Shown here: positions 1-64,000 of the stretch, in pieces
How positions within the stretch are numbered: position 1 is the first letter of the stretch
Layout: every line of letters starts with the position of its first letter
Origin: Selenomonadales bacterium
GTDB taxonomy: Bacteria; Bacillota; Negativicutes; Sporomusales; UBA7701
Direction of reading: 5' to 3'
DNA length: 64,000 bases
Assembly: GCA_029975165.1 (NCBI GenBank)
Contig: JARKPR010000088.1
Coordinates: 62,001-126,000, forward strand
Notes under the pieces: model-generated
Told to the model about the DNA's origin: nothing
The model's database searches: none
Seen by the model: the letters and a program-made list of their open reading frames with translations, nothing else
Program-made: the position numbers and the translations under genes

Positions 1-797
1 ATGACCTCGCGGCCGCCGTACCAGATGATGACGGTTACGCCGATGGCGGCGAGGAATTCGATCAGGGGGGTGAGGGTGGCCATGAGCTGCGAGGTTTTCA
101 TCTGGGCCCGGAAGTTGTTGTAGTTCTCCCGGCCGAAGCGCTCGATCTCGTAGTCTTCGCGGACGAAGGATTTGATGACCCGCACGGCCAGGACGGTCTC
201 CTGCAAGACGGAGGTGATGTCGGCGGCCCGCTCCTGCATTACGCGGCCCGCATGGCGGAGCTTGCGGCCGAAGATGTTGATGGCCTGGAAAACAAGCGGC
301 AGGGTGACGAAGGTCAGCAGGGCGAGCTTCCAGTGGAGGACGAACATGGCGACGATCGAGCCGATGAGGATGACGGATTCGGTGAACATTTCGACGACGC
401 TTTCCACGAGGGCGGTCTGGAGGGCGGCGACGTCGTTGGTGATGTAGCTCATGATGGCGCCGGTGCGGCGGGTTTCGAAGTAGGTGAGCGACAGGCGCTG
501 CAGGTGGCGGTAGAGGGCCTCGCGGATGTCGATGATGACCCGCTGGCCGATGAAGGCCATGAGGTAGGTCTGCCCGTAGAAAAAGATGCCGCGCAGCAGG
601 AATATTATGATTATGCCGCCGGCAATCCAGTTGAGCATGACCATGTCCTTGGCGGTCAGGACGTCGTCGATGACGTCTTTGATTATCCAGGGCACGTAGA
701 GGTTGCCGGCCGCGGCGAGGGCGGTGCAGGCCAGGGCTACGCCCACTTTGAACAGGTAGGGTCTGACGTATTTGAGCAACCGCAGGTATAGGTTCAT
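1..797 (-). CDS. msbA: MsbA-type lipid A flippase, N-terminal part (runs off window)
   Basis: The first 265 residues of an ABC exporter are present; the ATPase half lies beyond the window edge. The visible part is the transmembrane domain, with hydrophobic segments near residues 12-35, 55-75, 135-155 and 160-180, and the coupling-helix style stretch ending in RRTGAIMSYITND that is typical of the type IV exporter fold. Its ATG overlaps the lpxB stop (ATGA), so it is translationally coupled to lpxB. Lipid A core is flipped by MsbA in known systems, and the position after lpxC-fabZ-lpxA-lpxI-lpxB supports that role. Only family membership is seen in the sequence; the substrate is inferred from context. 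Confidence 0.85.
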   Translation of the reverse strand, partial: MNLYLRLLKYVRPYLFKVGVALACTALAAAGNLYVPWIIKDVIDDVLTAKDMVMLNWIAGGIIIIFLLRGIFFYGQTYLMAFIGQRVIIDIREALYRHLQRLSLTYFETRRTGAIMSYITNDVAALQTALVESVVEMFTESVILIGSIVAMFVLHWKLALLTFVTLPLVFQAINIFGRKLRHAGRVMQERAADITSVLQETVLAVRVIKSFVREDYEIERFGRENYNNFRAQMKTSQLMATLTPLIEFLAAIGVTVIIWYGGREV

Positions 798-1945
798 GCC
801 TCTCCTCCGTGGCCGTGCGCGGCCACCTCGAGTATGACTTCGGCCGCCCGGCTGACGGCGCCGCTTTCCCCAAGCCTTGCCTTCACGGCGGCCAGGTCCG
901 CGGCCATCCGGGCGCGCACCGCCGAGTCGGTGAGGATGGCCAACGTTTCGCGGGCGATGTTGGCGGCGCTGGCGTCGTCCTGCACGAGCTCGGGGACGAT
1001 GCGCCGGCCGGCGACGATGTTGGGCAGGCCGATATCGGGGATTTTGACGAGGATCTTCCCCAGCAGGTAGGTCAGGGGCGCCATCTTATAGACGATGACC
1101 GTCGGCAGCCCCAAGATGGTGGCTTCGAGGGTGGCGGTGCCGGAAGCGGCGACCGCCACCGTGCCGAGGTTCATCAGGTCGTAGGTGTTGCCGGCGGTGA
1201 GCCGGACCTCTATTTTGTAGCCTTTAAGTATATTTTGCAATATTTCCTGGGAAATTGTCGAGGCTACCGGTAAGAAAAACTGGCAATCCGGCGCATTTTC
1301 GGCGACTTTTTCCATGGCCGCCAGCATGACGGGCAACAGCCGGTCGATTTCCTGCCGCCGGCTGCCCGGCATGAGCAGGACGACCGGGCCGTCCTCGCGG
1401 ACGCCGAACAGGCGGCGGGCTTCGTCCCTGGGCAGCGAGGGCCTGACGATGTCGAGCAGGGGGTGGCCGACGAAGGCGACGTCGGCGCCGGCCTGGCTGT
1501 AAACGTCGGCTTCGAAGGGGAAGATGGCGGCCACCTTGGTTACCGTCTCCGCAACTTCCTTCGCCCGGCCGCGGCCCCAGGCCCACGCCGAGGGGCTGAT
1601 GTAGGAGACGACCGGTATGCCGAGGCCTTTGGCTACTTTGGCCAGCCGGGTGTTGAAGCCCGGGTAGTCGATGACGACCAGGACGTCGGGGCGCTCGCGC
1701 GCCATCCAGCCGGCAAGGAAATCCCGCAGCCGGAAAAGTTTCGGCAGGCTCTTGACGATCTCCACGATGCCCATGACGCCGAGGTCGGCAATGTCGTAGA
1801 TGATGTTTACGCCGGCGGCGCGCATCATTTCGCCGCCCATGCCGGCGATGGCCACGTCCGGCATTTTGTCCCTGAGCGCGGCTGCCAGGCTGGCCCCGTT
1901 CAGGTCGCCCGACGCTTCGCCGGCGGAAATGAGGATTTTGTACAT
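794..1945 (-). CDS. lpxB: Lipid-A-disaccharide synthase
   Basis: This glycosyltransferase (GT19) joins UDP-2,3-diacylglucosamine to lipid X to make the lipid A disaccharide at the inner membrane. The N-terminus reads MYKILISAGEASGD, the family signature. The C-terminal half carries the sugar-nucleotide binding region (GTATLEATILGLPTVIVYK). I place the start at the ATG at 1945, which has GAGGGG seven bases upstream, rather than at an in-frame codon six positions earlier. The product is 383 residues, normal for LpxB. It is the last enzyme before msbA in a row of lipid A genes and overlaps msbA by four bases. Confidence 0.95.
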   Translation of the reverse strand: MYKILISAGEASGDLNGASLAAALRDKMPDVAIAGMGGEMMRAAGVNIIYDIADLGVMGIVEIVKSLPKLFRLRDFLAGWMARERPDVLVVIDYPGFNTRLAKVAKGLGIPVVSYISPSAWAWGRGRAKEVAETVTKVAAIFPFEADVYSQAGADVAFVGHPLLDIVRPSLPRDEARRLFGVREDGPVVLLMPGSRRQEIDRLLPVMLAAMEKVAENAPDCQFFLPVASTISQEILQNILKGYKIEVRLTAGNTYDLMNLGTVAVAASGTATLEATILGLPTVIVYKMAPLTYLLGKILVKIPDIGLPNIVAGRRIVPELVQDDASAANIARETLAILTDSAVRARMAADLAAVKARLGESGAVSRAAEVILEVAAHGHGGEA

Positions 1946-2022
1946 GGCAATTCCCCTCGGCAACTAATTCTAGTTTATCCCAAATGGCCGCTAATGTCCA
2001 AGACTACCCGTTAAAACACGAG

Positions 2023-2086
2023 CCACAGGACGATAGAGACCTGGAGTTAGTTTCCCTCTACTCGCAGTATCTCTATGCCTCTGTGG
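2023..2086 (-). other. Imperfect stem-loop between lpxI and lpxB
   Basis: CCACAG and ATAGAGA at 2023-2039 are mirrored by TCTCTAT and CTGTGG at 2070-2086, giving a two-part stem around a 30-base loop directly after the lpxI stop. A TTTT follows eight bases later on the minus strand. It could be a weak terminator or an mRNA-processing hairpin that sets lpxB-msbA expression. No promoter was recognised behind it. Confidence 0.4.
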
Positions 2087-2092
2087 CAAAAA

Positions 2093-2896
2093 TCAACGGG
2101 CGACGATGGCGATGTCGTTTTCGTCGGCCAGGGCAACGACCTTACTGCGGTCGACCAGCAGTGTCCGGCCCGCTTCGATGACGAGGGCGGCGGCGCCGCC
2201 TTCGATCATGGCGCGGACCGTGTCAATACCCACGGTCGGAACGTCGAACCTTAGGTCCTGATCGGGTTTGGCCACTTTGGCGACGACCGCCCCGCCCCGG
2301 CCGAGCTGCCCGCCGCGGCGGATGCAGGCGTCGGTGCCTTCGATGGCTTCGACCGCCAGCACGGCTCTGTTTTTAACCACCACCGTCTGACCGATGTCGA
2401 GAGCGCCGATCTCCTTGGCCATGCGCAGGCCGAAGTCCATGTCGGCTTCCTCGGCGGCGGTCGGCGGCCGGCGGGTGAGCACCCCCGGCGCCGACATGAG
2501 GGCGCGGATGAAGGCGGTCTGGTCGAGGACGCCGATGCCTTCGCCGGCCAGCTCGCGGACGAAGGCCAGCATGATGGTGTCGTCGCTGCGGTCGACGAGG
2601 CCGGCTAGGAGTCTGCGCATCCTGTCGTCCAGCGGCGTCGCGCTGCTGAACATCAGTTCTTTGGTGACCTTGCCGATCATGGTGACTTCCTCCACCCCCT
2701 CTTCTTTGAGGGTGGCGATGATGCGGCCCAGCTCGCCGGCGCCGATGGCGTGGTATCTGTTGGCCGCCTTGGCCAGCTCGGGCTCGACGTCCGGCAGCAG
2801 GCCGACGGCAATCACGGTAAAGCCCATGCCGCTGGCGGCACGGGCAAATTCTACCGGCAGTCTGCCAATGCCGGCCAGTAATCCGATTGTCTTCAT
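2093..2896 (-). CDS. lpxI: UDP-2,3-diacylglucosamine pyrophosphatase LpxI
   Basis: LpxI hydrolyses UDP-2,3-diacylglucosamine to lipid X plus UMP and replaces LpxH in many bacteria. The protein starts MKTIGLLAGIGRLPVEFA, the family opening, and has the conserved C-terminal catalytic region with KPDQDLRFDVPTVG and GIDTVRAMIEGGAAALVIEAG. At 267 residues it has the expected length for the two-domain (DUF1009) enzyme. The ATG has AAGGAG eight bases upstream. It sits between lpxA and lpxB, exactly where this step is needed, and no lpxH is visible in the window. Confidence 0.93.
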   Translation of the reverse strand: MKTIGLLAGIGRLPVEFARAASGMGFTVIAVGLLPDVEPELAKAANRYHAIGAGELGRIIATLKEEGVEEVTMIGKVTKELMFSSATPLDDRMRRLLAGLVDRSDDTIMLAFVRELAGEGIGVLDQTAFIRALMSAPGVLTRRPPTAAEEADMDFGLRMAKEIGALDIGQTVVVKNRAVLAVEAIEGTDACIRRGGQLGRGGAVVAKVAKPDQDLRFDVPTVGIDTVRAMIEGGAAALVIEAGRTLLVDRSKVVALADENDIAIVAR

Positions 2897-2919
2897 TAAT
2901 CAGGCTCCTTGCGGTGCTT

Positions 2920-3741
2920 TTATTCCGTCTCGTCCCGGCGGCCGCGGCAGACGCCGCGCTCGGCGTTGCGCAGGAAGCGGAGGAAGTGTTCGACTTCCTC
3001 GCAGGAGTCGAGCTCTTGCTCCATGACGGCAATCGCCTGGGGCAGGGAGAGGTTGGAACGGTACAGGATTTTGTAGGCTTTCTTGAGGTTGCGGCGGGCC
3101 AGCTCGCTGATGCCGGCGCGGGCGATGCCCACGCTGTTGAGGCCGCAGACTTTGGCCGGATGGCCGTCGACGATGACGAACGGCGGCACGTCCTGGACTA
3201 CCTTGGAAGCACCGCCGATAAAGGCGTTGCGGCCAATCTTGACGAACTGGTGCACTCCGGACAGGCCACTGATGATCGCCCGGTCTTCCACGACGACATG
3301 GCCGGCCAGCGTGGCGCAGTTGGACATGATGACGTGGTTGCCGAGGATGCAGTTGTGGGCGACGTGGGTATAGGCCTGGAGCAGGCAGTGCGACCCGATG
3401 CGGGTTTCCTCGCCTTCGCCGGTGGCCCGGTTGACGGTGGCGAATTCACGGACCTGGGTGCTGTCGCCTATGAAAACATAGCTCTTCTCGCCGCGGAATT
3501 TGAGATCCTGCGGGTCGGCGCCGATGGAAGCGCTGGGATATATAATGCAGCTCTTGCCGATACTCGTCCAGCCGTCGATGACGACATGGGCGCCGATCTT
3601 GGTCCCGTCGCCGATGATGACGTTCTCGCCGATGACGGCGTAGGGACCGATCTCCACGTCTTTGCCGATGCGAGCGCCTGGATGGATGACAGCTGTTTCG
3701 TGGATCTTGCGGATCGGAATTATGACGGTTTCCGGCTTCAT
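2920..3741 (-). CDS. lpxA: UDP-N-acetylglucosamine O-acyltransferase
   Basis: LpxA transfers the first 3-hydroxyacyl chain from acyl-ACP to UDP-GlcNAc, starting lipid A synthesis in the cytoplasm. The N-terminal two thirds are hexapeptide repeats of a left-handed beta-helix (IHPGARIGKDVEIGPYAVIG and on). The catalytic His lies in YTHVAHNCILGNH, and the C-terminus is helical. The start is set at the ATG at 3741, preceded by AGGAG ten bases away; an in-frame codon 12 positions earlier lacks the family's N-terminus. The 273 residues are slightly longer than the Escherichia coli enzyme. Confidence 0.95.
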   Translation of the reverse strand: MKPETVIIPIRKIHETAVIHPGARIGKDVEIGPYAVIGENVIIGDGTKIGAHVVIDGWTSIGKSCIIYPSASIGADPQDLKFRGEKSYVFIGDSTQVREFATVNRATGEGEETRIGSHCLLQAYTHVAHNCILGNHVIMSNCATLAGHVVVEDRAIISGLSGVHQFVKIGRNAFIGGASKVVQDVPPFVIVDGHPAKVCGLNSVGIARAGISELARRNLKKAYKILYRSNLSLPQAIAVMEQELDSCEEVEHFLRFLRNAERGVCRGRRDETE

Positions 3742-3935
3742 CAGCTTATCACTCCTAACTGTTGTCGCACCGCACATGCCAATCGTTATTGATTATATCC
3801 CGACTGTTAATTATAGTCCGACTAATCAGTCGAAAGATGGCAAGTCTTATTGGCGCGTATTTTGGCATCCAAAACCGCTACAGGAGGTTAAGACGATTTT
3901 ACATACAAAGTATGCCAGTTTTGTCTTTATTGCTC

Positions 3936-4364
3936 TTAATTCTGCGTGAGGGCGAAGAGAAATTCCCCTTCGGCGACCAGTTCGCCGTCGACGAACGCCT
4001 CGGCCCAAACCTTGCCCATGGTGCCGCGGACCTTGGAGATTTCGGCCACCATCCGCACCTGGTCGCCCGGCACCACCGGCCGGCGGAACTTGGCCCGGTC
4101 GATGCCGGCGAAGACCGGGAGCTTGCCGGCGAACTCCTCGCTGTACAGCATCGCCACGCCGCCCACCTGGGCCATGGCTTCGAGGAGCAGCACGCCGGGC
4201 ATGATCGGCTTGCCGGGAAAATGTCCCTGGAAGAAATATTCGTTGGCGGTTACGTTCTTTATGCCTACCGCCCTCTTCATCGGCTCGATTTCGACGATGC
4301 GGTCGACAAGCAAAAACGGGTAGCGATGCGGGATGATCGCCTGGATCTGGGTCACGGTCAGCAT
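3936..4364 (-). CDS. fabZ: 3-hydroxyacyl-ACP dehydratase
   Basis: FabZ dehydrates 3-hydroxyacyl-ACP in fatty acid elongation and competes with LpxA and LpxD for the same hydroxyacyl donor, which explains its usual place in lpx operons. The hot-dog fold motif [20 protein letters not shown] holds the catalytic His and Glu. The ATG at 4364 follows GAGGAGGAC at good spacing, giving 142 residues, the normal size. It starts 17 bases after lpxC. The 194 bases after its stop, before lpxA begins at 3741, are AT-rich and hold no gene I can support. Confidence 0.95.
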
Positions 4365-4381
4365 GGTAGCAGTCCTCCTCG

Positions 4382-5209
4382 TCACTTTTGCCCACTTGCG
4401 GCAATTTGTTTCGCCAGGGCGGTGTTCAGCGTATGGCTGGATTTTACCGCGATCACGTGGCCGCGGACCCGCCCGGCGAGCGCCAGATCGCCGAGAACGT
4501 CAAGTATTTTGTGTCTGACCAGCTCGTCGGGGAAGCGTAGCGGCGTGAGAATTTTATCGCCGTCGTAGACCACCGCGTTCTCCAGGCTGCCGCCGAGAGC
4601 CAGGCCCTGGGCCTGCAGGGCTTCGACCTCGTGCATGAAGCCGATGGTCCTGGCGGGCGCGATTTCGCGGACGAACGTGGCGGCGGTGATTTCGTAGTCG
4701 CCGTACTGGATGCCGATGAGGGGATGGGGGTTGACGGACGTGAAACTGATCCGCAGTCCGTCGTACGGCAGGATAGCAATGAATTTATCCGGGAGGCGGA
4801 CTATCTGCGCCGCCGTCACGTCGATCACGCGGCAGGGGGCCGCGAGGGGGATGATGCCGGCCTCCTGGATCAGCTCCACGAACGGCAGGGCGCTGCCGTC
4901 GGCTACCGGCGGCTCGACGGAGGTGATTTCCACCAGGCAGTTGTCGACCTCTAGCGCGAAGAAGACGGCCAGGAGATGTTCCACGGTAAAAACCTTGGCG
5001 GCCCCGTCTTCCAGCGTCGTCGCCCTGAGGGTGGCGGTGACGTTGGCGGCGGCCGCCTTGACCCGCGGCGCCCCCGGAAGGTCGGTCCTGGCGAAGACGA
5101 TGCCGGTGTCCGCCGGGGCGGGCATGAGGGTGATTGTTACGTCTTTGCCCGAATGGAGGCCCGTGCCCGTGAACCTGACGGTTTTTGCGATGGTGGTCTG
5201 TTGAGACAT
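4382..5209 (-). CDS. lpxC: UDP-3-O-acyl-N-acetylglucosamine deacetylase
   Basis: LpxC is the zinc deacetylase that commits the pathway to lipid A. Visible family features are the opening TGTGLHSG, a first zinc His in [15 protein letters not shown], the second His and the Asp in [14 protein letters not shown], and the catalytic His in AVKSSHTLN near the C-terminus. The start is the ATG at 5209 with GGGAGG five to six bases upstream. The resulting 275 residues are a little short of E. coli LpxC, as in other Firmicutes. A candidate promoter lies directly upstream, so lpxC may head the lpxC-fabZ-lpxA-lpxI-lpxB-msbA unit. Confidence 0.95.
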
Positions 5210-5238
5210 TGGAACCTCCCGATAAACAGCTATCATTA

Positions 5239-5267
5239 ATTCTACAAAAGATTGTTATTTCCTGCAA
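5239..5267 (-). promoter_or_regulatory. Candidate sigma-A promoter of lpxC
   Basis: On the minus strand TTGCAG (5267-5262) and TAGAAT (5244-5239) are separated by 17 bases, about 30 bases upstream of the lpxC start codon. The fit to TTGACA/TATAAT is fair, not perfect. Read-through from the upstream ABC genes is also possible. Confidence 0.4.
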
Positions 5268-5285
5268 GTGGCAAAAGCAGGAGTT

Positions 5286-6059
5286 TTAGGCAACCCGCCG
5301 GCCGGCGAGCGTCAGGGCGCTGGTGTTCATCTGGTACTCGATCAGTTCCTTGTAGCGCTGGCCGACTTCCGAGGCGGGGGTGACGAAGACCTTGTCCGGG
5401 ACCCCTTCCTCGACGACCCGGCCTTTGTCCATGAGCACGAGCCGGTCGGCGACATGGAGGGCGAAGGGCAGTTCGTGGGTAACGACCACCATGGTGCTGG
5501 CCCGGTATTTGGCCAGCTCTTCCATTACGACGAGAACTTCTCTGACCAGGATGGGGTCGAGCGAGGCGGTCGGTTCGTCCCAGAGCATGAGCTCGGGCTC
5601 GAAGGCCAGCGCGCGGGCGATGCCCACCCGCTGCTGCTGGCCGCCCGACAACTCGCCGGGCTTTTGGCCGCGGCAGCTCTCGAGGCCGACTTTGGTCAGC
5701 GCGGCCAGGGCTTTGTCCCGGGCCGCTTCTTTCGGCATCCCGTCCATGACCAGGCCGAGCATGACGTTTTCTTCGGCCGTGAGACGGCCGATGAGGTTGA
5801 ACTGCTGGAATACAAAGCCGATGCGCTTGCGCACGGCCCGTATTTCTTCCGAGGACATGGCGGTGAGGTCGCGGCCGGCGAAGATGACTTCGCCGCCGTC
5901 GGGCTCGACCAGCCGGTTGATGGTGCGGATGGTGGTGGATTTGCCGCACCCGGAGGGACCCATGAGCACCACCGTTTCGCCCTGCTTTACTTCAAGGCTG
6001 ACGTCGGCGACGGCCACCACCTTGCCGAACCGTTTGTGGAGATTATTTATGGTGAGCAT
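5286..6059 (-). CDS. ABC transporter ATP-binding protein of unknown envelope system
   Basis: A single ABC ATPase of 257 residues with Walker A GPSGCGKST (about residues 34-42), the signature LSGGQQQR, Walker B LMLWDEPTASLD and the H-loop VVTHE. By sequence style it is nearest to the polar amino-acid uptake ATPases (GlnQ class). Its neighbour 12 bases upstream is, however, not an amino-acid permease but a 776-residue protein with one N-terminal and three C-terminal membrane segments. The pair sits inside the lipid A operon region, so a role in outer-membrane lipid or lipoprotein handling is a reasonable inference. The substrate is unknown. A GAGGTG site precedes the ATG. Confidence 0.8.
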   Translation of the reverse strand: MLTINNLHKRFGKVVAVADVSLEVKQGETVVLMGPSGCGKSTTIRTINRLVEPDGGEVIFAGRDLTAMSSEEIRAVRKRIGFVFQQFNLIGRLTAEENVMLGLVMDGMPKEAARDKALAALTKVGLESCRGQKPGELSGGQQQRVGIARALAFEPELMLWDEPTASLDPILVREVLVVMEELAKYRASTMVVVTHELPFALHVADRLVLMDKGRVVEEGVPDKVFVTPASEVGQRYKELIEYQMNTSALTLAGRRVA

Positions 6060-6071
6060 AGTATCACCTCA

Positions 6072-8402
6072 TTAGCGGAATTTTACCTTGCGGTTGTTCA
6101 ATTTCTGCAGAAGGCCCGGCCGCGCCGCGGGGATGACGATCTCCCGCATCACTTCGTCGAGCGACAGGCCGAGGGCTTCGCCGGCCATAATCTCGTCGCC
6201 GGCCACCGGGCTGATCTTGTCGGCGTAGCTCGCCACCAGGAGGCCGAGCAGGGCGCCCACTACCGGGACGCCGATCCACGGCAGGTAGGGGATGCCGCCG
6301 CCGGCGAAGATGAACATGGCGGTGAGCATCACGGCGCCGCACGCCATGCCGTACAGCCGCTCGGCGGCGCTGATGGCGGCGAATCTCGCCGCTATCGCCC
6401 GCCAGCCGGCCGGTTTGGTCCGGTTGGCCAGACGGCGGCGGCGGATGACGGCCATGATGGCGGTGTGGTCGAAGACCAGGAAGAGGCTGGCGGCCACCAT
6501 GGCGGTGATGCCGGCGAGGATGGCCTTGACCTCGTGGAGGACCTGGTAGAGCTGACCGCGGGCGTCGGGCTCGATGATGCCCATGTCGGTGGCGTAGAGG
6601 GCGGCGTTGCTGTGGCCGGCCTCGCGGTGGACGATAGGCGCCACGGCGTCGGTGCTGATGTTGCTGGTGGTGAGGATCTGGATGCGTTCGCCGGGGATTA
6701 CCTGGCCGGCGATGAATTTGTCGATGATCGCCAGGGTGTGGCTGATGTCCTCGTCTTTGAGATTGGGCGCGCTGGCCGCCATATATTGAAGCTGGGCGGC
6801 GACGAGCGGCGCGTTTATCTGCTGCACCTTGTCGAGGCGACCGTTCATGTCGCTCAGGCTGGCTTTGGCGCCCGCGGCGTCGAAGGCCTTCAGGGTGGCG
6901 AGGGTGCTCTGGCTGCCGCTGACGACGCTGTCGATGGCCGTTTTCGCCTGGCGGGCGTTGACAGCCACATTGTCGAGGGCGCCGAGGGTGCTGCTCAGGC
7001 CGACGAGGCTGCTCTGGGTGCCGGCGAGGCTGTCGATGCTGCTGCCGTCGCCGCCCGCCAGCTTCAGCACCTTGAGAGTGCCGATGAGACCGCCCAGGCC
7101 TTTGGCCGAGGTGTCGAGCTGGGCGCGGAGCGCGCTTGTGTCGATGGTGGCCAGGCCGCTGGTCGCCGCCTGGATGGTGGTGCCGGCCGCCTGCACGCCG
7201 TCGAGGGTCTTTTCGACGGCGGCGATGCCGCTGTCGTAGCTCTCCAGGGCGTTCATGGCGATGGTGCTCATGCCGCGGGCGTCCTGGGCGAAGCCAGGGA
7301 TTTCGGCGACCAGTTTGGAGGTTTCGTCAAGGGCGCCCGCCAGTTGCTGGCGCGGGTTGCTGTAGCTGACGGTGGCCACCGGCTCGGCGACGAGGTTTTT
7401 GTCCAGGCGGTAGCCCTGCGGGTTGGCGAGCGCGCTGGCGTCGCCCTGGGCGATGGTGCCCTCGGCCGTGCCGTCGCTCTTGATGGCGGTTATCTGCACG
7501 AGGACGTTGTTTTTGTCCGGAGGGCTGCCGGCCGCGGGGGCTGCCGGCGCCGTCCCCTGGAAGACGAGGGTGTCGCCTTTGGCGAGCTGGGCGCCGCCGG
7601 TCGGCGTGATCGTCACCTGGGACGCGTAGGCGGTGAGGAACCGCCTCATTTCCATCATCGTGCTGACGGCGTAGGTCATGTCGTCGTTTTTGCCGTCGAC
7701 CGAGACATTCTGCGCATACTGGAGCCTGAGGTCTTGCTGCAGGGCGCCGGCGATCGCCTCACCCAGGCGGATGGGGTTGGCCGGCTCGCTGCCCACCGGG
7801 AAGCTAATTTCGATGACCTGGTACTGCTTGAGCAGGGCGTTGATCTGTTTCTCCACGGGGGCGCTTTTCTCCAGAGACTGCAATACCACGCCGATAGACG
7901 ACCCGTCGCGGAATGCGAAGCGGACGCCGTCCATCTGCATGATTTTGTCCATCAGCATATTTTTGGCTCCCTCCGGCACGCCGCGGATGGTGAGGCGCGG
8001 GTCGGTCATGACGCCCACGCCGGCGCCGCCGGGGATGCTGCCGAACGTCTTGCCCAGGTCTTCGTAGACCTGTTTGGTCTGGTACTGGGCCGGCAGGGTG
8101 ACGAAGAAGCTGGTCTTGCCCGTCAGGGTCGGCCCTTCTTTCATCGTGGACCCGGGAAATACGTCGTTGATGATTTTTTGTATCTGCTGGGCGGAATCGA
8201 TTTTCATTTCCTCCCGCACGTTGATGATCAGGTCGAATTCTCCATAGTCGCCGACGAAGCTGGCGAGCGTTTTGGAGAAGTAAGCGTTGGCCCCCATAGA
8301 AACGGCGCTGGCCAGCATCGACCCCACCAGAATGCTCACCACGAGCAGGATGATGATGTCGCGCTGAAAGGAATCACGGAGCATATTCTTGGCGAAAGTC
8401 AT
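6072..8402 (-). CDS. Large FtsX/LolC-topology membrane protein, partner of the adjacent ABC ATPase
   Basis: I do not recognise a named family. The 776-residue protein has a membrane segment at about residues 17-38, a very large presumed periplasmic part (about 40-625), and three membrane segments near 630-650, 688-708 and 715-735. The periplasmic part includes an Ala/Ser/Thr-rich, probably helical middle (about 345-560). This 1+3 layout with a big periplasmic insert resembles MacB/LolCE/FtsX permeases that drive periplasmic work rather than transport across the membrane. A cytoplasmic C-terminal tail of about 35 residues follows. AGAGGTGG precedes the ATG and a strong promoter lies just upstream. 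Function in envelope biogenesis is inferred from location only. Confidence 0.6.
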   Translation of the reverse strand: MTFAKNMLRDSFQRDIIILLVVSILVGSMLASAVSMGANAYFSKTLASFVGDYGEFDLIINVREEMKIDSAQQIQKIINDVFPGSTMKEGPTLTGKTSFFVTLPAQYQTKQVYEDLGKTFGSIPGGAGVGVMTDPRLTIRGVPEGAKNMLMDKIMQMDGVRFAFRDGSSIGVVLQSLEKSAPVEKQINALLKQYQVIEISFPVGSEPANPIRLGEAIAGALQQDLRLQYAQNVSVDGKNDDMTYAVSTMMEMRRFLTAYASQVTITPTGGAQLAKGDTLVFQGTAPAAPAAGSPPDKNNVLVQITAIKSDGTAEGTIAQGDASALANPQGYRLDKNLVAEPVATVSYSNPRQQLAGALDETSKLVAEIPGFAQDARGMSTIAMNALESYDSGIAAVEKTLDGVQAAGTTIQAATSGLATIDTSALRAQLDTSAKGLGGLIGTLKVLKLAGGDGSSIDSLAGTQSSLVGLSSTLGALDNVAVNARQAKTAIDSVVSGSQSTLATLKAFDAAGAKASLSDMNGRLDKVQQINAPLVAAQLQYMAASAPNLKDEDISHTLAIIDKFIAGQVIPGERIQILTTSNISTDAVAPIVHREAGHSNAALYATDMGIIEPDARGQLYQVLHEVKAILAGITAMVAASLFLVFDHTAIMAVIRRRRLANRTKPAGWRAIAARFAAISAAERLYGMACGAVMLTAMFIFAGGGIPYLPWIGVPVVGALLGLLVASYADKISPVAGDEIMAGEALGLSLDEVMREIVIPAARPGLLQKLNNRKVKFR

Positions 8403-8428
8403 GCATAACCACCTCTTTTCCGGCCTCT

Positions 8429-8458
8429 ATTATAGCATGTATATCATTTTTGTGTCCA
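8429..8458 (-). promoter_or_regulatory. Sigma-A promoter of the ABC permease/ATPase pair
   Basis: TGGACA (8458-8453) and a perfect TATAAT (8434-8429) are spaced by 18 bases on the minus strand, with an AGAGGTGG ribosome site and ATG about 25 bases downstream. It follows a terminator, so the permease starts a new transcription unit. Confidence 0.7.
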
Positions 8459-8500
8459 TAAATATATATTATTATTGCATATATGTATATACTGGAAGCA

Positions 8501-8531
8501 GCAAAAAGTATGCCCGTTCTGCAGAACGGGC
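8501..8531 (-). terminator. Intrinsic terminator after the lpxL-type gene
   Basis: A perfect 20-base palindrome GCCCGTTCTGCAGAACGGGC (8512-8531) is followed on the minus strand by ATACTTTTTGC. It separates the acyltransferase unit from the ABC permease promoter. Confidence 0.8.
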
Positions 8532-8552
8532 TTTGCTTACGGTTGTGGCCTT

Positions 8553-9449
8553 CTAATCGGCGATTTTATCGTCCTGGTGCGCTTTTTCCGCCGGGGGACG
8601 GGTCTTCCAGCGGTTGTGGAGCCAGAACCATTCGTGGGGATGGGCGCGGACATGGTCTTCGAGGATGGCGTTGAGCTTCTGGGTGGTGACGAGGAAGTCG
8701 TGGTTGCGGTCGGCGGTCTTGGCGACCAGGAGCGGGGGATGGATGATGATGGTATGGGTGCCGTCGCCGTTGGCGGTGATGAACAGCGGCACGATGGCCG
8801 AGCCCTTGAGGCGCCCGAGCGCTGCCGGCCCCTGGGGCGTGGCGGCGGGGCGGCCGAAGAAGTCGGCGAACACGCCCTGCTCTTTGGCGTCCTGGTCCAT
8901 TATCAGGCCCACGGCCTTGTTTTCGCCCAGGAAGTGCACCATGTCGCGGACGCCGCTTTTGTAGGTGATGTGCATGCCGGTGGAGGTGCGGATCTCGTTG
9001 ATGAGTTTGTCCATAGCCTCGTTGGTCTGCTTCTGGGCCACGCCGACGATCGGGTACCCGTAGAGGGCGAGCGCCGGCCCGATGAGCTCCCAGTTGCCGC
9101 TGTGGGCGGCGGCGATGATGACTCCCCGGCCGTAGGCGAAGGCCTGGTCGAAGTTCTCCCGGCCTTTGAGGATGACGAAGCGGTCGATGTTGTCCGCGTT
9201 CAGCGCGGGGATGGCGAGCACTTCCATGAGCATGCGGCCGAAGCGGACGGCGCTTTGTTTGACGATTGCCAGGGCGGCGGGCCTGTCGAGCCCGAGGCTG
9301 GCCACGACGTTGGCTACGGCCATCTCGCGGCGCCGCCGCGGTACGAACGGCCACAGGGCTTCGCCGATGATGTCGCCGAGTTTGTAGCGCACGCCTTTTG
9401 GCAACAGGCATACCAGCCGGCCGAACAGTTTGACGAGGAAGTAGGTCAT
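8553..9449 (-). CDS. LpxL/HtrB-family lipid A acyltransferase
   Basis: Members of this family add secondary (late) acyl chains to Kdo-lipid A at the inner membrane. The catalytic H-x4-E motif is visible in AAAHSGNWELIG near residue 110, and the substrate-site region MDQDAKEQGVFADFFGRPAAT follows. A hydrophobic N-terminal anchor is present. I chose the ATG at 9449, which has GGAGG nine bases upstream; the in-frame ATG three codons earlier overlaps that site. The product is 298 residues, normal for LpxL/LpxM. Which acyl chain and position it serves cannot be read from the sequence, and Kdo transferase genes are not in the window. Confidence 0.88.
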   Translation of the reverse strand: MTYFLVKLFGRLVCLLPKGVRYKLGDIIGEALWPFVPRRRREMAVANVVASLGLDRPAALAIVKQSAVRFGRMLMEVLAIPALNADNIDRFVILKGRENFDQAFAYGRGVIIAAAHSGNWELIGPALALYGYPIVGVAQKQTNEAMDKLINEIRTSTGMHITYKSGVRDMVHFLGENKAVGLIMDQDAKEQGVFADFFGRPAATPQGPAALGRLKGSAIVPLFITANGDGTHTIIIHPPLLVAKTADRNHDFLVTTQKLNAILEDHVRAHPHEWFWLHNRWKTRPPAEKAHQDDKIAD

Positions 9450-9471
9450 GGGCAGCATCCTCCGTCAGGGA

Positions 9472-9530
9472 AAGAGGCCGCCGGAAGATCGCCCCCGGCA
9501 TCTGCCCGGCGTTTCTTGCGGCAGCCTCTT
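9472..9530 (-). terminator. Possible stem-loop terminator after the YjbH-like gene
   Basis: AAGAGGC at 9472-9478 pairs with GCCTCTT at 9524-9530, and adjoining CGCCG/CGGC blocks extend the stem around a long GC-rich loop. Only a short pyrimidine tract (TTTCCC) follows on the minus strand, so this may be a processing hairpin rather than a terminator. Confidence 0.35.
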
Positions 9531-9551
9531 GTGGTGGCAGTGATGTTCTTC

Positions 9552-10181
9552 TTATCTCGAGTAGGTGATGCCGAAGTAGGTGGCATGGTCGCGCCAGCCG
9601 GCGTCGACCTTGAGCCCGGGGACGACCGAGATCCGGGCGCCGTAGTTCATGTTGCGGCCGTCGAATTCGGCGATCAGGGTGGTGGCGGGGAAGGTGTCGT
9701 TGCCGCTGACCACGCTTATCGGGCTGATGGTTTTTTCCAGCGAGGCGAACATGCCGTCGAACCGGCCGCTGCCGACGCCGGCGTGGATACGGAAGCCGAA
9801 CGGCAGCGCCTTGGAGGCTACGGCGTAGTATGACCGCTCGCGCTCGGCGGCGATGTCTTCGACGCCTATCGCCACGCCCGGGGTCAGGATCGATTCGGAA
9901 ACCAGGCTCCATTTCGCGTTGACGTAGGTTTTGTTGGCGCTGGCGCCGTCGTAGCGGAACCCGGCTACCCCCAGTTCTAGCTTGGGCAGGACGGTGACGT
10001 TGAATACGCCGGCGGCGCCGCCGTCGAGGTGGTAGTAACCGAAGGCGAACCGGCCTTCTTGCAGGACGTCGGCCGACGGGTTGTTGATCTGGCCGGTGGA
10101 CCCGTGCACCGACGGGGCGGCGAGGACGGGCGCGGCCGAAACGATAAGGGCGCAGAGAACGCCGAATACTATTTTTCTCAT
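9552..10181 (-). CDS. YjbH-like outer-membrane protein
   Basis: A signal peptide (MRKIVFGVLCALIVSAAPVLA) is followed by GSTGQINNPSADVLQEGRFAFGYY, which matches the repeat seen in YjbH/YbjH-type exopolysaccharide outer-membrane proteins. The remainder alternates polar and hydrophobic residues as expected for a small beta-barrel and ends in YFGITYSR. At 209 residues it is far shorter than enteric YjbH and would hold roughly one barrel domain. It lies between lpxD and the acyltransferase gene in the envelope cluster. An export or structural role in the outer membrane is inferred; no substrate is suggested. Confidence 0.6.
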   Translation of the reverse strand: MRKIVFGVLCALIVSAAPVLAAPSVHGSTGQINNPSADVLQEGRFAFGYYHLDGGAAGVFNVTVLPKLELGVAGFRYDGASANKTYVNAKWSLVSESILTPGVAIGVEDIAAERERSYYAVASKALPFGFRIHAGVGSGRFDGMFASLEKTISPISVVSGNDTFPATTLIAEFDGRNMNYGARISVVPGLKVDAGWRDHATYFGITYSR

Positions 10182-10315
10182 ATGTCCTCCTAGGGTTGGT
10201 CAAGTGGCGGGAAGAACATCGAGTGTTTAATATTCTGCGTACGCTCTGCCAATCCTGCCGTTTTGCCGTAGGTAATATTTGCGCGGGTTATCGCCGGGGC
10301 CTGTCAACGGCCTGC

Positions 10316-11338
10316 CTATTTTTTCTCCTCCAACTCGGCGAGGCGGGTCTCCAGCTGCTTGATCTTTTTTACCAGGTCGGGCAGTTTGTGCAGCGCGGCT
10401 TCGGCCCGCAGCCATTCTTTGTGCGGCCTGGCCGGGAAGCCGGCATAGAAAGAGTTGGCCGGAACGTCGCCGGTGGCCCCGGCTTTGCCGGCGAAGATGC
10501 AGTTGTCGCCGATGGTGATATGCCCGACCGCCCCGCTCTGGCCGGCGAAGATGACGTTGTTGCCGATCTTGGTGCTGCCGGCGATGCCGGTAAAGGCCAC
10601 AAGGAAACAATTTTCACCGATCGTGACGTTATGGGCCAGGTGGACGAGGTTGTCGATCTTCGTGCCGCGCCTGACGACCGTGGAGCCGGTGGTGGCCCGG
10701 TCGATGGTCGTATTGGCGCCGATTTCGACGTAGTCTTCGATGATGACGTTGCCTACCTGCGGCACTTTGTGGTGGCGGCCGCCGATGGTGACGAAGCCGA
10801 AGCCGTCGCTGCCGATGACCGCCCCGCTGTGGACGATCGTCCTCGCGCCGAGGCGGCAGCCGGCATAGACGGTGACGCCGGGGTAGAGGACGCTGTCGCT
10901 GCCGATCGTCGCCGCTTCGCCGACGTAGGTGTGCGGGAAGAGGACGGTGTTGTCGCCGATAACGGCGTTGTCGGCGATGACGGCGCAGGCCATGACGGCG
11001 ACGTTGGCGCCCAGCCGCACGTCTTTGCCGACGACTGCGGCCGGATGCACGCCCCGCGCCACGACGGTGGGCGGGGTAAAATGTTCGAGGACTTTAGTAA
11101 AGGCTATCCGGGGGTTTGCCACCCGGATAGCCGGTTTGGGATAGGAGGCGATGTCTTCCGGTACTATCACCGCAGCGGCCTTGGAGGCGGCAGCCTTATC
11201 GAGGTGCGGCGGCACGGCGAACGTGATGTCCCTCGGCCCGGCGTCTTCGATGTTGGTGACGCCGGCAATCTCGGGGTCGCTGTCGCCGAGCACCGCCCCG
11301 CCCACCAGCGCGGCGATTTCGCTCAATCTGTCGGCCAA
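10316..11338 (-). CDS. lpxD: UDP-3-O-acylglucosamine N-acyltransferase
   Basis: LpxD adds the N-linked hydroxyacyl chain in the third lipid A step. An N-terminal uridine-binding domain (about 1-100) precedes a left-handed beta-helix of hexapeptide repeats. The catalytic His is in [11 protein letters not shown], and a C-terminal charged helix ([17 protein letters not shown]) completes the trimer-type architecture. The start is a TTG at 11338, which has GGGGAG eight bases upstream. A GTG three codons earlier directly abuts that Shine-Dalgarno and cannot be used efficiently. The product is 340 residues. It follows an OmpH gene by 21 bases, the familiar ompH-lpxD order. Confidence 0.95.
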
Positions 11339-11359
11339 CGGAAACACTCCCCAGCGGTT

Positions 11360-11782
11360 CTATTGCATGCGTTTGATGACGTCGTCGGTAATGTCCGTCC
11401 CGCCCTGGGCGACGCTGGTTTTGTACAGGACGACGCCGAGTTTCTTTTCCTTGGCTACTGCTTCGACGGACTGTTTGATGCTGGCGTCTACCTGGCTTTC
11501 GAGATCCTGCTTGATCTTGAGGAAATCGTTGTAAGCGGTTTCCTGCTTCTTCTGGAATTCCTCGGCGCTGAGGCTGGCCTTGTCTTTATCGAGTTGGTCG
11601 CTAAGTTCTTTGGCTTTGCCGTTCAGCTGATCCTGGAGCGTTTTGACTTTGGGGCTGTCGCTCATGACTTTGTTGACGTCGAGGATGCCTACCGCGCCCG
11701 CTCCGGACGAGCACCCGCCGATAAGCAGGGCGACCAGGAGTACTGCGGCTACGGTTAAAATCATTGTCTTGCTGTGTCGCAT
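11360..11782 (-). CDS. OmpH/Skp-like periplasmic chaperone, lipoprotein (copy 3)
   Basis: The lipobox LIGGC follows a hydrophobic signal, so the 140-residue product is probably a lipoprotein. The body is the Skp/OmpH pattern: a short beta-strand (AVGILDVNKVMSDSPKVKTL), a long coiled-coil hairpin rich in K, D, E and Q, and a return strand (LGVVLYKTSVAQGGTDITDDVIKRM). Skp chaperones hold unfolded outer-membrane proteins for BamA, which is encoded upstream in this cluster. It is the third OmpH-like gene in a row and directly precedes lpxD. GGAGG lies seven bases before the ATG. Confidence 0.85.
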   Translation of the reverse strand: MRHSKTMILTVAAVLLVALLIGGCSSGAGAVGILDVNKVMSDSPKVKTLQDQLNGKAKELSDQLDKDKASLSAEEFQKKQETAYNDFLKIKQDLESQVDASIKQSVEAVAKEKKLGVVLYKTSVAQGGTDITDDVIKRMQ

Positions 11783-11833
11783 TAGAATCCCTCCGTTATC
11801 GATACTTGCCCGGGTTTATTATGCGCCAGGCGT

Positions 11834-12721
11834 TTACTTATTAAACTCGGCGATCACCGCGTCGGTTATGTCGACGGCAGCGACGTTAACCTTGACGCCG
11901 GCAAGCACGGCTCCCAGGCCTTGCTTTTCCGCCACTTTGGCCGTTTTGTCGCGGATGTCGGCGACGATGGCTTCTTGCAGGGCGGCGATTTGGCGGTCGG
12001 CGGCGGCCATTTTCTCCGCCGTGTCGCTGCCGGCTTGTCCAGGGGCGGCGGGACGTCCGGCCGCCGCCTGCTGGCCGGCGATTTGGCCGGCCATTTCGCT
12101 TTGCAGGCTGCCGGCGTAGGCGGCGAGTTCTTTCTCGCCGTCGCTCTGCTTGGCTTTCATCGTTGCGTCCGCCTTGCCGAGGAGTTCCTGGCGGCGGGCG
12201 TCGATTTTCGCGGCCCGCTCCTGCTGCAGCTTGTCGATCTGCTCTTGCAGGTCGGTCGCTTCCTCTTTGCTGAGTTGGACGGTCTTGAGCTTGAGCTGGA
12301 GGCTGAAAATCTGGGGCTGGTAATCCTTGTCCGCCTCGGCGGCGTACGCGTCGAGTTCGGAGGCCATGTCGCGTCGCACCTGGTCGGCGGCCGCGTCCAG
12401 CCGCGTGCCGATCTCGGCTTTTTTGGCCGCCATGCGGGCGTCGAATTCCTTGGCGGCGGCCTGTTCCATGCCGGCGGCCGTGGCAGCCCCCTGGGCCCTT
12501 GCTGCTTCGAGGCTGGCGGCAAGGGCGGCATAGTCCTTCTGCAGGCGGCCGACTTCAGCATATTTCGGGTGGGCTTTTATCGTTTTTTCCATGTCGATGG
12601 CGCCGAGTTGGGGCGGCGCGTCGGGCGGGGCGGTTTTAGCCTGCTGCGAACCACAGCCGGCTACGACCAGAGAGGCGAAGGCGAAGGCTACTAATGCGAT
12701 TCTGGCGCAATTCCTCAGCAC
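11834..12721 (-). CDS. OmpH/Skp-like lipoprotein with extended coiled coil (copy 2)
   Basis: At 295 residues this is about twice the usual OmpH size. A signal with lipobox VVAGC is followed by an OmpH-type opening (QLGAIDMEKTIKAHPKYAEV). A long Ala/Gln/Lys/Glu-rich helical region (about 60-240) comes next, and the family's closing strand (LGAVLAGVKVNVAAVDITDAVI) ends it. The lengthened hairpin suggests longer tentacles than Skp. It starts with GTG after GGGAGGTGG. It has the same closing motif as its two neighbours, so the three genes probably arose by tandem duplication. Client specificity is unknown. Confidence 0.75.
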   Translation of the reverse strand: MLRNCARIALVAFAFASLVVAGCGSQQAKTAPPDAPPQLGAIDMEKTIKAHPKYAEVGRLQKDYAALAASLEAARAQGAATAAGMEQAAAKEFDARMAAKKAEIGTRLDAAADQVRRDMASELDAYAAEADKDYQPQIFSLQLKLKTVQLSKEEATDLQEQIDKLQQERAAKIDARRQELLGKADATMKAKQSDGEKELAAYAGSLQSEMAGQIAGQQAAAGRPAAPGQAGSDTAEKMAAADRQIAALQEAIVADIRDKTAKVAEKQGLGAVLAGVKVNVAAVDITDAVIAEFNK

Positions 12722-12791
12722 GAAACCACCTCCCGGTTACGAATAAAGAACCGAGCGCAGCATAACCGGCTCGGAAATAAACGACTATTGG

Positions 12792-13256
12792 TTATTTGCC
12801 GCCTAGTTTCTTTTTCACGTCGTCCGTGATGTCTTGGCCGCCGTAAACCACTGTGTTTACCGGCATTACTACCGCCAGGCCTTTGATTTCGGCAACCTCC
12901 TTGATGGTCGCCATGACCTTGTCTTCGATCGGTTTCAGGAGTTCCCCCTGCCTGACCTGCAGCCGCTGCTGGAGTTGCAGGAAATAGTCTTGCTTTTCCT
13001 TGTCGTTCATCGTTGCGGTTTTGTCGTTGAAGTCTTTCTGGGCTTGCTCCTGTTCGGCCTGCATCGTTGCGGCGAATTTGGCGAAGTCGGGATGCGATCT
13101 TACGAGGTCCTCGTAATTTACCTTGCCAACGTTGCTAGCGGGTGCAGCCTGAGATGTACCGGTCTGCGACACTGCTATGCCAACGACACTGAGCAAAAAT
13201 ACTAACGCAATGGCGACAGAAACGACTTTGATTTGCTTCTTATCGATTTTGAGCAC
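12792..13256 (-). CDS. OmpH/Skp-like periplasmic chaperone (copy 1)
   Basis: This 154-residue protein has an N-terminal hydrophobic segment (about 11-31, signal or anchor) without a clear lipobox. The OmpH core follows: VGKVNYEDLVRSHPDFAKF, a glutamine-rich coiled hairpin (QDYFLQLQQRLQVRQGEL region), and the closing VVYGGQDITDDVKKKLGG. It is the first of three OmpH-like genes and has its own good promoter 46 bases upstream. The start is GTG with GAGGG six bases before it. A Skp-like holding role for outer-membrane proteins is inferred from family and from proximity to bamA. Confidence 0.85.
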   Translation of the reverse strand: MLKIDKKQIKVVSVAIALVFLLSVVGIAVSQTGTSQAAPASNVGKVNYEDLVRSHPDFAKFAATMQAEQEQAQKDFNDKTATMNDKEKQDYFLQLQQRLQVRQGELLKPIEDKVMATIKEVAEIKGLAVVMPVNTVVYGGQDITDDVKKKLGGK

Positions 13257-13301
13257 TGCTTTCCCTCTCTTTCCGCCCCAGGGCAGAATTTATACTCCTT
13301 C

Positions 13302-13330
13302 ATTATATCAGGGACATGGTCGGCATTCAA
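13302..13330 (-). promoter_or_regulatory. Sigma-A promoter of the ompH-lpxD unit
   Basis: TTGAAT (13330-13325) and a perfect TATAAT (13307-13302) are spaced by 17 bases on the minus strand, upstream of the first ompH-like gene. Confidence 0.7.
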
Positions 13331-13341
13331 GGACAATTATT

Positions 13342-14622
13342 CTACAGATTGCCCACCAATCGCAGCCAGCGGTTGTCGGTGGTAATTATATATTCGACGC
13401 TGAGAAACTCGTGCAGTTTGTAGCGCAAGCCGACTTCGTTGAACCGCAGTGCCGGCGTTCGCTCAAGGCGCAGCGACCAGCGGTTGTCCAGGTCTTGCTT
13501 GAGCCAAACGATGCTCTGCTCGCTGTTGAGGTTGTATTTGGCGCCGGCCACGGTTTGCGCCCCCAGGCGGTGTCCCCAGCCAGGCACGAATTCCCATGTG
13601 ACCGAAGACGGGATAAACGTGACTTCGAGGAATAATTCGTCCGTCCGGCCGACGTACTGGCCGACATGCAATCTGGCCGAGGTGTCGTTCTGCCTGCGCC
13701 CCATGTCCATGTAGCCTTCGAGGGTCACGTTGTATTTCGTGGTGTCGGCGCTGATTTCCAGTTCGGTATTCGTGCCCGGCTTGAGGGACGAGGCGAGGGT
13801 GAGGCCGTAGCGTTTCGTCGCCGCCTGATTGGCGGCCACTTTCGTCAGCATGTCCTTGAAATAGTCGCCGTGCCGTTCGACGAAGGCTACCGGCAGGCCC
13901 CTCATGGGCGCGGCCGCTTCTTCCACCGCCGGCCGCGCTGCGAGCAGCAGGAAGTTGGGGATGGTCCGCGAACGCACCGTGACCTGCACGTCCTTGACAA
14001 GCGGACCGGTAGGCGCCAGCAGCAATTTCACGATCGTCACCGGTCCGGGGATTATCTCGATGTTGGCCCGGTATTCCGGGAGCTGGACGGCAAGGATTTC
14101 CCGGATGACGGTTTTGGTGACGCTGCCCGCCCAGTCGACCGCGTCCACCGGCATGCCTACGAGCACTTGGGCGGCTTTGTTTTCGATGTCGCCCATGTCG
14201 CTGCGGAACAAGCCGCTGAGCGGCGGCGCTATCCCGCCGAGATCGGTTTCCAGGGCTACGCTGCGCACAACGTCGCCGAGCGGCGAAATTTTCACGGCGA
14301 TGCTTGTCGTCGGACCGGGGGTGATGTCGACCTCCTGCACCCAATAGCCGACAAGTACGCGGTCGAACACTTCCTTGATCAATTTCTCGAAGGATGCCTT
14401 GCCGCTCTCGATGTCGGTCACTTTCCGCCCGGTCAGCACGTGGTCGCCCACGGTGGCGACGCTTTGCTCCATCCGCTTGATGACGCGGCTGGGCGGCGGA
14501 GCGTCGACGGCCTGCACGCTGACCGTGACCGCGTCGACGGTCACGGTTTCGGCCGCCGCCGGACAGGTCCAGCCTGCCAAGATCAGCATTGTCGCTAACG
14601 TTATCACGCAAACGCTCCGCAC
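13342..14622 (-). CDS. Unrecognised envelope protein with possible POTRA-like repeats and C-terminal beta-strands
   Basis: No named family was recognised. After a signal peptide ending CPAAAETV there are two similar stretches. One is VDITPGPTTSIAVKISPLG; the other is IEIIPGPVTIVKLLLAPTG. Each is followed by strand-like sequence, which looks like duplicated alpha/beta modules of POTRA type. The C-terminal 150 residues (RYGLTLASSLKPGTNTELEI to RWLRLVGNL) alternate like outer-membrane beta-strands. The start is uncertain: I chose the GTG at 14622 because it gives a basic signal n-region, but a GTG at 14607 has a better-spaced GGAG. It lies between bamA and the ompH genes, so a role in outer-membrane assembly is plausible. 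Confidence 0.55.
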   Translation of the reverse strand: MRSVCVITLATMLILAGWTCPAAAETVTVDAVTVSVQAVDAPPPSRVIKRMEQSVATVGDHVLTGRKVTDIESGKASFEKLIKEVFDRVLVGYWVQEVDITPGPTTSIAVKISPLGDVVRSVALETDLGGIAPPLSGLFRSDMGDIENKAAQVLVGMPVDAVDWAGSVTKTVIREILAVQLPEYRANIEIIPGPVTIVKLLLAPTGPLVKDVQVTVRSRTIPNFLLLAARPAVEEAAAPMRGLPVAFVERHGDYFKDMLTKVAANQAATKRYGLTLASSLKPGTNTELEISADTTKYNVTLEGYMDMGRRQNDTSARLHVGQYVGRTDELFLEVTFIPSSVTWEFVPGWGHRLGAQTVAGAKYNLNSEQSIVWLKQDLDNRWSLRLERTPALRFNEVGLRYKLHEFLSVEYIITTDNRWLRLVGNL

Positions 14623-14694
14623 CTGTTCGCCCGCCACCTTCCTGATAAAGGTTGTCCATTGCCTATCGATAACAAAACATTGAGATTTACGGTT

Positions 14695-14726
14695 AAAACA
14701 AGAGCCAGGCCTAGACCTGGCTCTTG
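14695..14726 (-). terminator. Intrinsic terminator after bamA
   Basis: CAAGAGCCAGG (14699-14709) and CCTGGCTCTTG (14716-14726) form a perfect 11-bp stem with a 6-base loop, followed by TTTT on the minus strand. It closes the tamB-sigma-bamA unit. Confidence 0.8.
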
Positions 14727-14732
14727 CTGCCG

Positions 14733-16505
14733 TTAGAATTGGCCGCCGAAGCTGAAGTGCGTCCTGCCGCCCTCGTCGCCCCTGGCGTAATCGAGCCTGA
14801 TGGGACCAAGCGGGGTGTTGACGCGGATGCCGACGCCGACGGCTGCTTTGAGGTCGTCGAGCTTGTAGCTGCCGTCCCAAGCGTTGCCGAGGTCGCCGAA
14901 GACTACGCCTTCGATCTTTTTGGCCACCGGGAAGCGATATTCGGCGGTCGCGGCGAACATCTTGCTGCCTTTGAACTGCGCATCGTCGTAGCCGCGGAGG
15001 GTTTCGGGGCCGCCAACCCAGAACTTGCCGCTGTCGGGTATCTTGCCGTCTGCGAAGCCGGCCATCAGGCGGACCGCGATCACTTGCTCGCGGCCGACCT
15101 TGAAGTACTGGCGGTCCTGAGCGGTGTATTTGTTGAAGTTAAAGTCGCCGCCGAACGCTTTACCGGCGAACTCCGCCGACAGCGAGAACATCGACCCCTC
15201 GGTGGGGCTGAAGACGTTGTCGCGGGAGTCGAAGACCCGCGACAGGGTCACGCTGCGCGTCAGGCCGAAGTTGTCCGTAAGCCACTGATTATTGTAGTCG
15301 GAGCGATAGCCAGTACCACCCGGGTCCGCCTTGTAGTCGACCGGGCCTGATACGTACCTGACGTATTCGTCGCGCCGGTTCTTGAGGGTGATATAGTTTT
15401 GCACATATTCGCCCTGCGGTCGGCCGAGGGTGATTTCGAAACCGGTGCGTTTGCGGTCGTAGGTCGAGCGGAGGGTCCTGTCGTTGCCGTCAAGACCGTA
15501 ATCGTTGTACTGATTGGTCAGGTTGTAGATGGTGAAGCCCGCCGAGGTCTGCTTGCTGTCCAGCCAGGGACGGGTGTAGGAGAATTCGTAGTTCGTGCCG
15601 TAATCCGCGTTGCCGCCGAACTCCCAGTGGATCTTGGCCTGGTCGCCGGTGCCGCGGAAGTTCCTGTCGCCGAGCTCGATGATCCCCACCAGGCCGTCGG
15701 CCTGACTGTAGCCGGCCCCGACCGAGAACGTGCCGGTCTTCTGTTCGACGACGTTGGTTTCGAGGACGACCGAGTTCGGCTCCTTGCCGGGGTTGAGCTT
15801 CATGTTGACGTCTTCGAAGTAGCCGAGGTTGTACACCTTCTGCATACTCCGGCGGGCGTCCTTGACGTTGAAGGGTTCGCCGGGTTTGACCTTCATCTCG
15901 CGGGTGATGACGTAGGTTTTGGTCTTTTCGTTGCCTTTGACCGATATCCCTTCCAGCATCCCCTCGTTGACGGTGATGGTCAGCACCCCGCCGGGGCTCA
16001 TGGAGACGTCGCTTACCTTGGCCAATACGTAGCCTTGGTCGTGGTAGTAGTTTTCGACAGCGCGGGCGTTGTCGCTCAGCGCTTTGCTGTTGAGCACCTT
16101 GCCCTTGGTTACCGTTAGCAGGCTTTTGATCTTATCGGTGGATACTTTGCTGTTGCCCTTGACGACAACGTCTGTCAGGGCCGGGTTTTCCAATACCGAG
16201 TAGACCACTTTGACGCCTTCGGGAACTTCGGTGAAATTGGATACTACGTCGAAAAAGCTCCCTAGGTCGTAAATCGCCCGCATATCTTGCTGAACCTTGT
16301 CGGCACTGAGCGTGTCGCCGGGTTTAAGCTTTATCACCGCCATTATGTCGCTCGTAGGCACGCTGGTGTTGCCGGAGACGCTGACGGCGGTGACCCTTTT
16401 CCCGGTAAGGTCGGCAGCATGGGTGGGAGCGACGGAGCCCAGCACGATTCCTAGCGCGATGACAGCTGAGAGTAAAAGGTGCCCGAAGTACCTCCTCGCT
16501 TTCAT
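14733..16505 (-). CDS. bamA: Outer-membrane protein assembly factor BamA
   Basis: This Omp85 protein inserts beta-barrels into the outer membrane. A signal peptide is followed by three POTRA domains, beginning around KRVTAVSVSGNTSV, LTDVVVKGNSKVS and LEGISVKGNEKTK. A 16-strand-type barrel follows from about residue 265. The Omp85 signature GGPETLRGYDD is present and the last residue is Phe, the classic barrel terminus. At 590 residues with three POTRAs it is shorter than the five-POTRA proteobacterial form. AAAGGAGG precedes the ATG. It follows a one-TM gene, a sigma factor and tamB on the same strand. Confidence 0.95.
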   Translation of the reverse strand: MKARRYFGHLLLSAVIALGIVLGSVAPTHAADLTGKRVTAVSVSGNTSVPTSDIMAVIKLKPGDTLSADKVQQDMRAIYDLGSFFDVVSNFTEVPEGVKVVYSVLENPALTDVVVKGNSKVSTDKIKSLLTVTKGKVLNSKALSDNARAVENYYHDQGYVLAKVSDVSMSPGGVLTITVNEGMLEGISVKGNEKTKTYVITREMKVKPGEPFNVKDARRSMQKVYNLGYFEDVNMKLNPGKEPNSVVLETNVVEQKTGTFSVGAGYSQADGLVGIIELGDRNFRGTGDQAKIHWEFGGNADYGTNYEFSYTRPWLDSKQTSAGFTIYNLTNQYNDYGLDGNDRTLRSTYDRKRTGFEITLGRPQGEYVQNYITLKNRRDEYVRYVSGPVDYKADPGGTGYRSDYNNQWLTDNFGLTRSVTLSRVFDSRDNVFSPTEGSMFSLSAEFAGKAFGGDFNFNKYTAQDRQYFKVGREQVIAVRLMAGFADGKIPDSGKFWVGGPETLRGYDDAQFKGSKMFAATAEYRFPVAKKIEGVVFGDLGNAWDGSYKLDDLKAAVGVGIRVNTPLGPIRLDYARGDEGGRTHFSFGGQF

Positions 16506-16528
16506 GCATTACCTCCTTTATTTATTTT

Positions 16529-17092
16529 TTATTGGCCGCGCAACGACTTTCCGGCAGCCCGGATGACATCTTTCATCTCGTCCTGCGACAGCAGGCTCTC
16601 CTTTTCCGCCGGTTGCTGACGCCCGTTGTTTTCCGGACGCCTGGCCGCAGGCATGGTGGTTTCCCGAGGAGGATTGCTGGCCGGACCGGCTATCGCTGGC
16701 CGCTGATCCTCGACCCGGACCGGCGCGGCAGAATCGTTGGCCTTCAGGACCCCCGGTGTGCTCTTGGCTCCCGGCGTGGTCTTGGCCTCCTGCGCGGCAA
16801 GTGGAATGGGCACAGCGACGTGGCGTTCGCTAAACCCCCAGTATGCCCCGAAACCGGCGGCAATGATGGCGGCGGCGAGTACGAAGGACGTCGCTTGGCG
16901 CAAAAGCGGCATTCTGTAGCGCTCTTGCCGGGAGAGGCTCGTCTCCCGCGCGTGCTGAAGCTCGGCCTGTGCTAACAGGAGGTCGAGTTCGCCGCGAAGT
17001 TTGCTGTTCTTGTCGAAAGACTCCTCGGCCCGCGTTAGCCACACTTTGGCGGAACGCAGGTGACGAAACATATTCCCTTTGAAATCCGCCAT
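16529..17092 (-). CDS. One-transmembrane protein of unknown function upstream of bamA
   Basis: The 187-residue product has a charged, probably helical cytoplasmic N-terminus (about 1-65), one membrane segment (about 68-88, SFVLAAAIIAAGFGAYWG), a Pro/Ala-rich linker and a short C-terminal helix ending KDVIRAAGKSLRGQ. I start it at the ATG at 17092 because GGGGTGG lies five bases upstream; the earlier in-frame GTGs overlap that site. No family was recognised. Lying between a sigma-factor gene and bamA, it has the single-TM shape of an anti-sigma factor, but no zinc or anti-sigma motif is visible, so that is only a suggestion. Confidence 0.55.
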   Translation of the reverse strand: MADFKGNMFRHLRSAKVWLTRAEESFDKNSKLRGELDLLLAQAELQHARETSLSRQERYRMPLLRQATSFVLAAAIIAAGFGAYWGFSERHVAVPIPLAAQEAKTTPGAKSTPGVLKANDSAAPVRVEDQRPAIAGPASNPPRETTMPAARRPENNGRQQPAEKESLLSQDEMKDVIRAAGKSLRGQ

Positions 17093-17234
17093 TTCCACCA
17101 CCCCTATTATAGCTACAATATATAGTCATGGGAATAGGCCAGATTCTGGTCGCTCCTGCAAGGGCAAAATACAGCGTTTTATAGGTATATTGCAGTATTA
17201 TCTCCCGTATTCTCCCTCTTTCTGCCCCTTTTCG

Positions 17235-17891
17235 CTACAATGAATTTTTCATGTCTTGCATGAGCCGCGACAGCAGGCCGCGGATCCTGCGGATGCCCTG
17301 TTTGTGGAGCCGATAGACGTGTGACAGGCTCATATCGAGGGATTCGGCCAGTTGCCTGGGCTCACGCTCGTCGAGGTACATGCCCGACAGTATCATCTGC
17401 TCGTTGGCCGGCAGGCGTTCGAGGGCGCCGCGGACCTGAGCCACGAGGAAATTCCGCTCGGCCTGGATCGCGACCGCCGGCGCGTCGTCCACCAGCGCGT
17501 CCCCCAGGGTCAGGCTGCCGGCGTCGTCCAGGGGGCTATCGATATACAGCCAGTCGGTTTTGCCTTCGCGGGCGACGAAATTGGCCATCCGGCCGCGGAT
17601 GCGGTGAAAGGCGTACAGGCTGAACGCCACGCCGCGGTTGTGGTCGAAGCTTTCCACCGCTTCGATGAGGCCGACGGTGCCTTCCTGGATTATATCCATG
17701 GCCGCGGTATCGTCTACCCGCCAGCGGAGCGCCACTTTAAACACCAACGGCTGGTAATGCTCGATGAGCTGCCGGCGGCTGTCGAGGTCGCCATCTTCCT
17801 TGTAGGCTTCCCACAGCCGTTTTTCTTCGGCGATGTCCAGCAGACGAATTTTCCTGAGCTCCGCCAGATACTGGCTCAACACGGTAATCAT
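17235..17891 (-). CDS. Sigma-70-family RNA polymerase sigma factor
   Basis: Region 2 is clear (MDIIQEGTVGLIEAVESFD, then RIRGRM), matching the core-binding and -10 recognition segments. Region 4 carries a helix-turn-helix (RQLAESLDMSLSHVYRLHKQG) near the C-terminus. Region 3 is short. At 218 residues it is the size of the FliA/SigF/SigH class rather than RpoD or an ECF factor. It begins six bases after tamB and precedes bamA, so it is co-transcribed with outer-membrane assembly genes. Its regulon is unknown, and an envelope-stress role is inferred from position. FliA identity is less likely because the region 2 wording differs. Confidence 0.8.
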   Translation of the reverse strand: MITVLSQYLAELRKIRLLDIAEEKRLWEAYKEDGDLDSRRQLIEHYQPLVFKVALRWRVDDTAAMDIIQEGTVGLIEAVESFDHNRGVAFSLYAFHRIRGRMANFVAREGKTDWLYIDSPLDDAGSLTLGDALVDDAPAVAIQAERNFLVAQVRGALERLPANEQMILSGMYLDEREPRQLAESLDMSLSHVYRLHKQGIRRIRGLLSRLMQDMKNSL

Positions 17892-17897
17892 CCCCGC

Positions 17898-20800
17898 TTA
17901 GAAATTAAACCTGGCTTCGACGCCGACCCGCTTGCGGTTGAGTTCGTCCACAGCTCCCGTGACGCTTAACCGCCGGGTGATGTCGTAACGCATGTAGGCG
18001 CTTGTCTCTTTGTGGTCGAGGCCCATCGTATAGCTGATGAACAGCCGGTCGGAGACGTATTTGCCGATTTCGATGTTGTAGACCTCGCGGTCGAGGGCCG
18101 ACGCCCGGCCCGAAGTCGTGGACCTGCCCGGTACTACGTTGTTGGTGCTTTGCGAGGTCCCGTCGGCGGCGAGGGTGCTGCGCACAAGGCGGAATTCGTC
18201 GAGACCGAAGGCGTTGCGGAAGGCGCTTTCGGCTTCAGCCACGAAGGCGATCTGCAGGCCGGCGTCAAGGAGATTCAAGAGTTCGTCCCGGCCGAGGCCG
18301 GTATCGGCGCCGCCGCCCTCCGTGCCTTGCCTGTCGAAGTAACGGCTGCGCAGCGTGAGGAGCGAGAGGATCTGTTGCTGGCTCATCGCCGGTTCGGAGC
18401 TCAGGCGGAAGTCCATCGCGTCGAGCGGCCCGCTCACCGCCAGTTTGACGGTGGTGTATTCCAGCCTGGTGTTGGCGGTCATCCTGACGACCGGCATAAG
18501 GGACCCGAACTGGGTAAAGTCCGCTCGGCCGGAATCTACCGTGAATTTGGTGCGCAGGTAGTTTACTGAGCCCCGGTCGACGGCGAAATGCCCCGAGGCC
18601 TCGGGGGCCAGGGTGGTCCCGGTGAATCTCGCTTTGCCTTCCACCAGCAGGTCGTAGAGATAGGGGTTGAACAGCCGCACCCTGCTGGCGGCGACGACTT
18701 CCAGGTCGAGGCCGATGTCGAGGCCCGAGGATGCGAACTCGGGCACGAGCGGTACGTTGATCGTCGTGTTGTCGAATACGAGCCTGCCGGCAAGAACCGG
18801 CTTGCCGCCGCTGGCGTCGAGGGTAAGCGTGCCTTCCAGCGGCCCCTTGAAGTATTTATGGTTGACGCCCAGCTTGTTCAGCACGAGCAGCAGGCGGTAG
18901 TCCGCCAGGGAAAGCCCCTTCATCGCCGCCGTGCCTGTCAGGCGGTAGGAGCCGTCGCCCATGCTGCCGTCGAAGGTTATTATATTAATTTTATCACCTT
19001 CGAACTTAATATCAACCCCAACTTTTTGCAGCGGGTCGGCCAGTTGTTTGAGCTTGACGGTGCCGTCCTTTATGGCGATGCCGCCGTAAAGGAGCGGCTG
19101 GGCCAAGGTGCCCCCTACGGTCAGCTCGCCGTGGGTTGGCCCGGAAGCCCAGGCCACTTCCTTGGTGAGCAGCGGCAGGATGCTCAGGTCGGCCTGCTCC
19201 AGGCGCACCTTGAGATCCATCTGGTCGGCGATCGTCCCCCGCTGCCGCCCTTCCGGGTTGAGGGCGGCCAGGGGGATGGTCCCGTATGCACTGGCCCGGT
19301 ACGGGCCTTTGCTGATCAGCAGTTGGTTGACGTTTATGCTTCCCTTGTCGAGGACGAACAGCCCGTACAGGGAGTCGAAGGTGGCGTTGGCCACGCCGCC
19401 GCCGCCGATTTCCAGCGAAACGGCGGCATAGGGGCTGTATGAGGTGCCCGCGATCTGGGCGGTGAAGGTGATTTTGCCGCGGGTTTCGACCGTGGCGTCG
19501 GTCCAGGCCGTCAACAGTCCGGCATCCAGGCCCCGGCCGCTTATTTCCACGTCGAGCGGCCCGCCGATGGTGGCGGTGCCTAGGGCCGCCAGCACCCCGT
19601 CGCCCTGTTTGGCGAAAAAGCGGTTGATCGTCACCACTTTCCCGTTCAGGGCGATGTCGGCCTCGATGTTGTCCAGGGAATAGTTTTTGATCTTGCCTTT
19701 GGTCAGCGTGCCGGTCAGCCGGATGTCGGGTTTGGCCACCGTGCCGCCCAGGCTGACATGGCCGTCGAGACGGCCGTCGATGTCCTTGGCCGGGACGCCC
19801 AAGATGGCGAGCAAGCCGGCAACGCTGCCCCGCTGCGCTTCGAGGTCACCGTAGAGCGACCCGCTTTCAAAAACGATGCCGCCGGTAAAGGTGAATTTGC
19901 CCTCGCCCTGCGAAAATCCGAAATTGGGCACGCTCAGCTGGTCGGCGTCCACATTCACCCGGCCCGCGACATCGGTTATCTCCTGGCCGTTCAGCTTCAG
20001 GCCGGCGGCGGCGATCTCGCCGTCGAACACCAGGGCCTCCGGGGTGCCTGTAAGGCGGCCGGTGAAGTTGGTCCGGCCGGCCACCGCATAGGGGAACCTC
20101 ACCTGGATGGCGGCCAGGTCGATATCCTTGGCGGACACTTCGAGATTAAGCTGGCTGGTGGCCGAGATGGTGCCGCCGAACTTGACCTCGGCGTTCAGCG
20201 AATTGACCACGAAGTCGCGCAGCTCGGTCACGCCGCCCTGGCGGCGGTAATATCCTTCGGCCCGCGCGATGAGCTGGTCGCGGAAACTGCCCTCGCTGAG
20301 CCTGACGTGGCCTTCGGCGGCGAACGCCGCCAGCGGCCCGGTTATCGTCACGTCGTTGTCAATGTTGCCTGTGAGCCTCTCGCCCGGCAGGATCAGTTTT
20401 ACGATGTTTTCCGCCCGCGCCTGGCGGGTGGCGACGGTGAGGTTGAGTTCCTGCGCCCCGGTCAGGCCGACGGTGCCGTTGACCGTGTGCCTGGCGGCCC
20501 CGTCCGCCGCCTCGACCCCCGTGAGGGTGAGGGCGTCGCGCGTCACGGCCACGCTGCCTTTGGCGATGGCGAACGGCTGCTGGAGCACCCTGCCGTTGTA
20601 AGCGGTGAAGCGGGCCGTCGCCCTGGGGGCGTCGGTCGTCCCGTCAAGCGCGCCCTCCGTGTCGACCGTGCCGGCCAGATCCACGCCGCCGGCCGGGCCC
20701 GCCAGCGCCGCCAGGGGAACCCCCTGGCCGAAAAAGTTCAGCGCCAGCCGGCCGTTATCGGCCGTTCCCCGGGCCGACAGCGTCCCGCCGCCGGGAAAAC

Positions 20801-22154
20801 CGACCGTTATATAGTCGGCCGTCAGTCGGCCGCCGGCTTTGAAGAAGCCGGCGGCCAGGCTGGCGAAAGGCACGCCCTCGATTTGGCCGCCGCTTGCCTG
20901 GACCGTGCCGGCGACCTTCATCGCGGCCACGTCGTCCGTGCCCTCGACGCGCAGGTCGATGTCGGCGCGCCCGGCCATGCTGACCCCGAGGTAAGGCAGG
21001 GCCGCCAGGTCGAGGCTGCGGCCGTTCAGTGCGAAATTGAACGCTTTCTTGGCGGGCAGGACGGTGCCGGAGCCGTTTATCCGGCCGCCGAACACATCGG
21101 CTTTTACGCTTACCACCGGCTGCGACGGCGTGCCGCCGACAGTGGCGGTGAACGACAGCGGCCCGCCCACCGGAATGGTTCCGTCGAGGGCCGCCGGGTC
21201 GAACTTCGCGGCGCTGACCGTAAGGCCCAGCACCGGCCCGGCAGCGCCCAGGGTTACCTTACCCCGCAGCTCGATGTCCTGTCCGTAAATCTTTGCGGCT
21301 ATGGGGAAAAGGAATATCTGCTTGTCGCTGAAGGAAACGCTGCCGCTGATGTCCTGCATCGCGACGCCGGCGGCGTCGATGCTCACACCGGCGAATTCGG
21401 CTTCGCCGGCATAAACAAGCTGGTCTTTATCCCGCCGCAGGATGATCTGGCCCCGGGCCAACCGGCCGCCGACCGCCCTGACGCCGCTATCGGCCGGCAG
21501 CAGCGCTCCTAGCCCGTCGAGGCCGAGGTTGCTCGCCTCGGCGGCCACCATGCCTTCGCCTTTACTGTTCATGCGCCCGGTGGCCTCCAGCGACGCTCCT
21601 TCATATGTAGCGGCAAGCTTGAAAGCTATGTCGGGTTTGTCGGCAAAATCGAACCCGGCGTCGATGGCGGCCAGCTGCCACTGCCCCTGCGGAGCGCTGA
21701 CCGCCAGCGTGCCCTGGTTGACGGTTATCCTGCCGCCGAACTGCGAGTCGCCTGAGCGGGTTTTCGCCAGCAGGTCGTCAATGTTCCAGGTGCCGTCCGC
21801 CTGCCTGATGAGGCTGATCCGGGGCGTATCGAGGGAAAGCTCCCGGACCGCCTCGACCGCGGTCTTGCCCCCTAACAGGGCCAGCGGATTGTATACCACC
21901 GTGACCTTCGGGGCGGCGGCAATCAGCCCGCCGCGGTTGTCGCTGATGACGACGTCGGACAGCGCGACCTTGTTGAACGACGCGATCTCGATGCTGCCGA
22001 CCGCGACGCCGCCGCCCAGGGCCTTGGTCAATTCCGACTCTAGTTTATCGTTCATCCCCGCCATGACGGTCTGGCTTTTGCTGTATAGAAATGCGCCGGC
22101 GACAATGGCAATCAAAAAAGCCACTACAGCCAGTACCATGGCTTTTTGCCGCAT
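17898..22154 (-). CDS. tamB: TamB/AsmA-like bridge protein
   Basis: A 1418-residue protein with one N-terminal membrane anchor (about 7-26), a very long repetitive beta-rich body, and a DUF490-type C-terminus ending VGVEARFNF. TamB-family proteins span the periplasm as a hydrophobic groove and move phospholipid to the outer membrane. The start is the ATG at 22154, which has GGGAGG five bases upstream; an ATG ten codons earlier lacks such a site. It is the head of a unit with the sigma factor, the one-TM protein and bamA. The pairing of tamB with bamA, without a separate tamA, fits what is known of BamA-linked TamB in other phyla. Confidence 0.9.
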   Translation of the reverse strand: MRQKAMVLAVVAFLIAIVAGAFLYSKSQTVMAGMNDKLESELTKALGGGVAVGSIEIASFNKVALSDVVISDNRGGLIAAAPKVTVVYNPLALLGGKTAVEAVRELSLDTPRISLIRQADGTWNIDDLLAKTRSGDSQFGGRITVNQGTLAVSAPQGQWQLAAIDAGFDFADKPDIAFKLAATYEGASLEATGRMNSKGEGMVAAEASNLGLDGLGALLPADSGVRAVGGRLARGQIILRRDKDQLVYAGEAEFAGVSIDAAGVAMQDISGSVSFSDKQIFLFPIAAKIYGQDIELRGKVTLGAAGPVLGLTVSAAKFDPAALDGTIPVGGPLSFTATVGGTPSQPVVSVKADVFGGRINGSGTVLPAKKAFNFALNGRSLDLAALPYLGVSMAGRADIDLRVEGTDDVAAMKVAGTVQASGGQIEGVPFASLAAGFFKAGGRLTADYITVGFPGGGTLSARGTADNGRLALNFFGQGVPLAALAGPAGGVDLAGTVDTEGALDGTTDAPRATARFTAYNGRVLQQPFAIAKGSVAVTRDALTLTGVEAADGAARHTVNGTVGLTGAQELNLTVATRQARAENIVKLILPGERLTGNIDNDVTITGPLAAFAAEGHVRLSEGSFRDQLIARAEGYYRRQGGVTELRDFVVNSLNAEVKFGGTISATSQLNLEVSAKDIDLAAIQVRFPYAVAGRTNFTGRLTGTPEALVFDGEIAAAGLKLNGQEITDVAGRVNVDADQLSVPNFGFSQGEGKFTFTGGIVFESGSLYGDLEAQRGSVAGLLAILGVPAKDIDGRLDGHVSLGGTVAKPDIRLTGTLTKGKIKNYSLDNIEADIALNGKVVTINRFFAKQGDGVLAALGTATIGGPLDVEISGRGLDAGLLTAWTDATVETRGKITFTAQIAGTSYSPYAAVSLEIGGGGVANATFDSLYGLFVLDKGSINVNQLLISKGPYRASAYGTIPLAALNPEGRQRGTIADQMDLKVRLEQADLSILPLLTKEVAWASGPTHGELTVGGTLAQPLLYGGIAIKDGTVKLKQLADPLQKVGVDIKFEGDKINIITFDGSMGDGSYRLTGTAAMKGLSLADYRLLLVLNKLGVNHKYFKGPLEGTLTLDASGGKPVLAGRLVFDNTTINVPLVPEFASSGLDIGLDLEVVAASRVRLFNPYLYDLLVEGKARFTGTTLAPEASGHFAVDRGSVNYLRTKFTVDSGRADFTQFGSLMPVVRMTANTRLEYTTVKLAVSGPLDAMDFRLSSEPAMSQQQILSLLTLRSRYFDRQGTEGGGADTGLGRDELLNLLDAGLQIAFVAEAESAFRNAFGLDEFRLVRSTLAADGTSQSTNNVVPGRSTTSGRASALDREVYNIEIGKYVSDRLFISYTMGLDHKETSAYMRYDITRRLSVTGAVDELNRKRVGVEARFNF

Positions 22155-22319
22155 ATAAGCCTCCCGCATCTTAGTCTGGTTCATGATTAATTTCGACGCG
22201 GGCGAAGCCCTTCCTTTAAAAAGGCGCTGGGAATAAATTTCAATGGATACTTTATCTATTATTACCGGAAATTTGTCCCATATGCGCCGAGGATAAATTC
22301 ACTGCCGGGCGGCCGCGGA

Positions 22320-22345
22320 AAAGCCGGGGCATTTGCCCCGGCTTT
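22320..22345 (-). terminator. Intrinsic terminator after tolC
   Basis: AAAGCCGGGGC (22320-22330) and GCCCCGGCTTT (22335-22345) give an 11-bp stem with a 4-base loop, followed by T on the minus strand. The AT-rich 160 bases between it and tamB (22160-22319) presumably hold the tamB promoter, but I see no clear one. Confidence 0.75.
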
Positions 22346-22354
22346 GTATTAATC

Positions 22355-23638
22355 CTATTTCACCTCTATGCCCATGGCCTTGTCGAGCTTGGACTTGCTG
22401 GTGTTGTAGTCGTAGAGCGCCTGGGTGTAGTTGGTCTTGGCCTGGGCGAGCGCCAGCTGGGCGTCGATGACGTCGAGGTTGGTGCCCACGCCGGCATTGT
22501 AGCGGACCTGGGCGATGGCGAAGTCCTCTTCGGCCTTGGCTACCGCCACCTTGCTGGTTTCGATGCGCTTTTCCGCTTCCTTTATGCCGAGATAAGCCTG
22601 ACGGACTTCGAGGGCCGCGCTGTCTTTGGTCTGGCGGGCCGTTTCATCGGCCTTGACCACCCCGGCTTCCGCTTCCTTGACCTTGGAGAGGGTGAGTTGG
22701 GTGTCGAACAGGGTCATCGAGGCGGTGAGGGCGACTTGCCAGTTGCTGTTCGTCGAGCCGGGGAAGCGGTCGTCGTTCCAGTTATTGGACCCGCTCAGGG
22801 ACAGGGTGGGCAAAAAACCGGCGCGGTAGACCTTGACCCCTTCCTTGGCGCTCTGTACGCCGGCGTCGGCCTGGATGACGTCCGGCCTGTTCTGCAGGGC
22901 GTACTTGATGCCGTCGTCGAGGGTGGTGCCAACCTGTATGTATTGCAGGTCTTCCTTCAGCCTGATGTCGGTGTCATGCGTCAGGCCCATAATGTTGTTC
23001 AGGTTGGCCACCGCGATGTCGAAGTTGTTCTGGGCCTTGATAAGGTTTTGCTGGGCGTCGGCCAGCGCCACTTCGGAACGCAGCACGTCGGATCTGGCCA
23101 CCGTGCCGACGTCGTACTGGGCCTGTACATTCCGCAGGTGGGAGGCGAGGTTGTCGACCGACTCCTGGGCGATCTGCAGCAGGTTGCGCGTCTGCAGGAC
23201 GTTGAAATAGCCCGTGGTCGCGTCCAGCTTCAACTGCTGCTTGGTCTTGGCAAGGCCGAGGTCGGCGACCTGCAGGGCGAGCCGTGACTGGCTGACGAGG
23301 CCTTCGACCCGGCCGCCGGTGTATAGCGGCAGCGACAGGTTGACGGTGTTGTTGAAGTCGTTGCGCGGGTCGTCGGAATGGGCCAATTCGTACCGCCTTT
23401 CGCTGTGGCTGTAGCCGATGGTGGGGCCGTAACCGGCCAGGGCTTCCCTGACCGCCCAGGCGGATTTTTCCCGCTCGGCGACGGCGATCTTGACCGTGGG
23501 GTTATTCTTCAGCGCCAGAGCGACACTGTCGTCGAGCGTGAGCTCCAGGGGCGCGGCCAGGGCGACGCTGTTCAGCAGCATAAAGCCGCACGCCGCCGCC
23601 AGGGCGAAGCGTTTCTTTGTTCTCGATCCTTGCGACAT
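22355..23638 (-). CDS. tolC: TolC-family outer-membrane channel
   Basis: A 427-residue outer-membrane efflux protein with a signal peptide (to about residue 29, ALAA) and two OEP repeats of long helices. Their strands are recognised at LSLPLYTGGRVEGLVSQSR and VALTASMTLFDTQLTL. Homotrimers form a periplasm-spanning channel for efflux and secretion. The ATG at 23638 has AGGAGG seven bases upstream; the preceding in-frame GTG overlaps the spacer. No efflux pump genes adjoin it; its neighbours are mlaD upstream and tamB downstream. A strong promoter with an overlapping inverted repeat suggests repressor control. Confidence 0.92.
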   Translation of the reverse strand: MSQGSRTKKRFALAAACGFMLLNSVALAAPLELTLDDSVALALKNNPTVKIAVAEREKSAWAVREALAGYGPTIGYSHSERRYELAHSDDPRNDFNNTVNLSLPLYTGGRVEGLVSQSRLALQVADLGLAKTKQQLKLDATTGYFNVLQTRNLLQIAQESVDNLASHLRNVQAQYDVGTVARSDVLRSEVALADAQQNLIKAQNNFDIAVANLNNIMGLTHDTDIRLKEDLQYIQVGTTLDDGIKYALQNRPDVIQADAGVQSAKEGVKVYRAGFLPTLSLSGSNNWNDDRFPGSTNSNWQVALTASMTLFDTQLTLSKVKEAEAGVVKADETARQTKDSAALEVRQAYLGIKEAEKRIETSKVAVAKAEEDFAIAQVRYNAGVGTNLDVIDAQLALAQAKTNYTQALYDYNTSKSKLDKAMGIEVK

Positions 23639-23690
23639 CACAATTCCTCCTGACTATATGCAGCGGCTGTTCCGCCGTAGCTTCCTTATT

Positions 23691-23720
23691 TTGGATTGTT
23701 GACTGACTAGTCAATTCCAA
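23691..23720. promoter_or_regulatory. Operator-like inverted repeat at the tolC promoter
   Basis: TGACTAGTCA (23704-23713) is a perfect 10-bp palindrome nested in a wider imperfect dyad with TTGGA (23691-23695) and TCCAA (23716-23720). It lies just downstream of the tolC -10 box, over the probable transcription start, the usual place for a TetR-type repressor site. No regulator gene is adjacent. Confidence 0.55.
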
Positions 23721-23725
23721 TTTTT

Positions 23726-23755
23726 ATTATAGTGTTTAAAACAGGGCTGTGTCAA
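23726..23755 (-). promoter_or_regulatory. Strong sigma-A promoter of tolC
   Basis: On the minus strand a perfect TTGACA (23755-23750) and a perfect TATAAT (23731-23726) are separated by 18 bases, directly after the mlaD stop. Confidence 0.8.
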
Positions 23756-23762
23756 CACTATT

Positions 23763-25040
23763 CTAGAACGAATGCCGCACACCCACGTAGGTATTCTCGT
23801 TCGGCTTCCTGTTCAGGCTGTCGGTCTGGCCGACGATGAAGGTGTTGGGCGCGATTTCGTACTGGGTACGGAGCTTGACGCGCACGTCGTTGGGATCGTA
23901 GACGTCGAGCGACAGGCTGAGCTTGTCGCCCAGCTTCGTGTCGGCGCCGATGCCTGCCTTGCTCTCGATGACGCCGGCCCGGGCGGCGAACCGGTCGTCG
24001 CCTTTGCCGAACTGGAAATTGGTTTTTTGGTCTTCGCCGATACCGCTCACGCCGACGACGGCAAAATCGCGCGGCGAGGTGCTGATGCGGATGTCGGCGT
24101 TGCTTCTGTATTTGCCGGTATGGCCGTTATACAGGACCTCGAAGCTCGTATCGGCTTTTATGCTGTCCATTTTGGTGAGCATCTTGTTGGCCTTTTCGCT
24201 CACCGAGCGGGTGTTACGGAGCGTTTCTTTGATATTTTGGGCCGTTTCCGGGTCGGTGACGATGTCTTGCACCGAAGCGGCGATCTTCTCGACCCGTACG
24301 CTGGTATTCTTGAGGTTCTGGATGGTTTCCTTGAGGTCGCTGGCCGTCCGGCCGTTATCGTCGACGGTCGCCACCATCTTGTCGACCCGCCCCGCCATGT
24401 CGCGGAGGCTGTCGGACATGGCCCGCAGGTTGCCGACCATGGCGTTGACGTCCTGCTCGTTGTTGGCGGCCATGCGGGCCATGCTGGCGCTGAATTCGTT
24501 GAGCCGCTCGGTGAGGTCGCGGGCGTTGAAGGCGGTGGCCCTGACGGCGGTCTTGAATTTTTCGTCGCCGAGGACTTCGTTGAGGTTGTTGACCAGTTTC
24601 TGGACGTCGGCCAGCACTTTGTCGGCCGAGTTGACGAACTGGTCGAAGCCGCGCGGGTCCTCGCCGGCGACGGTGGCGCCGGGCGGCAGGTGGCCCTGGT
24701 TGTCCCGCGGCGGAGTTATATTGATGAATTTTTCCCCGAGCAGCCCGTCCGTGCCGATCGAGAATCTGGACCCTTGGGGAATTTTGATGCCCGGGTTGAT
24801 GAGCAGCCGCACCTCGACACCCTTGTCGCCGGTCCGCACCGCGTCCACCCGTCCGACGTCCACGCCGGCGTAGCGCACGATGTTGCCTTCCTTGAGGCCG
24901 CTGACTTCGCTGAAAACCACCTGGAGAGGATACCCCTTTTCGCCGAAGGAGATGCCGCCGAGATAAACGACCATATACCCGAGCAGCAGCAGCCCGATGA
25001 GCGCTACCGCCCCTACTTTGGCCTCGGTGCTAAGATTCAC
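23763..25040 (-). CDS. mlaD: MlaD-type MCE protein with C-terminal outer-membrane beta-barrel
   Basis: An N-terminal anchor (about 9-29) is followed by one MCE domain (about 38-120, YPLQVVFSEVSGLKEGNIVRY). A long helical region with many N, D and T residues (about 140-290) comes next. The last 130 residues alternate like beta-strands and end VGVRHSF with a terminal Phe. This anchor-MCE-helix-barrel plan is the trans-envelope form described for diderm Firmicutes, where a single protein replaces separate MlaD and MlaA. It starts at a GTG (25040) after AAGGAGG and overlaps mlaF by 11 bases. It should carry phospholipid between the membranes with MlaE and MlaF. Confidence 0.9.
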   Translation of the reverse strand: MNLSTEAKVGAVALIGLLLLGYMVVYLGGISFGEKGYPLQVVFSEVSGLKEGNIVRYAGVDVGRVDAVRTGDKGVEVRLLINPGIKIPQGSRFSIGTDGLLGEKFINITPPRDNQGHLPPGATVAGEDPRGFDQFVNSADKVLADVQKLVNNLNEVLGDEKFKTAVRATAFNARDLTERLNEFSASMARMAANNEQDVNAMVGNLRAMSDSLRDMAGRVDKMVATVDDNGRTASDLKETIQNLKNTSVRVEKIAASVQDIVTDPETAQNIKETLRNTRSVSEKANKMLTKMDSIKADTSFEVLYNGHTGKYRSNADIRISTSPRDFAVVGVSGIGEDQKTNFQFGKGDDRFAARAGVIESKAGIGADTKLGDKLSLSLDVYDPNDVRVKLRTQYEIAPNTFIVGQTDSLNRKPNENTYVGVRHSF

Positions 25041-25800
25041 TTTGTCTCGACCTCCTTTTGGCGAGATGGCCGGGATTGGCCCAGCCATGGATGAATTGCT
25101 GGACGATGGGGTTGGTCGACTTCTTGATCTCGCTTACCGTTCCCACCTCGATTATCCGTCCGCCGTGGATCATGGCGATCCGGTCGGCGATGTTGAACGC
25201 GCTTTGCATGTGATGGGTAACCACCACCGAGGTGACGTTGAGGATGCGGCGGGTGCTGCAGATCAGCCGGTCGATGGTCGTCGCCATTATCGGGTCGAGG
25301 CCGGCCGTCGGTTCGTCGTACAGCAGGATCTGCGGGTTTATGGCGATGGCCCTGGCGAGACTGACCCGCTTCTTCATACCGCCGGAAAGTTCGCTGGGCA
25401 TGACGCCCTCCTGGCCGGCGAGGCCGACCATCCTCAAGCGCCGCCGGACCGTGCGGGCGATTTCCTCCTCGGACAGCGCGCTGTGCTGGCGGAGGCCGAA
25501 GGCCACGTTTTCCCCCACCGTCATCGAGTCGAACAGGGCCGAGTATTGGAATACCATCCCCATCTTGCGGCGGATGACGTTGAGGTCTTCCTCGCCAAGC
25601 CGGGAGATCTCCTGACCGTTGATCCAGATTTCCCCGGCCGAGGGGCGCAGCAGGCCGATCATCAGCCGCAGGATGGTGCTCTTGCCCGAGCCGCTGGGGC
25701 CGATGATTACCATTATTTCGCCTTCGGCGATGTCCAGATCGATATTTTCCAGCACCGGTTTGTTGCGGAACGCCATGCTGACGTCGGCGAACTTGATCAT
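25030..25800 (-). CDS. mlaF: Mla phospholipid transport ATPase
   Basis: The 256-residue ATPase has Walker A GPSGSGKST, the signature LSGGMKKR (the KKR form seen in MlaF/Mkl proteins), Walker B ILLYDEPTAGLDP and the H-loop VVTHH. It energises phospholipid exchange by the MlaE permease and the MCE protein. GGGGTGG precedes the ATG. The gene is 10 bases after mlaE and overlaps mlaD, so mlaE-mlaF-mlaD form one tight operon. No mlaB (STAS) or mlaC gene is present, which fits a shuttle-free bridge system. Confidence 0.93.
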   Translation of the reverse strand: MIKFADVSMAFRNKPVLENIDLDIAEGEIMVIIGPSGSGKSTILRLMIGLLRPSAGEIWINGQEISRLGEEDLNVIRRKMGMVFQYSALFDSMTVGENVAFGLRQHSALSEEEIARTVRRRLRMVGLAGQEGVMPSELSGGMKKRVSLARAIAINPQILLYDEPTAGLDPIMATTIDRLICSTRRILNVTSVVVTHHMQSAFNIADRIAMIHGGRIIEVGTVSEIKKSTNPIVQQFIHGWANPGHLAKRRSRQSES

Positions 25801-25810
25801 GGGTCCACCC

Positions 25811-26584
25811 CTAGCGGTACAGAATCAGCGACAGGAAGTAGTTGCTGATGAAAATCAGGATCATCGACGTTACGACCGAGCCGGTGGTCGCCTTGCCGAC
25901 GCCTTCGGCCCCCTCGGCGGTCGTCAGCCCTTTATAGCAGCCGACGATGGCGATGATGGCCCCGAAGAACATGCTCTTTATCAGCCCGCCGGTAACGTCG
26001 TTCACCACCGCGAACACTTTGATCGACTGCAGGAAGGTGAAGGAGTTGATGCCGGCGTACAGCGTGGCTACCAGATAGCCGCCGACCGTGCCGATCATAT
26101 CGGCGAAGATCACCAGGAGCGGCAGCATGAACACGCAGGCGATCAGCCGGGGTACGACGAGATAGGCGACCGGATTGGTGGCCATGACCCGCAGGGCGTC
26201 GATCTGTTCGGTGACTTTCATCGAGCCGATCTCCGCCGTGATGGCCGCGCCCACCCGGCCGGCGGCGACAACGCCCGTCAGCACCGGGGAGAGCTCGCGG
26301 CCGACCGCGATGGACACCACGCCGCCGACCGACGCCTGGGCGCCGTATTTGATGAATTCGTGGGCGATCTGCATGGTCATGACCATGCCGGTGAACAACA
26401 TGGTGAGGGCGACGATCGGCAGGGAATCGACGCCGAGATGGGCCATCTGCCGCAGGACATGGCCGGCGGGCGGCAAGCGCCGCAGGCTGGCGAAGGTCTG
26501 GCCGACAAGCAGCACGACCTGGCCGGTGTGTTCGAGGCTATCTATTACCTGGCGGCCGAGCCTTTCCAGCAAAGGTATGAGCAT
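25811..26584 (-). CDS. mlaE: Mla phospholipid ABC permease
   Basis: MlaE/YrbE permease of 257 residues with about five to six hydrophobic segments and the family core GRVGAAITAEIGSMKVTEQ near the middle. The start is the ATG at 26584 with GAGG eight bases upstream; the open frame extends 55 codons further but that part has no homology-like features. It begins the mlaEFD operon. Between this start and 26833 there is GC-rich sequence with no gene; no convincing promoter was found there. Confidence 0.93.
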   Translation of the reverse strand: MLIPLLERLGRQVIDSLEHTGQVVLLVGQTFASLRRLPPAGHVLRQMAHLGVDSLPIVALTMLFTGMVMTMQIAHEFIKYGAQASVGGVVSIAVGRELSPVLTGVVAAGRVGAAITAEIGSMKVTEQIDALRVMATNPVAYLVVPRLIACVFMLPLLVIFADMIGTVGGYLVATLYAGINSFTFLQSIKVFAVVNDVTGGLIKSMFFGAIIAIVGCYKGLTTAEGAEGVGKATTGSVVTSMILIFISNYFLSLILYR

Positions 26585-26833
26585 GGATACAACCTCGCAT
26601 CGCGGCCGGCTCGATTCAAAGCCGGCGGAGTTTCTCCGGCGCCCGATCGCTACATTGTACGTGCGGTGCAGGGAAATGATGCCATCTGCGGCTGCGGCCG
26701 GCGGGCCGCCGGCATTAACGGGGGCGTAGGCTTTTAAGAGATATTCCATGCCTATCGCTTTTTTCCCTGCCTGGCCCTCCGCCGGCAGAAATGGTATTTG
26801 CCGGAATTGGCCCGGGCGCCGGCGGTAAACGGC

Positions 26834-26861
26834 AAAGCCCCCGGACCAGTGTGTCGGGGGC
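26834..26861 (-). terminator. Stem-loop terminator after the S55 protease gene
   Basis: GCCCCCG (26837-26843) and CGGGGGC (26855-26861) form a strong 7-bp stem followed by TTT on the minus strand. Confidence 0.65.
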
Positions 26862-26875
26862 CTGTCGCCGTTGGA

Positions 26876-28726
26876 TCAGTCTTTTGTTATGTTGATGAGT
26901 ATCTGGGTGTCGCTGTCGATGATGTAGTCGGTGCTGACGGTGCTCTTGCTTTCCGGCTTTTTGGCGCCGGCTGTCGGCGCTGACCGCGGCGAGTGCTTGG
27001 CGGCGGCCGCATCGACTTCGTATACGGGCTCGAGCTTGGCGGCCGGGGCTTTCGTCGCCCCCGCCCCGCCCAGGAATTCGCCGGCGTCGGCGCTGAGCAC
27101 TTCGACGACGATGTCGTTGTTGCGGTCCCGCTCGGCCAAGTCTTTGATCATGTCGGCGAACGACTTGGTCTTGAGCTTGCCGATCATCTGGAGAAGCTCG
27201 TCGTCGCCCTTCTGGCGCTTGCTGAGGAGCTCGATCAACGGCACCATGCCGCCGCCGCGGACCTCGAGCGTCATCGGGCCGGCCGGCTGGTCCTTGGGGA
27301 CGGTAAAGGGCACCGTGCGGGTGATCGTCTCGCCCCTGAAGGGCTTGAGGCCGACCGTGATCTCGATCTTATCCCCCGGTTTGGCGGCCGCGACATTCGC
27401 CCGCGCCTCCATGATGGTGGCGGTACGCCGCTCGGGGGTGACGGTCGCGTCGACCTGGATGTCGAAGATGTCCACCGGCTGGAACTGATTGGAGGCCAGC
27501 AGAGCCATGAGCTCGTACAGCTCGCTGATCGTCTGCTCGCCGATGTTGGCCGGGCTGTAGAACATGTTTTCCCGCTTGAAGACTTCGCCGGGCATGTTGC
27601 GGGCGGAAATCTCGAAGGTGATCTTGGAGGTGCCGGCACCGACTCTGTCGGCGGTCTTTTCGATGACGCTGAGCACCGAGGCGGCCGCCAGCACGGGGAA
27701 GAGCTGCTCGTCCTGCACGACCTGGATGACGGCGTCCTGGGAGTTCCCCAGGGTGCTGTCGGTGATGTTGATCCTGAGCGGAACGATGCTCGGGAAACGG
27801 CCGAGCTCGCCGGCAACGCCGGCGCCCCGGTCTTGGTCGATTATGCCCAGGGCCGGACCCACGGCCCCGACTTTGAACGAGTTTTCCAAGCCGTTTACGG
27901 TCGTGAATACATAGGCGTTAGTCAGGAAGTAGCTTGTCCCGCCTTTTTTGAGGAACGGGTGGCCGAACGCCAGCACCTTGTTGCCTTCCACATAGGTAAC
28001 CGTGCCCATCGCTCCCAGGCTGACGTCGCCGCGGACGAGCTGCACGCCCACCGCGCTGCCGGGCTCCAGCGGGGCGAAGGCGGCGTCGGCCGGCGTGTCG
28101 CCGACCGCGTAGGGGGTCAGCTTGAAGGAGCGGAGCTTGTCGGCCAGGAAGGCGAGCGACCGTTCGCCGAACCCGGCGGCCATCAGGGGGGTCGCGGTCT
28201 CTTCGGGGGGCTTGGCGGGGACGTTGTCGGCGCCTTTTTCACCCGGCTGCCCGTCCGGCCGCTGATCGGTTTTTTCCGGCAGCGGCTCTTCGGGGGTCTT
28301 GTCCTTTCCGGGGTCGGGGGCGTTCAGCTCCCATATTTTGAGCATGTCGGCGATGGGGGTGACCATGCCGACCTTGTGGTCGGTGAACGACCACCCGTAG
28401 GCGATGGCGCCGACGAGTTTGCCGTCGATGTAAACCGGGCTGCCGCTCATGCCCTGGGCGATGCCACCGGTGCGGTCGATAAGGTCGCCGAAGGTTCTCA
28501 CCAGGATCAGGTCGCCGGACGGCCCCTTGTTTTTCATTATCCCCAGCACTTCTACGCCGAACTCTTCGATCTGCGTTCCGGACACTACCGTTTTGGCAAT
28601 GCCCTGCATGCCGGCGCGGATGTCGGCTAGCGGCATGATCTCCGGGGCCGCCGCGGCCGTCGCCGCCGGAAGCGTCAGGAGCAAAGCGAAGAGCGCCACC
28701 CGACATAACCTGAGTACGAACGACAT
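26876..28726 (-). CDS. SpoIVB-type S55 peptidase domain protein
   Basis: After a signal peptide the protein shows the S55 serine-protease signature GMSGSPVYIDGKLVGAIAYGW (the Ser of GMSGSP is the nucleophile) near residues 93-113. SpoIVB proper is about 420 residues with a PDZ domain and triggers sigma-K activation. This one is 616 residues, and its C-terminal 250 residues look like a beta-rich domain ending in a Lys/Ala/Pro-rich tail, with no PDZ recognised. It is therefore probably a paralogue with an envelope function, consistent with its place between the Mla and flagellar genes. AAAGG precedes the ATG. Confidence 0.75.
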   Translation of the reverse strand: MSFVLRLCRVALFALLLTLPAATAAAAPEIMPLADIRAGMQGIAKTVVSGTQIEEFGVEVLGIMKNKGPSGDLILVRTFGDLIDRTGGIAQGMSGSPVYIDGKLVGAIAYGWSFTDHKVGMVTPIADMLKIWELNAPDPGKDKTPEEPLPEKTDQRPDGQPGEKGADNVPAKPPEETATPLMAAGFGERSLAFLADKLRSFKLTPYAVGDTPADAAFAPLEPGSAVGVQLVRGDVSLGAMGTVTYVEGNKVLAFGHPFLKKGGTSYFLTNAYVFTTVNGLENSFKVGAVGPALGIIDQDRGAGVAGELGRFPSIVPLRINITDSTLGNSQDAVIQVVQDEQLFPVLAAASVLSVIEKTADRVGAGTSKITFEISARNMPGEVFKRENMFYSPANIGEQTISELYELMALLASNQFQPVDIFDIQVDATVTPERRTATIMEARANVAAAKPGDKIEITVGLKPFRGETITRTVPFTVPKDQPAGPMTLEVRGGGMVPLIELLSKRQKGDDELLQMIGKLKTKSFADMIKDLAERDRNNDIVVEVLSADAGEFLGGAGATKAPAAKLEPVYEVDAAAAKHSPRSAPTAGAKKPESKSTVSTDYIIDSDTQILINITKD

Positions 28727-28741
28727 TCAATCAATCCTTTC

Positions 28742-29053
28742 CTATTTGCGGGCAGGTTCGATCCTGACTGACACGTCGCCGGTGCGGATCATGTCGCCGG
28801 GTTTGACCAGCACTTCCCGGACTTTGCCGTCGACGTTGGCCCGCACGGCAATCGCCGGGCCGGCCAGGCCTTCCACTTTGACGAGGACGTCGCCTTCGCG
28901 GACGCTGGCGCCGGGAGCGACGAGACCCTCGGCCAATACGCGGCCGGAAAGGACCCCTTTCTGGTCGACGAGTTGTCCGGACGCCATGGCCCAGGCCACG
29001 GCCGCCAGCACTATCACCGCGGTGAGAACGACTACGCTTTTGGGTCGGAACAT
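28742..29053 (-). CDS. Small membrane-anchored biotinyl/lipoyl-like domain protein
   Basis: A 103-residue protein with an N-terminal membrane segment (about 7-25) and a single barrel-sandwich hybrid domain. VLVKVEGLAGPAIAVRANVDGKVREVLVKPGDMIRTGD has the two-lobed hairpin layout of HlyD/lipoyl domains but no modifiable Lys at the turn. It could be an adaptor-like fragment. It lies 15 bases upstream of the S55 protease gene, so the two are probably co-translated. The ATG at 29053 follows AGGAGG eight bases upstream. Function is not known. Confidence 0.6.
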   Translation of the reverse strand: MFRPKSVVVLTAVIVLAAVAWAMASGQLVDQKGVLSGRVLAEGLVAPGASVREGDVLVKVEGLAGPAIAVRANVDGKVREVLVKPGDMIRTGDVSVRIEPARK

Positions 29054-29096
29054 TCTCCCCACCTCCTCTTTCTAGTCTAATTATACAGTATCGGCC

Positions 29097-30515
29097 CTAA
29101 TTCGCAAAGCTGGCGGGTACTATTACCAATGCGTTGCCCACCTTGCGCTCGCGCCCGTCGGAGGGGCTGTTGACGATTTTGTCGAAGACGACCATCTCGC
29201 TTGAACCGCCGCCGTCGAGGTTCATGGCATCCACCGCGCCCAGCTCCTGCATGAAGATGGCCATCTCCAGGAGGGTGAGCCCGCCGCTGGCCACCTGGCG
29301 CCCGTCGACGACCGCCAGGAGGATCTGCCCGTCCCGGGTTACGCCGAGGGCGGTGCGGGGCGCGCGGCCGCCGGCCACGTCGTTGCCGAATTCTTCCGTT
29401 TTCGTCGTCAAGTAGATGCTGCCATCCTTGATGAGCGTCGGGCCGGCCCCCAGGGCGTGGACGGCGCCGTCCCACACCGGGCCGAGCGTCTGGCCGATGG
29501 TGACGATATCGCCCACCTTCAGGCCGGCGAGCGCTTTGGCGGCCGCCCCGTGCGCCGAAAGGACGACGGTGCCGGCGCCGATGGCGGTGTTGCCCTTACT
29601 GGCCGCCATCACCACCCCGTCGGAGCGGATCACGTACTCGACGCCGTACGCGTTGGTGCCGGTCGCCGGTCCGTAGTAGCCGGTGTAGAGGATGAGTTCG
29701 TTGTCGCCCCGGCTGCGGTTGACGCCGCTCAGCGCCACCCGGCCGGCCGTCATTTCCACGTAGCCCTGCCAGCTGACCTGGTCGAAGATCAGCCGGCCGT
29801 CGGGGAGGACCCCGACCGCTGTCCGCGGGATGGCGGGCGTGCTGATGATTTCGCCGTCAATCTTGAGCAGACCGATGATTTCGCCGTTCGGGCTGAAGTA
29901 CGAGCCGTTGACGGCCGCCACCGCCCGGGCCGACGTGCTCATCGACGCCAGCGTCTCCAGGCCTTGCACGACCCCGTTGGACAGCACCGGCCGCAAGGCG
30001 AAGCCCGCCTTGGGGTCGACGAGCAGGATGTGGGCCTTTTCCGGCCCGGAGGCCTGGGTGCGCATCCAGAAGGTATATTTTATCCCCGGCTTGACCTGCT
30101 GCTCACTCTTCTGGTCGCCCGTCTTGAGCAGGTCGACCACGAGGCGGTTGGGCTTGGTCAGCTTGAAGACTTTGTGGGCCACCGGCGCCTTGAGGGTGAC
30201 GATGGCCTGAAGCTGGCCGGCGCCTTTATCCTCGAGCTGGACGGAGGCCACGAAGGGGTCGTTGAAGGTATATTGCCGCGGGACGGCCTTGTCGAGCGAT
30301 GCCGGCAGGGCGACAAGGAGCCGCAGCCGGTTCTCATCCAGGGTCACGGTGAAGTCCGGGACGTCGTCCATATCGAAAACCAGGCGTACCTTTTCCGGCG
30401 TCAGGCTGAAGCGCACCTTCTGGACGGTCGCGGCCGGCGCCGCCTGGGCGCAGGCCAGGGCGGCGGCGACGAGCAGCGCCAGCAGAAGGCAGATGCCGCG
30501 GCGAAGCTTGATCAA
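29097..30515 (-). CDS. AMIN-domain plus NAGPA (phosphodiester glycosidase-like) protein
   Basis: A signal peptide (to about residue 28) is followed by an AMIN-type domain (VQKVRFSLTPEKVRLVFDMD, about 30-130), which binds the cell wall in other proteins. The C-terminal NAGPA domain (about 200-470) shows AVNGSYFSPNGE, GRAPRTALGVT and DAMNLDGGGSSEM. NAGPA domains include GlcNAc-phosphodiester glycosidases and proteins of exopolysaccharide or wall turnover. The start is TTG at 30515 with GGAGG eight bases upstream. It is separated from flgJ by a terminator. Substrate is unknown; a wall-facing role is inferred from AMIN. Confidence 0.82.
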   Translation of the reverse strand: MIKLRRGICLLLALLVAAALACAQAAPAATVQKVRFSLTPEKVRLVFDMDDVPDFTVTLDENRLRLLVALPASLDKAVPRQYTFNDPFVASVQLEDKGAGQLQAIVTLKAPVAHKVFKLTKPNRLVVDLLKTGDQKSEQQVKPGIKYTFWMRTQASGPEKAHILLVDPKAGFALRPVLSNGVVQGLETLASMSTSARAVAAVNGSYFSPNGEIIGLLKIDGEIISTPAIPRTAVGVLPDGRLIFDQVSWQGYVEMTAGRVALSGVNRSRGDNELILYTGYYGPATGTNAYGVEYVIRSDGVVMAASKGNTAIGAGTVVLSAHGAAAKALAGLKVGDIVTIGQTLGPVWDGAVHALGAGPTLIKDGSIYLTTKTEEFGNDVAGGRAPRTALGVTRDGQILLAVVDGRQVASGGLTLLEMAIFMQELGAVDAMNLDGGGSSEMVVFDKIVNSPSDGRERKVGNALVIVPASFAN

Positions 30516-30539
30516 TTACGGTCCCTCCCCGATAGACTG

Positions 30540-30573
30540 AAAAAGCCAAGCACTAGCGGGGTGCCTGGCTTTT
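30540..30573 (-). terminator. Intrinsic terminator of the flagellar unit, overlapping the flgJ stop
   Basis: The minus strand reads AAAAGCCAGGCAC, a 7-base loop, then GTGCTTGGCTTTTT, a 13-bp stem with one G-T pair and a T tract. The flgJ stop codon lies inside the loop. Confidence 0.8.
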
Positions 30574-30885
30574 GTTGTTGCTCGCGGCGCCTGCGGGGCT
30601 GAGCTGGCGGTAAAGCATATCGGCCAGGCCTGCGCCTCCGGCTTGCGCCATATTCTTGGTCATCTCGCTGTCGAGCAGCGAACGGACGATCTCTTCCTGG
30701 GAGCCGCCGCCGGTCAGGCCGCCCTTCGGCACCGTCTTGCGCATTTCGGTCAGCAGCATATTGAGGAACAGGGCTTCCATTTCGACGCAGGCCGCCTTGA
30801 GTTTGGCGTCCTGCTTTTCGTCCCGGGCGGGGGCCTTTTGCGGGCCGCTCGCCGCCGGAACGGCCGGCGGGCTGTTTAGTTTCAT
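30553..30885 (-). CDS. flgJ: Flagellar rod-binding protein FlgJ, single-domain
   Basis: At 110 residues this is the N-terminal rod-binding domain only (KLKAACVEMEALFLNMLLTEMRKTVPKGG), without the muramidase domain of the long FlgJ form. It caps the growing rod during flagellar assembly in the periplasm. The order flgF-flgG-flgA-flgH-flgI-flgJ is the standard rod/ring cluster. GGTGAAGG precedes the ATG. A separate wall hydrolase must open the peptidoglycan; none is visible in this cluster. Confidence 0.85.
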   Translation of the reverse strand: MKLNSPPAVPAASGPQKAPARDEKQDAKLKAACVEMEALFLNMLLTEMRKTVPKGGLTGGGSQEEIVRSLLDSEMTKNMAQAGGAGLADMLYRQLSPAGAASNNKSQAPR

Positions 30886-30896
30886 GCCTTCACCGC

Positions 30897-32000
30897 CTAT
30901 ATGAGCTGCAGCTCGGCGTGGAGCGCGCCGGCCGCCTTGATGGCCTGGAGGATGGAGATGACGTCGCGGGGCGTGGCGCCGACCGCGTTAAGGGCGGCGA
31001 CCAGGTCGCTGACATTGGCCGTTTTGGGGAGGACGATGAGCGGCGCCTGCTGTTCCTTGGCGTCCACCGTCCTGTTCTGGGTGACGACGGTGGAACCCCC
31101 GGAAAACGGCGGCTGCTGCGATACTTCGGTCGTCTGGGCGATGCGCACCGTCAGACCGCCCTGGGCTACGGCCACGGTGTCGATGGAGACGTTGCCGCCC
31201 ATGACTACCGTGCCGGTGCGCTCGTTGACGACCACCTTGGCGATGTTGTCCGGCGTTACCGGCAGTTCTTCGACGGCGGCGACGAAGCCGACCAGGTCGC
31301 CGCTGTACTCAAGCGGCACCGCGACGACTACCGCGTTGGCGTCGCTGGCCCTGGAGATCGGCCCGAAACGGCGGTCGACCGCTTCGGATACGCGGCTGGC
31401 GGTGGTGAAGTCCGGCCGGTTGAGGACGAGGACGATGCTGCCGCCGGCTTCGAGCTGGGTGGGTACGTCGCGTTCCACGATGGCGCCGTTGGGGATGGTG
31501 CCGACGGTGGGGAAGTTTTTCGCCTGGCTGGCGCCCCCGCCGCCGACGGCGAAACCGCCGACCGACAGCGGCCCCTGGCCTGCGGCATAGACCGCGCCGT
31601 TGGCCGCCTTGAGCGGCGTCTGCAGCAGGGTGCCGCCCTGCAGGCTCTTGGCGTCGCCCATCGAGGACACGGTTATGTCGATGGTATCGCCCGGCTTCAT
31701 GAACGGCGGCAACTGCGCCGTCACCATGACCGCGGCCACGTTCTTGGGCTTCATCTGGGCCGCGGAGACGGTGATACCGAAATTTTTCAGCATGTTGACG
31801 ATCGACTGGATGGTAAAGGTGCTTTTGTCGGAATCGCCTGTGCCGGCGAGGCCGACCACGAGCCCGTAGCCGACGAGCTGGTTGCTCCGCACTCCCTGGA
31901 GCTTGGCGACATCCTTGATGCGCGGGCCGTAGGCCAGGGCCGGGGCGGCGCTGGCGGCCAGCAGGATCAAGGCTAGGCTGAAGGCGACGAATCTGCGCAT
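30897..32000 (-). CDS. flgI: Flagellar P-ring protein
   Basis: FlgI forms the periplasmic P-ring around the rod. A cleavable signal peptide (about 1-22) precedes the mature start ARIKDVAKLQGVR-like stretch (here GPRIKDVAKLQGVRSNQLVG), and the family's conserved body follows for a total of 367 residues. The ATG at 32000 has AAAGG eight bases upstream; the in-frame GTG before it lies in the spacer. P- and L-rings occur only in bacteria with an outer membrane, so this gene independently supports the diderm nature of the host. Confidence 0.95.
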   Translation of the reverse strand: MRRFVAFSLALILLAASAAPALAYGPRIKDVAKLQGVRSNQLVGYGLVVGLAGTGDSDKSTFTIQSIVNMLKNFGITVSAAQMKPKNVAAVMVTAQLPPFMKPGDTIDITVSSMGDAKSLQGGTLLQTPLKAANGAVYAAGQGPLSVGGFAVGGGGASQAKNFPTVGTIPNGAIVERDVPTQLEAGGSIVLVLNRPDFTTASRVSEAVDRRFGPISRASDANAVVVAVPLEYSGDLVGFVAAVEELPVTPDNIAKVVVNERTGTVVMGGNVSIDTVAVAQGGLTVRIAQTTEVSQQPPFSGGSTVVTQNRTVDAKEQQAPLIVLPKTANVSDLVAALNAVGATPRDVISILQAIKAAGALHAELQLI

Positions 32001-32019
32001 CACACAAATCCCTTTCCGG

Positions 32020-32613
32020 CTAGAGCAGGAAGTTAAAGAGCTGGGTGAGGATGCCCTGCCGCTGCTTGCTGGCGATCGGGCCTTTGCCCTCGATGTTGAG
32101 CTGGGCGTTGGCGACGGCGGACGACAACACGATGTTGTCGGTGCTGACGTCCTCGGGACGGACCTCGCCGGTAATGGTTATCTTCTGCTCTTCCTTGTTC
32201 TGTTTGATAACCTGGGTTCCCGAAACGACCAGATTGCCGTTCGGCTTGATGGCCGTAACCTGGACGGTTATCCTGCCGGTCACCGCGTTGGTGTTGGTGA
32301 TTTTGCCCTCGTTTTTGAAGCTGTCGCTGGAGCTGGCGCTGGCGTTGTCGATGAAGGTTAAAAGGCCGGTGCCGGCGTTCAGCGTCGTGTTGGCGGATTT
32401 GGAGTTGGCGGCGTTGCCCGAGCGGACGGCGCTCGACGCTTCGCTGATGACAATCGTCAGGCTGTCGCCGACGGCGCGGGCCTTGCGGTCGCCGAACAGG
32501 CCGGCCTGGTCGCTCCACAGCGACGCGGCCTCCGCCGGCGCTGGCAGCGCGACGGACAGTCCCAGAATAAGGGCCAGCGACAGCAAGGTTGCTTTTATGC
32601 AAAGATTCGACAT
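32020..32613 (-). CDS. flgH: Flagellar L-ring protein, apparently not a lipoprotein
   Basis: FlgH builds the outer-membrane L-ring. The body shows the family core (AVGDSLTIVISEASSAV near residue 50, then GNLVVSGTQVIKQNKEEQ). Unlike the enteric protein, which is a lipoprotein, the signal here ends ALPAPAEAASLW with no cysteine at the cleavage site; the only early Cys is at residue 5. The 197-residue size is normal to slightly short. The ATG at 32613 has AAAGG eight bases upstream. It lies 11 bases after flgA. Confidence 0.92.
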   Translation of the reverse strand: MSNLCIKATLLSLALILGLSVALPAPAEAASLWSDQAGLFGDRKARAVGDSLTIVISEASSAVRSGNAANSKSANTTLNAGTGLLTFIDNASASSSDSFKNEGKITNTNAVTGRITVQVTAIKPNGNLVVSGTQVIKQNKEEQKITITGEVRPEDVSTDNIVLSSAVANAQLNIEGKGPIASKQRQGILTQLFNFLL

Positions 32614-32624
32614 GGTGTTCACCT

Positions 32625-33596
32625 TTACCTTCCGCCGTAAATTATTACCTGGACGGTGTTGGCGTCGACGACGCGGGCGCTGACGATCCGTTTGGTGGCG
32701 GCATTCTGCACCCGGATGAGCTCGCCTTCGCGGCCCGCTTGCATCGCCTGCCCGCCGGCGGCGACGACCAGGTCGCCGGCCTTGACCAGGATGGTGACCG
32801 CGGCGCCCCGCTTCATGACCACCGGCTTGTCGACCGCCGCTTCGGTCAGCGGCGTGCCGGCGGGCACCGGACGGCGGGCGGCGAGGCCGATCACCTTGGA
32901 TATGTCGGTTATGTAGCCGGCCATCTTGCCGATGTCGCGGCGTTCAGAGCGGACATTTTCGGCCGTAATCTCTTCGTGGGCCGCGATGTTGCGGGCCGCG
33001 ACGACGACCTGCTGATAGCCTCTGACGTTGAACCTCACGCTGACGGTGGTGAACGGCCGCCCGTCGGTGCTGATGGCGACGACGACGGCGGTGGGGGCGT
33101 TGAGGCGGACGCCGCCCGGAATCTCGGCCTGGATGTCGAGCCGGCCGAGCGGGGCCATGACGTCGGGCGCCGTGCCGACCGGGACGATGCTGATTTCGCT
33201 GTCCGCGTCGCCGCCGACCAGGCTCTGCACGGCCGCGGTGGCCGCGGCCAGCAGCCGTTCGCCGCTGATTGTCTGGGCGGCGGTGGTGACGGTGATTGCC
33301 GGCGGCACCTGCCAGGTTATATCGCTGTAATCGCCGCCGGCGCCCGCCAGGCGGACGCCCAGGGTATCGCCCGTAAGGACCAGGCGGTGGCCGGGCGACG
33401 GCGCGGCGCCGAGCTTGAGGGCGGACAGCGCCTTGACCCGTTCCCGGTCGTCGCCGGTGATGGTCGCCAGCTCTCCCAGGGTGATATGCGGGCCGCTGAC
33501 CGTGGCTTCGGCGTTGACCGCTACCGTGACCCCGGCCGCCCATGCCGGGACGGCCAGCAGCAGCACGGCCGCGAGCGTCACCAGTATCCTCGCCAT
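32625..33596 (-). CDS. flgA: Flagellar P-ring assembly chaperone FlgA
   Basis: FlgA is a periplasmic chaperone for P-ring formation. After a signal peptide (to about AWAA, residue 21) comes an N-terminal part (about 25-190). A C-terminal SAF-like domain follows, seen in ARNIAAHEEITAENV and GLAARRPVPAGTPLTEA, the AFP-like region of the family. The product is 323 residues, longer than E. coli FlgA because of the N-terminal extension, as is common in Firmicutes. The ATG at 33596 follows AGGTGAGG. It is 9 bases after flgG. Confidence 0.88.
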   Translation of the reverse strand: MARILVTLAAVLLLAVPAWAAGVTVAVNAEATVSGPHITLGELATITGDDRERVKALSALKLGAAPSPGHRLVLTGDTLGVRLAGAGGDYSDITWQVPPAITVTTAAQTISGERLLAAATAAVQSLVGGDADSEISIVPVGTAPDVMAPLGRLDIQAEIPGGVRLNAPTAVVVAISTDGRPFTTVSVRFNVRGYQQVVVAARNIAAHEEITAENVRSERRDIGKMAGYITDISKVIGLAARRPVPAGTPLTEAAVDKPVVMKRGAAVTILVKAGDLVVAAGGQAMQAGREGELIRVQNAATKRIVSARVVDANTVQVIIYGGR

Positions 33597-33605
33597 GTTC
33601 CTCAC

Positions 33606-34388
33606 CTAGCTTCTGAGATTGGCGGCGATGCTCAGCATCTGGTCGGAGGTCGTGATTGCCTTGGAGTTCATTTCGTAGGCCCGTTCGGCCACGATCATGT
33701 TGACCATTTCCTCGACCACCTGGACGTTGGACATCTCCAGGTATTTCTGCACCAGCGTGCCGGTGCCTTCCTCGCCGGGGTTGGACACGACCGGCGCGCC
33801 GGAGGCGGCCGTCTCTTTGGCGAGGTTGCGGCCCATGCTTTCCAGGCCGGCCGGGTTGACGAAGCGGGCGAGCTGGAGCTGGCCGAGATCCTGGGTGCCG
33901 GTGGGGATGGAGGCCGTCACGCGGCCGTCGGCGGCGACCGTGATGCCGGTGGCGTTGGCCGGGATGGTGATCTGCGGTTCGAGCGGGTAGCCGTCGGAGG
34001 TGACGACCCGGCCGGCGCTGTCCTTTTTGAAGGCGCCGTCGCGGGTGTACGCAATCGTGCCGTCGGCCATGGTGATCTGGAAGAATCCGTCGCCCTCGAT
34101 GGCGATGTCGAGGTCGTTGCCGGTGCTCTGGTAGTTGCCCGGGGTGTAAATTTTCTGCGTGGCCACATGGCGGACGCCGTGGCCCACCTGGATGCCGGTG
34201 GGCAGCTGGGTGTCGGCGCCGGTCGCCGCCCCCGGCTGGCGGACGATCTGGTACATAAGGTCCTGGAAGTCGGCCCGGCTCTTTTTGTAGCCGGTGGTAT
34301 TGACGTTCGCCAGGTTGTTGGAAATAACGTCAATATTGGCCTGCTGGGCTACCATACCCGTGCCGGCCGTCCATAGAGCGCGCATCAT
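33606..34388 (-). CDS. flgG: Flagellar distal rod protein
   Basis: FlgG forms the distal rod. The N-terminal rod motif ([19 protein letters not shown]) and the C-terminal motif ([19 protein letters not shown]) that make the paired coiled coil are both present. The internal signature is [20 protein letters not shown]. The length of 260 residues is typical. GGGAGG lies ten bases before the first of two adjacent ATGs. It pairs with flgF 89 bases upstream; the gap is GC-rich and contains no gene. Confidence 0.95.
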
Positions 34389-34477
34389 ATTGAGTTTACC
34401 TCCCGGTTTTCCGATTTAAGACCGCCTCAGTCGGTCGGCGGCCCCCGGGGCCTCTTAAAAAGTCCAGCCCCAAAACC

Positions 34478-35230
34478 TTAAACTCTGCCTACCTCGTTCA
34501 CTGCCTTGTCCAGCATGGCGTCCTGGGCATGCACCGCTTTGCCGGCAATCTCGTAGGCCCGCATGCCGGTGATGAGGTTGACCATCTCGGCGACTACGTT
34601 GACGTTGGCGAGTTCGAGAAAGCCGACATGCACCTGGCTGGTCTCGTCAGGTTCCTCCTGCTGCCCCGGAGCGGCGGCGAACAAGTTGGCGCCTTCTTTG
34701 ACGAGCTTGCTTTCGTCGGCAAAGGATACGATCCGCAGCGTGTCGGTTTCCGTATCGTCCATCAGGATTCTGCGGTCCTCGACGAAATCAATCCTGTTCT
34801 CAGGGTTGCCCAGCTGGATGGCCCCGCCCAGCCCCAGCACCCGGTAGCCGTCCTGGGTCACCAGTTCGCCCTGGGCGCTGCGGGTGAAGCTGCCGTTGCG
34901 GGTGTAGCGGACACCGGCCGGCGTCTCGACCGCGAAATAGCCTTTGCCTTCGATGGCCAGGTCGTATTTGTTGTCGGTCGGCCGCATCGACCCCTGGGTG
35001 TGAATGGTGGCGATCTCATCGATCGCCGCGCCGACGCCGAGGCTGCCTATCGCCGGGCGCTGCGACCCGTCGTTGATCCGCTGGATCAGCATGGAGCGAA
35101 AATCCTTGCCGACGGCGATGTCTTTCTTGTAGCCGGCCGTGCTCGCGTTCGCCAGGTTGTTGGCGGTGACGTCGGTCCTGGTCGCCTCGGCCATCATCCC
35201 CGACCCGGCGGTATAAATCCCCCGTATCAT
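34478..35230 (-). CDS. flgF: Flagellar proximal rod protein (FlgF/FlhO-like)
   Basis: A second rod protein of 250 residues, with DVTANNLANASTAGYKKD at the N-terminus, TRNGSFTRSAQGELVTQDGY in the middle and ITGMRAYEIAGKAVHAQDAM at the C-terminus. The open frame continues upstream through mbl sequence, but the real start is the ATG at 35230 with AGGAGG seven bases upstream. The mbl-flgF-flgG order equals Bacillus mbl-flhO-flhP, part of the conserved spoIID-spoIIQ-spoIIID-mbl neighbourhood. Confidence 0.93.
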   Translation of the reverse strand: MIRGIYTAGSGMMAEATRTDVTANNLANASTAGYKKDIAVGKDFRSMLIQRINDGSQRPAIGSLGVGAAIDEIATIHTQGSMRPTDNKYDLAIEGKGYFAVETPAGVRYTRNGSFTRSAQGELVTQDGYRVLGLGGAIQLGNPENRIDFVEDRRILMDDTETDTLRIVSFADESKLVKEGANLFAAAPGQQEEPDETSQVHVGFLELANVNVVAEMVNLITGMRAYEIAGKAVHAQDAMLDKAVNEVGRV

Positions 35231-35250
35231 CCATTCACCTCCTATCCTAT

Positions 35251-35278
35251 TTATCGTTGATCCGGCCGAATTCTTAAG
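35251..35278 (-). promoter_or_regulatory. Candidate flagellar (sigma-28/D type) promoter of flgF
   Basis: CTTAA (35278-35274), a 15-base spacer and AACGATAA (35258-35251) on the minus strand resemble CTAAA-N15-GCCGATAA with three mismatches. It lies 21 bases upstream of the flgF start, after the mbl terminator. Confidence 0.35.
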
Positions 35279-35310
35279 CCCAACGGCGGCGAAAACGCCG
35301 GAAAAGACAC

Positions 35311-35344
35311 AAAAAAACCGTCCGCGGTCTTGGCCGCGGACAGT
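35311..35344 (-). terminator. Intrinsic terminator after mbl
   Basis: A GC-rich stem (35318-35327 with 35334-35343) is followed by a run of seven T on the minus strand. It separates mbl from the flagellar genes. Confidence 0.85.
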
Positions 35345-35358
35345 CATGCGTATGCTTG

Positions 35359-36387
35359 TCAGGCTATGCCGCCTTTCTTGATCGTCGTCAGCGAATCCTG
35401 CAGCGATTCGAGCGATTCGAGCGCCTTGCCGGTGCCGAGGGCCACGCACGACAGCGGGTCGTCGGCCAGGTAGGTGGGGATGCCGGTTTCCTGGCATATA
35501 AGCCTGTCCAGGCCGTGGAGCAGCGAACCGCCGCCGGTCATGACGATGCCGCGGTCGACGATGTCGGCCGCCAGCTCGGGCGGAGTCTTCTCCAGCACGG
35601 TTTTGACGCATTCGATGATGAGGGATATCGGTTCGGCGAGGGCCTCGCGCGTTTCCGCCGAGCCGATGCGCATCGTCTTCGGCAGGCCGGACACCAGGTC
35701 GCGGCCGCGGATCTCCATCGATTCGTTGCGGGCGGACGGGAAGGCGGTGCCGACGTTGACCTTGATTTCCTCGGCGGTCCGCTCGCCGATCATGATATTG
35801 TATTCCTTCTTGATGTAGCGCACCAGCGCGTCGTCGAACTTGTCGCCGCCGACCCTTAGCGACTCGCTGACGACGATGCCGCCGAGGCTGAGGACGGCCA
35901 CATCGGTAGTGCCGCCGCCGATATCGACGACCATCGAGCCGCAGGGCTCGGATATGACAAGGCCGGCGCCGAGGGCGGCCGCCAGCGGTTCCTCGATGAG
36001 ATATGTCTTGCGGGCCCCGGCCTGCATGGCCGCTTCCAGCACCGCCCGTTTTTCCACCGTCGTTACGCCTGACGGCACGCATACCATTATGCGCGGTTTG
36101 AAGAACATGCTGCGGCCGGCTACCTTTTCGATGAAGTGGCGGAGCATGCTTTCAGTGGTGTCATAGTCGGCGATCACACCCTCGCGCAGAGGGCGGATGG
36201 CCACGATATTGCCCGGGGTCCTGCCCAGCATCCGGCGGGCCTCTTCGCCGATGGCGATTACGCGGTTGCTGTCGCGGTCTATGGCTACCACCGATGGCTC
36301 GCGCAACACGATCCCCTTGCCCTTGATATATACCAAAACGGTGGCTGTACCCAAGTCAACCCCAATATCCATTGACATTCCGAACAT
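35359..36387 (-). CDS. mbl: MreB/Mbl rod-shape actin homologue
   Basis: A 342-residue actin-fold protein with the phosphate-1 motif [11 protein letters not shown], phosphate-2 [18 protein letters not shown] and the adenosine motif [17 protein letters not shown]. It polymerises under the membrane and directs lateral wall synthesis. The N-terminus MFGMSMDIG and position directly downstream of spoIIID mark it as the mbl/mreBH member of the family rather than the mreBCD copy. AAGGAG lies seven bases before the ATG. With the element inserted in spoIIID, its natural upstream promoters are 14 kb away. Confidence 0.93.
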
Positions 36388-36517
36388 TACGAAACTCCTT
36401 CCCTTGCCTGCTGCTTAGCCTGTCCACACCATGTCGAAAAAAAAAGAGAAAAATGGAAGAACATTTCATGCGGGGGTAAGTATTACTAATAATTCTATCT
36501 TATGGGACATATTCCTT

Positions 36518-36673
36518 TTATTTCTCGCCATTTTCTTTGCTATCTTTGTACTTCTTCCGCGTAGCTTCGCCGCCGCGGATATGGCGTTCGGCCTTGTTGA
36601 TCTCCAGTATATGCCTCACCTTGTTGGCCAGGCGTTTGTTGATGGTGGGCAGACGTTCGATCATATCTTTATG
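36518..36673 (-). CDS. spoIIID: SpoIIID, C-terminal fragment (split by the element)
   Basis: The frame reads HKD MIERLPTINKRLANKV and continues through HIRGGEATRKKYK to a TAA at 36518. This is the C-terminal half of SpoIIID, including the basic RGGEAT helix that helps bind DNA. There is no start codon: the sequence enters directly from the attL core at 36673. The N-terminal 40 codons are at 51091-50970. Joining the two at the shared 11-bp core gives an in-frame 88-residue SpoIIID. mbl follows 130 bases later in the normal order. In the unexcised state this fragment should not be translated. Confidence 0.93.
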   Translation of the reverse strand, partial: HKDMIERLPTINKRLANKVRHILEINKAERHIRGGEATRKKYKDSKENGEK

Positions 36674-36698
36674 GAACGATCTACCAAAAGCGAACGGT
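36663..36698. repeat. Left attachment site: 11-bp core plus element-side arm
   Basis: The core ATATCTTTATG is at 36663-36673. On the element side the arm ACCAAAAGCGAACGGT is at 36683-36698. It is the inverted partner, with one mismatch, of the arm beside the right core. Its inner edge lies 10.5 bp from the centre of the TG at 36672-36673. Confidence 0.9.
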
Positions 36699-36790
36699 AA
36701 ACTAAAAGGGTCACCGCATCGTTTTTCAGGCGGTCAACCCCTATGACCTCTCTATATTATAAGAGGCATTACTTCGTCCATTTTCTGGCG

Positions 36791-36827
36791 CAAAAACACG
36801 CCCTTAGCCCGGCATTCGGCTAAGGGC
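36791..36827 (-). terminator. Intrinsic terminator of the serine recombinase gene
   Basis: GCCCTTAGCC (36800-36809) pairs with GGCTAAGGGC (36818-36827), followed by GTGTTTTTG on the minus strand. The recombinase stop codon lies in the stem. Confidence 0.8.
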
Positions 36828-38381
36828 GCGGCTTGTTTCCTCCGAAATCGCGACGGCAGGCTGAATATCCAGATCGGAAAACAATCGCAGATAGACTTGG
36901 ATTTTTCCTTCCACGGTAACGACAATCTTGTCGATCACCTTCCTGAGCATGGCGTTATCGATAATGTCTGCCGCCAGCATCGTCTGGATGCTGCCGCAAT
37001 ATCGCCTGACCAATTCATCAATTCTCCCCAGGAAAGAAGTGTTGCCACCGCTGGCGCCAAGCTCATTTTCGCACTTGGCGATTGCGGCGTTCAATTCCGC
37101 CGTCCGCTCCTTCAGCTCGCCGATGGTAATCGCATCCACCTCATACATTTCGAGTTGTTTGCTTTTTGCTTTCTTGAGCCTGGCCAGTTCGGCCAGGAGA
37201 ACGTCCTCCGACAGCCCATGATCTTCCGGTTTATACTGTTTTTTGAACTCGGCGATAGTCTGCTTCAGCAGCTTGTCCTGCGAAGATGTAAGCCCGCCCA
37301 GGTATGTTCTAATAGCCGCCAGCAGTTCGGCCTCGTCAACAATGGTATGATTGTCGCAAAAGCCCACCCCGTTGGCGTTGCGGCCGGAGCAGCACCAGCG
37401 GATATATTCCTTGACCACGTATTTCCGGTATGTCCGGCGGAAGCTGTAGCCGCAGTCGCCGCATTTGATCAGCGTGCTGAGACAGTATTTATTGGACTGG
37501 CGCGTTTGGGTCAGCCTAAAGTTCTCCGTCCGTTCCGCCAATAGCACCTGGGCCTTTGCAAAAACCTCCCTGTCGATGATCGCCAACTCCGGCTTGTCCA
37601 CAATATATTGCTTGTCTATAGGGTTTTTTACCCTTTCTCCGCTCAAAAAGTCCTTGACCGATTCCTTGCCGTTGATTACCCGCCCAACGTAGAGGGGATT
37701 GGTCAAAATCGTGGAAATCGCCTGTTGCGACCAGCGGCATTTGCGCTTTGTAACCAGGCCTTCCTTGTTCAGCATTTGGGCGATCTTGTTCGCTCCATGC
37801 CGATGATTGACATAATAGGCAAAAATCTGTTTCACTACCTTGGCCTCGGGCGCGTTGATCTCCAGGTTAAAATAATCCCCCGGCTTTTTATCATACCCAA
37901 AGACAATATTCGGCACCCGCCCTTTCGCGGCATTGCGCCGTTTCCCGAACTTCACCCGCTTGGAGAGGTTGGCGGATTCTTCCTGAGCGACCGCCGCCAG
38001 TATCGTTAAGGTCAGTTCGCCGTCATTGGTGGACATGTTGGCCGTCACAAAACGGCAGTCTATATTTAAAGACTTCAGCTTGCGAATGCTCTGGAGGAAG
38101 TCAACGACGTTCCTGGCAAACCTGGACACATCTTTGACATACAAGCAGTTAAACTTGCCCCGCTGCGCGTCGGCCATCATGCGGTTGAACTCCTTGCGAT
38201 TCTTCAGCTTTGTGCCGCTGATGCCCTCGTCGGCGTACAGCTTGACAAGTTCAAGGCCGGTTTTCGCGGCGTATTCTTCAAAGAAATCCTTCTGCGCCTG
38301 CAAGCTCATCAACTGGTCTTCCTTTTCCGTCGACACCCTGCAGTACGCGGCAACCCGCCGCTTCCCGTCATTGCCGGCCAT
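36804..38381 (-). CDS. Large serine site-specific recombinase of the spoIIID element
   Basis: The 525-residue protein has a resolvase domain (about 8-150) with the nucleophile Ser17 in AAYCRVSTEKEDQ, and DVSRFARN. A recombinase domain follows (about 160-270). Next is a zinc ribbon with C307, C310, C330/C331 and C342, and then a coiled coil (about 365-440). This is the SpoIVCA/phiC31 class that integrates and excises DNA between short att sites. The start is the ATG at 38381 with GGAGG nine bases upstream; the frame continues 38 codons further without a better site. It is next to the left att site and reads the same way as spoIIID. A separate directionality factor has not been recognised. Confidence 0.93.
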   Translation of the reverse strand: MAGNDGKRRVAAYCRVSTEKEDQLMSLQAQKDFFEEYAAKTGLELVKLYADEGISGTKLKNRKEFNRMMADAQRGKFNCLYVKDVSRFARNVVDFLQSIRKLKSLNIDCRFVTANMSTNDGELTLTILAAVAQEESANLSKRVKFGKRRNAAKGRVPNIVFGYDKKPGDYFNLEINAPEAKVVKQIFAYYVNHRHGANKIAQMLNKEGLVTKRKCRWSQQAISTILTNPLYVGRVINGKESVKDFLSGERVKNPIDKQYIVDKPELAIIDREVFAKAQVLLAERTENFRLTQTRQSNKYCLSTLIKCGDCGYSFRRTYRKYVVKEYIRWCCSGRNANGVGFCDNHTIVDEAELLAAIRTYLGGLTSSQDKLLKQTIAEFKKQYKPEDHGLSEDVLLAELARLKKAKSKQLEMYEVDAITIGELKERTAELNAAIAKCENELGASGGNTSFLGRIDELVRRYCGSIQTMLAADIIDNAMLRKVIDKIVVTVEGKIQVYLRLFSDLDIQPAVAISEETSRALSRMPG

Positions 38382-38430
38382 CGTTGGCTCCCTCCTTTCC
38401 TCAGATTCGCAGATTATGAACACCCGGTTT

Positions 38431-38589
38431 TTAAGCCGGGTGCTCCACATCGCCGTCCTTATCTTCCATATGGCCGTCCGGCCGGCTTCCGGCAATTTTG
38501 TTTATTACCGCCGCGGCCAGGATTTTGGGCAGATACTTGTCCACCTCCTGCTCCGAATTGGGGTTGATAAACGTGATTTTTAAGTTCAT
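38431..38589 (-). CDS. Small protein upstream of the recombinase
   Basis: A 52-residue product, MNLKITFINPNSEQEVDKYLPKIL and on, with an acidic C-terminus (HMEDKDGDVEHPA). The second of two adjacent ATGs has GGAGG eight bases upstream. It ends 49 bases before the recombinase start, so the two are probably co-transcribed. I do not recognise a characterised family. Its size and position make it a candidate accessory or directionality factor, which is inference only. Confidence 0.6.
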   Translation of the reverse strand: MNLKITFINPNSEQEVDKYLPKILAAAVINKIAGSRPDGHMEDKDGDVEHPA

Positions 38590-38816
38590 CATAAACTCCT
38601 CCTCTCCGCCCTCTCCTTTACAGCCTATTGCGCCCCGCCAATTTTTATTACACCTATCGGGTGCTTGCATTCATTTCAATATTTTTTGGCTGCTACGATC
38701 AATCAAATAATTTTTGCACAAAATCAAAAGGGGAACAATTACCGATCATGAACTATACATCTATCGAGTATAAGAGGCGACAATCATTCGTTTGCGAAGT
38801 GAAAGGGGGGTGTAAA

Positions 38817-40064
38817 ATGGATTTGATGCCAGAGAATGAAAAACCAGCCGATCATACGCCGATCGGCCTTAACGTGGCTGCGCCCGTTGTTGCCGCTATT
38901 GCCAGGGACTTTAGCCAAGCGATGGAGGAGGGACTAGTTAAAAAATCGGGGCCGCTCAAAATGCTGCCTTCTTTTTTGACAAGGCCATCGGGGCGAGAAA
39001 AAGGGTTGTTTATTTCTTTGGATTTCGGCGGGACCAACATAAGGGTGCAAGTGGTGAAACTAGAGGGAAACGGGCAGTGGCAGATCCTCAAGATGCAGTC
39101 TCTTCCCCTCCGCGATCCTCGGGGGCAATACGACCTGACTCTTTCTACCACCAGCGCCGAAGAGCTGTTTGCCTTTTTGGCCGACCAAATTGCCGCGCTG
39201 GCGGATAAAGAAACAAGGTATTCTTTAGGACATACGTTTTCTTTTCCCTGTAACCAGATTGCCATCAACCGGGCCGAGCTAATTCAATGGACCAAGGAAA
39301 TCAGGACCGCCGGCGTCGAAGGCCAGGAGGTAGGATTGCTCCTCGCGGAGGCGCTGGCGCGAAAGGGCCTTCAGAACGTTCGCCCCGTCGCGATCATCAA
39401 TGATACGGTAGGGACGCTGCTGACGGCGGCTTATCTTGATCCTTGCGCCGACATCGGCACCATTTGCGGGACCGGGCATAATACCTGTTACTGGGAACCT
39501 TCCTTGAATCAGATTGTTAACATGGAGTCCGGCAATTTTGACCGGCTGCCTGTTACCATCTATGACCTGGAGCTGGACAAGGAAAGTGAAAAACCCGGAA
39601 AACAGCGACTGGAAAAGATGGTCGCCGGGCACTATTTGGGAGAACTGGCGCGGCTTATTGCCGTGAAGCAGTTCGGGACTTTCCTGCCGCCCTATTCGTT
39701 AGACGCAAAAGGGCTGGCCCAACTCATTGCCGGGGAGGATTCCAGCCTCTTAGGGCTACAAGGGCAAGAGACCGCCCGTGTCAAAGAAATCGGCCTGGAA
39801 CTCATCACGCGGTCGGCCCGCCTGGTAGCTGCCACTTTCCTGGGTGTCTTGGCAAGGATAGACCCTGGCCTGGAAAGCCGTCATACTATTGCTGTCGACG
39901 GTTCCTTATATGAAAAGATGCCCGGCTATGCTGCCGCCATTAATAAGACCCTGGCGGAAGCCCTCGGCGAAAAGGCACCCTTGGTTACAACCAAGCTGTC
40001 CAAGGACGGCTCCGGAGTCGGAGCCGCCATAGCAGCCGCCTTGGCTGAAGAGCGCTTTCTCTGA
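38817..40064 (+). CDS. Hexokinase of the eukaryotic-type family
   Basis: The 415-residue protein follows the hexokinase (not ROK or Glk) layout. Phosphate-1 motif LDFGGTNIRVQVV is near residue 65, LGHTFSFPCNQ is in the sugar-binding region, and IINDTVGTLLTAAY holds the catalytic Asp. Phosphate-2 CGTGHNTCYWE and the C-terminal DGSGVGAAIAAAL follow. It would phosphorylate a hexose with ATP in the cytoplasm. I start it at the ATG at 38817, after GGGGGG; upstream in-frame ATGs have poor sites. It is the only rightward gene in the left half of the element and converges on the sugar-transport operon, ending at a shared terminator. The sugar is not known. Confidence 0.85.
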   Translation: MDLMPENEKPADHTPIGLNVAAPVVAAIARDFSQAMEEGLVKKSGPLKMLPSFLTRPSGREKGLFISLDFGGTNIRVQVVKLEGNGQWQILKMQSLPLRDPRGQYDLTLSTTSAEELFAFLADQIAALADKETRYSLGHTFSFPCNQIAINRAELIQWTKEIRTAGVEGQEVGLLLAEALARKGLQNVRPVAIINDTVGTLLTAAYLDPCADIGTICGTGHNTCYWEPSLNQIVNMESGNFDRLPVTIYDLELDKESEKPGKQRLEKMVAGHYLGELARLIAVKQFGTFLPPYSLDAKGLAQLIAGEDSSLLGLQGQETARVKEIGLELITRSARLVAATFLGVLARIDPGLESRHTIAVDGSLYEKMPGYAAAINKTLAEALGEKAPLVTTKLSKDGSGVGAAIAAALAEERFL

Positions 40065-40072
40065 GCCGGACT

Positions 40073-40113
40073 AAAAAGGCCTTTGGCATAGGATTTATGC
40101 CAAAGGCCTTTTT
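40073..40113. terminator. Bidirectional intrinsic terminator between hexokinase and ABC operon
   Basis: A perfect 18-bp stem (40073-40090 with 40096-40113) begins with AAAAA and ends with TTTTT, so it can stop transcription from both sides. Confidence 0.9.
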
Positions 40114-40138
40114 GACAAAGGTTTTTCTTATCCACGCG

Positions 40139-41227
40139 CTACTTTCGCAATGTTATTTTCGTATTGCCGTCGAACAGATGAATTCGGGATATGTCGATAG
40201 CCAACCTGATCGACTCGGAGATTCCCGGGCGGCAATCCGGATTGGCACGGATGATTGCCTTCTGATTGCCGATAGTCAAATGGATATAGGTTTCGGAGCC
40301 CATAGGCTCGACCACCTCAACCAAAGCCCTGACACTACCCCGTTCCGACCCGCAAACCGCCACGTTTTCCGGACGAATTCCGAGGATAACCTCTTGGCCG
40401 AGGTAAGGGGCCAGGACGAAGGGTGCGTCTTCCGGAAGGGTCAGTTCCAACCCCTGGGCCGCCAAAATAATGCTTTCTTCCCGTTGCAGCAATTGGCAAT
40501 GCAAAAAATTCATCGGCGGGGTACCGATAAATCCGGCGACAAACTGATTTGCCGGAAAGTCGTATAAAGTCTGGGGGGCGGCAACCTGCTGGATAACCCC
40601 GTCCTTGATGACGACAATGCGATCCGCCATTGTCATGGCCTCAATCTGGTCATGCGTGACGTAAATTGTCGTCACATTAAGGCGGGAATGGAGTTTGGCA
40701 ATCTCGGCCCGCGTCTGGACGCGCAGTTTGGCGTCAAGATTGGATAGCGGCTCATCCATGAGAAACACTTCCGGCTCGCGGACAATGGCCCGGCCTAAAG
40801 CAACCCGTTGACGCTGGCCGCCGGAAAGCTCCTTGGGCTTTCGGTGCAGCAATTCGCCGATACTGAGAATTTCGGCGGCTTCCTTCACTTTGGCGTCGAT
40901 CTTGTCTTTCGGCATGCCGCGCAGCGACAGGCCAAAAGCCATGTTCTCATAAACGTTCATGTGCGGATATAGCGCGTAATTCTGGAACACCATGGCGATG
41001 TTGCGATCGCGGGGCGGCTTGCCGTTTACCAGATCGCCGGCAATCCATATGTTGCCGGCTGTTTGCGTTTCCAAGCCGGCAATCATGCGCAGGACGGTCG
41101 ATTTACCGCAACCCGAGGGGCCCACGACGACGATGAATTCATTGTCGTCGATTTCAATGTTGAAGTCATTTACGGCCGTTACCTGCCCAAATTTTTTGGT
41201 TACATTCTCCAATACCACTTTTCCCAT
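40139..41227 (-). CDS. Sugar ABC transporter ATPase (MalK/MsmX/UgpC type)
   Basis: The ATPase domain has Walker A GPSGCGKST, the signature LSGGQRQR, Walker B VFLMDEPLSNLD and the H-loop YVTHD. The C-terminal part (about 235-362) is the TOBE/regulatory domain typical of carbohydrate ATPases (GIRPENVAV). At 362 residues it has the usual size. It is the last gene of a leftward operon with a binding protein and two permeases, and stops 26 bases from a strong terminator. The set forms a complete CUT1 importer. The substrate is not determined. Confidence 0.93.
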   Translation of the reverse strand: MGKVVLENVTKKFGQVTAVNDFNIEIDDNEFIVVVGPSGCGKSTVLRMIAGLETQTAGNIWIAGDLVNGKPPRDRNIAMVFQNYALYPHMNVYENMAFGLSLRGMPKDKIDAKVKEAAEILSIGELLHRKPKELSGGQRQRVALGRAIVREPEVFLMDEPLSNLDAKLRVQTRAEIAKLHSRLNVTTIYVTHDQIEAMTMADRIVVIKDGVIQQVAAPQTLYDFPANQFVAGFIGTPPMNFLHCQLLQREESIILAAQGLELTLPEDAPFVLAPYLGQEVILGIRPENVAVCGSERGSVRALVEVVEPMGSETYIHLTIGNQKAIIRANPDCRPGISESIRLAIDISRIHLFDGNTKITLRK

Positions 41228-41251
41228 TGCATTACCCCGCTTTTCGTATGG

Positions 41252-42076
41252 TTATCCTTTGACGGCCCCCATCGTAAGACCTTTGATCACATAGCGCTGG
41301 AATATCATCGTCAGGATGATGGCGGGGGCGATAATCACGACGGCCGCGGCCATCACGCTGCCCCAGCTGACTTCCGCGTATGAAACGAAGCCGTAAATAG
41401 CGAGGGGCAGAGTTTTGGTTTGCTCCACGCTCAACACCAGCGAGAACATGAAGTTGTTCCATGAAAACAGAAAGGCCAGCGTCGAAGCCGTCATAATGCC
41501 GGGGCCCGACAAAGGCAGCACCACCCGGAAAAAGGCCCCCTGCAGGGTGCAGCCGTCCACCTGCGCCGCTTCTTCGAGCTCTTTGGGCAAGCCGTCGAAA
41601 TAGTTGACCATAATCCAGACAATGAGCGGCATCCCCACCAGCATGTGGCTGGCGATGAGAGAGGTGAATGTATCGACCAACCTCAGCTTCGAAAATAGGA
41701 TGAACCACGGGATAAGGTACGAAATGCCAGGCATCAAACGGGCCAGCAGAATGAAGATGCCGAGAATGTTTTGTTTATACCGCGATATGGTATAGGCCGC
41801 CGGCAAACCGATAATCAGCGATAGAACCGTCGACCCGACGGCGATAATCGAGCTGTTGAGAAGAAATTTGCCGAAATTTTGTTCGATAAAGACTCGTTTA
41901 TAGTTTGCCAGAGTCGGCGCGAAAATCCATTCCGGCGGCATAGCCACTATCTGGGCCTGCGTCTTGAACGAGGCCATCAATATCCAAATCAGGGGAAGCA
42001 CAAAAGGCAGGATAAACATCAATACCATAAGGTACCAGAATATTTTCGCTTTCAAGCCCTGTTTTTCGTCCATCAT
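41252..42076 (-). CDS. Sugar ABC transporter permease (MalG type)
   Basis: A 274-residue inner-membrane protein with about six hydrophobic segments and the EAA loop LEEAAQVDGCTLQGAFFRVV that docks the ATPase. It overlaps the upstream permease gene by four bases (ATGA), so translation is coupled. I start at the first of two adjacent ATGs at 42076. It forms the channel of the CUT1 importer with the neighbouring MalF-type protein. Confidence 0.9.
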   Translation of the reverse strand: MMDEKQGLKAKIFWYLMVLMFILPFVLPLIWILMASFKTQAQIVAMPPEWIFAPTLANYKRVFIEQNFGKFLLNSSIIAVGSTVLSLIIGLPAAYTISRYKQNILGIFILLARLMPGISYLIPWFILFSKLRLVDTFTSLIASHMLVGMPLIVWIMVNYFDGLPKELEEAAQVDGCTLQGAFFRVVLPLSGPGIMTASTLAFLFSWNNFMFSLVLSVEQTKTLPLAIYGFVSYAEVSWGSVMAAAVVIIAPAIILTMIFQRYVIKGLTMGAVKG

Positions 42077-42945
42077 ATTTCCCACGTCTTTCTGACCCAG
42101 AGTGTCAGGAGGCTGGACCCGAGGACTATGGCCAGCAGGGCGACCAGGGCCGAGGAAGCCGCACCGAAGTTGAAATAGCCGAAACCGAGACTGTAGGCGT
42201 ATATGTTGAGCGTTTCGGATGCGAAGCCCGGGCCGCCTGCCGTCATAGTGTATATGATGTCAAAAGTCTTGAACGCGTCAATGCTTCGCAGCACCACCGC
42301 GACGAGAATTGTCGGGTACAAAAGCGGCAGAGTGATATATCGTAAGGTTTGGAAAGCCGATGCGCCATCGACCTTTGCCGCCTCGAACGGTTCGACCGGC
42401 AGCGAGGCCAATCCGGCAAGGACAATCAGCGCAATCATCGGCGTCCATTCCCAGATGTCGACGATAGCCAGGGCTGGCACCACCATGTCCCGGGAGGCAA
42501 GCCAACTGCTGGCCTGAAGCCCCAAAGAGCGCAGCGTGTAGTTCGCCAGGCCAATGGTCGGTTCGTAGAACAAGGTCCAGGCCAGGCCGATCGCCACCGG
42601 CGTTGCCACCATCGGCAACAGCAGAATGGTTTTGGCGATCCCTTTTCCCCAGAACTCCCGGTTCAAGATTAGCGCGATTATCACGCCCAGAACGGTTTCA
42701 ACGCCAACAGCGAGAATGGTAAAATAAAACGTCATCTTGACGGCATTGAAAAAACGGGGATTATTTAACAGGTCATAGTAATTTTTCAAGCCGATGAAGT
42801 GCACGTTCCCGCCGCTCGCGACGGACCAGTCCGTAAAACTGACCCAGAAGGTGTACAGCACTGGAAACGCCATCATAAGAAGAATAAAAAGGGCCGCCGG
42901 CAACGGGAAAATCCAGACGATGTTGCGTTCGATAAACCGATTCAA
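42073..42945 (-). CDS. Sugar ABC transporter permease (MalF type)
   Basis: A 290-residue permease with about six membrane segments and the EAA loop FEAAKVDGASAFQTLRYITL. The start is a TTG at 42945, which has GGGAGG seven bases upstream; the longer frame has no suitable site. A single N-terminal cytoplasmic stretch (NRFIERN) precedes the first membrane segment. It follows the binding-protein gene by 92 bases and overlaps the second permease gene. Confidence 0.9.
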   Translation of the reverse strand: MNRFIERNIVWIFPLPAALFILLMMAFPVLYTFWVSFTDWSVASGGNVHFIGLKNYYDLLNNPRFFNAVKMTFYFTILAVGVETVLGVIIALILNREFWGKGIAKTILLLPMVATPVAIGLAWTLFYEPTIGLANYTLRSLGLQASSWLASRDMVVPALAIVDIWEWTPMIALIVLAGLASLPVEPFEAAKVDGASAFQTLRYITLPLLYPTILVAVVLRSIDAFKTFDIIYTMTAGGPGFASETLNIYAYSLGFGYFNFGAASSALVALLAIVLGSSLLTLWVRKTWEI

Positions 42946-43037
42946 GCCCGAACCTCCCTTCCGAAAAAATACGGGGTGGGACGCCCCGATGAGGGGACGT
43001 CCCATATCCCGAACAGACTTCTTACGACGGCAGACTG

Positions 43038-44366
43038 TTATTTTCCGCCTTCATTGTTCTTGGCGAGCATTTCATTTACCTTGATCGTCGCGTCTTTGAG
43101 CATCGGCGCCAAGTCGGCCGTGCCGCCGGTTTCAATCGATTTAACGATTACATCCCCGATAACATCCCTAGCCTCTACGACAGCCGTCATCAAAGGACGG
43201 TCATACGACAGGCTGATCTGTCCGGTCTTGGCAACCACTTCGGCAAAGCCGGCCGGCCAGTTTTTGGTGGCCTCCTTGTCGGCCCAGGACGAATTGCGGG
43301 CAACGGTCTGTTGCTTCGCGATCGCCTTGTTCATAATATCTTTGGAAGTCAGCCACTTGGCGAATTCCCAGGCAGCATCCTTGTTTTTGGACTGAGCGGC
43401 GACAGCCAACGCCCAGGGCACCACGTCATAAGGCTTGGCGCCGGCCGGCCCTGCCGGGAAGGTCGTAAACGCCACCTTATCGTACACTGCGGACTTTTCT
43501 TTGTCCATCAGCGGGCCGACCAAGGTGCTGGCATCGATCCATATGGCCACCTTACCGCTCTGGAACAGGGCCTGCGCCTGCGGCCAGCTCATGTTGGTGA
43601 CGCCCATCGGACCATAATTCTTGAGGATGCGTCCATAATACTGGAAGGCTTTCAACGACTCCGGGGTATCAAGTACGCAGCGGCCGTTCTTTAAGAAATC
43701 GGCGCCAAAGCTGAACAGGAAGCCCGAGAACTGGGTTACTGAGGGATTGCGCTGGCCGCGGACCACGACGCCGGCGATTCCATTGGCCGGATCATGGAGC
43801 TTTTTCGCGGCCTCTTCAAGTTCTTCCAGCGTGGTCGGTGCTTTTAGGCCGGCTTTTTCAAACAGGTCTTTGCGGTAATAGACGATTTCGCCTTCCGTCA
43901 CGACCGGCACCGCATAAACCGTTCCCTCAAGAGTTACGGCATCGATTGCGGATTTTTTGAAATCTTTCCAGTCCCACTCGGCAGGGGTTTTCTTGGCATC
44001 GGCCAAATAGGGGCTCAAGTTTTCATACCATTTGTTTTTGCTGAACAAGCGGCCTTCCTGCAAAGGCCTGGTCATGAACACGTCGATGGTCGATGCGTTG
44101 GAGGTGAATTCTGTCGTGAGCTTCGGCGTAAGTTGCTGTTCCTCGTAGCTCTCCATGTTGACCTTGATGCCGGTCTGTTTCTCGAATTCGGGGATCAGGG
44201 GCTTGATGACATCGGTCCAGTTATGGTTGGCGGCGACGAAACGGATTGTCTTCCCTGCGAAGGGTTTGGCTGGATCGGCCGCGGGTTTGGCAGGTTCCCC
44301 GCCTCCACAGCCCGCGATAAGAACCAGGGTCATGACAACGGCCAGTAGCAGACAGACTTTCCTCAC
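43038..44366 (-). CDS. Sugar-binding lipoprotein of the ABC transporter
   Basis: A 442-residue extracytoplasmic solute-binding protein (family 1). The signal ends with lipobox LIAGC, followed by a GGGEPAKPAADPAKPF linker and a two-lobed body (KTIRFVAANHNWTDVIKPLI at the start). The start is GTG at 44366 with GGAGG nine bases upstream; the open frame runs far past this into the next gene's opposite reading but is not coding there. It captures the substrate for the importer. Similarity is general to CUT1 binding proteins and does not name the sugar. Confidence 0.9.
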   Translation of the reverse strand: MRKVCLLLAVVMTLVLIAGCGGGEPAKPAADPAKPFAGKTIRFVAANHNWTDVIKPLIPEFEKQTGIKVNMESYEEQQLTPKLTTEFTSNASTIDVFMTRPLQEGRLFSKNKWYENLSPYLADAKKTPAEWDWKDFKKSAIDAVTLEGTVYAVPVVTEGEIVYYRKDLFEKAGLKAPTTLEELEEAAKKLHDPANGIAGVVVRGQRNPSVTQFSGFLFSFGADFLKNGRCVLDTPESLKAFQYYGRILKNYGPMGVTNMSWPQAQALFQSGKVAIWIDASTLVGPLMDKEKSAVYDKVAFTTFPAGPAGAKPYDVVPWALAVAAQSKNKDAAWEFAKWLTSKDIMNKAIAKQQTVARNSSWADKEATKNWPAGFAEVVAKTGQISLSYDRPLMTAVVEARDVIGDVIVKSIETGGTADLAPMLKDATIKVNEMLAKNNEGGK

Positions 44367-44425
44367 TTTTTTCCCCCTCCTTTGATATGTTTGGGAATCT
44401 TTCGATTCCTTGGACCGCGATTTCT

Positions 44426-45469
44426 TTATTCGCCCGGATGGATTACGGCTTTTACCGCTACCTTCGCGTCCACCAACCGGAAAGCCTCTTCCCATTGCGA
44501 CAACGGAAACCGGTGCGTGATCATGGGGTCCATGCGGATATCGCCGGTTTCGATCTGATGCAGCACCGCTTCCCAGGTCGACCAGGTATGGCTGAACGAC
44601 CCCTGCAGATTGGCCGCTTTGGCGATGATCGGGTCTAACGACAAGTCGAGCGGCTTTGGCCCCCAGCCGATTTTGGTGATCTGGCCGTTGCGGCGCACGA
44701 TCTCCATGGCCAGCTTGAAGGCCGCATTGTTGCCTGCCGCGTCTACGACCAGCGGGACGCCGAGCCCCGCGGTGAGCTTCATGATCCTGTCCGCAGCATC
44801 TTCTTTCGGGACATTGATTGTTATATGGGCGCCCAGATCGCGGCCTGTCTGCATGCGGGCTTGGTCGGCGTCGGTGCCGACGAGGATGATCGGGGAGGCG
44901 CCGCCGATTCTGGCCATCTGCACTGCAAACAGCCCGATGGGGCCCGGGCCGATAATCACGACCGGCTCGCCGGCGCGCAGGCGGCTTTTCACATTCACCG
45001 CATTGTAAGCGACGCACGCCGGCTCGGTCAGGGAAGCAAAGTCGAACGAAACGCTGTCGGGAATCCTGTGTAAGATGCGCTGCGGCACGGCCACATGCTT
45101 CGTGAATGCCCCGCTGACACCCGACCCGTATCCCTTGCGGGACGGGCACAGGTTATACTCGCCGGAACGGCAGTGGTGGCATTTGCCGCAGATATAGGCC
45201 GCCGTTTCGCTGACAACCCTTTCGCCCACGCGGAAATCTTTGACGTTGGCCCCGGTTGCGGCGATTACGCCGCAGAATTCATGGCCCAAAATGACCGGAA
45301 CATTAACCGGGAAAGTCACCTGATGGTGCCACATCTCGATATCGCTACCGCAGACGCCGACCGCCCGGACCTCCAACAGGACGTCGTCCGCCCCGATGGC
45401 CGGTTCGGGCACTTCCCTGATCTCGACCGCACCTGGAATCACATCGTATTTCACCAGCGCTTTCATCAT
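44426..45469 (-). CDS. Zinc-dependent medium-chain dehydrogenase (polyol type)
   Basis: The 347-residue enzyme has the catalytic zinc region GVCGSDIEMWHH and GHEFCGVI. The structural zinc Cys cluster is CGKCHHCRSGEYNLC, and the Rossmann motif is GPGPIGLFAVQ. It belongs with sorbitol, xylitol and threonine dehydrogenases, oxidising a secondary alcohol of a polyol or sugar acid with NAD(P). Its ATG overlaps the stop of the upstream gene by one base (TAATG). It is encoded inside the sugar-uptake operon, so it probably acts on the imported substrate or on a product of it. Confidence 0.88.
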   Translation of the reverse strand: MMKALVKYDVIPGAVEIREVPEPAIGADDVLLEVRAVGVCGSDIEMWHHQVTFPVNVPVILGHEFCGVIAATGANVKDFRVGERVVSETAAYICGKCHHCRSGEYNLCPSRKGYGSGVSGAFTKHVAVPQRILHRIPDSVSFDFASLTEPACVAYNAVNVKSRLRAGEPVVIIGPGPIGLFAVQMARIGGASPIILVGTDADQARMQTGRDLGAHITINVPKEDAADRIMKLTAGLGVPLVVDAAGNNAAFKLAMEIVRRNGQITKIGWGPKPLDLSLDPIIAKAANLQGSFSHTWSTWEAVLHQIETGDIRMDPMITHRFPLSQWEEAFRLVDAKVAVKAVIHPGE

Positions 45470-46140
45470 TATCCCTTCACCTCCTTTACCACCCGGCGGA
45501 GAATCTCGCCCAGCTGCTCCAGCGATGCGGCGCCACGGAAGTTTTTGTCGTCGATGACCAGCGGGGCCCCCACCACGACAAGCGGCGCTCCCAGTTTCGG
45601 CGCCTCCATAGCCTGCTCCAGGGAAAGCCCGCCCACGGCCTGAACGGGGATGCTTACCGCCTTGGCGACCGCCTCGATGTCCGTCATCGGCGTTTTCCAG
45701 GTTTCCTCGTGCCGCTCGTCAAAGCCGGTATGCAATACGATATAATCGACCCCTAACGCCTCCATGCGTTTGGCCTCCGCCACTTTGTCCGCAACCAGCA
45801 TAATATCGGCCATCACTTTGATGCCGAACTCTTTTCCGGCTTTGACGGCCCCCTTGACGGTCCCGTCATGGGCGACCGACATCACCACGACATGCGTAGC
45901 CCCGGCCTTGGCCATCATCGCTGTCTCCGGATAGCCGCCGTCCATGCATTTGATATCGGCCACGATGCCTTTGTCGGGATAGCGCTCGCGCAGGGCTCTT
46001 ACCGCATGGAGGCCTTCGCCGAGAATCAGCGGCGTGCCCACCTCCAGATAATCGACGCCGGCGGCGACGGCCACTGCGGCGACTTCCAGCGCCTCGGGCA
46101 AGGTCTCGAGATCAAGCGAAATCTGCACCAATGGTTTCAT
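45469..46140 (-). CDS. Hexulose-6-phosphate synthase / keto-gulonate-6-phosphate decarboxylase-like protein
   Basis: A 223-residue TIM barrel of the OMP decarboxylase superfamily. The active-site DxKxxD motif is VADIKCMDGG, with the phosphate loop near VQAVGGLSLEQA and APLVVVGAPLV. Members either condense formaldehyde with ribulose 5-phosphate or decarboxylate 3-keto-L-gulonate 6-phosphate. No isomerase (PHI) partner is present, so the formaldehyde route is not complete here. I start at the ATG at 46140 (GGGG nine bases upstream). Its neighbours are an epimerase and a dehydrogenase, which favours a sugar-acid pathway. Confidence 0.8.
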   Translation of the reverse strand: MKPLVQISLDLETLPEALEVAAVAVAAGVDYLEVGTPLILGEGLHAVRALRERYPDKGIVADIKCMDGGYPETAMMAKAGATHVVVMSVAHDGTVKGAVKAGKEFGIKVMADIMLVADKVAEAKRMEALGVDYIVLHTGFDERHEETWKTPMTDIEAVAKAVSIPVQAVGGLSLEQAMEAPKLGAPLVVVGAPLVIDDKNFRGAASLEQLGEILRRVVKEVKG

Positions 46141-46142
46141 AT

Positions 46143-47030
46143 TCATGCACCCCAATATTGATCAAATTTGGCCCGTAAAAAGCGGACCGACTCTTTCAGT
46201 TCGTCCATGCCGTTCATCCCGTCCTCGATCGAGACCCAGCCGTCAAAGCCAACGTCGTGCAGCGTGCGGAAGATAGTGTCGTAATCGTTCATCCCGCGGC
46301 CGATTACGCCATGGGCCAACAAGTCGCTATAACCTTTGCTGCCGTCCCGCTTTTTGATATCGTCCAGGGTGGCGCCGGGTAGCAAGTAGCGGTCGCTGGC
46401 ATGCATGCTGACGACCTTGTCCTTCACCGCATCCAGCAGCTCCAGGGGATCTTCGCCGGCCAGAATGGCGTTGGACGGATCGTAATTGACGCCGAACCAG
46501 GGAGAATCGATCTGATCGACGATCTCCAGGAAGATGTCATGGGGCTGGGCAAACTCCGGATAAATCCAAAAATTGTCCTTATAGTGGTTCTCCATGACCA
46601 GGGTTATTTTGCGGGCGGCCGCATCGTGCAGGACCTCCTGGAAGCACTCCAAAACATGGGCCACGCCTTCTTCGCGACTGACTTGCTTATGCGCCTGTCC
46701 CGACAGGATACGGCAGGTTTCCCCGCCGAAAAAGGCCACCACATCGAGGATTTTCCGGTACTTTTCAATCTCCTGCCGGCGCACGGCCGCCTCGGGATGG
46801 GTAAAATCGGGCGAAACACAGAACATGGGAGCGGAAAGGCCCTTTTCCGCCATAGCGGCTTTGACCGACAACAGATAAGACCGCCGGTAATTGAGAAAAA
46901 ATCCCGGGTACATCTCCAGCCCGTCCACGCCCAATCCCGACGCAAGGTCGATCCATTCAAAAATCGTCATGGTCCGGGTTTCACACAGTTCGTCCATGTA
47001 ACACTTGGGAAATGCGGCAAGTTTCGGCAA
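46143..47030 (-). CDS. Sugar phosphate isomerase/epimerase family TIM barrel
   Basis: A 295-residue AP-endonuclease-2-type TIM barrel. Metal ligands are suggested at ENHYKDNFW, FGVNYDPSNAILAGEDP, VVSMHASDRY and WVSIEDG. The family includes IolE, hydroxypyruvate isomerase, L-xylulose epimerase and D-psicose epimerase. The start is a TTG at 47030 with AAGGAGG seven bases upstream. It precedes the HPS-like gene by two bases. The substrate is unknown; it probably interconverts a keto sugar released by the dehydrogenase. Confidence 0.85.
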   Translation of the reverse strand: MPKLAAFPKCYMDELCETRTMTIFEWIDLASGLGVDGLEMYPGFFLNYRRSYLLSVKAAMAEKGLSAPMFCVSPDFTHPEAAVRRQEIEKYRKILDVVAFFGGETCRILSGQAHKQVSREEGVAHVLECFQEVLHDAAARKITLVMENHYKDNFWIYPEFAQPHDIFLEIVDQIDSPWFGVNYDPSNAILAGEDPLELLDAVKDKVVSMHASDRYLLPGATLDDIKKRDGSKGYSDLLAHGVIGRGMNDYDTIFRTLHDVGFDGWVSIEDGMNGMDELKESVRFLRAKFDQYWGA

Positions 47031-47089
47031 AACTGCGCCTCCTTTTGGCTATTATCTATCAAATGATTTTTCGGGCTGCTTTTATCCCT

Positions 47090-47767
47090 TCAGTCATCGT
47101 GCCGGAAATATTCGGGGAAATCCTCCAGCATTTTGCGCAAATCTATCCGCACTTTGTTCAGATGTCCGTCCAACGCCTTCACCCCGGACTGGACGTCATG
47201 GCTGCGGATCGAATTCACTATGGCCCGGTGTTCCTCCAGCAGTTGCGGCAGTTCATAACCGTGCGAGATGCCCAGAATCCGGACCCGGTTGTAATGGGTG
47301 TTCATCTGCTCGATCATTTCCCATGTCTTCTCTTTTTGGCAGCCGGCAAAAATTATGCCGTGCATGTTGCTGTCATGTTCGTAAAACTCATTGAATTTAT
47401 TTTCGATAATGCACAATTCCTGTAGCAGCAGTGCCTTCTCTAACCGAAACAGCCCCTCCTGGGGAAAGTCCAGGCAAGCAAGCTCGATTACTCGCCGTTC
47501 CAGCGTCTCCCGGATGAATTTTGATTCCTCCACAAGTTGCAGATCGATAAGAGAAACATAAATTCCCCGCTGCGGAAATACATTGATGAGTTTTTCGTGG
47601 ACCAGCCGAATGATGGCTTCCCGGATTGGAGTCCGGCTGATGTTCAACTTTTCGGCGATCTCGGCTTCCTGAATCCTGCTGCCCGGCGCATAACTTAAGT
47701 TCATGATATTAGCGCGGAGAATCTTGTAAATGTATTCGCGGGTAGACTCCTGCAACTGTCGTTCCAT
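47090..47767 (-). CDS. GntR-family (FCD type) transcription regulator
   Basis: The N-terminal winged helix (GSRIQEAEIAEKLNISRTPIREAI, about 30-65) is followed by an all-helical FCD ligand domain. Metal/ligand His residues are expected in YEHDSNMHGIIF and KALDGHLNKVR. At 225 residues it is standard for the FadR/VanR branch. I use the ATG at 47767 with GAGG six bases upstream. It lies between the Lar-type gene and the sugar operon and probably represses these genes until a sugar acid or related ligand is bound. The operator is not identified with certainty. Confidence 0.88.
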   Translation of the reverse strand: MERQLQESTREYIYKILRANIMNLSYAPGSRIQEAEIAEKLNISRTPIREAIIRLVHEKLINVFPQRGIYVSLIDLQLVEESKFIRETLERRVIELACLDFPQEGLFRLEKALLLQELCIIENKFNEFYEHDSNMHGIIFAGCQKEKTWEMIEQMNTHYNRVRILGISHGYELPQLLEEHRAIVNSIRSHDVQSGVKALDGHLNKVRIDLRKMLEDFPEYFRHDD

Positions 47768-47869
47768 GAATAACCTCATCATCCTAATAAAATATTTAGT
47801 CAAGTTCTTCTGATGATATTCTAATTTCTAACGGCTGCGCCGGAGTAAATGATGTGCTCACTTGCTTTT

Positions 47870-49147
47870 CTATCCAAACAGGCGGAAGTTACCCTCCGCG
47901 TCAAAGGGCATCTCGATCGGTTCACTGAGAATTTCCATGCTCGGACTGGCTTTGGCTTCCGCCAACAGGCTTTCGGAAATATATATATCACCCATATGCA
48001 TAGTGTCCTGAATAACGATCATCCGCGTCCGGGAGATGTCCTGGCTGTTGCAGGTCTTGACCGCAGCCCTGACGGCATCCTCGTCGGTGTCGAACATCGG
48101 CGGAATGCTGGCACCCCTAAACACCGTGGACGTAATGACGTTGGCGTAGGTCGACTGGTAGTCGATCTTGTTGAACAACCTTCGGGTAATTATGTCGGCC
48201 GCACCCATTCCGCTGGCATTGCCGTGGGTTGCCGCGGTCAGATCGAGCACCGCCAGTTTGGCGATGTCCGGCCCGCCTGAAGCATAGGGCGTGGGGTAAC
48301 GACCGGTAATATTGGGGTCCATTCCGTCCCCCGAACAGTCTTTGCCGATCTGCTGCACAACCAGGACATCGATTTTGTCGATGAGCAACCGCGGCATCCT
48401 AGCCTTGGCCTCCACGAGCATTTCGCTGTCGGTCCTAATTAGGTCCTCGGCCGGTACGGCGACAATTTTGGCGATCTTATCATAGGCGTTTTCCACTGTA
48501 CCGACCCCGAACAGAATCTTGGTCCGGGCGATTTTGACCTTCGCCATCTCAACGACGAAGGAGTCCATATACCTGAAGCCGTACGCATGGCAGGAATCGG
48601 CCCCTTTTTGCTTGCCGAGACCGATAGCGATCATCTTGGTCATACCGCTCTCGCATGGGCCGCGATAACATGTATGGGGCTTCACGCGGTTGATGACGAT
48701 AATACCGTCGGCCGCAAAGGCGTTCTTGTCGATCAATGCCGCAAGGCCGTTATCAAGCTTGCCGACTTCGACCACTTCCATCGACGATACGATTGGGCAG
48801 CCGACCGATTCTTCCGTTAAGCCCAGATAAGCCAGTATCATTTTTTGGCCCTCGGCGGTAGCCCCCCCGTGGCTCCCCATGGCCGGCACTATGAACGGCT
48901 CACCGCCGCGTTTCTTGACCTCTTCCGCTACCACCCGTGCAAGAGTGAGAATTTCAGCCACCCCACGGCTGCCGACGGCGATCGCGATTTTCGTTCCCGG
49001 CTTTATCCGTTCACCCACACCCGGCTTGGCCAGCTCGGTCCTCAGAACTTGCGGTACATCGGCGACTTCCAGCGCGTCAAACTTCTGATGAATTTTAATC
49101 AACCGGGGAAGCGGGGCATCTTTCACTAAATCATGCAGTAAATTCAC
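47870..49147 (-). CDS. Lar-type (nickel-dependent lactate racemase-like) protein
   Basis: The 425-residue protein carries the N-terminal Lar/DUF2088 domain (IAVGSRGVAEI, PAMGSHGGATAEGQ) and HTCYRGPCESGMTKMIAIGLG. Lar-family enzymes use a pincer nickel nucleotide to racemise or epimerise 2-hydroxy acids. The genes that build the cofactor (larB, larC, larE) are not in the window. The start is GTG at 49147, after GGGGAT and GAG; a longer frame upstream overlaps the promoter region. It is the first leftward gene of the cargo block and may be co-transcribed with the GntR gene. Confidence 0.72.
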   Translation of the reverse strand: MNLLHDLVKDAPLPRLIKIHQKFDALEVADVPQVLRTELAKPGVGERIKPGTKIAIAVGSRGVAEILTLARVVAEEVKKRGGEPFIVPAMGSHGGATAEGQKMILAYLGLTEESVGCPIVSSMEVVEVGKLDNGLAALIDKNAFAADGIIVINRVKPHTCYRGPCESGMTKMIAIGLGKQKGADSCHAYGFRYMDSFVVEMAKVKIARTKILFGVGTVENAYDKIAKIVAVPAEDLIRTDSEMLVEAKARMPRLLIDKIDVLVVQQIGKDCSGDGMDPNITGRYPTPYASGGPDIAKLAVLDLTAATHGNASGMGAADIITRRLFNKIDYQSTYANVITSTVFRGASIPPMFDTDEDAVRAAVKTCNSQDISRTRMIVIQDTMHMGDIYISESLLAEAKASPSMEILSEPIEMPFDAEGNFRLFG

Positions 49148-49276
49148 GGCCAACTCATCCCCTATGTTATGATCTGATCCGCATCCTGTCTCGACCCTGC
49201 CTGTAAATGACATAAAGATATTCTTATAAGGCTTTACTCATTTTGCCGGCCAAATTACCCGGGAAGCAAAAGATAT

Positions 49277-49294
49277 ATATTAATATATTAATAT
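49277..49294. promoter_or_regulatory. 18-bp palindrome in the divergent regulatory region
   Basis: ATATTAATATATTAATAT is a perfect palindrome. It lies between the Lar-type gene and the acetamidase-type gene in the 357-base divergent region 49148-49504, which otherwise holds no gene. It could be a regulator site or merely AT-rich promoter DNA. Confidence 0.4.
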
Positions 49295-49314
49295 TATGTA
49301 TTGTATTTCCACAT

Positions 49315-49344
49315 TTGGCAAGCATATGTTTGACTCATTATAAA
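49315..49344 (+). promoter_or_regulatory. Candidate promoter of the acetamidase-type gene
   Basis: TTGGCA (49315-49320) and TATAAA (49339-49344) are spaced by 18 bases on the plus strand. The leader that follows contains a strong hairpin before the gene start at 49505. Confidence 0.55.
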
Positions 49345-49365
49345 TAAGGCAGGCAATAAACACTG

Positions 49366-49416
49366 AGGCAAGGGAATCACCGTACTCGGGCGATTCCCTT
49401 GCCTTATTCTACTTTT
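49366..49416 (+). terminator. Leader hairpin with T tract (possible attenuator)
   Basis: AGGCAAGGGAATC (49366-49378) and GATTCCCTTGCCT (49392-49404) form a perfect 13-bp stem, followed shortly by ACTTTTTTCC. It lies in the 5' leader of the acetamidase-type gene, downstream of the candidate promoter, so it could act as an attenuator. Confidence 0.55.
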
Positions 49417-49504
49417 TTCCGACTTAGGGAAAAAGGAATTGCGGAAGGGATATTCTGGATGAATATGGAATAGTCGTTGTATATCATTTATGGGAGGGAT
49501 GAAC

Positions 49505-50794
49505 GTGACGAACCGGATTATTCATGCGTCCAAAATGGCCTGGGTTCTCGATCCGAAGGCACCGATGGCCGGCAGCGTCGCTGACGGCGGAATGATCGTG
49601 GCGCGGGTATCGCCCGGCTGCTGGGGAGCCATGATTACTCCCGATTATGCAAGCGGCCATGAGGTTACCCACCCGATCGCCGTGGAAGGCGCCGAAATAG
49701 GCGATGCCGTGTGTATCAAGATCAGGAAAATCAATATCTTGTCGCTGGCCACCACCTCGGGAACGGATCTCTTCAATGAGGGAAACTTCATAGGCGACCC
49801 TTTTGTCGCCAAACGCTGCCCCGGCTGCGGCCAAATCAATCCGACTACTTATCTGGAAGGTATCGGCGAAGATGCGATAAAGTGTGCGGAATGCCACACA
49901 TCGGTCAAACCCTTCCATCTTGATAACGGTTATACCATGCTTTTCAATGAAGAGCGCTCCCTTGGCATTACCGTCCCGCCGCAGGAGGCTTTGGAGATTG
50001 CGCGTCAGGCCCAGGAATTCAGTGCTATTCCTTCGTCATCATGCCAGTACTCATCGAACCTTCTGGCAAAAGGCGACCTGGCCGGCGTGCTGGCGCGGGT
50101 CCGTCCGATGGTCGGCAATATCGGCTCTTGTCCATCGGTTGCCTTACCCTCATCTCATAACGCCGGCGATTTCGGCAGCTTTCTGATCAATGCCCCCCAT
50201 GAATGGTCGCTGAGTGAAGCTCAGTTAGCGGAACGCACCGATGGCCATATGGATATCAATGAGGTACGTGAAGGAGCGTCAGTCATTGTTCCTGTCAAAG
50301 TGCCCCAGGCCGGCATTTACGTCGGGGATGTCCATGCCATGATGGGCGATGGCGAAGTGGCGGGCCATACGACAGATGTTTCCGCTGAAGTCATTTTAGA
50401 AGTCAAGGTGATAAAAGGGCTTGCTTTGGACGGCCCCGTCGTCCTGCCCCTGGCCGAAGATTTGCCTTATCTGGCCCGCCCCTATACCGAGGCTGAAATC
50501 CTCAAGGCCCGCCAGATGGCCGCAATCTATGAATTGCCTCTGGAAACTGAAGTGTATCCTCTTCAGGTCGTTGGCACCGGCCGCGACCTGAATGCCGCCA
50601 CCGCCAACGGGCTGGAGCGCATGGCCGCTTTGACAGGCTACTCTGTCGCTGAAGTCAAGAATCGGGCGACAATAACCGGCGATATCCAAATAGGCCGCCT
50701 ACCCGGTGTAGTGCAAGTTACTCTGCTAATACCGTCCGGGATTCTGCAAGAACTGAATTTGTTGGAAATATACCAGAAGCAATATTCCCGGTAG
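49505..50794 (+). CDS. Acetamidase/formamidase-family protein with a zinc-ribbon insert
   Basis: The 429-residue protein matches the FmdA/AmdA fold (SKMAWVLDPKAPMAGSV, SVALPSSHNAGDFGSFL, IYVGDVHAMMGDGEVAGHTT). These enzymes hydrolyse short amides to acid plus ammonia. Unusual is a CPGC-x18-CAEC insert at about residues 105-130, which looks like a zinc ribbon. I choose the GTG at 49505 because GGGAGG lies seven bases upstream; the ATG four codons earlier has no such site. It is divergent from the Lar-type gene and has its own terminator. The actual substrate is unknown. Confidence 0.78.
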   Translation: MTNRIIHASKMAWVLDPKAPMAGSVADGGMIVARVSPGCWGAMITPDYASGHEVTHPIAVEGAEIGDAVCIKIRKINILSLATTSGTDLFNEGNFIGDPFVAKRCPGCGQINPTTYLEGIGEDAIKCAECHTSVKPFHLDNGYTMLFNEERSLGITVPPQEALEIARQAQEFSAIPSSSCQYSSNLLAKGDLAGVLARVRPMVGNIGSCPSVALPSSHNAGDFGSFLINAPHEWSLSEAQLAERTDGHMDINEVREGASVIVPVKVPQAGIYVGDVHAMMGDGEVAGHTTDVSAEVILEVKVIKGLALDGPVVLPLAEDLPYLARPYTEAEILKARQMAAIYELPLETEVYPLQVVGTGRDLNAATANGLERMAALTGYSVAEVKNRATITGDIQIGRLPGVVQVTLLIPSGILQELNLLEIYQKQYSR

Positions 50795-50850
50795 CAGTCG
50801 CCCCCAAACGGGCACTTTTCACTGGGGATTATATATTTCCGAGGACCACT

Positions 50851-50887
50851 AAAGTCCTGCCGGTTTCAAAACCTGGCAGGACTTTTC
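50851..50887 (+). terminator. Intrinsic terminator after the acetamidase-type gene
   Basis: AAAGTCCTGCC (50851-50861) pairs with GGCAGGACTTT (50875-50885), with further GTTT/AAAC pairing inside and TT after it. It sits directly before the 3' end of the truncated spoIIID frame. Confidence 0.8.
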
Positions 50888-51091
50888 CTATGCTGGCTCC
50901 CATTCACGGCAGGTCGCTCCAGGCTCTCTATGATCAACTCTTGCCGTCCGCTCACCGTTCACTTTTGGTATATCTTTATGTACGGTGCTTTTGCTTACCC
51001 CGAAAACGGTTGCCGTCTGCCTGACTGTGTGCTTGCTTTCGAGAATGTGGTTACTGATGTCCAGCACCCGCTTGCGGATATAGTCCTTCAT
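50888..51091 (-). CDS. spoIIID: SpoIIID, N-terminal fragment with element-encoded tail
   Basis: Codons 1-40 (MKDYIRKRVLDISNHILESK and the helix-turn-helix TVRQTATVFGVSKSTVHKD) are clear SpoIIID, the mother-cell regulator made under sigma-E. At the core (50970-50980) the frame enters the element and adds 27 foreign residues (IPKVNGERTARV...) before a stop at 50888. The unexcised product would be 67 residues and lack the C-terminal basic helix, so it is probably inactive. The start ATG is at 51091; the frame extends further upstream, but family alignment sets this start. A candidate sigma-E promoter lies just upstream. Confidence 0.92.
   Translation of the reverse strand: MKDYIRKRVLDISNHILESKHTVRQTATVFGVSKSTVHKDIPKVNGERTARVDHREPGATCREWEPA
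50954..50980. repeat. Right attachment site: element-side arm plus 11-bp core
   Basis: The arm ACCGTTCACTTTTGGT is at 50954-50969 and abuts the core ATATCTTTATG at 50970-50980. It is inverted relative to the left arm with one mismatch. In the circular junction the two arms would be equidistant from the TG at 50979-50980. Confidence 0.9.
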
Positions 51092-51125
51092 ATCCCAATT
51101 TCCCCCTCGCCCTCCGTTTGCTACC

Positions 51126-51154
51126 ATGTATATGCGGACAAAAACAAAAAATGC
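51126..51154 (-). promoter_or_regulatory. Candidate sigma-E promoter of spoIIID
   Basis: GCATTTT (51154-51148), a 13-base spacer and CATATACAT (51134-51126) on the minus strand resemble the sigma-E consensus GCATATT-N13-15-CATACAAT. It lies 35 bases upstream of the spoIIID start. The -35 overlaps the spoIIQ terminator stem. Confidence 0.45.
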
Positions 51155-51174
51155 GTGACATGTCACGCATTTTC
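51141..51174 (-). terminator. Intrinsic terminator after spoIIQ
   Basis: AAATGCGTGACATGTCACGCATTT (51149-51172, a perfect 24-base palindrome in two 12-base halves) is followed by TTTGTTTTTG on the minus strand. Confidence 0.8.
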
Positions 51175-51204
51175 GCCTGCAGGGAGAGGCGGGGCCGGGG
51201 GATG

Positions 51205-51903
51205 TTATTCGCTTTTCGCCAGGACTTCCTGCGGGTCAATGTACTTGTCGCCGTCTTTCACGGCCAGGTGGAGGTGGGGATACGGCTCGGCCGGCGCCTC
51301 GCCTGCCGTGCCGATTACGGTGCCCGCCGCCACCTGCTGGTTCTTGTCCACCTTGGCGGCGGCCAGCGAGCCATAGTAGACGGTATGGCCGCCTCCGGCC
51401 ACCACCACCGTCAGCCCGTACCGCGGGTCTCCATACACGTCGGCGACGCGGCCGCTCCACATCGCCTTCACCGCGCTGCCGGCCGGCACGGCGATGTCGA
51501 CACCGGGGTGGTAGCGCCAGTCGCCGTAAAGCGGATGCAATTGCCAGCCGAAGGCTTGCTTTACCGCTCCCGCCGCCGGCCTGAGCGGACCGGCGGGACG
51601 CGGCGCCACGGCCGCCTCCCGGGTCGCGCCCTGCTTGTCCGCGGTTTCTGGTGCCGGGAGGACCTGTGCCGGCGCCTCGGAACGGGCGGCCGGCTCGGCC
51701 GGCGCCTCCTGGCGGACGAGGAGCGCGGGCGGCACTGGCACGGCCGGCTGCCTGACCCCGCTGACGACGACGAGCATGAGGACGGCGGCCGTTATCACCA
51801 GGCCGGCGGCCACATACACCGGCCGCGGCTCCGTCCAGGTCCGCCGCGCCCGCAGCCGCCGCAGCTCCGCAAATATGTTGTCAGGCCATAATTTACTGGG
51901 CAT
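51205..51903 (-). CDS. spoIIQ: SpoIIQ-like M23 peptidase-domain protein
   Basis: The 232-residue protein has one membrane segment (about 31-51), a Pro/Ala-rich linker (to about 115) and a LytM/M23 domain. Zinc-ligand motifs are intact: HPGVDIAV (HxxxD) and HLHLAV (HxH). Forespore SpoIIQ pairs with SpoIIIAH across the intermembrane space during engulfment. In Bacillus SpoIIQ has lost catalytic residues, while clostridial forms keep them, as here. The order spoIID-spoIIQ-spoIIID supports the assignment. The ATG at 51903 has AGAGGTGAT upstream, lying in the loop of a 13-bp inverted repeat. Confidence 0.88.
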   Translation of the reverse strand: MPSKLWPDNIFAELRRLRARRTWTEPRPVYVAAGLVITAAVLMLVVVSGVRQPAVPVPPALLVRQEAPAEPAARSEAPAQVLPAPETADKQGATREAAVAPRPAGPLRPAAGAVKQAFGWQLHPLYGDWRYHPGVDIAVPAGSAVKAMWSGRVADVYGDPRYGLTVVVAGGGHTVYYGSLAAAKVDKNQQVAAGTVIGTAGEAPAEPYPHLHLAVKDGDKYIDPQEVLAKSE

Positions 51904-51926
51904 AAGATCACCTCTTATGCCCAGTA
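51894..51926. repeat. 13-bp inverted repeat around the spoIIQ ribosome site and start
   Basis: TACTGGGCATAAG (51894-51906) and CTTATGCCCAGTA (51914-51926) flank a 7-base loop. The loop holds the AGGTGAT Shine-Dalgarno, and one arm covers the start codon (51901-51903). It could gate translation or be a DNA operator. Confidence 0.7.
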
Positions 51927-51939
51927 TTCCCAAAATGGA

Positions 51940-51961
51940 GGCCGCTGATAACTCAGCGGCC
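51940..51961 (-). terminator. Stem-loop terminator after spoIID
   Basis: GGCCGCTGA (51940-51948) pairs with TCAGCGGCC (51953-51961) around a 4-base loop, followed by TCCATTTT on the minus strand. Confidence 0.6.
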
Positions 51962-51966
51962 CCAGA

Positions 51967-52956
51967 CTATGTCCCGTGGATGCTGGCGATCTGTACGCCG
52001 GTATAGTAGTAAGTGAGGATGGCGCGGAAGTCCCTGCCCTCCTTGGCGAGGCCGTTGGCCCCGTACTGGCAGAGGCCCGCGCCGTGGCCGTAGCCGGTGG
52101 TCTTGAAGACCAGCTTGCCGCCTTGCGTCTCGACGGTGAAGTTGGTCGAGCGCAGCTCCAGCTTCTGGCGCAGGTCGAAGCCGGTGAACGTCTTGCTGCC
52201 TACCTTGGCTTTGTCGACCCGACCCGACTCGGTCCTCGCCAGTACCTGAGCCACCGCGCCGCCGCCCTGGGCGGCCGCCACGACCCCCGCCTCCGTGCCG
52301 AGGCGCTGTTCGAGCTCGGCGAAGGTGTATTCCTTGCTGTCGCTGTAGCGGGGCGACTTTTTGTCCCAGTTGCAGACGACGCTTTGCAGGTAGGGGAAAT
52401 CGTAACCCCAGACCTCCTTGGCGCTGGCGGTGCGTTCGCCGCTTGTCGAGTGGAAGACGGCGTTGATGGCCTCGCCGTTGTAAGTGACGATCAGCCCCCG
52501 CGTGCCGTCCACCGCCTGGGTGATCTTGGCCCAGTAACGGTCGAAGTTGAATGGGCCCCACCGCTCACGGAGCTGCAGGGTGCTGAGCCACGCCTGGTTC
52601 TGGCGGGGGTCGGTGCTGACGTCCGCCCCGGGCCGGTCGGGCAGCCCGGGGCCGCCGAAATGGACCATCTGCTTGACCGCGTATGTCCGGCCGGCGACCG
52701 CCTGGGCTTTGAGGGCCTCGAGGTCGAATTCGGCCGGCATCTCGGCCGCGACCATGCCTTTTACGTAATCCTCCAGATTCATGGCCACGATCCGGTCCTG
52801 GTCGTGGAGGTAAACCCGGATCTGGACGTCCTCGCCGCGGAAAACGCCGCCCGCCTTCTTGCCCTCCGGGCCGCCCAGGCCGTACAGCACCGCCACGGGA
52901 ACGACGATAACGGCGACGAGGACCAGCAGGATCGTAAGCGCCAACATCTTTTTCAC
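51967..52956 (-). CDS. spoIID: Stage II sporulation protein D (lytic transglycosylase)
   Basis: SpoIID cleaves peptidoglycan glycan strands to drive engulfment of the forespore by the mother cell. One N-terminal membrane segment (about 5-26) precedes the SpoIID domain. Family motifs are VKGMVAAEMPAEFDLEALKAQ (with the catalytic Glu), STSGERTASAKEVWG and TGYGHGAGLCQYGANGLA near the C-terminus. At 329 residues it is typical. It starts with GTG after GGAGG seven bases upstream. It lies between murA and spoIIQ, the usual order. Confidence 0.95.
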   Translation of the reverse strand: MKKMLALTILLVLVAVIVVPVAVLYGLGGPEGKKAGGVFRGEDVQIRVYLHDQDRIVAMNLEDYVKGMVAAEMPAEFDLEALKAQAVAGRTYAVKQMVHFGGPGLPDRPGADVSTDPRQNQAWLSTLQLRERWGPFNFDRYWAKITQAVDGTRGLIVTYNGEAINAVFHSTSGERTASAKEVWGYDFPYLQSVVCNWDKKSPRYSDSKEYTFAELEQRLGTEAGVVAAAQGGGAVAQVLARTESGRVDKAKVGSKTFTGFDLRQKLELRSTNFTVETQGGKLVFKTTGYGHGAGLCQYGANGLAKEGRDFRAILTYYYTGVQIASIHGT

Positions 52957-52970
52957 GCCCGCCCCTCCAG

Positions 52971-52997
52971 CACTTATGTGACACTAACATAATATGT
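52971..52997 (-). promoter_or_regulatory. Candidate sigma-E promoter of spoIID
   Basis: ACATATT (52997-52991), a 12-base spacer and CATAAGTG (52978-52971) on the minus strand partly match the sigma-E consensus. spoIID is sigma-E dependent in known sporeformers. The spacing is one or two bases short. Confidence 0.35.
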
Positions 52998-53021
52998 GAG
53001 GGGTGGCCAAGATATGCCGGA

Positions 53022-53048
53022 AGGGGCGACCCGTTGCAGGCCGCCCCT
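53022..53048 (-). terminator. GC-rich stem-loop after murA
   Basis: AGGGGCG (53022-53028) pairs with CGCCCCT (53042-53048). There is no T tract after it, so termination may be weak. Confidence 0.5.
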
Positions 53049-53064
53049 CCGTATAAAATTCTCA

Positions 53065-54321
53065 TTATCCTACCCGGACGATGTCCGCGCCCAGGTTTGA
53101 CAGTTTGCCGACGATGTCCTCGTAACCGCGATCAATATGATGAATGCAGCTTATCTCGGTTTTGCCTTCGGCGATCAGGCCCGCCAGCACCAGCGCCGCG
53201 CCGGCCCTGAGATCGGTGGCCTTCACCGGGCAGCCGGTGAGGTTGGCCACCCCTTCCACGATTGCGCTGCGGCCCTCGATCTTGACGCTGGCGCCCATGC
53301 GCTTGAGCTCGTCCACATGCATGAAGCGGTTTTCGAATACCGTTTCGGTAATGACGCTTGTCCCGCCGGCCACCGTCATGAGGGCCATGAACTGGGCCTG
53401 CATGTCGGTGGGAAAGCCGGGATAGGGGAGCGTTTTGATATCGACCGCCTTTATTGCCCCCGCGCCGCGGACCATCACCCCGTCGATCTTCTCCTCGATG
53501 GCGACGCCCGCTTCCTTGAGCTTGGCGGTGACCGGCTTGAGGTGCTCGACCAGGGCGTTCTCCAGCCAGACGTCGCCGCCGGTGATCGCCGCCGCCACCA
53601 TGTAGGTGCCGGCCTCGATGCGGTCGGGGATGACGGCGTGGGTGGTGCCTTTGAGCTCCCTGACCCCCTCGATGCGGATGACGTTCGTCCCCGCGCCGCG
53701 AATCCTCGCCCCCATGGCGTTCAGATAGTTGGCGAGGTCGACGATCTCCGGCTCTTCGGCCGGGTTTTCCAGGACGGTCTGCCCTTCGGCCAGGCAGGCG
53801 GCCATCATGATGTTCTCGGTGGCGCCGACGCTGGGGAAGTCGAGGTAGATCCGCGCCCCTTTGAGCCGCTGGCGCGCCCTCGCCTCGATATAGCCGTGGC
53901 CGAGGACGATTTCCGCCCCCAGGGCCTCGAAGCCTTTCAGGTGAAGATCGATCGGCCGCGTGCCGATGGCGCACCCGCCCGGCAGGGAGATGCGCGCCTG
54001 CCCGGCCCTGGCGAGCAGCGGCCCCATGACGAGGAAGGACGCCCGCATTTTGCGGACGAACTCGTACGGGGCTTCGCAGCTGGAAAGCTCGCCGCTGTTA
54101 ACGATCAGCGTGCCGGCTTCTTCGGCCGCGACGCTGACCCCCAACTGGCGGAGCACCTCGCTGATGGTGCCCACGTCCTCGAGGGCGGGGATCTCCTCCA
54201 ACCGGCTGGTCGTGGTCCCGAGGAGCGAGGCCGCGATGATCGGCAGCACGGCGTTCTTGGCGCCGCTGACCTTGATGCTGCCGGACAATTTCTTCCCGCC
54301 GGTGACTATCAGTCTTTCCAC
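53065..54321 (-). CDS. murA: UDP-N-acetylglucosamine 1-carboxyvinyltransferase
   Basis: MurA adds enolpyruvate to UDP-GlcNAc, the first committed step of peptidoglycan synthesis and the fosfomycin target. The N-terminus shows [12 protein letters not shown]. The reactive Cys is present in [12 protein letters not shown], so the Cys-to-Asp resistance variant is not seen. The length is 418 residues. It starts with GTG at 54321 after GGAGG. Firmicutes often have two MurA copies; the one between ywmB and spoIID is the copy commonly found next to sporulation genes. Confidence 0.96.
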
Positions 54322-54345
54322 AAATTTTCCTCCCGCCGCCTGCTG

Positions 54346-55107
54346 CTAATATTCGCCGGCAATCACCGGCGAGGCGATGACTACGTATGTGCGGTTATCA
54401 AGGGGGCTGTAACGGATGGCCAGGTCGATGTTGATCCGCTTGTCCCCGACGGTAAGGCTTTCGGGCAGGGCGGGGGAATAACCCGTCATGCCGGCGTAAT
54501 TGGGCTGGATGACGACTTCGCCGTCGGCCGCGCCGAGGACTTGGCCGGCTCTATGGAGCGTCTCCGGCCATCTATCCTTTTCTAGTTTACCATCAAGCCA
54601 CCCTACCAGGCAAGTGCTTATCCGCGCCCGGCCGCCGCCCGCGGCGGCGGCGGCCGCCACCCGGCCGCGCAGCCGGTCGGTGTCGGTCGCCGCGGTCAAC
54701 GCCTCGGCGTTGACCATCAGGTACGCGGCGGCGTTCTCCCGGTTCCAGGCCGGGTAAATCACCTGGGCGGTGACGACGCAGTGCCGGCCGTCGCCGGCCT
54801 GCTCCGCCTTGACGAGGCGGTGGCGCTCGCTGCGGGTATGGCGGAGGTCGTACTGGCCGGGCCCGTAGCCCAGTTTAGCCATCGCCGCCACGGCCAGCTC
54901 CTTCAGTCCGTCGTCGCTGATGTCGGCGTCGAGGAGCTTCGTCCAGGCGTTGAAGGTGACGCTTTCGGTCGTAGCCCCGGCGGCGGTCATGGCCGCATTC
55001 AGCACCTCGACCCGCGCCGCCCGGACGCCGTTGTCCGCCCGGCCCCAGATCAGCAGCGACAAAAAAAGGAGGCCGGCCATCAACGCATAGCAAGAACTTC
55101 TGCGCAT
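54346..55107 (-). CDS. ywmB: YwmB-like protein
   Basis: The 253-residue protein has an N-terminal signal or anchor (about 6-24), a region following the YwmB pattern (WTKLLDADISDDGLKELAVAAM, then LVGWLDGKLEKDRW) and a C-terminal IRYSPLDNRTYVVIASPVIAGEY. YwmB-fold proteins precede murA and spoIID in many Firmicutes, but their function is not known. The ATG at 55107 follows GGGGAG. It is 24 bases upstream of murA and follows the ATP synthase terminator, matching the atpC-ywmB-murA-spoIID order of Bacillus. Confidence 0.82.
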   Translation of the reverse strand: MRRSSCYALMAGLLFLSLLIWGRADNGVRAARVEVLNAAMTAAGATTESVTFNAWTKLLDADISDDGLKELAVAAMAKLGYGPGQYDLRHTRSERHRLVKAEQAGDGRHCVVTAQVIYPAWNRENAAAYLMVNAEALTAATDTDRLRGRVAAAAAAGGGRARISTCLVGWLDGKLEKDRWPETLHRAGQVLGAADGEVVIQPNYAGMTGYSPALPESLTVGDKRINIDLAIRYSPLDNRTYVVIASPVIAGEY

Positions 55108-55196
55108 ACTACTCCCCATCCTTCTCTACGCTTATTCTTGCCAGAATTTAGGGTGGTTATACAGGCAATTTCTGACGCTGAGAAGGAGGATGGCGC

Positions 55197-55225
55197 ATAA
55201 AAAGGCCGGGGATACCCCCGGCCTT
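55197..55225 (-). terminator. Intrinsic terminator of the ATP synthase operon
   Basis: AAGGCCGGGG (55202-55211) and CCCCGGCCTT (55216-55225) form a 10-bp stem followed by TTT on the minus strand, just after atpC. Confidence 0.8.
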
Positions 55226-55231
55226 GCTGAA

Positions 55232-55651
55232 TCATATATCCCTGATATTGCCGCTCCCGGCCACCCGCAGGCGGATGATCGCCCGGCGCAGGGCAGCTTC
55301 GGCCCGCGTCATGTCGATGTCAGGGGCGGCGCTCTTGATGCGGCCTTCGGCCCTGGTCCTGGCGGCTTCGGCCCGCTTGACGTCGATCTCCTCCGGCAGT
55401 TCGGCGCAGGAGGCGAGAATGGTCACCTTTTCGGGGCGCACCTCGATAAAGCCGCCGCACACGGAAATCTGGCGCTCGCCGTCGTCATTGAGGATGCGCA
55501 GCGGCCAGATATCCATGCCGGCCACCAGCGGGGCGTGGCCGGGCAGGATGCCGAGGTCGCCGTCGGTGGCGCGGGCGATCACCATGTTGACGTTCTCGGA
55601 ATAGACGATGCGTTCAGGGGTGACGATGTCCAGCCGGATCTTGTTGGCCAC
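55232..55651 (-). CDS. atpC: ATP synthase epsilon subunit
   Basis: The 139-residue epsilon subunit has an N-terminal beta-sandwich (IRLDIVTPERIVYSENVNMV, and LPGHAPLVAGMDIWPL) and a C-terminal helical hairpin rich in Ala/Arg/Glu that can inhibit ATP hydrolysis. It is part of the central stalk of F1. The start is GTG at 55651 with GGGGG eight bases upstream. It is the last gene of the operon, three bases after atpD. Confidence 0.95.
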   Translation of the reverse strand: MANKIRLDIVTPERIVYSENVNMVIARATDGDLGILPGHAPLVAGMDIWPLRILNDDGERQISVCGGFIEVRPEKVTILASCAELPEEIDVKRAEAARTRAEGRIKSAAPDIDMTRAEAALRRAIIRLRVAGSGNIRDI

Positions 55652-55654
55652 TGG

Positions 55655-57103
<1,449 letters not shown>

Positions 57104-57141
57104 TCAAAAACCTGCGGCCGTCCGCGGCAGCGGCGTTTTAC

Positions 57142-57993
57142 CTATTTGAGGGCCTCGGCGCCGCCCACGATCTCGGAGATTTCGCGGGTTATGTTCGCCT
57201 GGCGGATCTTGTTGTAGTTGAGCACCAGCTTGGAGATGAGCTCTTCGGCGTTGTCGGTGGCCGAACCCATGGCCGTCATCCTCGCGCCGAGCTCGCTGGC
57301 CGCCGACTGGAGAAGGGCGCCGTAGACGATCGTCTCCAGGTACTTCGGCAGCAGCAGTCCGAGGACTTCCTCGGCCGACGGCTCGAAGATGTATTCGCGC
57401 GGCTGCTCTTCCCCGGCCGCTTCCGTGGTGTCCACCGGCAGCAGCTTGATGGTGGTGGGCCGGTGGTTGACCGGCGAGAAGAAGCGGGTGTAGACGAGGT
57501 AAACGGCGTCGTAGTCGCCGCGGGCGTAGGCGGAGGCCACTTCGTTGGCGATGGCGACGGCGCTGTCGTAGGCCGGTTTTTCCGAAAAGCCGGTGTACTG
57601 CTGGTCGATCTTGTAGCCCCGCCGCCGGAAGTAGTCGCGGACCTTGCGGCCGACGGTCAGCAGGCTGACGTCGCCGCGGCCGCTCACCTGTGGCAGCACC
57701 TCGCGCAGGAGGTTGGAGGTGTAGGCCCCGGCCAGGCCCTTGTCGGCGCCGAGGATGAGGTAGGCCGTGCGGCTGACTTCCCGCACCGCCAGCAGCGGGT
57801 GCCCGGAGTCCCTGGCCCCTGCCGCCACGCCCGCCAGGATCTCGCGGATCTTGTCGGTGTAGGGGCGGCTGGAGTTGGCCCGCTCCTGGGCCCGGCGCAG
57901 CCTGGCCGCGGCCACCATCTTCATGGCCTTGGTGATCTGCTGGATATTCTTTACGCTTTTAATGCGGCGGCGTATGTCCCGCGTGCTGGGCAT
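57142..57993 (-). CDS. atpG: ATP synthase gamma subunit
   Basis: The 283-residue central-stalk subunit shows the N-terminal helix STRDIRRRIKSVKNIQQITKAM and the C-terminal helix RMTAMGSATDNAEELISKL with NKIRQANITREISEIVGGA at the end. These two form the coiled coil that turns inside the alpha3beta3 ring. GGGG lies in front of the ATG at 57993, six bases from the atpA stop. Confidence 0.96.
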   Translation of the reverse strand: MPSTRDIRRRIKSVKNIQQITKAMKMVAAARLRRAQERANSSRPYTDKIREILAGVAAGARDSGHPLLAVREVSRTAYLILGADKGLAGAYTSNLLREVLPQVSGRGDVSLLTVGRKVRDYFRRRGYKIDQQYTGFSEKPAYDSAVAIANEVASAYARGDYDAVYLVYTRFFSPVNHRPTTIKLLPVDTTEAAGEEQPREYIFEPSAEEVLGLLLPKYLETIVYGALLQSAASELGARMTAMGSATDNAEELISKLVLNYNKIRQANITREISEIVGGAEALK

Positions 57994-57999
57994 CGGTCA

Positions 58000-60100
<2,101 letters not shown>

Positions 60101-60104
<4 letters not shown>

Positions 60105-60601
60105 TGGATGCCACCTATTTTCTGCGCGTCGAGCTTATTGATGAAGTCGCTGACAAGCTTGGCGTTGGCTTTGGCGTCCAGGTTCTGGCCGATGACCTTG
60201 CCGGCGGCGGCGATGGACAGGGCGACGACCTCGTTGCGGATGTCGGCCACGGCCCGCTCGCGCTCGCGGGCGATCTCTTCCTGGGCTTCCTTCAACAGGC
60301 GGGCATGCTCGGCCCGGGCTTCCTTCACGATATCGTCCTTGGCCTGTTCGGCCAGCTTGGTGGCTTTCTCCACGATCGCCTGGGCCTGTGTCCTGGCCTG
60401 GGCCAGCTGCTCCTGATACTCGCGCTTGAGCTCCTCGGCCGCCGACCGTTCGCGGTCGGCCACCTCCAGGTTGCCGGCGATGCGGGCCTGGCGGTCGCTC
60501 ATCGCCTGCATAACCCGTCCGAAGACGAACTTCTTCAGGATATATAGGAGGATGAGGAAATTTATAATCTGCGCAAAAAGCGTCGGATTCAACTCAACCA
60601 A
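60101..60601 (-). CDS. atpF: ATP synthase b subunit
   Basis: The 166-residue peripheral-stalk subunit has one N-terminal membrane helix (about 7-25, LFAQIINFLILLYILKKFVF) and a long charged helix that dimerises. It starts with TTG at 60601 with GGAGG eight bases upstream. A stem-loop separates it from atpE. Confidence 0.94.
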
Positions 60602-60632
60602 ATCAATGCCCTCCTCTGCAAGGCTTAAGGGA

Positions 60633-60656
60633 GGCGACGGGAAGAATCCCGTCGCC
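60633..60656 (-). other. Stem-loop between atpE and atpF
   Basis: GGCGACGGG (60633-60641) pairs with CCCGTCGCC (60648-60656) around a 6-base loop. No T tract follows. It probably protects or processes the atpE message, since the c-subunit is needed in excess. Confidence 0.6.
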
Positions 60657-60667
60657 TGCTTGACAAA

Positions 60668-60922
60668 TTACTTGATGAACGGGTTGGCGAAAACCAGCAC
60701 CAGCGCGATAACGGCGGCGATGATGGGGATGGACTCGATCAGGCCGACGGAGATGAACATGTTGACGAGAATGGTGCCCTTGGCTTCAGGCTGCCGGGCC
60801 ATCCCTTCGACCGCTTTGGCGGTTACCTGTCCGTCGCCCATGGCGGCGCCGAAGGCGGCCAGCCCGATGGCGAGCGCGGCGGCGATGACTGAGGCGGCAA
60901 CGATAATGGCATGTTCGGTCAC
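60668..60922 (-). CDS. atpE: ATP synthase c subunit with a two-carboxylate ion site
   Basis: The 84-residue hairpin has two membrane helices joined by the ARQPEAKG loop. The ion-binding carboxylate is Glu63, followed by Ser64 as in sodium-type rings. Position 30, which is Gln in the Ilyobacter sodium ring, is Asp here (AMGDGQ), exactly 33 residues before Glu63. The Thr and Tyr that complete the classic sodium site are Ile65 and Ile68. Coupling ion is therefore uncertain. It starts with GTG nine bases after AGGAGG. Confidence 0.95.
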
Positions 60923-60968
60923 AGTGGTAATCCTCCTTTATAATTGGGTTAAATTGAATTTTCCCGGA

Positions 60969-61658
60969 TCAGTGGTGCTCGTCCTTGAGCGAGTTGCTCA
61001 GGTAGGATGTCGACAGCATCGTGAAGATGAACGCCTGAATGATGCCGACGATCACGCTGAACGTCAGCCAAATGACGCCGACTGCCGGCTCAAACCAGAT
61101 GGGCAGCAGCGCGGCGATGAGGATGATAAGAATTTCCCCGGCGATGATGTTGCCGAAAAGACGGAACGACAGCGTTATCGGCCGGGCGATTTCCTCGACG
61201 ATGTTGATCGGCAGAAACAGCGGATGGGGCTTGAAAAAATGCCCGAAATGGCCGACAAACCCCTTGTTGGCCAGCCCGAGGACATGGACGAAGCCAATGA
61301 TCATCAGCGCCAGCCCGAGGGTCGTGTTGAGGTCGTTGGTCGGCGATGTGAACCCGGGCACCAGGCCCAGCCAGTTCGAGACGAGCAGGAACATGAACAG
61401 CGTGATCAATAGCGGCGCAACCTTGCGGCTGTTGGGGCCGATGGTCGAATCCACCTGACCGCCGATCGTCTCGACGGCCATTTCGAAGAGGTTCTGCCAG
61501 CCGCGGGGCACCGTCTCGATCCGGCGGACGGCCAGCACGGTGATGACGATGACGATGGCCATCGCCAGCCAGGTCATATAGATCGTGTCCATGTTGAACG
61601 TGTAGCCGAGGAATTTGGCGGTCGTGTGTTCACCGATTGCGTGTCCCCCGTGTCCCAT
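60969..61658 (-). CDS. atpB: ATP synthase a subunit
   Basis: The stator channel subunit of 229 residues with five or six membrane helices. The essential Arg is in ARPITLSFRLFGNIIAGEI. The C-terminal QAFIFTMLSTSYLSNSL is also conserved. I start at the ATG at 61658 with GGGGTG nine bases upstream; an in-frame GTG four codons earlier overlaps that site. It lies downstream of atpI. Confidence 0.95.
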   Translation of the reverse strand: MGHGGHAIGEHTTAKFLGYTFNMDTIYMTWLAMAIVIVITVLAVRRIETVPRGWQNLFEMAVETIGGQVDSTIGPNSRKVAPLLITLFMFLLVSNWLGLVPGFTSPTNDLNTTLGLALMIIGFVHVLGLANKGFVGHFGHFFKPHPLFLPINIVEEIARPITLSFRLFGNIIAGEILIILIAALLPIWFEPAVGVIWLTFSVIVGIIQAFIFTMLSTSYLSNSLKDEHH

Positions 61659-61685
61659 TATATATATCACCCCTTTCTGCGGAAG

Positions 61686-62093
61686 TCACTTGGTGACGGA
61701 CCGTCTGACGACCAGGTACAATCCGTCGAGCAGGATAGCTATCTGAAAGGACAGCAGGCCAATCACGGCAAAAATAAAGTCAATAGCCGGCACCTTGAGC
61801 GCGACGGCCAGCATCACGACAATGAAGGCGAGCCTGACGAACCAGCCTGTCCGCATGTACGCGACCGCTTCCCGCGGCGGCATGGCGACTGCCCGCCGCA
61901 CGCGGTAACAGATGAGCAGGAAGTATGTAGCGCTGGTAACGGCGCCGACGATAAGCCCGGAAACCTTTTCGCCGTGGCCGGCCGCCAGCAGCCCTGCGGC
62001 AAGCACAGCCACCAATACGGCCATATGCAGCAGGAGACGCTTCACGCCGGCGGCGAATTCCTGTTCGGCGCCGGCCGGCCCGCCGCTATTCAT
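61686..62093 (-). CDS. atpI: AtpI-like membrane protein of the ATP synthase operon
   Basis: A 135-residue protein with four hydrophobic segments (about 20-40, 45-62, 80-100 and 103-122), the usual AtpI plan. AtpI helps assemble the c-ring in some bacteria. The ATG at 62093 overlaps the end of atpZ and directly follows GGGG. Sequence conservation in this family is low, so identification rests on topology and position. Confidence 0.75.
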   Translation of the reverse strand: MNSGGPAGAEQEFAAGVKRLLLHMAVLVAVLAAGLLAAGHGEKVSGLIVGAVTSATYFLLICYRVRRAVAMPPREAVAYMRTGWFVRLAFIVVMLAVALKVPAIDFIFAVIGLLSFQIAILLDGLYLVVRRSVTK

Positions 62094-62301
62094 CCCCGGC
62101 AACTCGCTTGTAGGCCGACCAAAGCCCGGAAACGAGACCGAGCAAGGTGCCTATAACGGTCGCCCACGGGCTGGTGTCGAGCCAGTTGTCGATAAACCGT
62201 CCGCCGAATAGGCCGACAGCCGCCGCCACCGCCATGCTGATGCCGACGTTGCCCACCGTCCCGAGCGCCGCGAGCAGCTGGCGCTTGTCATCCTGTTTCA
62301 C
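62086..62301 (-). CDS. atpZ: AtpZ-like small membrane protein
   Basis: A 71-residue two-helix protein (GISMAVAAAVGLFGGRFIDNWL and SPWATVIGTLLGLVSGLWSAY) of the AtpZ/AtpQ type found first in many atp operons; it has been linked to magnesium uptake or to c-ring assembly. The start is GTG at 62301 after GGGGG, since the longer upstream frame covers the promoter region. It overlaps atpI by eight bases. Confidence 0.78.
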   Translation of the reverse strand: MKQDDKRQLLAALGTVGNVGISMAVAAAVGLFGGRFIDNWLDTSPWATVIGTLLGLVSGLWSAYKRVAGDE

Positions 62302-62367
62302 CAGCCCACCCCCGTCCGTCCATGCAGATATTATCCCCGGCTTAACCGTAGCGGATGCGAACGGATG

Positions 62368-62428
62368 ATATAAACAATATTTATGGCGCTCCCTTTGTGA
62401 TAATGCTAACAATATAAGCAATATTTAT
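62368..62428. repeat. Two direct copies of an AT-rich operator-like repeat at the atp promoter
   Basis: ATATAAACAATATTTAT (62368-62384) and ATATAAGCAATATTTAT (62412-62428) differ at one base and are 44 bp apart. The first contains an ATAAA-n5-TTTAT dyad when read on the minus strand; in the second the varied base disturbs it. The upstream copy overlaps the atp -10 box; the other lies in the leader. Confidence 0.6.
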
Positions 62429-62453
62429 ACTTTTTCGCACGAAATCCTGCCAA
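62424..62453 (-). promoter_or_regulatory. Candidate sigma-A promoter of the ATP synthase operon
   Basis: TTGGCA (62453-62448) and TATAAA (62429-62424) are spaced by 18 bases on the minus strand, about 120 bases upstream of the atpZ start. The intergenic stretch 62302-62577 holds no gene I can support. Confidence 0.55.
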
Positions 62454-62577
62454 TCCAGCCAAATTAAAGATGGATTTTTGCCACCGAGACAATAGGCGGA
62501 AATTTCTGTGATTTTCTGGCCGTTTCTTTCATTTACCCTGGCATATTTCTGACGATCGCCCGACCGCCGCCGGAGCC

Positions 62578-63738
62578 TCACCCGGAGGTGTAGGGCTCCG
62601 GCTTGGCGGCCGCCAGGCCGTGTTTCCAGAGGAGGAAGTCGACGATGCGCCGGGCGGCCCGGCCGTCGCCGTACGGGTTGCAGGCGCTGGCCATCCGCCG
62701 GTACTCGGCCTGGTCGACCAGCAGGCGGCGCGTCTCGTCGTAAACCCGCCGCCGGTCGGTGCCGACGAGCTTGACCGTCCCGGCGGCGAGCGCCTCGGGG
62801 CGTTCGGTGGTGTCGCGCAGCACGAGGACGGGCTTGCCGAGCGAAGGGGCCTCCTCCTGGATGCCGCCGGAGTCGGTGAGCACCAGGTGGGAGCGGGCGA
62901 TGAGGTTGGCGAACGGCTGATAGTCGAGCGGGTCGATGAGGTGGACCCGCGCCAGTCCGCCCAGCTCGGCGTTCACCACCTCGCGCACGCGGGGGTTCCT
63001 ATGTACGGGGAAGACGACCTCGACGTCGGCGAACTCGCCGACGATGTCCCTGAGCGCCTGGTAAACGTGGCGGAGCGGTTCGCCGAGGTTTTCGCGGCGG
63101 TGGGTCGTGACGAGGATAACCCGCCGGGAGCGGTAGTCGATGTCGGCCAGCGGCGGGACGGCGAATTCGTACCGGTCGTCGACCGTCGCCAGCAGGGCGT
63201 CGATGACGGTGTTGCCGGTGACGAAGACGGCGGCGGGGTCGACCGCTTCGGCCAGCAGGTTGTCGCGGGCGGTGGCCGTAGGGGCGAAGTGCAGGTCGGT
63301 CAGCGACCCGGTCAGCTTGCGGTTCATCTCCTCCGGGAAGGGGGAGAATTTGTTCCCCGTTCGCAGGCCGGCCTCGACGTGGCCGACGGCGATCCGGTGG
63401 TAGAAGGCGGCCAGCGAGCCGGCGAACGTCGTGGTCGTGTCGCCGTGGACGAGGACGATGTCGGGGCGCTCCGCGGCCAGCACGGTATTGAGGCCCTGCA
63501 GGGAACGGCAGGTGATGTCGAACAGTGTCTGCCCCTGGGCCATGATATCCAGGTCGTGGCCGGGGACGATGCCGAAGAGCTGCAGCACCTGGTCGAGCAT
63601 CTCGCGGTGCTGGGCGGTGACGGCGACGACCGGGGTTATCAGCCCCGGATGGCGGGAGAGCTCTAGCACCACCGGCGCCATCTTGATGGCCTCCGGGCGG
63701 GTGCCGAACACGGTCATGATCTTTAGCGGCGCAGCCAT
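62578..63738 (-). CDS. wecB: UDP-N-acetylglucosamine 2-epimerase (non-hydrolysing)
   Basis: The enzyme converts UDP-GlcNAc to UDP-ManNAc for surface polysaccharides or wall-linked polymers. Family motifs are FGTRPEAIKMAPVV at the N-terminus, VHGDTTTTFAGSLAAFY, HVEAGLRTGNKFSPFPEEMNR, and LTDSGGIQEEAPSLGKPVLVLRDTTERPE near the C-terminus. The length is 386 residues. AGGAGG lies in front of the ATG. It follows a WecA/TagO-type gene, so both probably feed one undecaprenyl-linked glycan. Confidence 0.95.
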   Translation of the reverse strand: MAAPLKIMTVFGTRPEAIKMAPVVLELSRHPGLITPVVAVTAQHREMLDQVLQLFGIVPGHDLDIMAQGQTLFDITCRSLQGLNTVLAAERPDIVLVHGDTTTTFAGSLAAFYHRIAVGHVEAGLRTGNKFSPFPEEMNRKLTGSLTDLHFAPTATARDNLLAEAVDPAAVFVTGNTVIDALLATVDDRYEFAVPPLADIDYRSRRVILVTTHRRENLGEPLRHVYQALRDIVGEFADVEVVFPVHRNPRVREVVNAELGGLARVHLIDPLDYQPFANLIARSHLVLTDSGGIQEEAPSLGKPVLVLRDTTERPEALAAGTVKLVGTDRRRVYDETRRLLVDQAEYRRMASACNPYGDGRAARRIVDFLLWKHGLAAAKPEPYTSG

Positions 63739-63763
63739 AATACCTCCTGTTAAATAGTGAGAA

Positions 63764-63783
63764 GGCAGGCCCTGCGGCCTGCC
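63764..63783 (-). terminator. Stem-loop between the WecA-type gene and wecB
   Basis: GGCAGGCC (63764-63771) pairs with GGCCTGCC (63776-63783) around a 4-base loop. The following TTCTCACTATTT is a poor T tract, so part of the transcription may read into wecB. Confidence 0.45.
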
Positions 63784-63793
63784 CGATATTATC

Positions 63794-64000
63794 TTAATTG
63801 CTTCGCAGCGAACCGGTGTCCTTGAGGACGCCCACTTTTTTGGCTCCGAAAAAGGCCAGCGCCAACAGGAACAGGATAATCAACGCCCCGTATCCCTTGT
63901 TCACTTCCGTCAGCGCAATGGCGCTCAGCCCCAGGCAGCCGCTGATCACGTACATGAGCAGCACGGCCTGTTTCTGGGTGAGGCCCATCTCCAGCAGCCG
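63794..64000 (-). CDS. WecA/TagO/MraY-type phosphoglycosyltransferase, C-terminal part (runs off window)
   Basis: Only the last 68 residues are in the window. They begin RLLEMGLTQKQAVLLMYVIS, the cytoplasmic-loop to membrane transition near the C-terminus of the WecA/TagO family, and contain two hydrophobic segments before a short tail (KDTGSLRSN). These enzymes start undecaprenyl-linked glycans by transferring GlcNAc-1-phosphate. The adjacent wecB supports this branch over MraY. The catalytic Asp motifs lie outside the window. Confidence 0.8.
   Translation of the reverse strand, partial: RLLEMGLTQKQAVLLMYVISGCLGLSAIALTEVNKGYGALIILFLLALAFFGAKKVGVLKDTGSLRSN

Follow-up and report, generated by a model that had tools for sequence, protein, structure and literature searches.

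Two described systems are close to the arrangement considered here. Fec-type signalling (FecI/FecR/FecA) combines a sigma factor with a regulator that spans the membrane once, its N-terminal end facing the cytoplasm and its C-terminal end the periplasm, and with a barrel protein that carries a periplasmic N-terminal part. The RpoE/RseA envelope-stress response comprises a sigma factor, a single-span inhibitor in the inner membrane and targets that function in outer-membrane assembly.

In diderm Firmicutes, an outer-membrane gene cluster containing tamB, bamA, skp and lpx genes has been described (Antunes 2016, PMC5007114). The locus analysed here belongs to the same cluster; in the main text of that article, the word sigma occurs 0 times. 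According to PMC5491611, tamB and bamA of Veillonella parvula correspond to Vpar_0526 and Vpar_0527, and the Skp genes are situated immediately downstream of bamA; since the first two are numbered consecutively and the Skp genes follow at once, V. parvula would presumably not reveal the module described below. PMC2626281 counts 'at least eleven sigma factors' in H. orenii, and its covered part places none of them in the cluster; in the corresponding part of the OmpM paper PMC10628300, where 'sigma' denotes a supplier, there is nothing on this sigma gene. A search of the open literature found no paper on this sigma factor.

The window, i.e. the whole stretch of 64,000 nucleotides that was analysed, contains the features compiled in Table 1. 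The initial annotation had described a sigma-70-family protein of 218 residues, encoded six bases from tamB and ahead of the genes for a one-TM protein and bamA, and this layout is confirmed by the ORF list and by Pfam, the gap between the tamB end and the sigma ORF being 6 bases. Two elements had been missed, namely a third partner with POTRA-like domains and a predicted barrel, encoded beyond bamA, and a promoter-like element in front of the one-TM gene. Judged from sequence comparisons, these parts probably constitute a control circuit of sigma factor, membrane anti-sigma and outer-membrane barrel, which is set on bamA and dedicated to outer-membrane assembly.

Table 1. Features of the sigma locus within the window
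Feature	Coordinates	Strand	Basis
Three Skp/OmpH-like genes after the barrel gene	11360..13256	(-)	Names from the published cluster (PMC5491611, covered portions) and position
Barrel gene: outer-membrane-type protein, proposed envelope-side partner	13342..14622	(-)	AlphaFold, Foldseek, co-occurrence
bamA, next after the one-TM gene	14733..16505	(-)	Omp85 1.8e-48, POTRA 7.4e-39; TIGR03303 303.6 bits (cut-off 297.15)
One-TM protein, proposed anti-sigma or co-regulator	16529..17101 (GTG) or 16529..17092 (ATG, initial annotation)	(-)	ORFs, alignment, AlphaFold
Promoter-like element CCAGAA-N15-TGACTATATA	17119..17149 (-35, 17144-17149; -10, 17119-17128)	(-)	EM motif
Sigma factor, 218 aa, ATG start	17235..17891	(-)	ORF list, Pfam, NCBIfam, tree
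tamB, directly before the sigma gene	17898..22184	(-)	PF04357 7.5e-41

Gene order was read at 67 sigma-positive loci, 51 from Negativicutes and 16 from outside the class. The sigma gene is directly preceded by tamB in 67/67, and in 65 loci the following gene, on the same strand, is the one-TM gene, recognised by eye in three of them; the exceptions are L157, with two ORFs between sigma and one-TM gene, and L126, in which the one-TM gene lies elsewhere. Apart from L126, the one-TM gene is always followed by bamA, which in turn is followed by a gene of the barrel type in 60/67 loci. As to the remaining seven, a contig end intervenes in L050, L167 and L169, the gene has moved in L126, and L156, L158 and L171 are devoid of it, no barrel match being found anywhere in the genomes of these three. 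Because the identical order recurs within the class and outside, the arrangement is more than chance. Conservation of the order across Negativicutes, which the initial annotation had proposed as a check, was thus found in the class and beyond it, though the order has been lost in several lineages. A relative of the SpoIVB/S55-like protein (so named by reading) that is encoded upstream of mlaE in the window (26876-28726, minus strand) occurs directly before tamB in several loci outside the class.

Among 300 Negativicutes genomes surveyed, 267 match the sigma factor at 1e-10, and 233 were counted as sigma-positive; in the other 34 the best match reaches only 2e-16 to 1e-10, and these are mostly paralogues. 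A survey of 398 genomes of the phylum revealed 28 sigma-positive ones at E<=1e-20, including 16 outside the class whose orthologues share 39-45% identity across nearly the full length. Omp85 was detected in 102/398 genomes, which include all 28 sigma-positive ones, and the sigma factor is found in 0/296 Omp85-negative genomes (1e-20). Since 74 of the 102 Omp85-positive genomes, 72 of them outside the class, are without a sigma match at 1e-20, an outer membrane does not require the circuit. A profile search of 80 genomes, which took in 66 of these 72, yielded no new orthologue, with six known ones at 239.9-284.4 bits and all others at or below 107.3 bits. Most sampled Negativicutes and some other outer-membrane Firmicutes carry the sigma factor inside the outer-membrane assembly cluster.

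By its sequence, the window sigma factor is assigned to a non-ECF family nearest to FliA/WhiG and without recognisable region 3. Pfam assigns Sigma70_r2 (5.7e-18) and Sigma70_r4 (3.1e-8), and among 41 orthologues (E<=0.01) regions 2 and 4 are present in 41/41, region 1.2 in 13 and Sigma70_r3 in none; the FliA/WhiG protein of the same genome does feature Sigma70_r3 (27.8 bits). The missing region is not unique to this sigma factor, as the SigE-like protein of the genome is equally without it. The closest named relatives, at 84% identity, stem from two Selenomonadales MAGs. In a tree of the twelve other sigma factors of the genome and 17 of the 41 orthologues, the six ECF-type proteins make up a separate side (100/98), which speaks against ECF (group 4) membership, and the window sigma factor falls on the side of RpoD, SigE, SigF, SigG and FliA, in support of the non-ECF type given by the initial annotation. 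The orthologues group together (87/93, not starred) beside FliA/WhiG (95/89), a kinship that is a lead only because of the long branches of this tree.

Membership in a named subfamily was assessed with NCBIfam. Among the best 25 of 73 matching models, which do not include the SigH models, no cut-off is reached except that of the broad TIGR02937 (94.4 versus 42.9); this model, although named sigma70-ECF, is non-discriminating since the genome's own RpoD, SigF, SigG and FliA likewise exceed its threshold. FliA/WhiG membership was rejected on scores of 71.7 bits versus 189.6 for TIGR02479, 80.6 versus 343 for WhiG and 71.0 versus 201 for FliA, and membership among the sporulation sigma factors on 70.5 versus 252 for SigK, 58.2 versus 339 for SigE, 57.0 versus 372 for SigG and 52.9 versus 321.45 for SigF. 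Nor is the protein the FliA/WhiG of its genome, which is a separate protein (L004, 258 bits on TIGR02479). Sigma70_r2 has 13 matches in the genome. Ten of the twelve other sigma factors were scanned; RpoD, a SigF/SigG-family protein, SigG, FliA/WhiG, SigH and two SigZ pass a cut-off, and L007 and L008 are ECF-like. A further protein, L006, comprises Pfam regions 2 and 4 and is named SigE by reading only. Clear orthology to FliA or to a sporulation sigma factor, which the initial annotation had named as counter-evidence, was accordingly not found: the scores lie far under the cut-offs, and the genome possesses its own FliA/WhiG, SigF-, SigG- and SigH-type proteins.

The presence of the sigma factor is closely matched by that of its presumed partners. 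Of the 300 Negativicutes genomes, 233 contain sigma factor and barrel, 0 the sigma factor only, 4 the barrel only and 63 neither. Two of the barrel-only genomes, G026 (74% complete) and G212 (75%), contain a short fragment of the sigma C-terminal end, G242 is 79% complete, and G152 has no TamB match either. At eight sigma-less Negativicutes loci (L128-L132, L134-L136), tamB runs directly into bamA, which is followed by a Skp-like gene in seven, L131 having an unrelated gene there. When these eight genomes were searched throughout, no barrel was found, and the one-TM query gave just two hits, both below 18 bits. Likewise, seven of nine Omp85-positive sigma-less genomes outside the class feature tamB, bamA and a Skp-like gene without the module, and in the other two (L236, L237) bamA has no gene labelled tamB next to it. 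On a 'quick' BamA tree of 83 rows, from which rows shorter than 480 aa as well as L236 and L237 were left out, the sigma state changes at least 12 times. In all ten supported independent pairs of this tree, the one-TM protein changes together with the sigma factor (10/10; sign test, median p 0.002). The barrel changes the same way in 7.8 of 10 pairs on average, shows no difference in 2.2 and never changes in the opposite direction (sign test, median p 0.008). Given that L156, L158 and L171, all from outside the class, possess sigma factor and one-TM protein without it, the barrel is not always needed; these three rows are placed separately on the sigma and BamA trees. On the latter, L156 and L171 have as neighbours L230 and L238, both without any part of the module, perhaps as a result of stepwise loss.

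Physical linkage alone could generate such co-occurrence if the cluster were kept or lost as a block, and in most loci read the three genes do lie within about 5 kb. This explanation is nevertheless highly improbable, since tamB and bamA remain in 8/8 sigma-less Negativicutes loci, with a Skp-like gene next in seven, while the three genes are gone; moreover, one genus includes three genomes (L227, L228, L229; G070, G132, G124) that retain all three genes with the cluster distributed over two contigs, the order one-TM-bamA-barrel-Skp being found on another contig than tamB and sigma. This genus offers a natural experiment on trans action.

The ORF of the one-TM protein, in its GTG form, starts 133 bases from the sigma gene. 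Its layout encompasses a cytoplasmic helical hairpin (WL..AE....RGEL.L.LAQAEL), the TM segment, a Pro-rich linker and a C-terminal helix (EM..L.R.AG.SLRG), and the AlphaFold model (mean pLDDT 78) displays helices at residues 2-30, 34-91, where the hairpin continues into the TM segment, and 173-187. The proteins were compared in an alignment of 58 rows (A2), to which 57 of 66 loci carrying a one-TM gene contribute besides the window; nine loci (L050, L053, L057, L060, L064, L066, L084, L086, L123) are outside A2 and outside the count of C-terminal helices. The cytoplasmic hairpin is the best-conserved part. Given BamA and TamB, the partial distance correlation between sigma factor and hairpin amounts to 0.237 over 49 loci, a value reached in 0/500 permutations, with control correlations of 0.109 for BamA (p 0.098) and 0.149 for TamB (p 0.028); these partial correlations are of small size, and the TamB control departs from zero. 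Conservation of the cytoplasmic part and the 10/10 co-change with the sigma factor lend support to the proposal of the initial annotation that this protein could be the membrane sensor of the sigma factor, a role that stays putative. At the periplasmic end, the pattern [LVIMAT]xxx[AG]xxxL in the last 26 residues, which was picked after the ends had been viewed, occurs in 53/53 rows of A2 with a barrel and in 0/3 without one, and also in two rows at contig ends that are counted in neither group, against a background of 11% in shuffled ends and 4% in linker windows.

A competing explanation, which is less probable yet deserves weight, accepts sigma factor and promoter as real but regards the one-TM protein as an activator or anchor for the sigma factor, or as a structural connection between inner membrane and barrel, so that the sigma factor would just set the level of the operon. 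In line with this, the hairpin matched no known anti-sigma family or fold (Pfam, fold search): the fold search with the one-TM protein gave no match at E<=0.001, and the six Pfam families listed for the 58 members (E<=0.01) include none of the FecR or RseA type. The C-terminal helix, in addition, goes with the barrel in the way expected of a tether. The explanation is opposed by the cytoplasmic part being the best conserved one and by the three barrel-less sigma-positive genomes, which retain the one-TM protein minus its periplasmic helix. A role as membrane anti-sigma is the reading preferred here.

The start of the barrel gene (GTG, 14622) was set by eye from the ribosome-binding site, and the structure model was computed for 13345-14610. 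A signal peptide, three POTRA-like domains and, in the model, a barrel of 10 strands characterise the protein. The AlphaFold model (pLDDT 92.1) comprises three beta-alpha-alpha-beta-beta units and, after them, a ten-stranded barrel; it displays the Omp85 trait of POTRA domains before an outer-membrane barrel, the predicted strand number being ten and that of Omp85 barrels 16. Foldseek relates the protein to BamA/TamA with E values from 5e-11, though with query TM-scores of only 0.14-0.25. With VIA, mainly across residues 218-422, the best matches are 10-strand barrels, namely the designed TMB10 (Z 13.7) and OpcA (Z 13.1). Omp85 or POTRA profiles of Pfam matched 0/39 barrel members at E<=0.01. 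Between bamA and the barrel gene, a terminator-like hairpin, AAGAGCCAGG..CCTGGCTCTT followed by TTTT, was noticed by eye (14695-14725, minus strand), which might keep expression of the barrel below that of bamA.

The promoter-like element emerged from two-block EM on 55 regions upstream of one-TM genes (the rows of A2 less the near copies L047, L048 and L049), anchored on a conserved Trp and seeded with five typed pairs and 50 random seeds; the shuffles received the same five and 20 random seeds. A single-block EM returned the motif incompletely, and the first two-block EM found TTTGCC.. instead, because several one-TM starts had been set too far upstream. The resulting consensus, YCAAAA-N15-GGATTATATA, has a spacer of 15 in 91% of cases, lies about 26 bases before the one-TM start in many loci and attains a log-likelihood of 184.7 versus 55.7-71.3 in five dinucleotide shuffles. 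Sigma-28 promoters follow the grammar TAAA-N15-GCCGATAA; the candidate promoter resembles this consensus in its spacing and A-rich -35 but differs in the -10. In the window, the element scores 15.3, the best value, with 11.6 as the next, and a 30-base form of it has no second copy in the genome when up to 3 mismatches are allowed. Scores of at least 7.5 are reached by 31/55 one-TM genes versus 1/416 other genes (13 families, same loci). The three split-contig genomes, which lie outside the training set and belong to one genus, score 10.1, 11.2 and 10.1 against a maximum of 5.4 in 55 base-shuffled regions. Before bamA in the eight sigma-less relatives, the scores amount to 0.6-4.4 in seven and to 6.7, above the null, in L129. 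On cross-validation within the class, the 95% null is exceeded in 14/14 close loci and, depending on the training set, in 11/25 or 14/25 of the middle-distance loci. With 2/16 loci above that null, the motif is not established outside the class, where the sigma-to-one-TM spacing is shorter than 65 bases in six of 16 loci and shorter than 31 in five. A near-palindrome, CCAGAATCTGG, coincides in part with the -35, and close to the ribosome-binding site there is a TATAAT box (17105-17151, minus strand), as in many near relatives; a further regulator or a second start may operate there.

These data also bear on the view that the protein is a general stress, growth-phase or sporulation-linked sigma factor with a wide regulon, in which the bamA operon would be one of many targets. 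The SigF-, SigG- and SigH-type proteins of the genome are compatible with it, the pattern search is blind to deviating promoters, and matches with up to two mismatches are 1.3-2.3 times as frequent as those of a reversed-pattern control in five genomes. Conversely, the one-TM promoter is the sole perfect match to NCANAA-N16-GAYTATATNNTG in each of these five same-genus genomes, and the sigma factor is kept in a single-contig genome of 1.27 Mb, in which only three sigma-like stretches were listed at first look; a wide regulon is thus considered improbable. A match with one mismatch that is present in all five genomes was dropped as coding sequence by eye.

Taken together, the circuit favoured here would operate as follows. 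From its gene at the tamB end of the cluster, a position that is observed directly, the sigma factor would guide RNA polymerase to a single principal promoter, YCAAAA-N15-GGATTATATA, before the one-TM gene, bamA, the barrel gene and the Skp-like genes; this use of the promoter is inferred from the motif, its specificity and the co-loss. The one-TM protein may hold the sigma factor at the inner membrane by means of its conserved cytoplasmic hairpin, while its periplasmic C-terminal helix would read the POTRA barrel protein, as suggested by their joint presence and absence. If assembly lagged, the state of the barrel, a likely BAM client, would change and the sigma factor would be released, raising the levels of both bamA and the one-TM protein and thereby closing a negative loop. 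That envelope stress is the signal is a guess. More tentatively, and with somewhat greater doubt than confidence, the module may be a trans-envelope homeostat of three parts around a one-promoter sigma factor. The barrel, BamA-like with its POTRA domains and assembled by BAM as a client, would signal outer-membrane assembly capacity to a novel type of membrane anti-sigma by way of the latter's C-terminal helix and would thereby set the supply of bamA; such a system would be old among diderm Firmicutes and would have been overlooked because Veillonella, a main laboratory model, appears to lack it.

For the adjustment of outer-membrane assembly in diderm Firmicutes, the module offers a concrete candidate comprising promoter, sigma factor, membrane partner and outer-membrane partner, with natural losses as ready controls. 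The sigma factor reaches no named subfamily cut-off, and one-TM protein and barrel match no consistent Pfam family. With FliA/WhiG the sigma factor has in common the RIRG at the end of region 2, but it differs in being tied to outer-membrane genes. Compared with the RpoE/RseA response, it belongs to another group, RseA finds no match in Pfam, a protease step is not identified and only one clear target promoter was found; the two systems nonetheless resemble each other in a sigma factor with a single-span inner-membrane inhibitor, proposed in the case of the module, and targets in outer-membrane assembly. Compared with Fec-type signalling, the module sigma factor is not among the ECFs, the one-TM protein matches no FecR model, and POTRA-like domains with a 10-strand barrel take the place of a TonB-dependent receptor, whereas the three-part layout is common to both.
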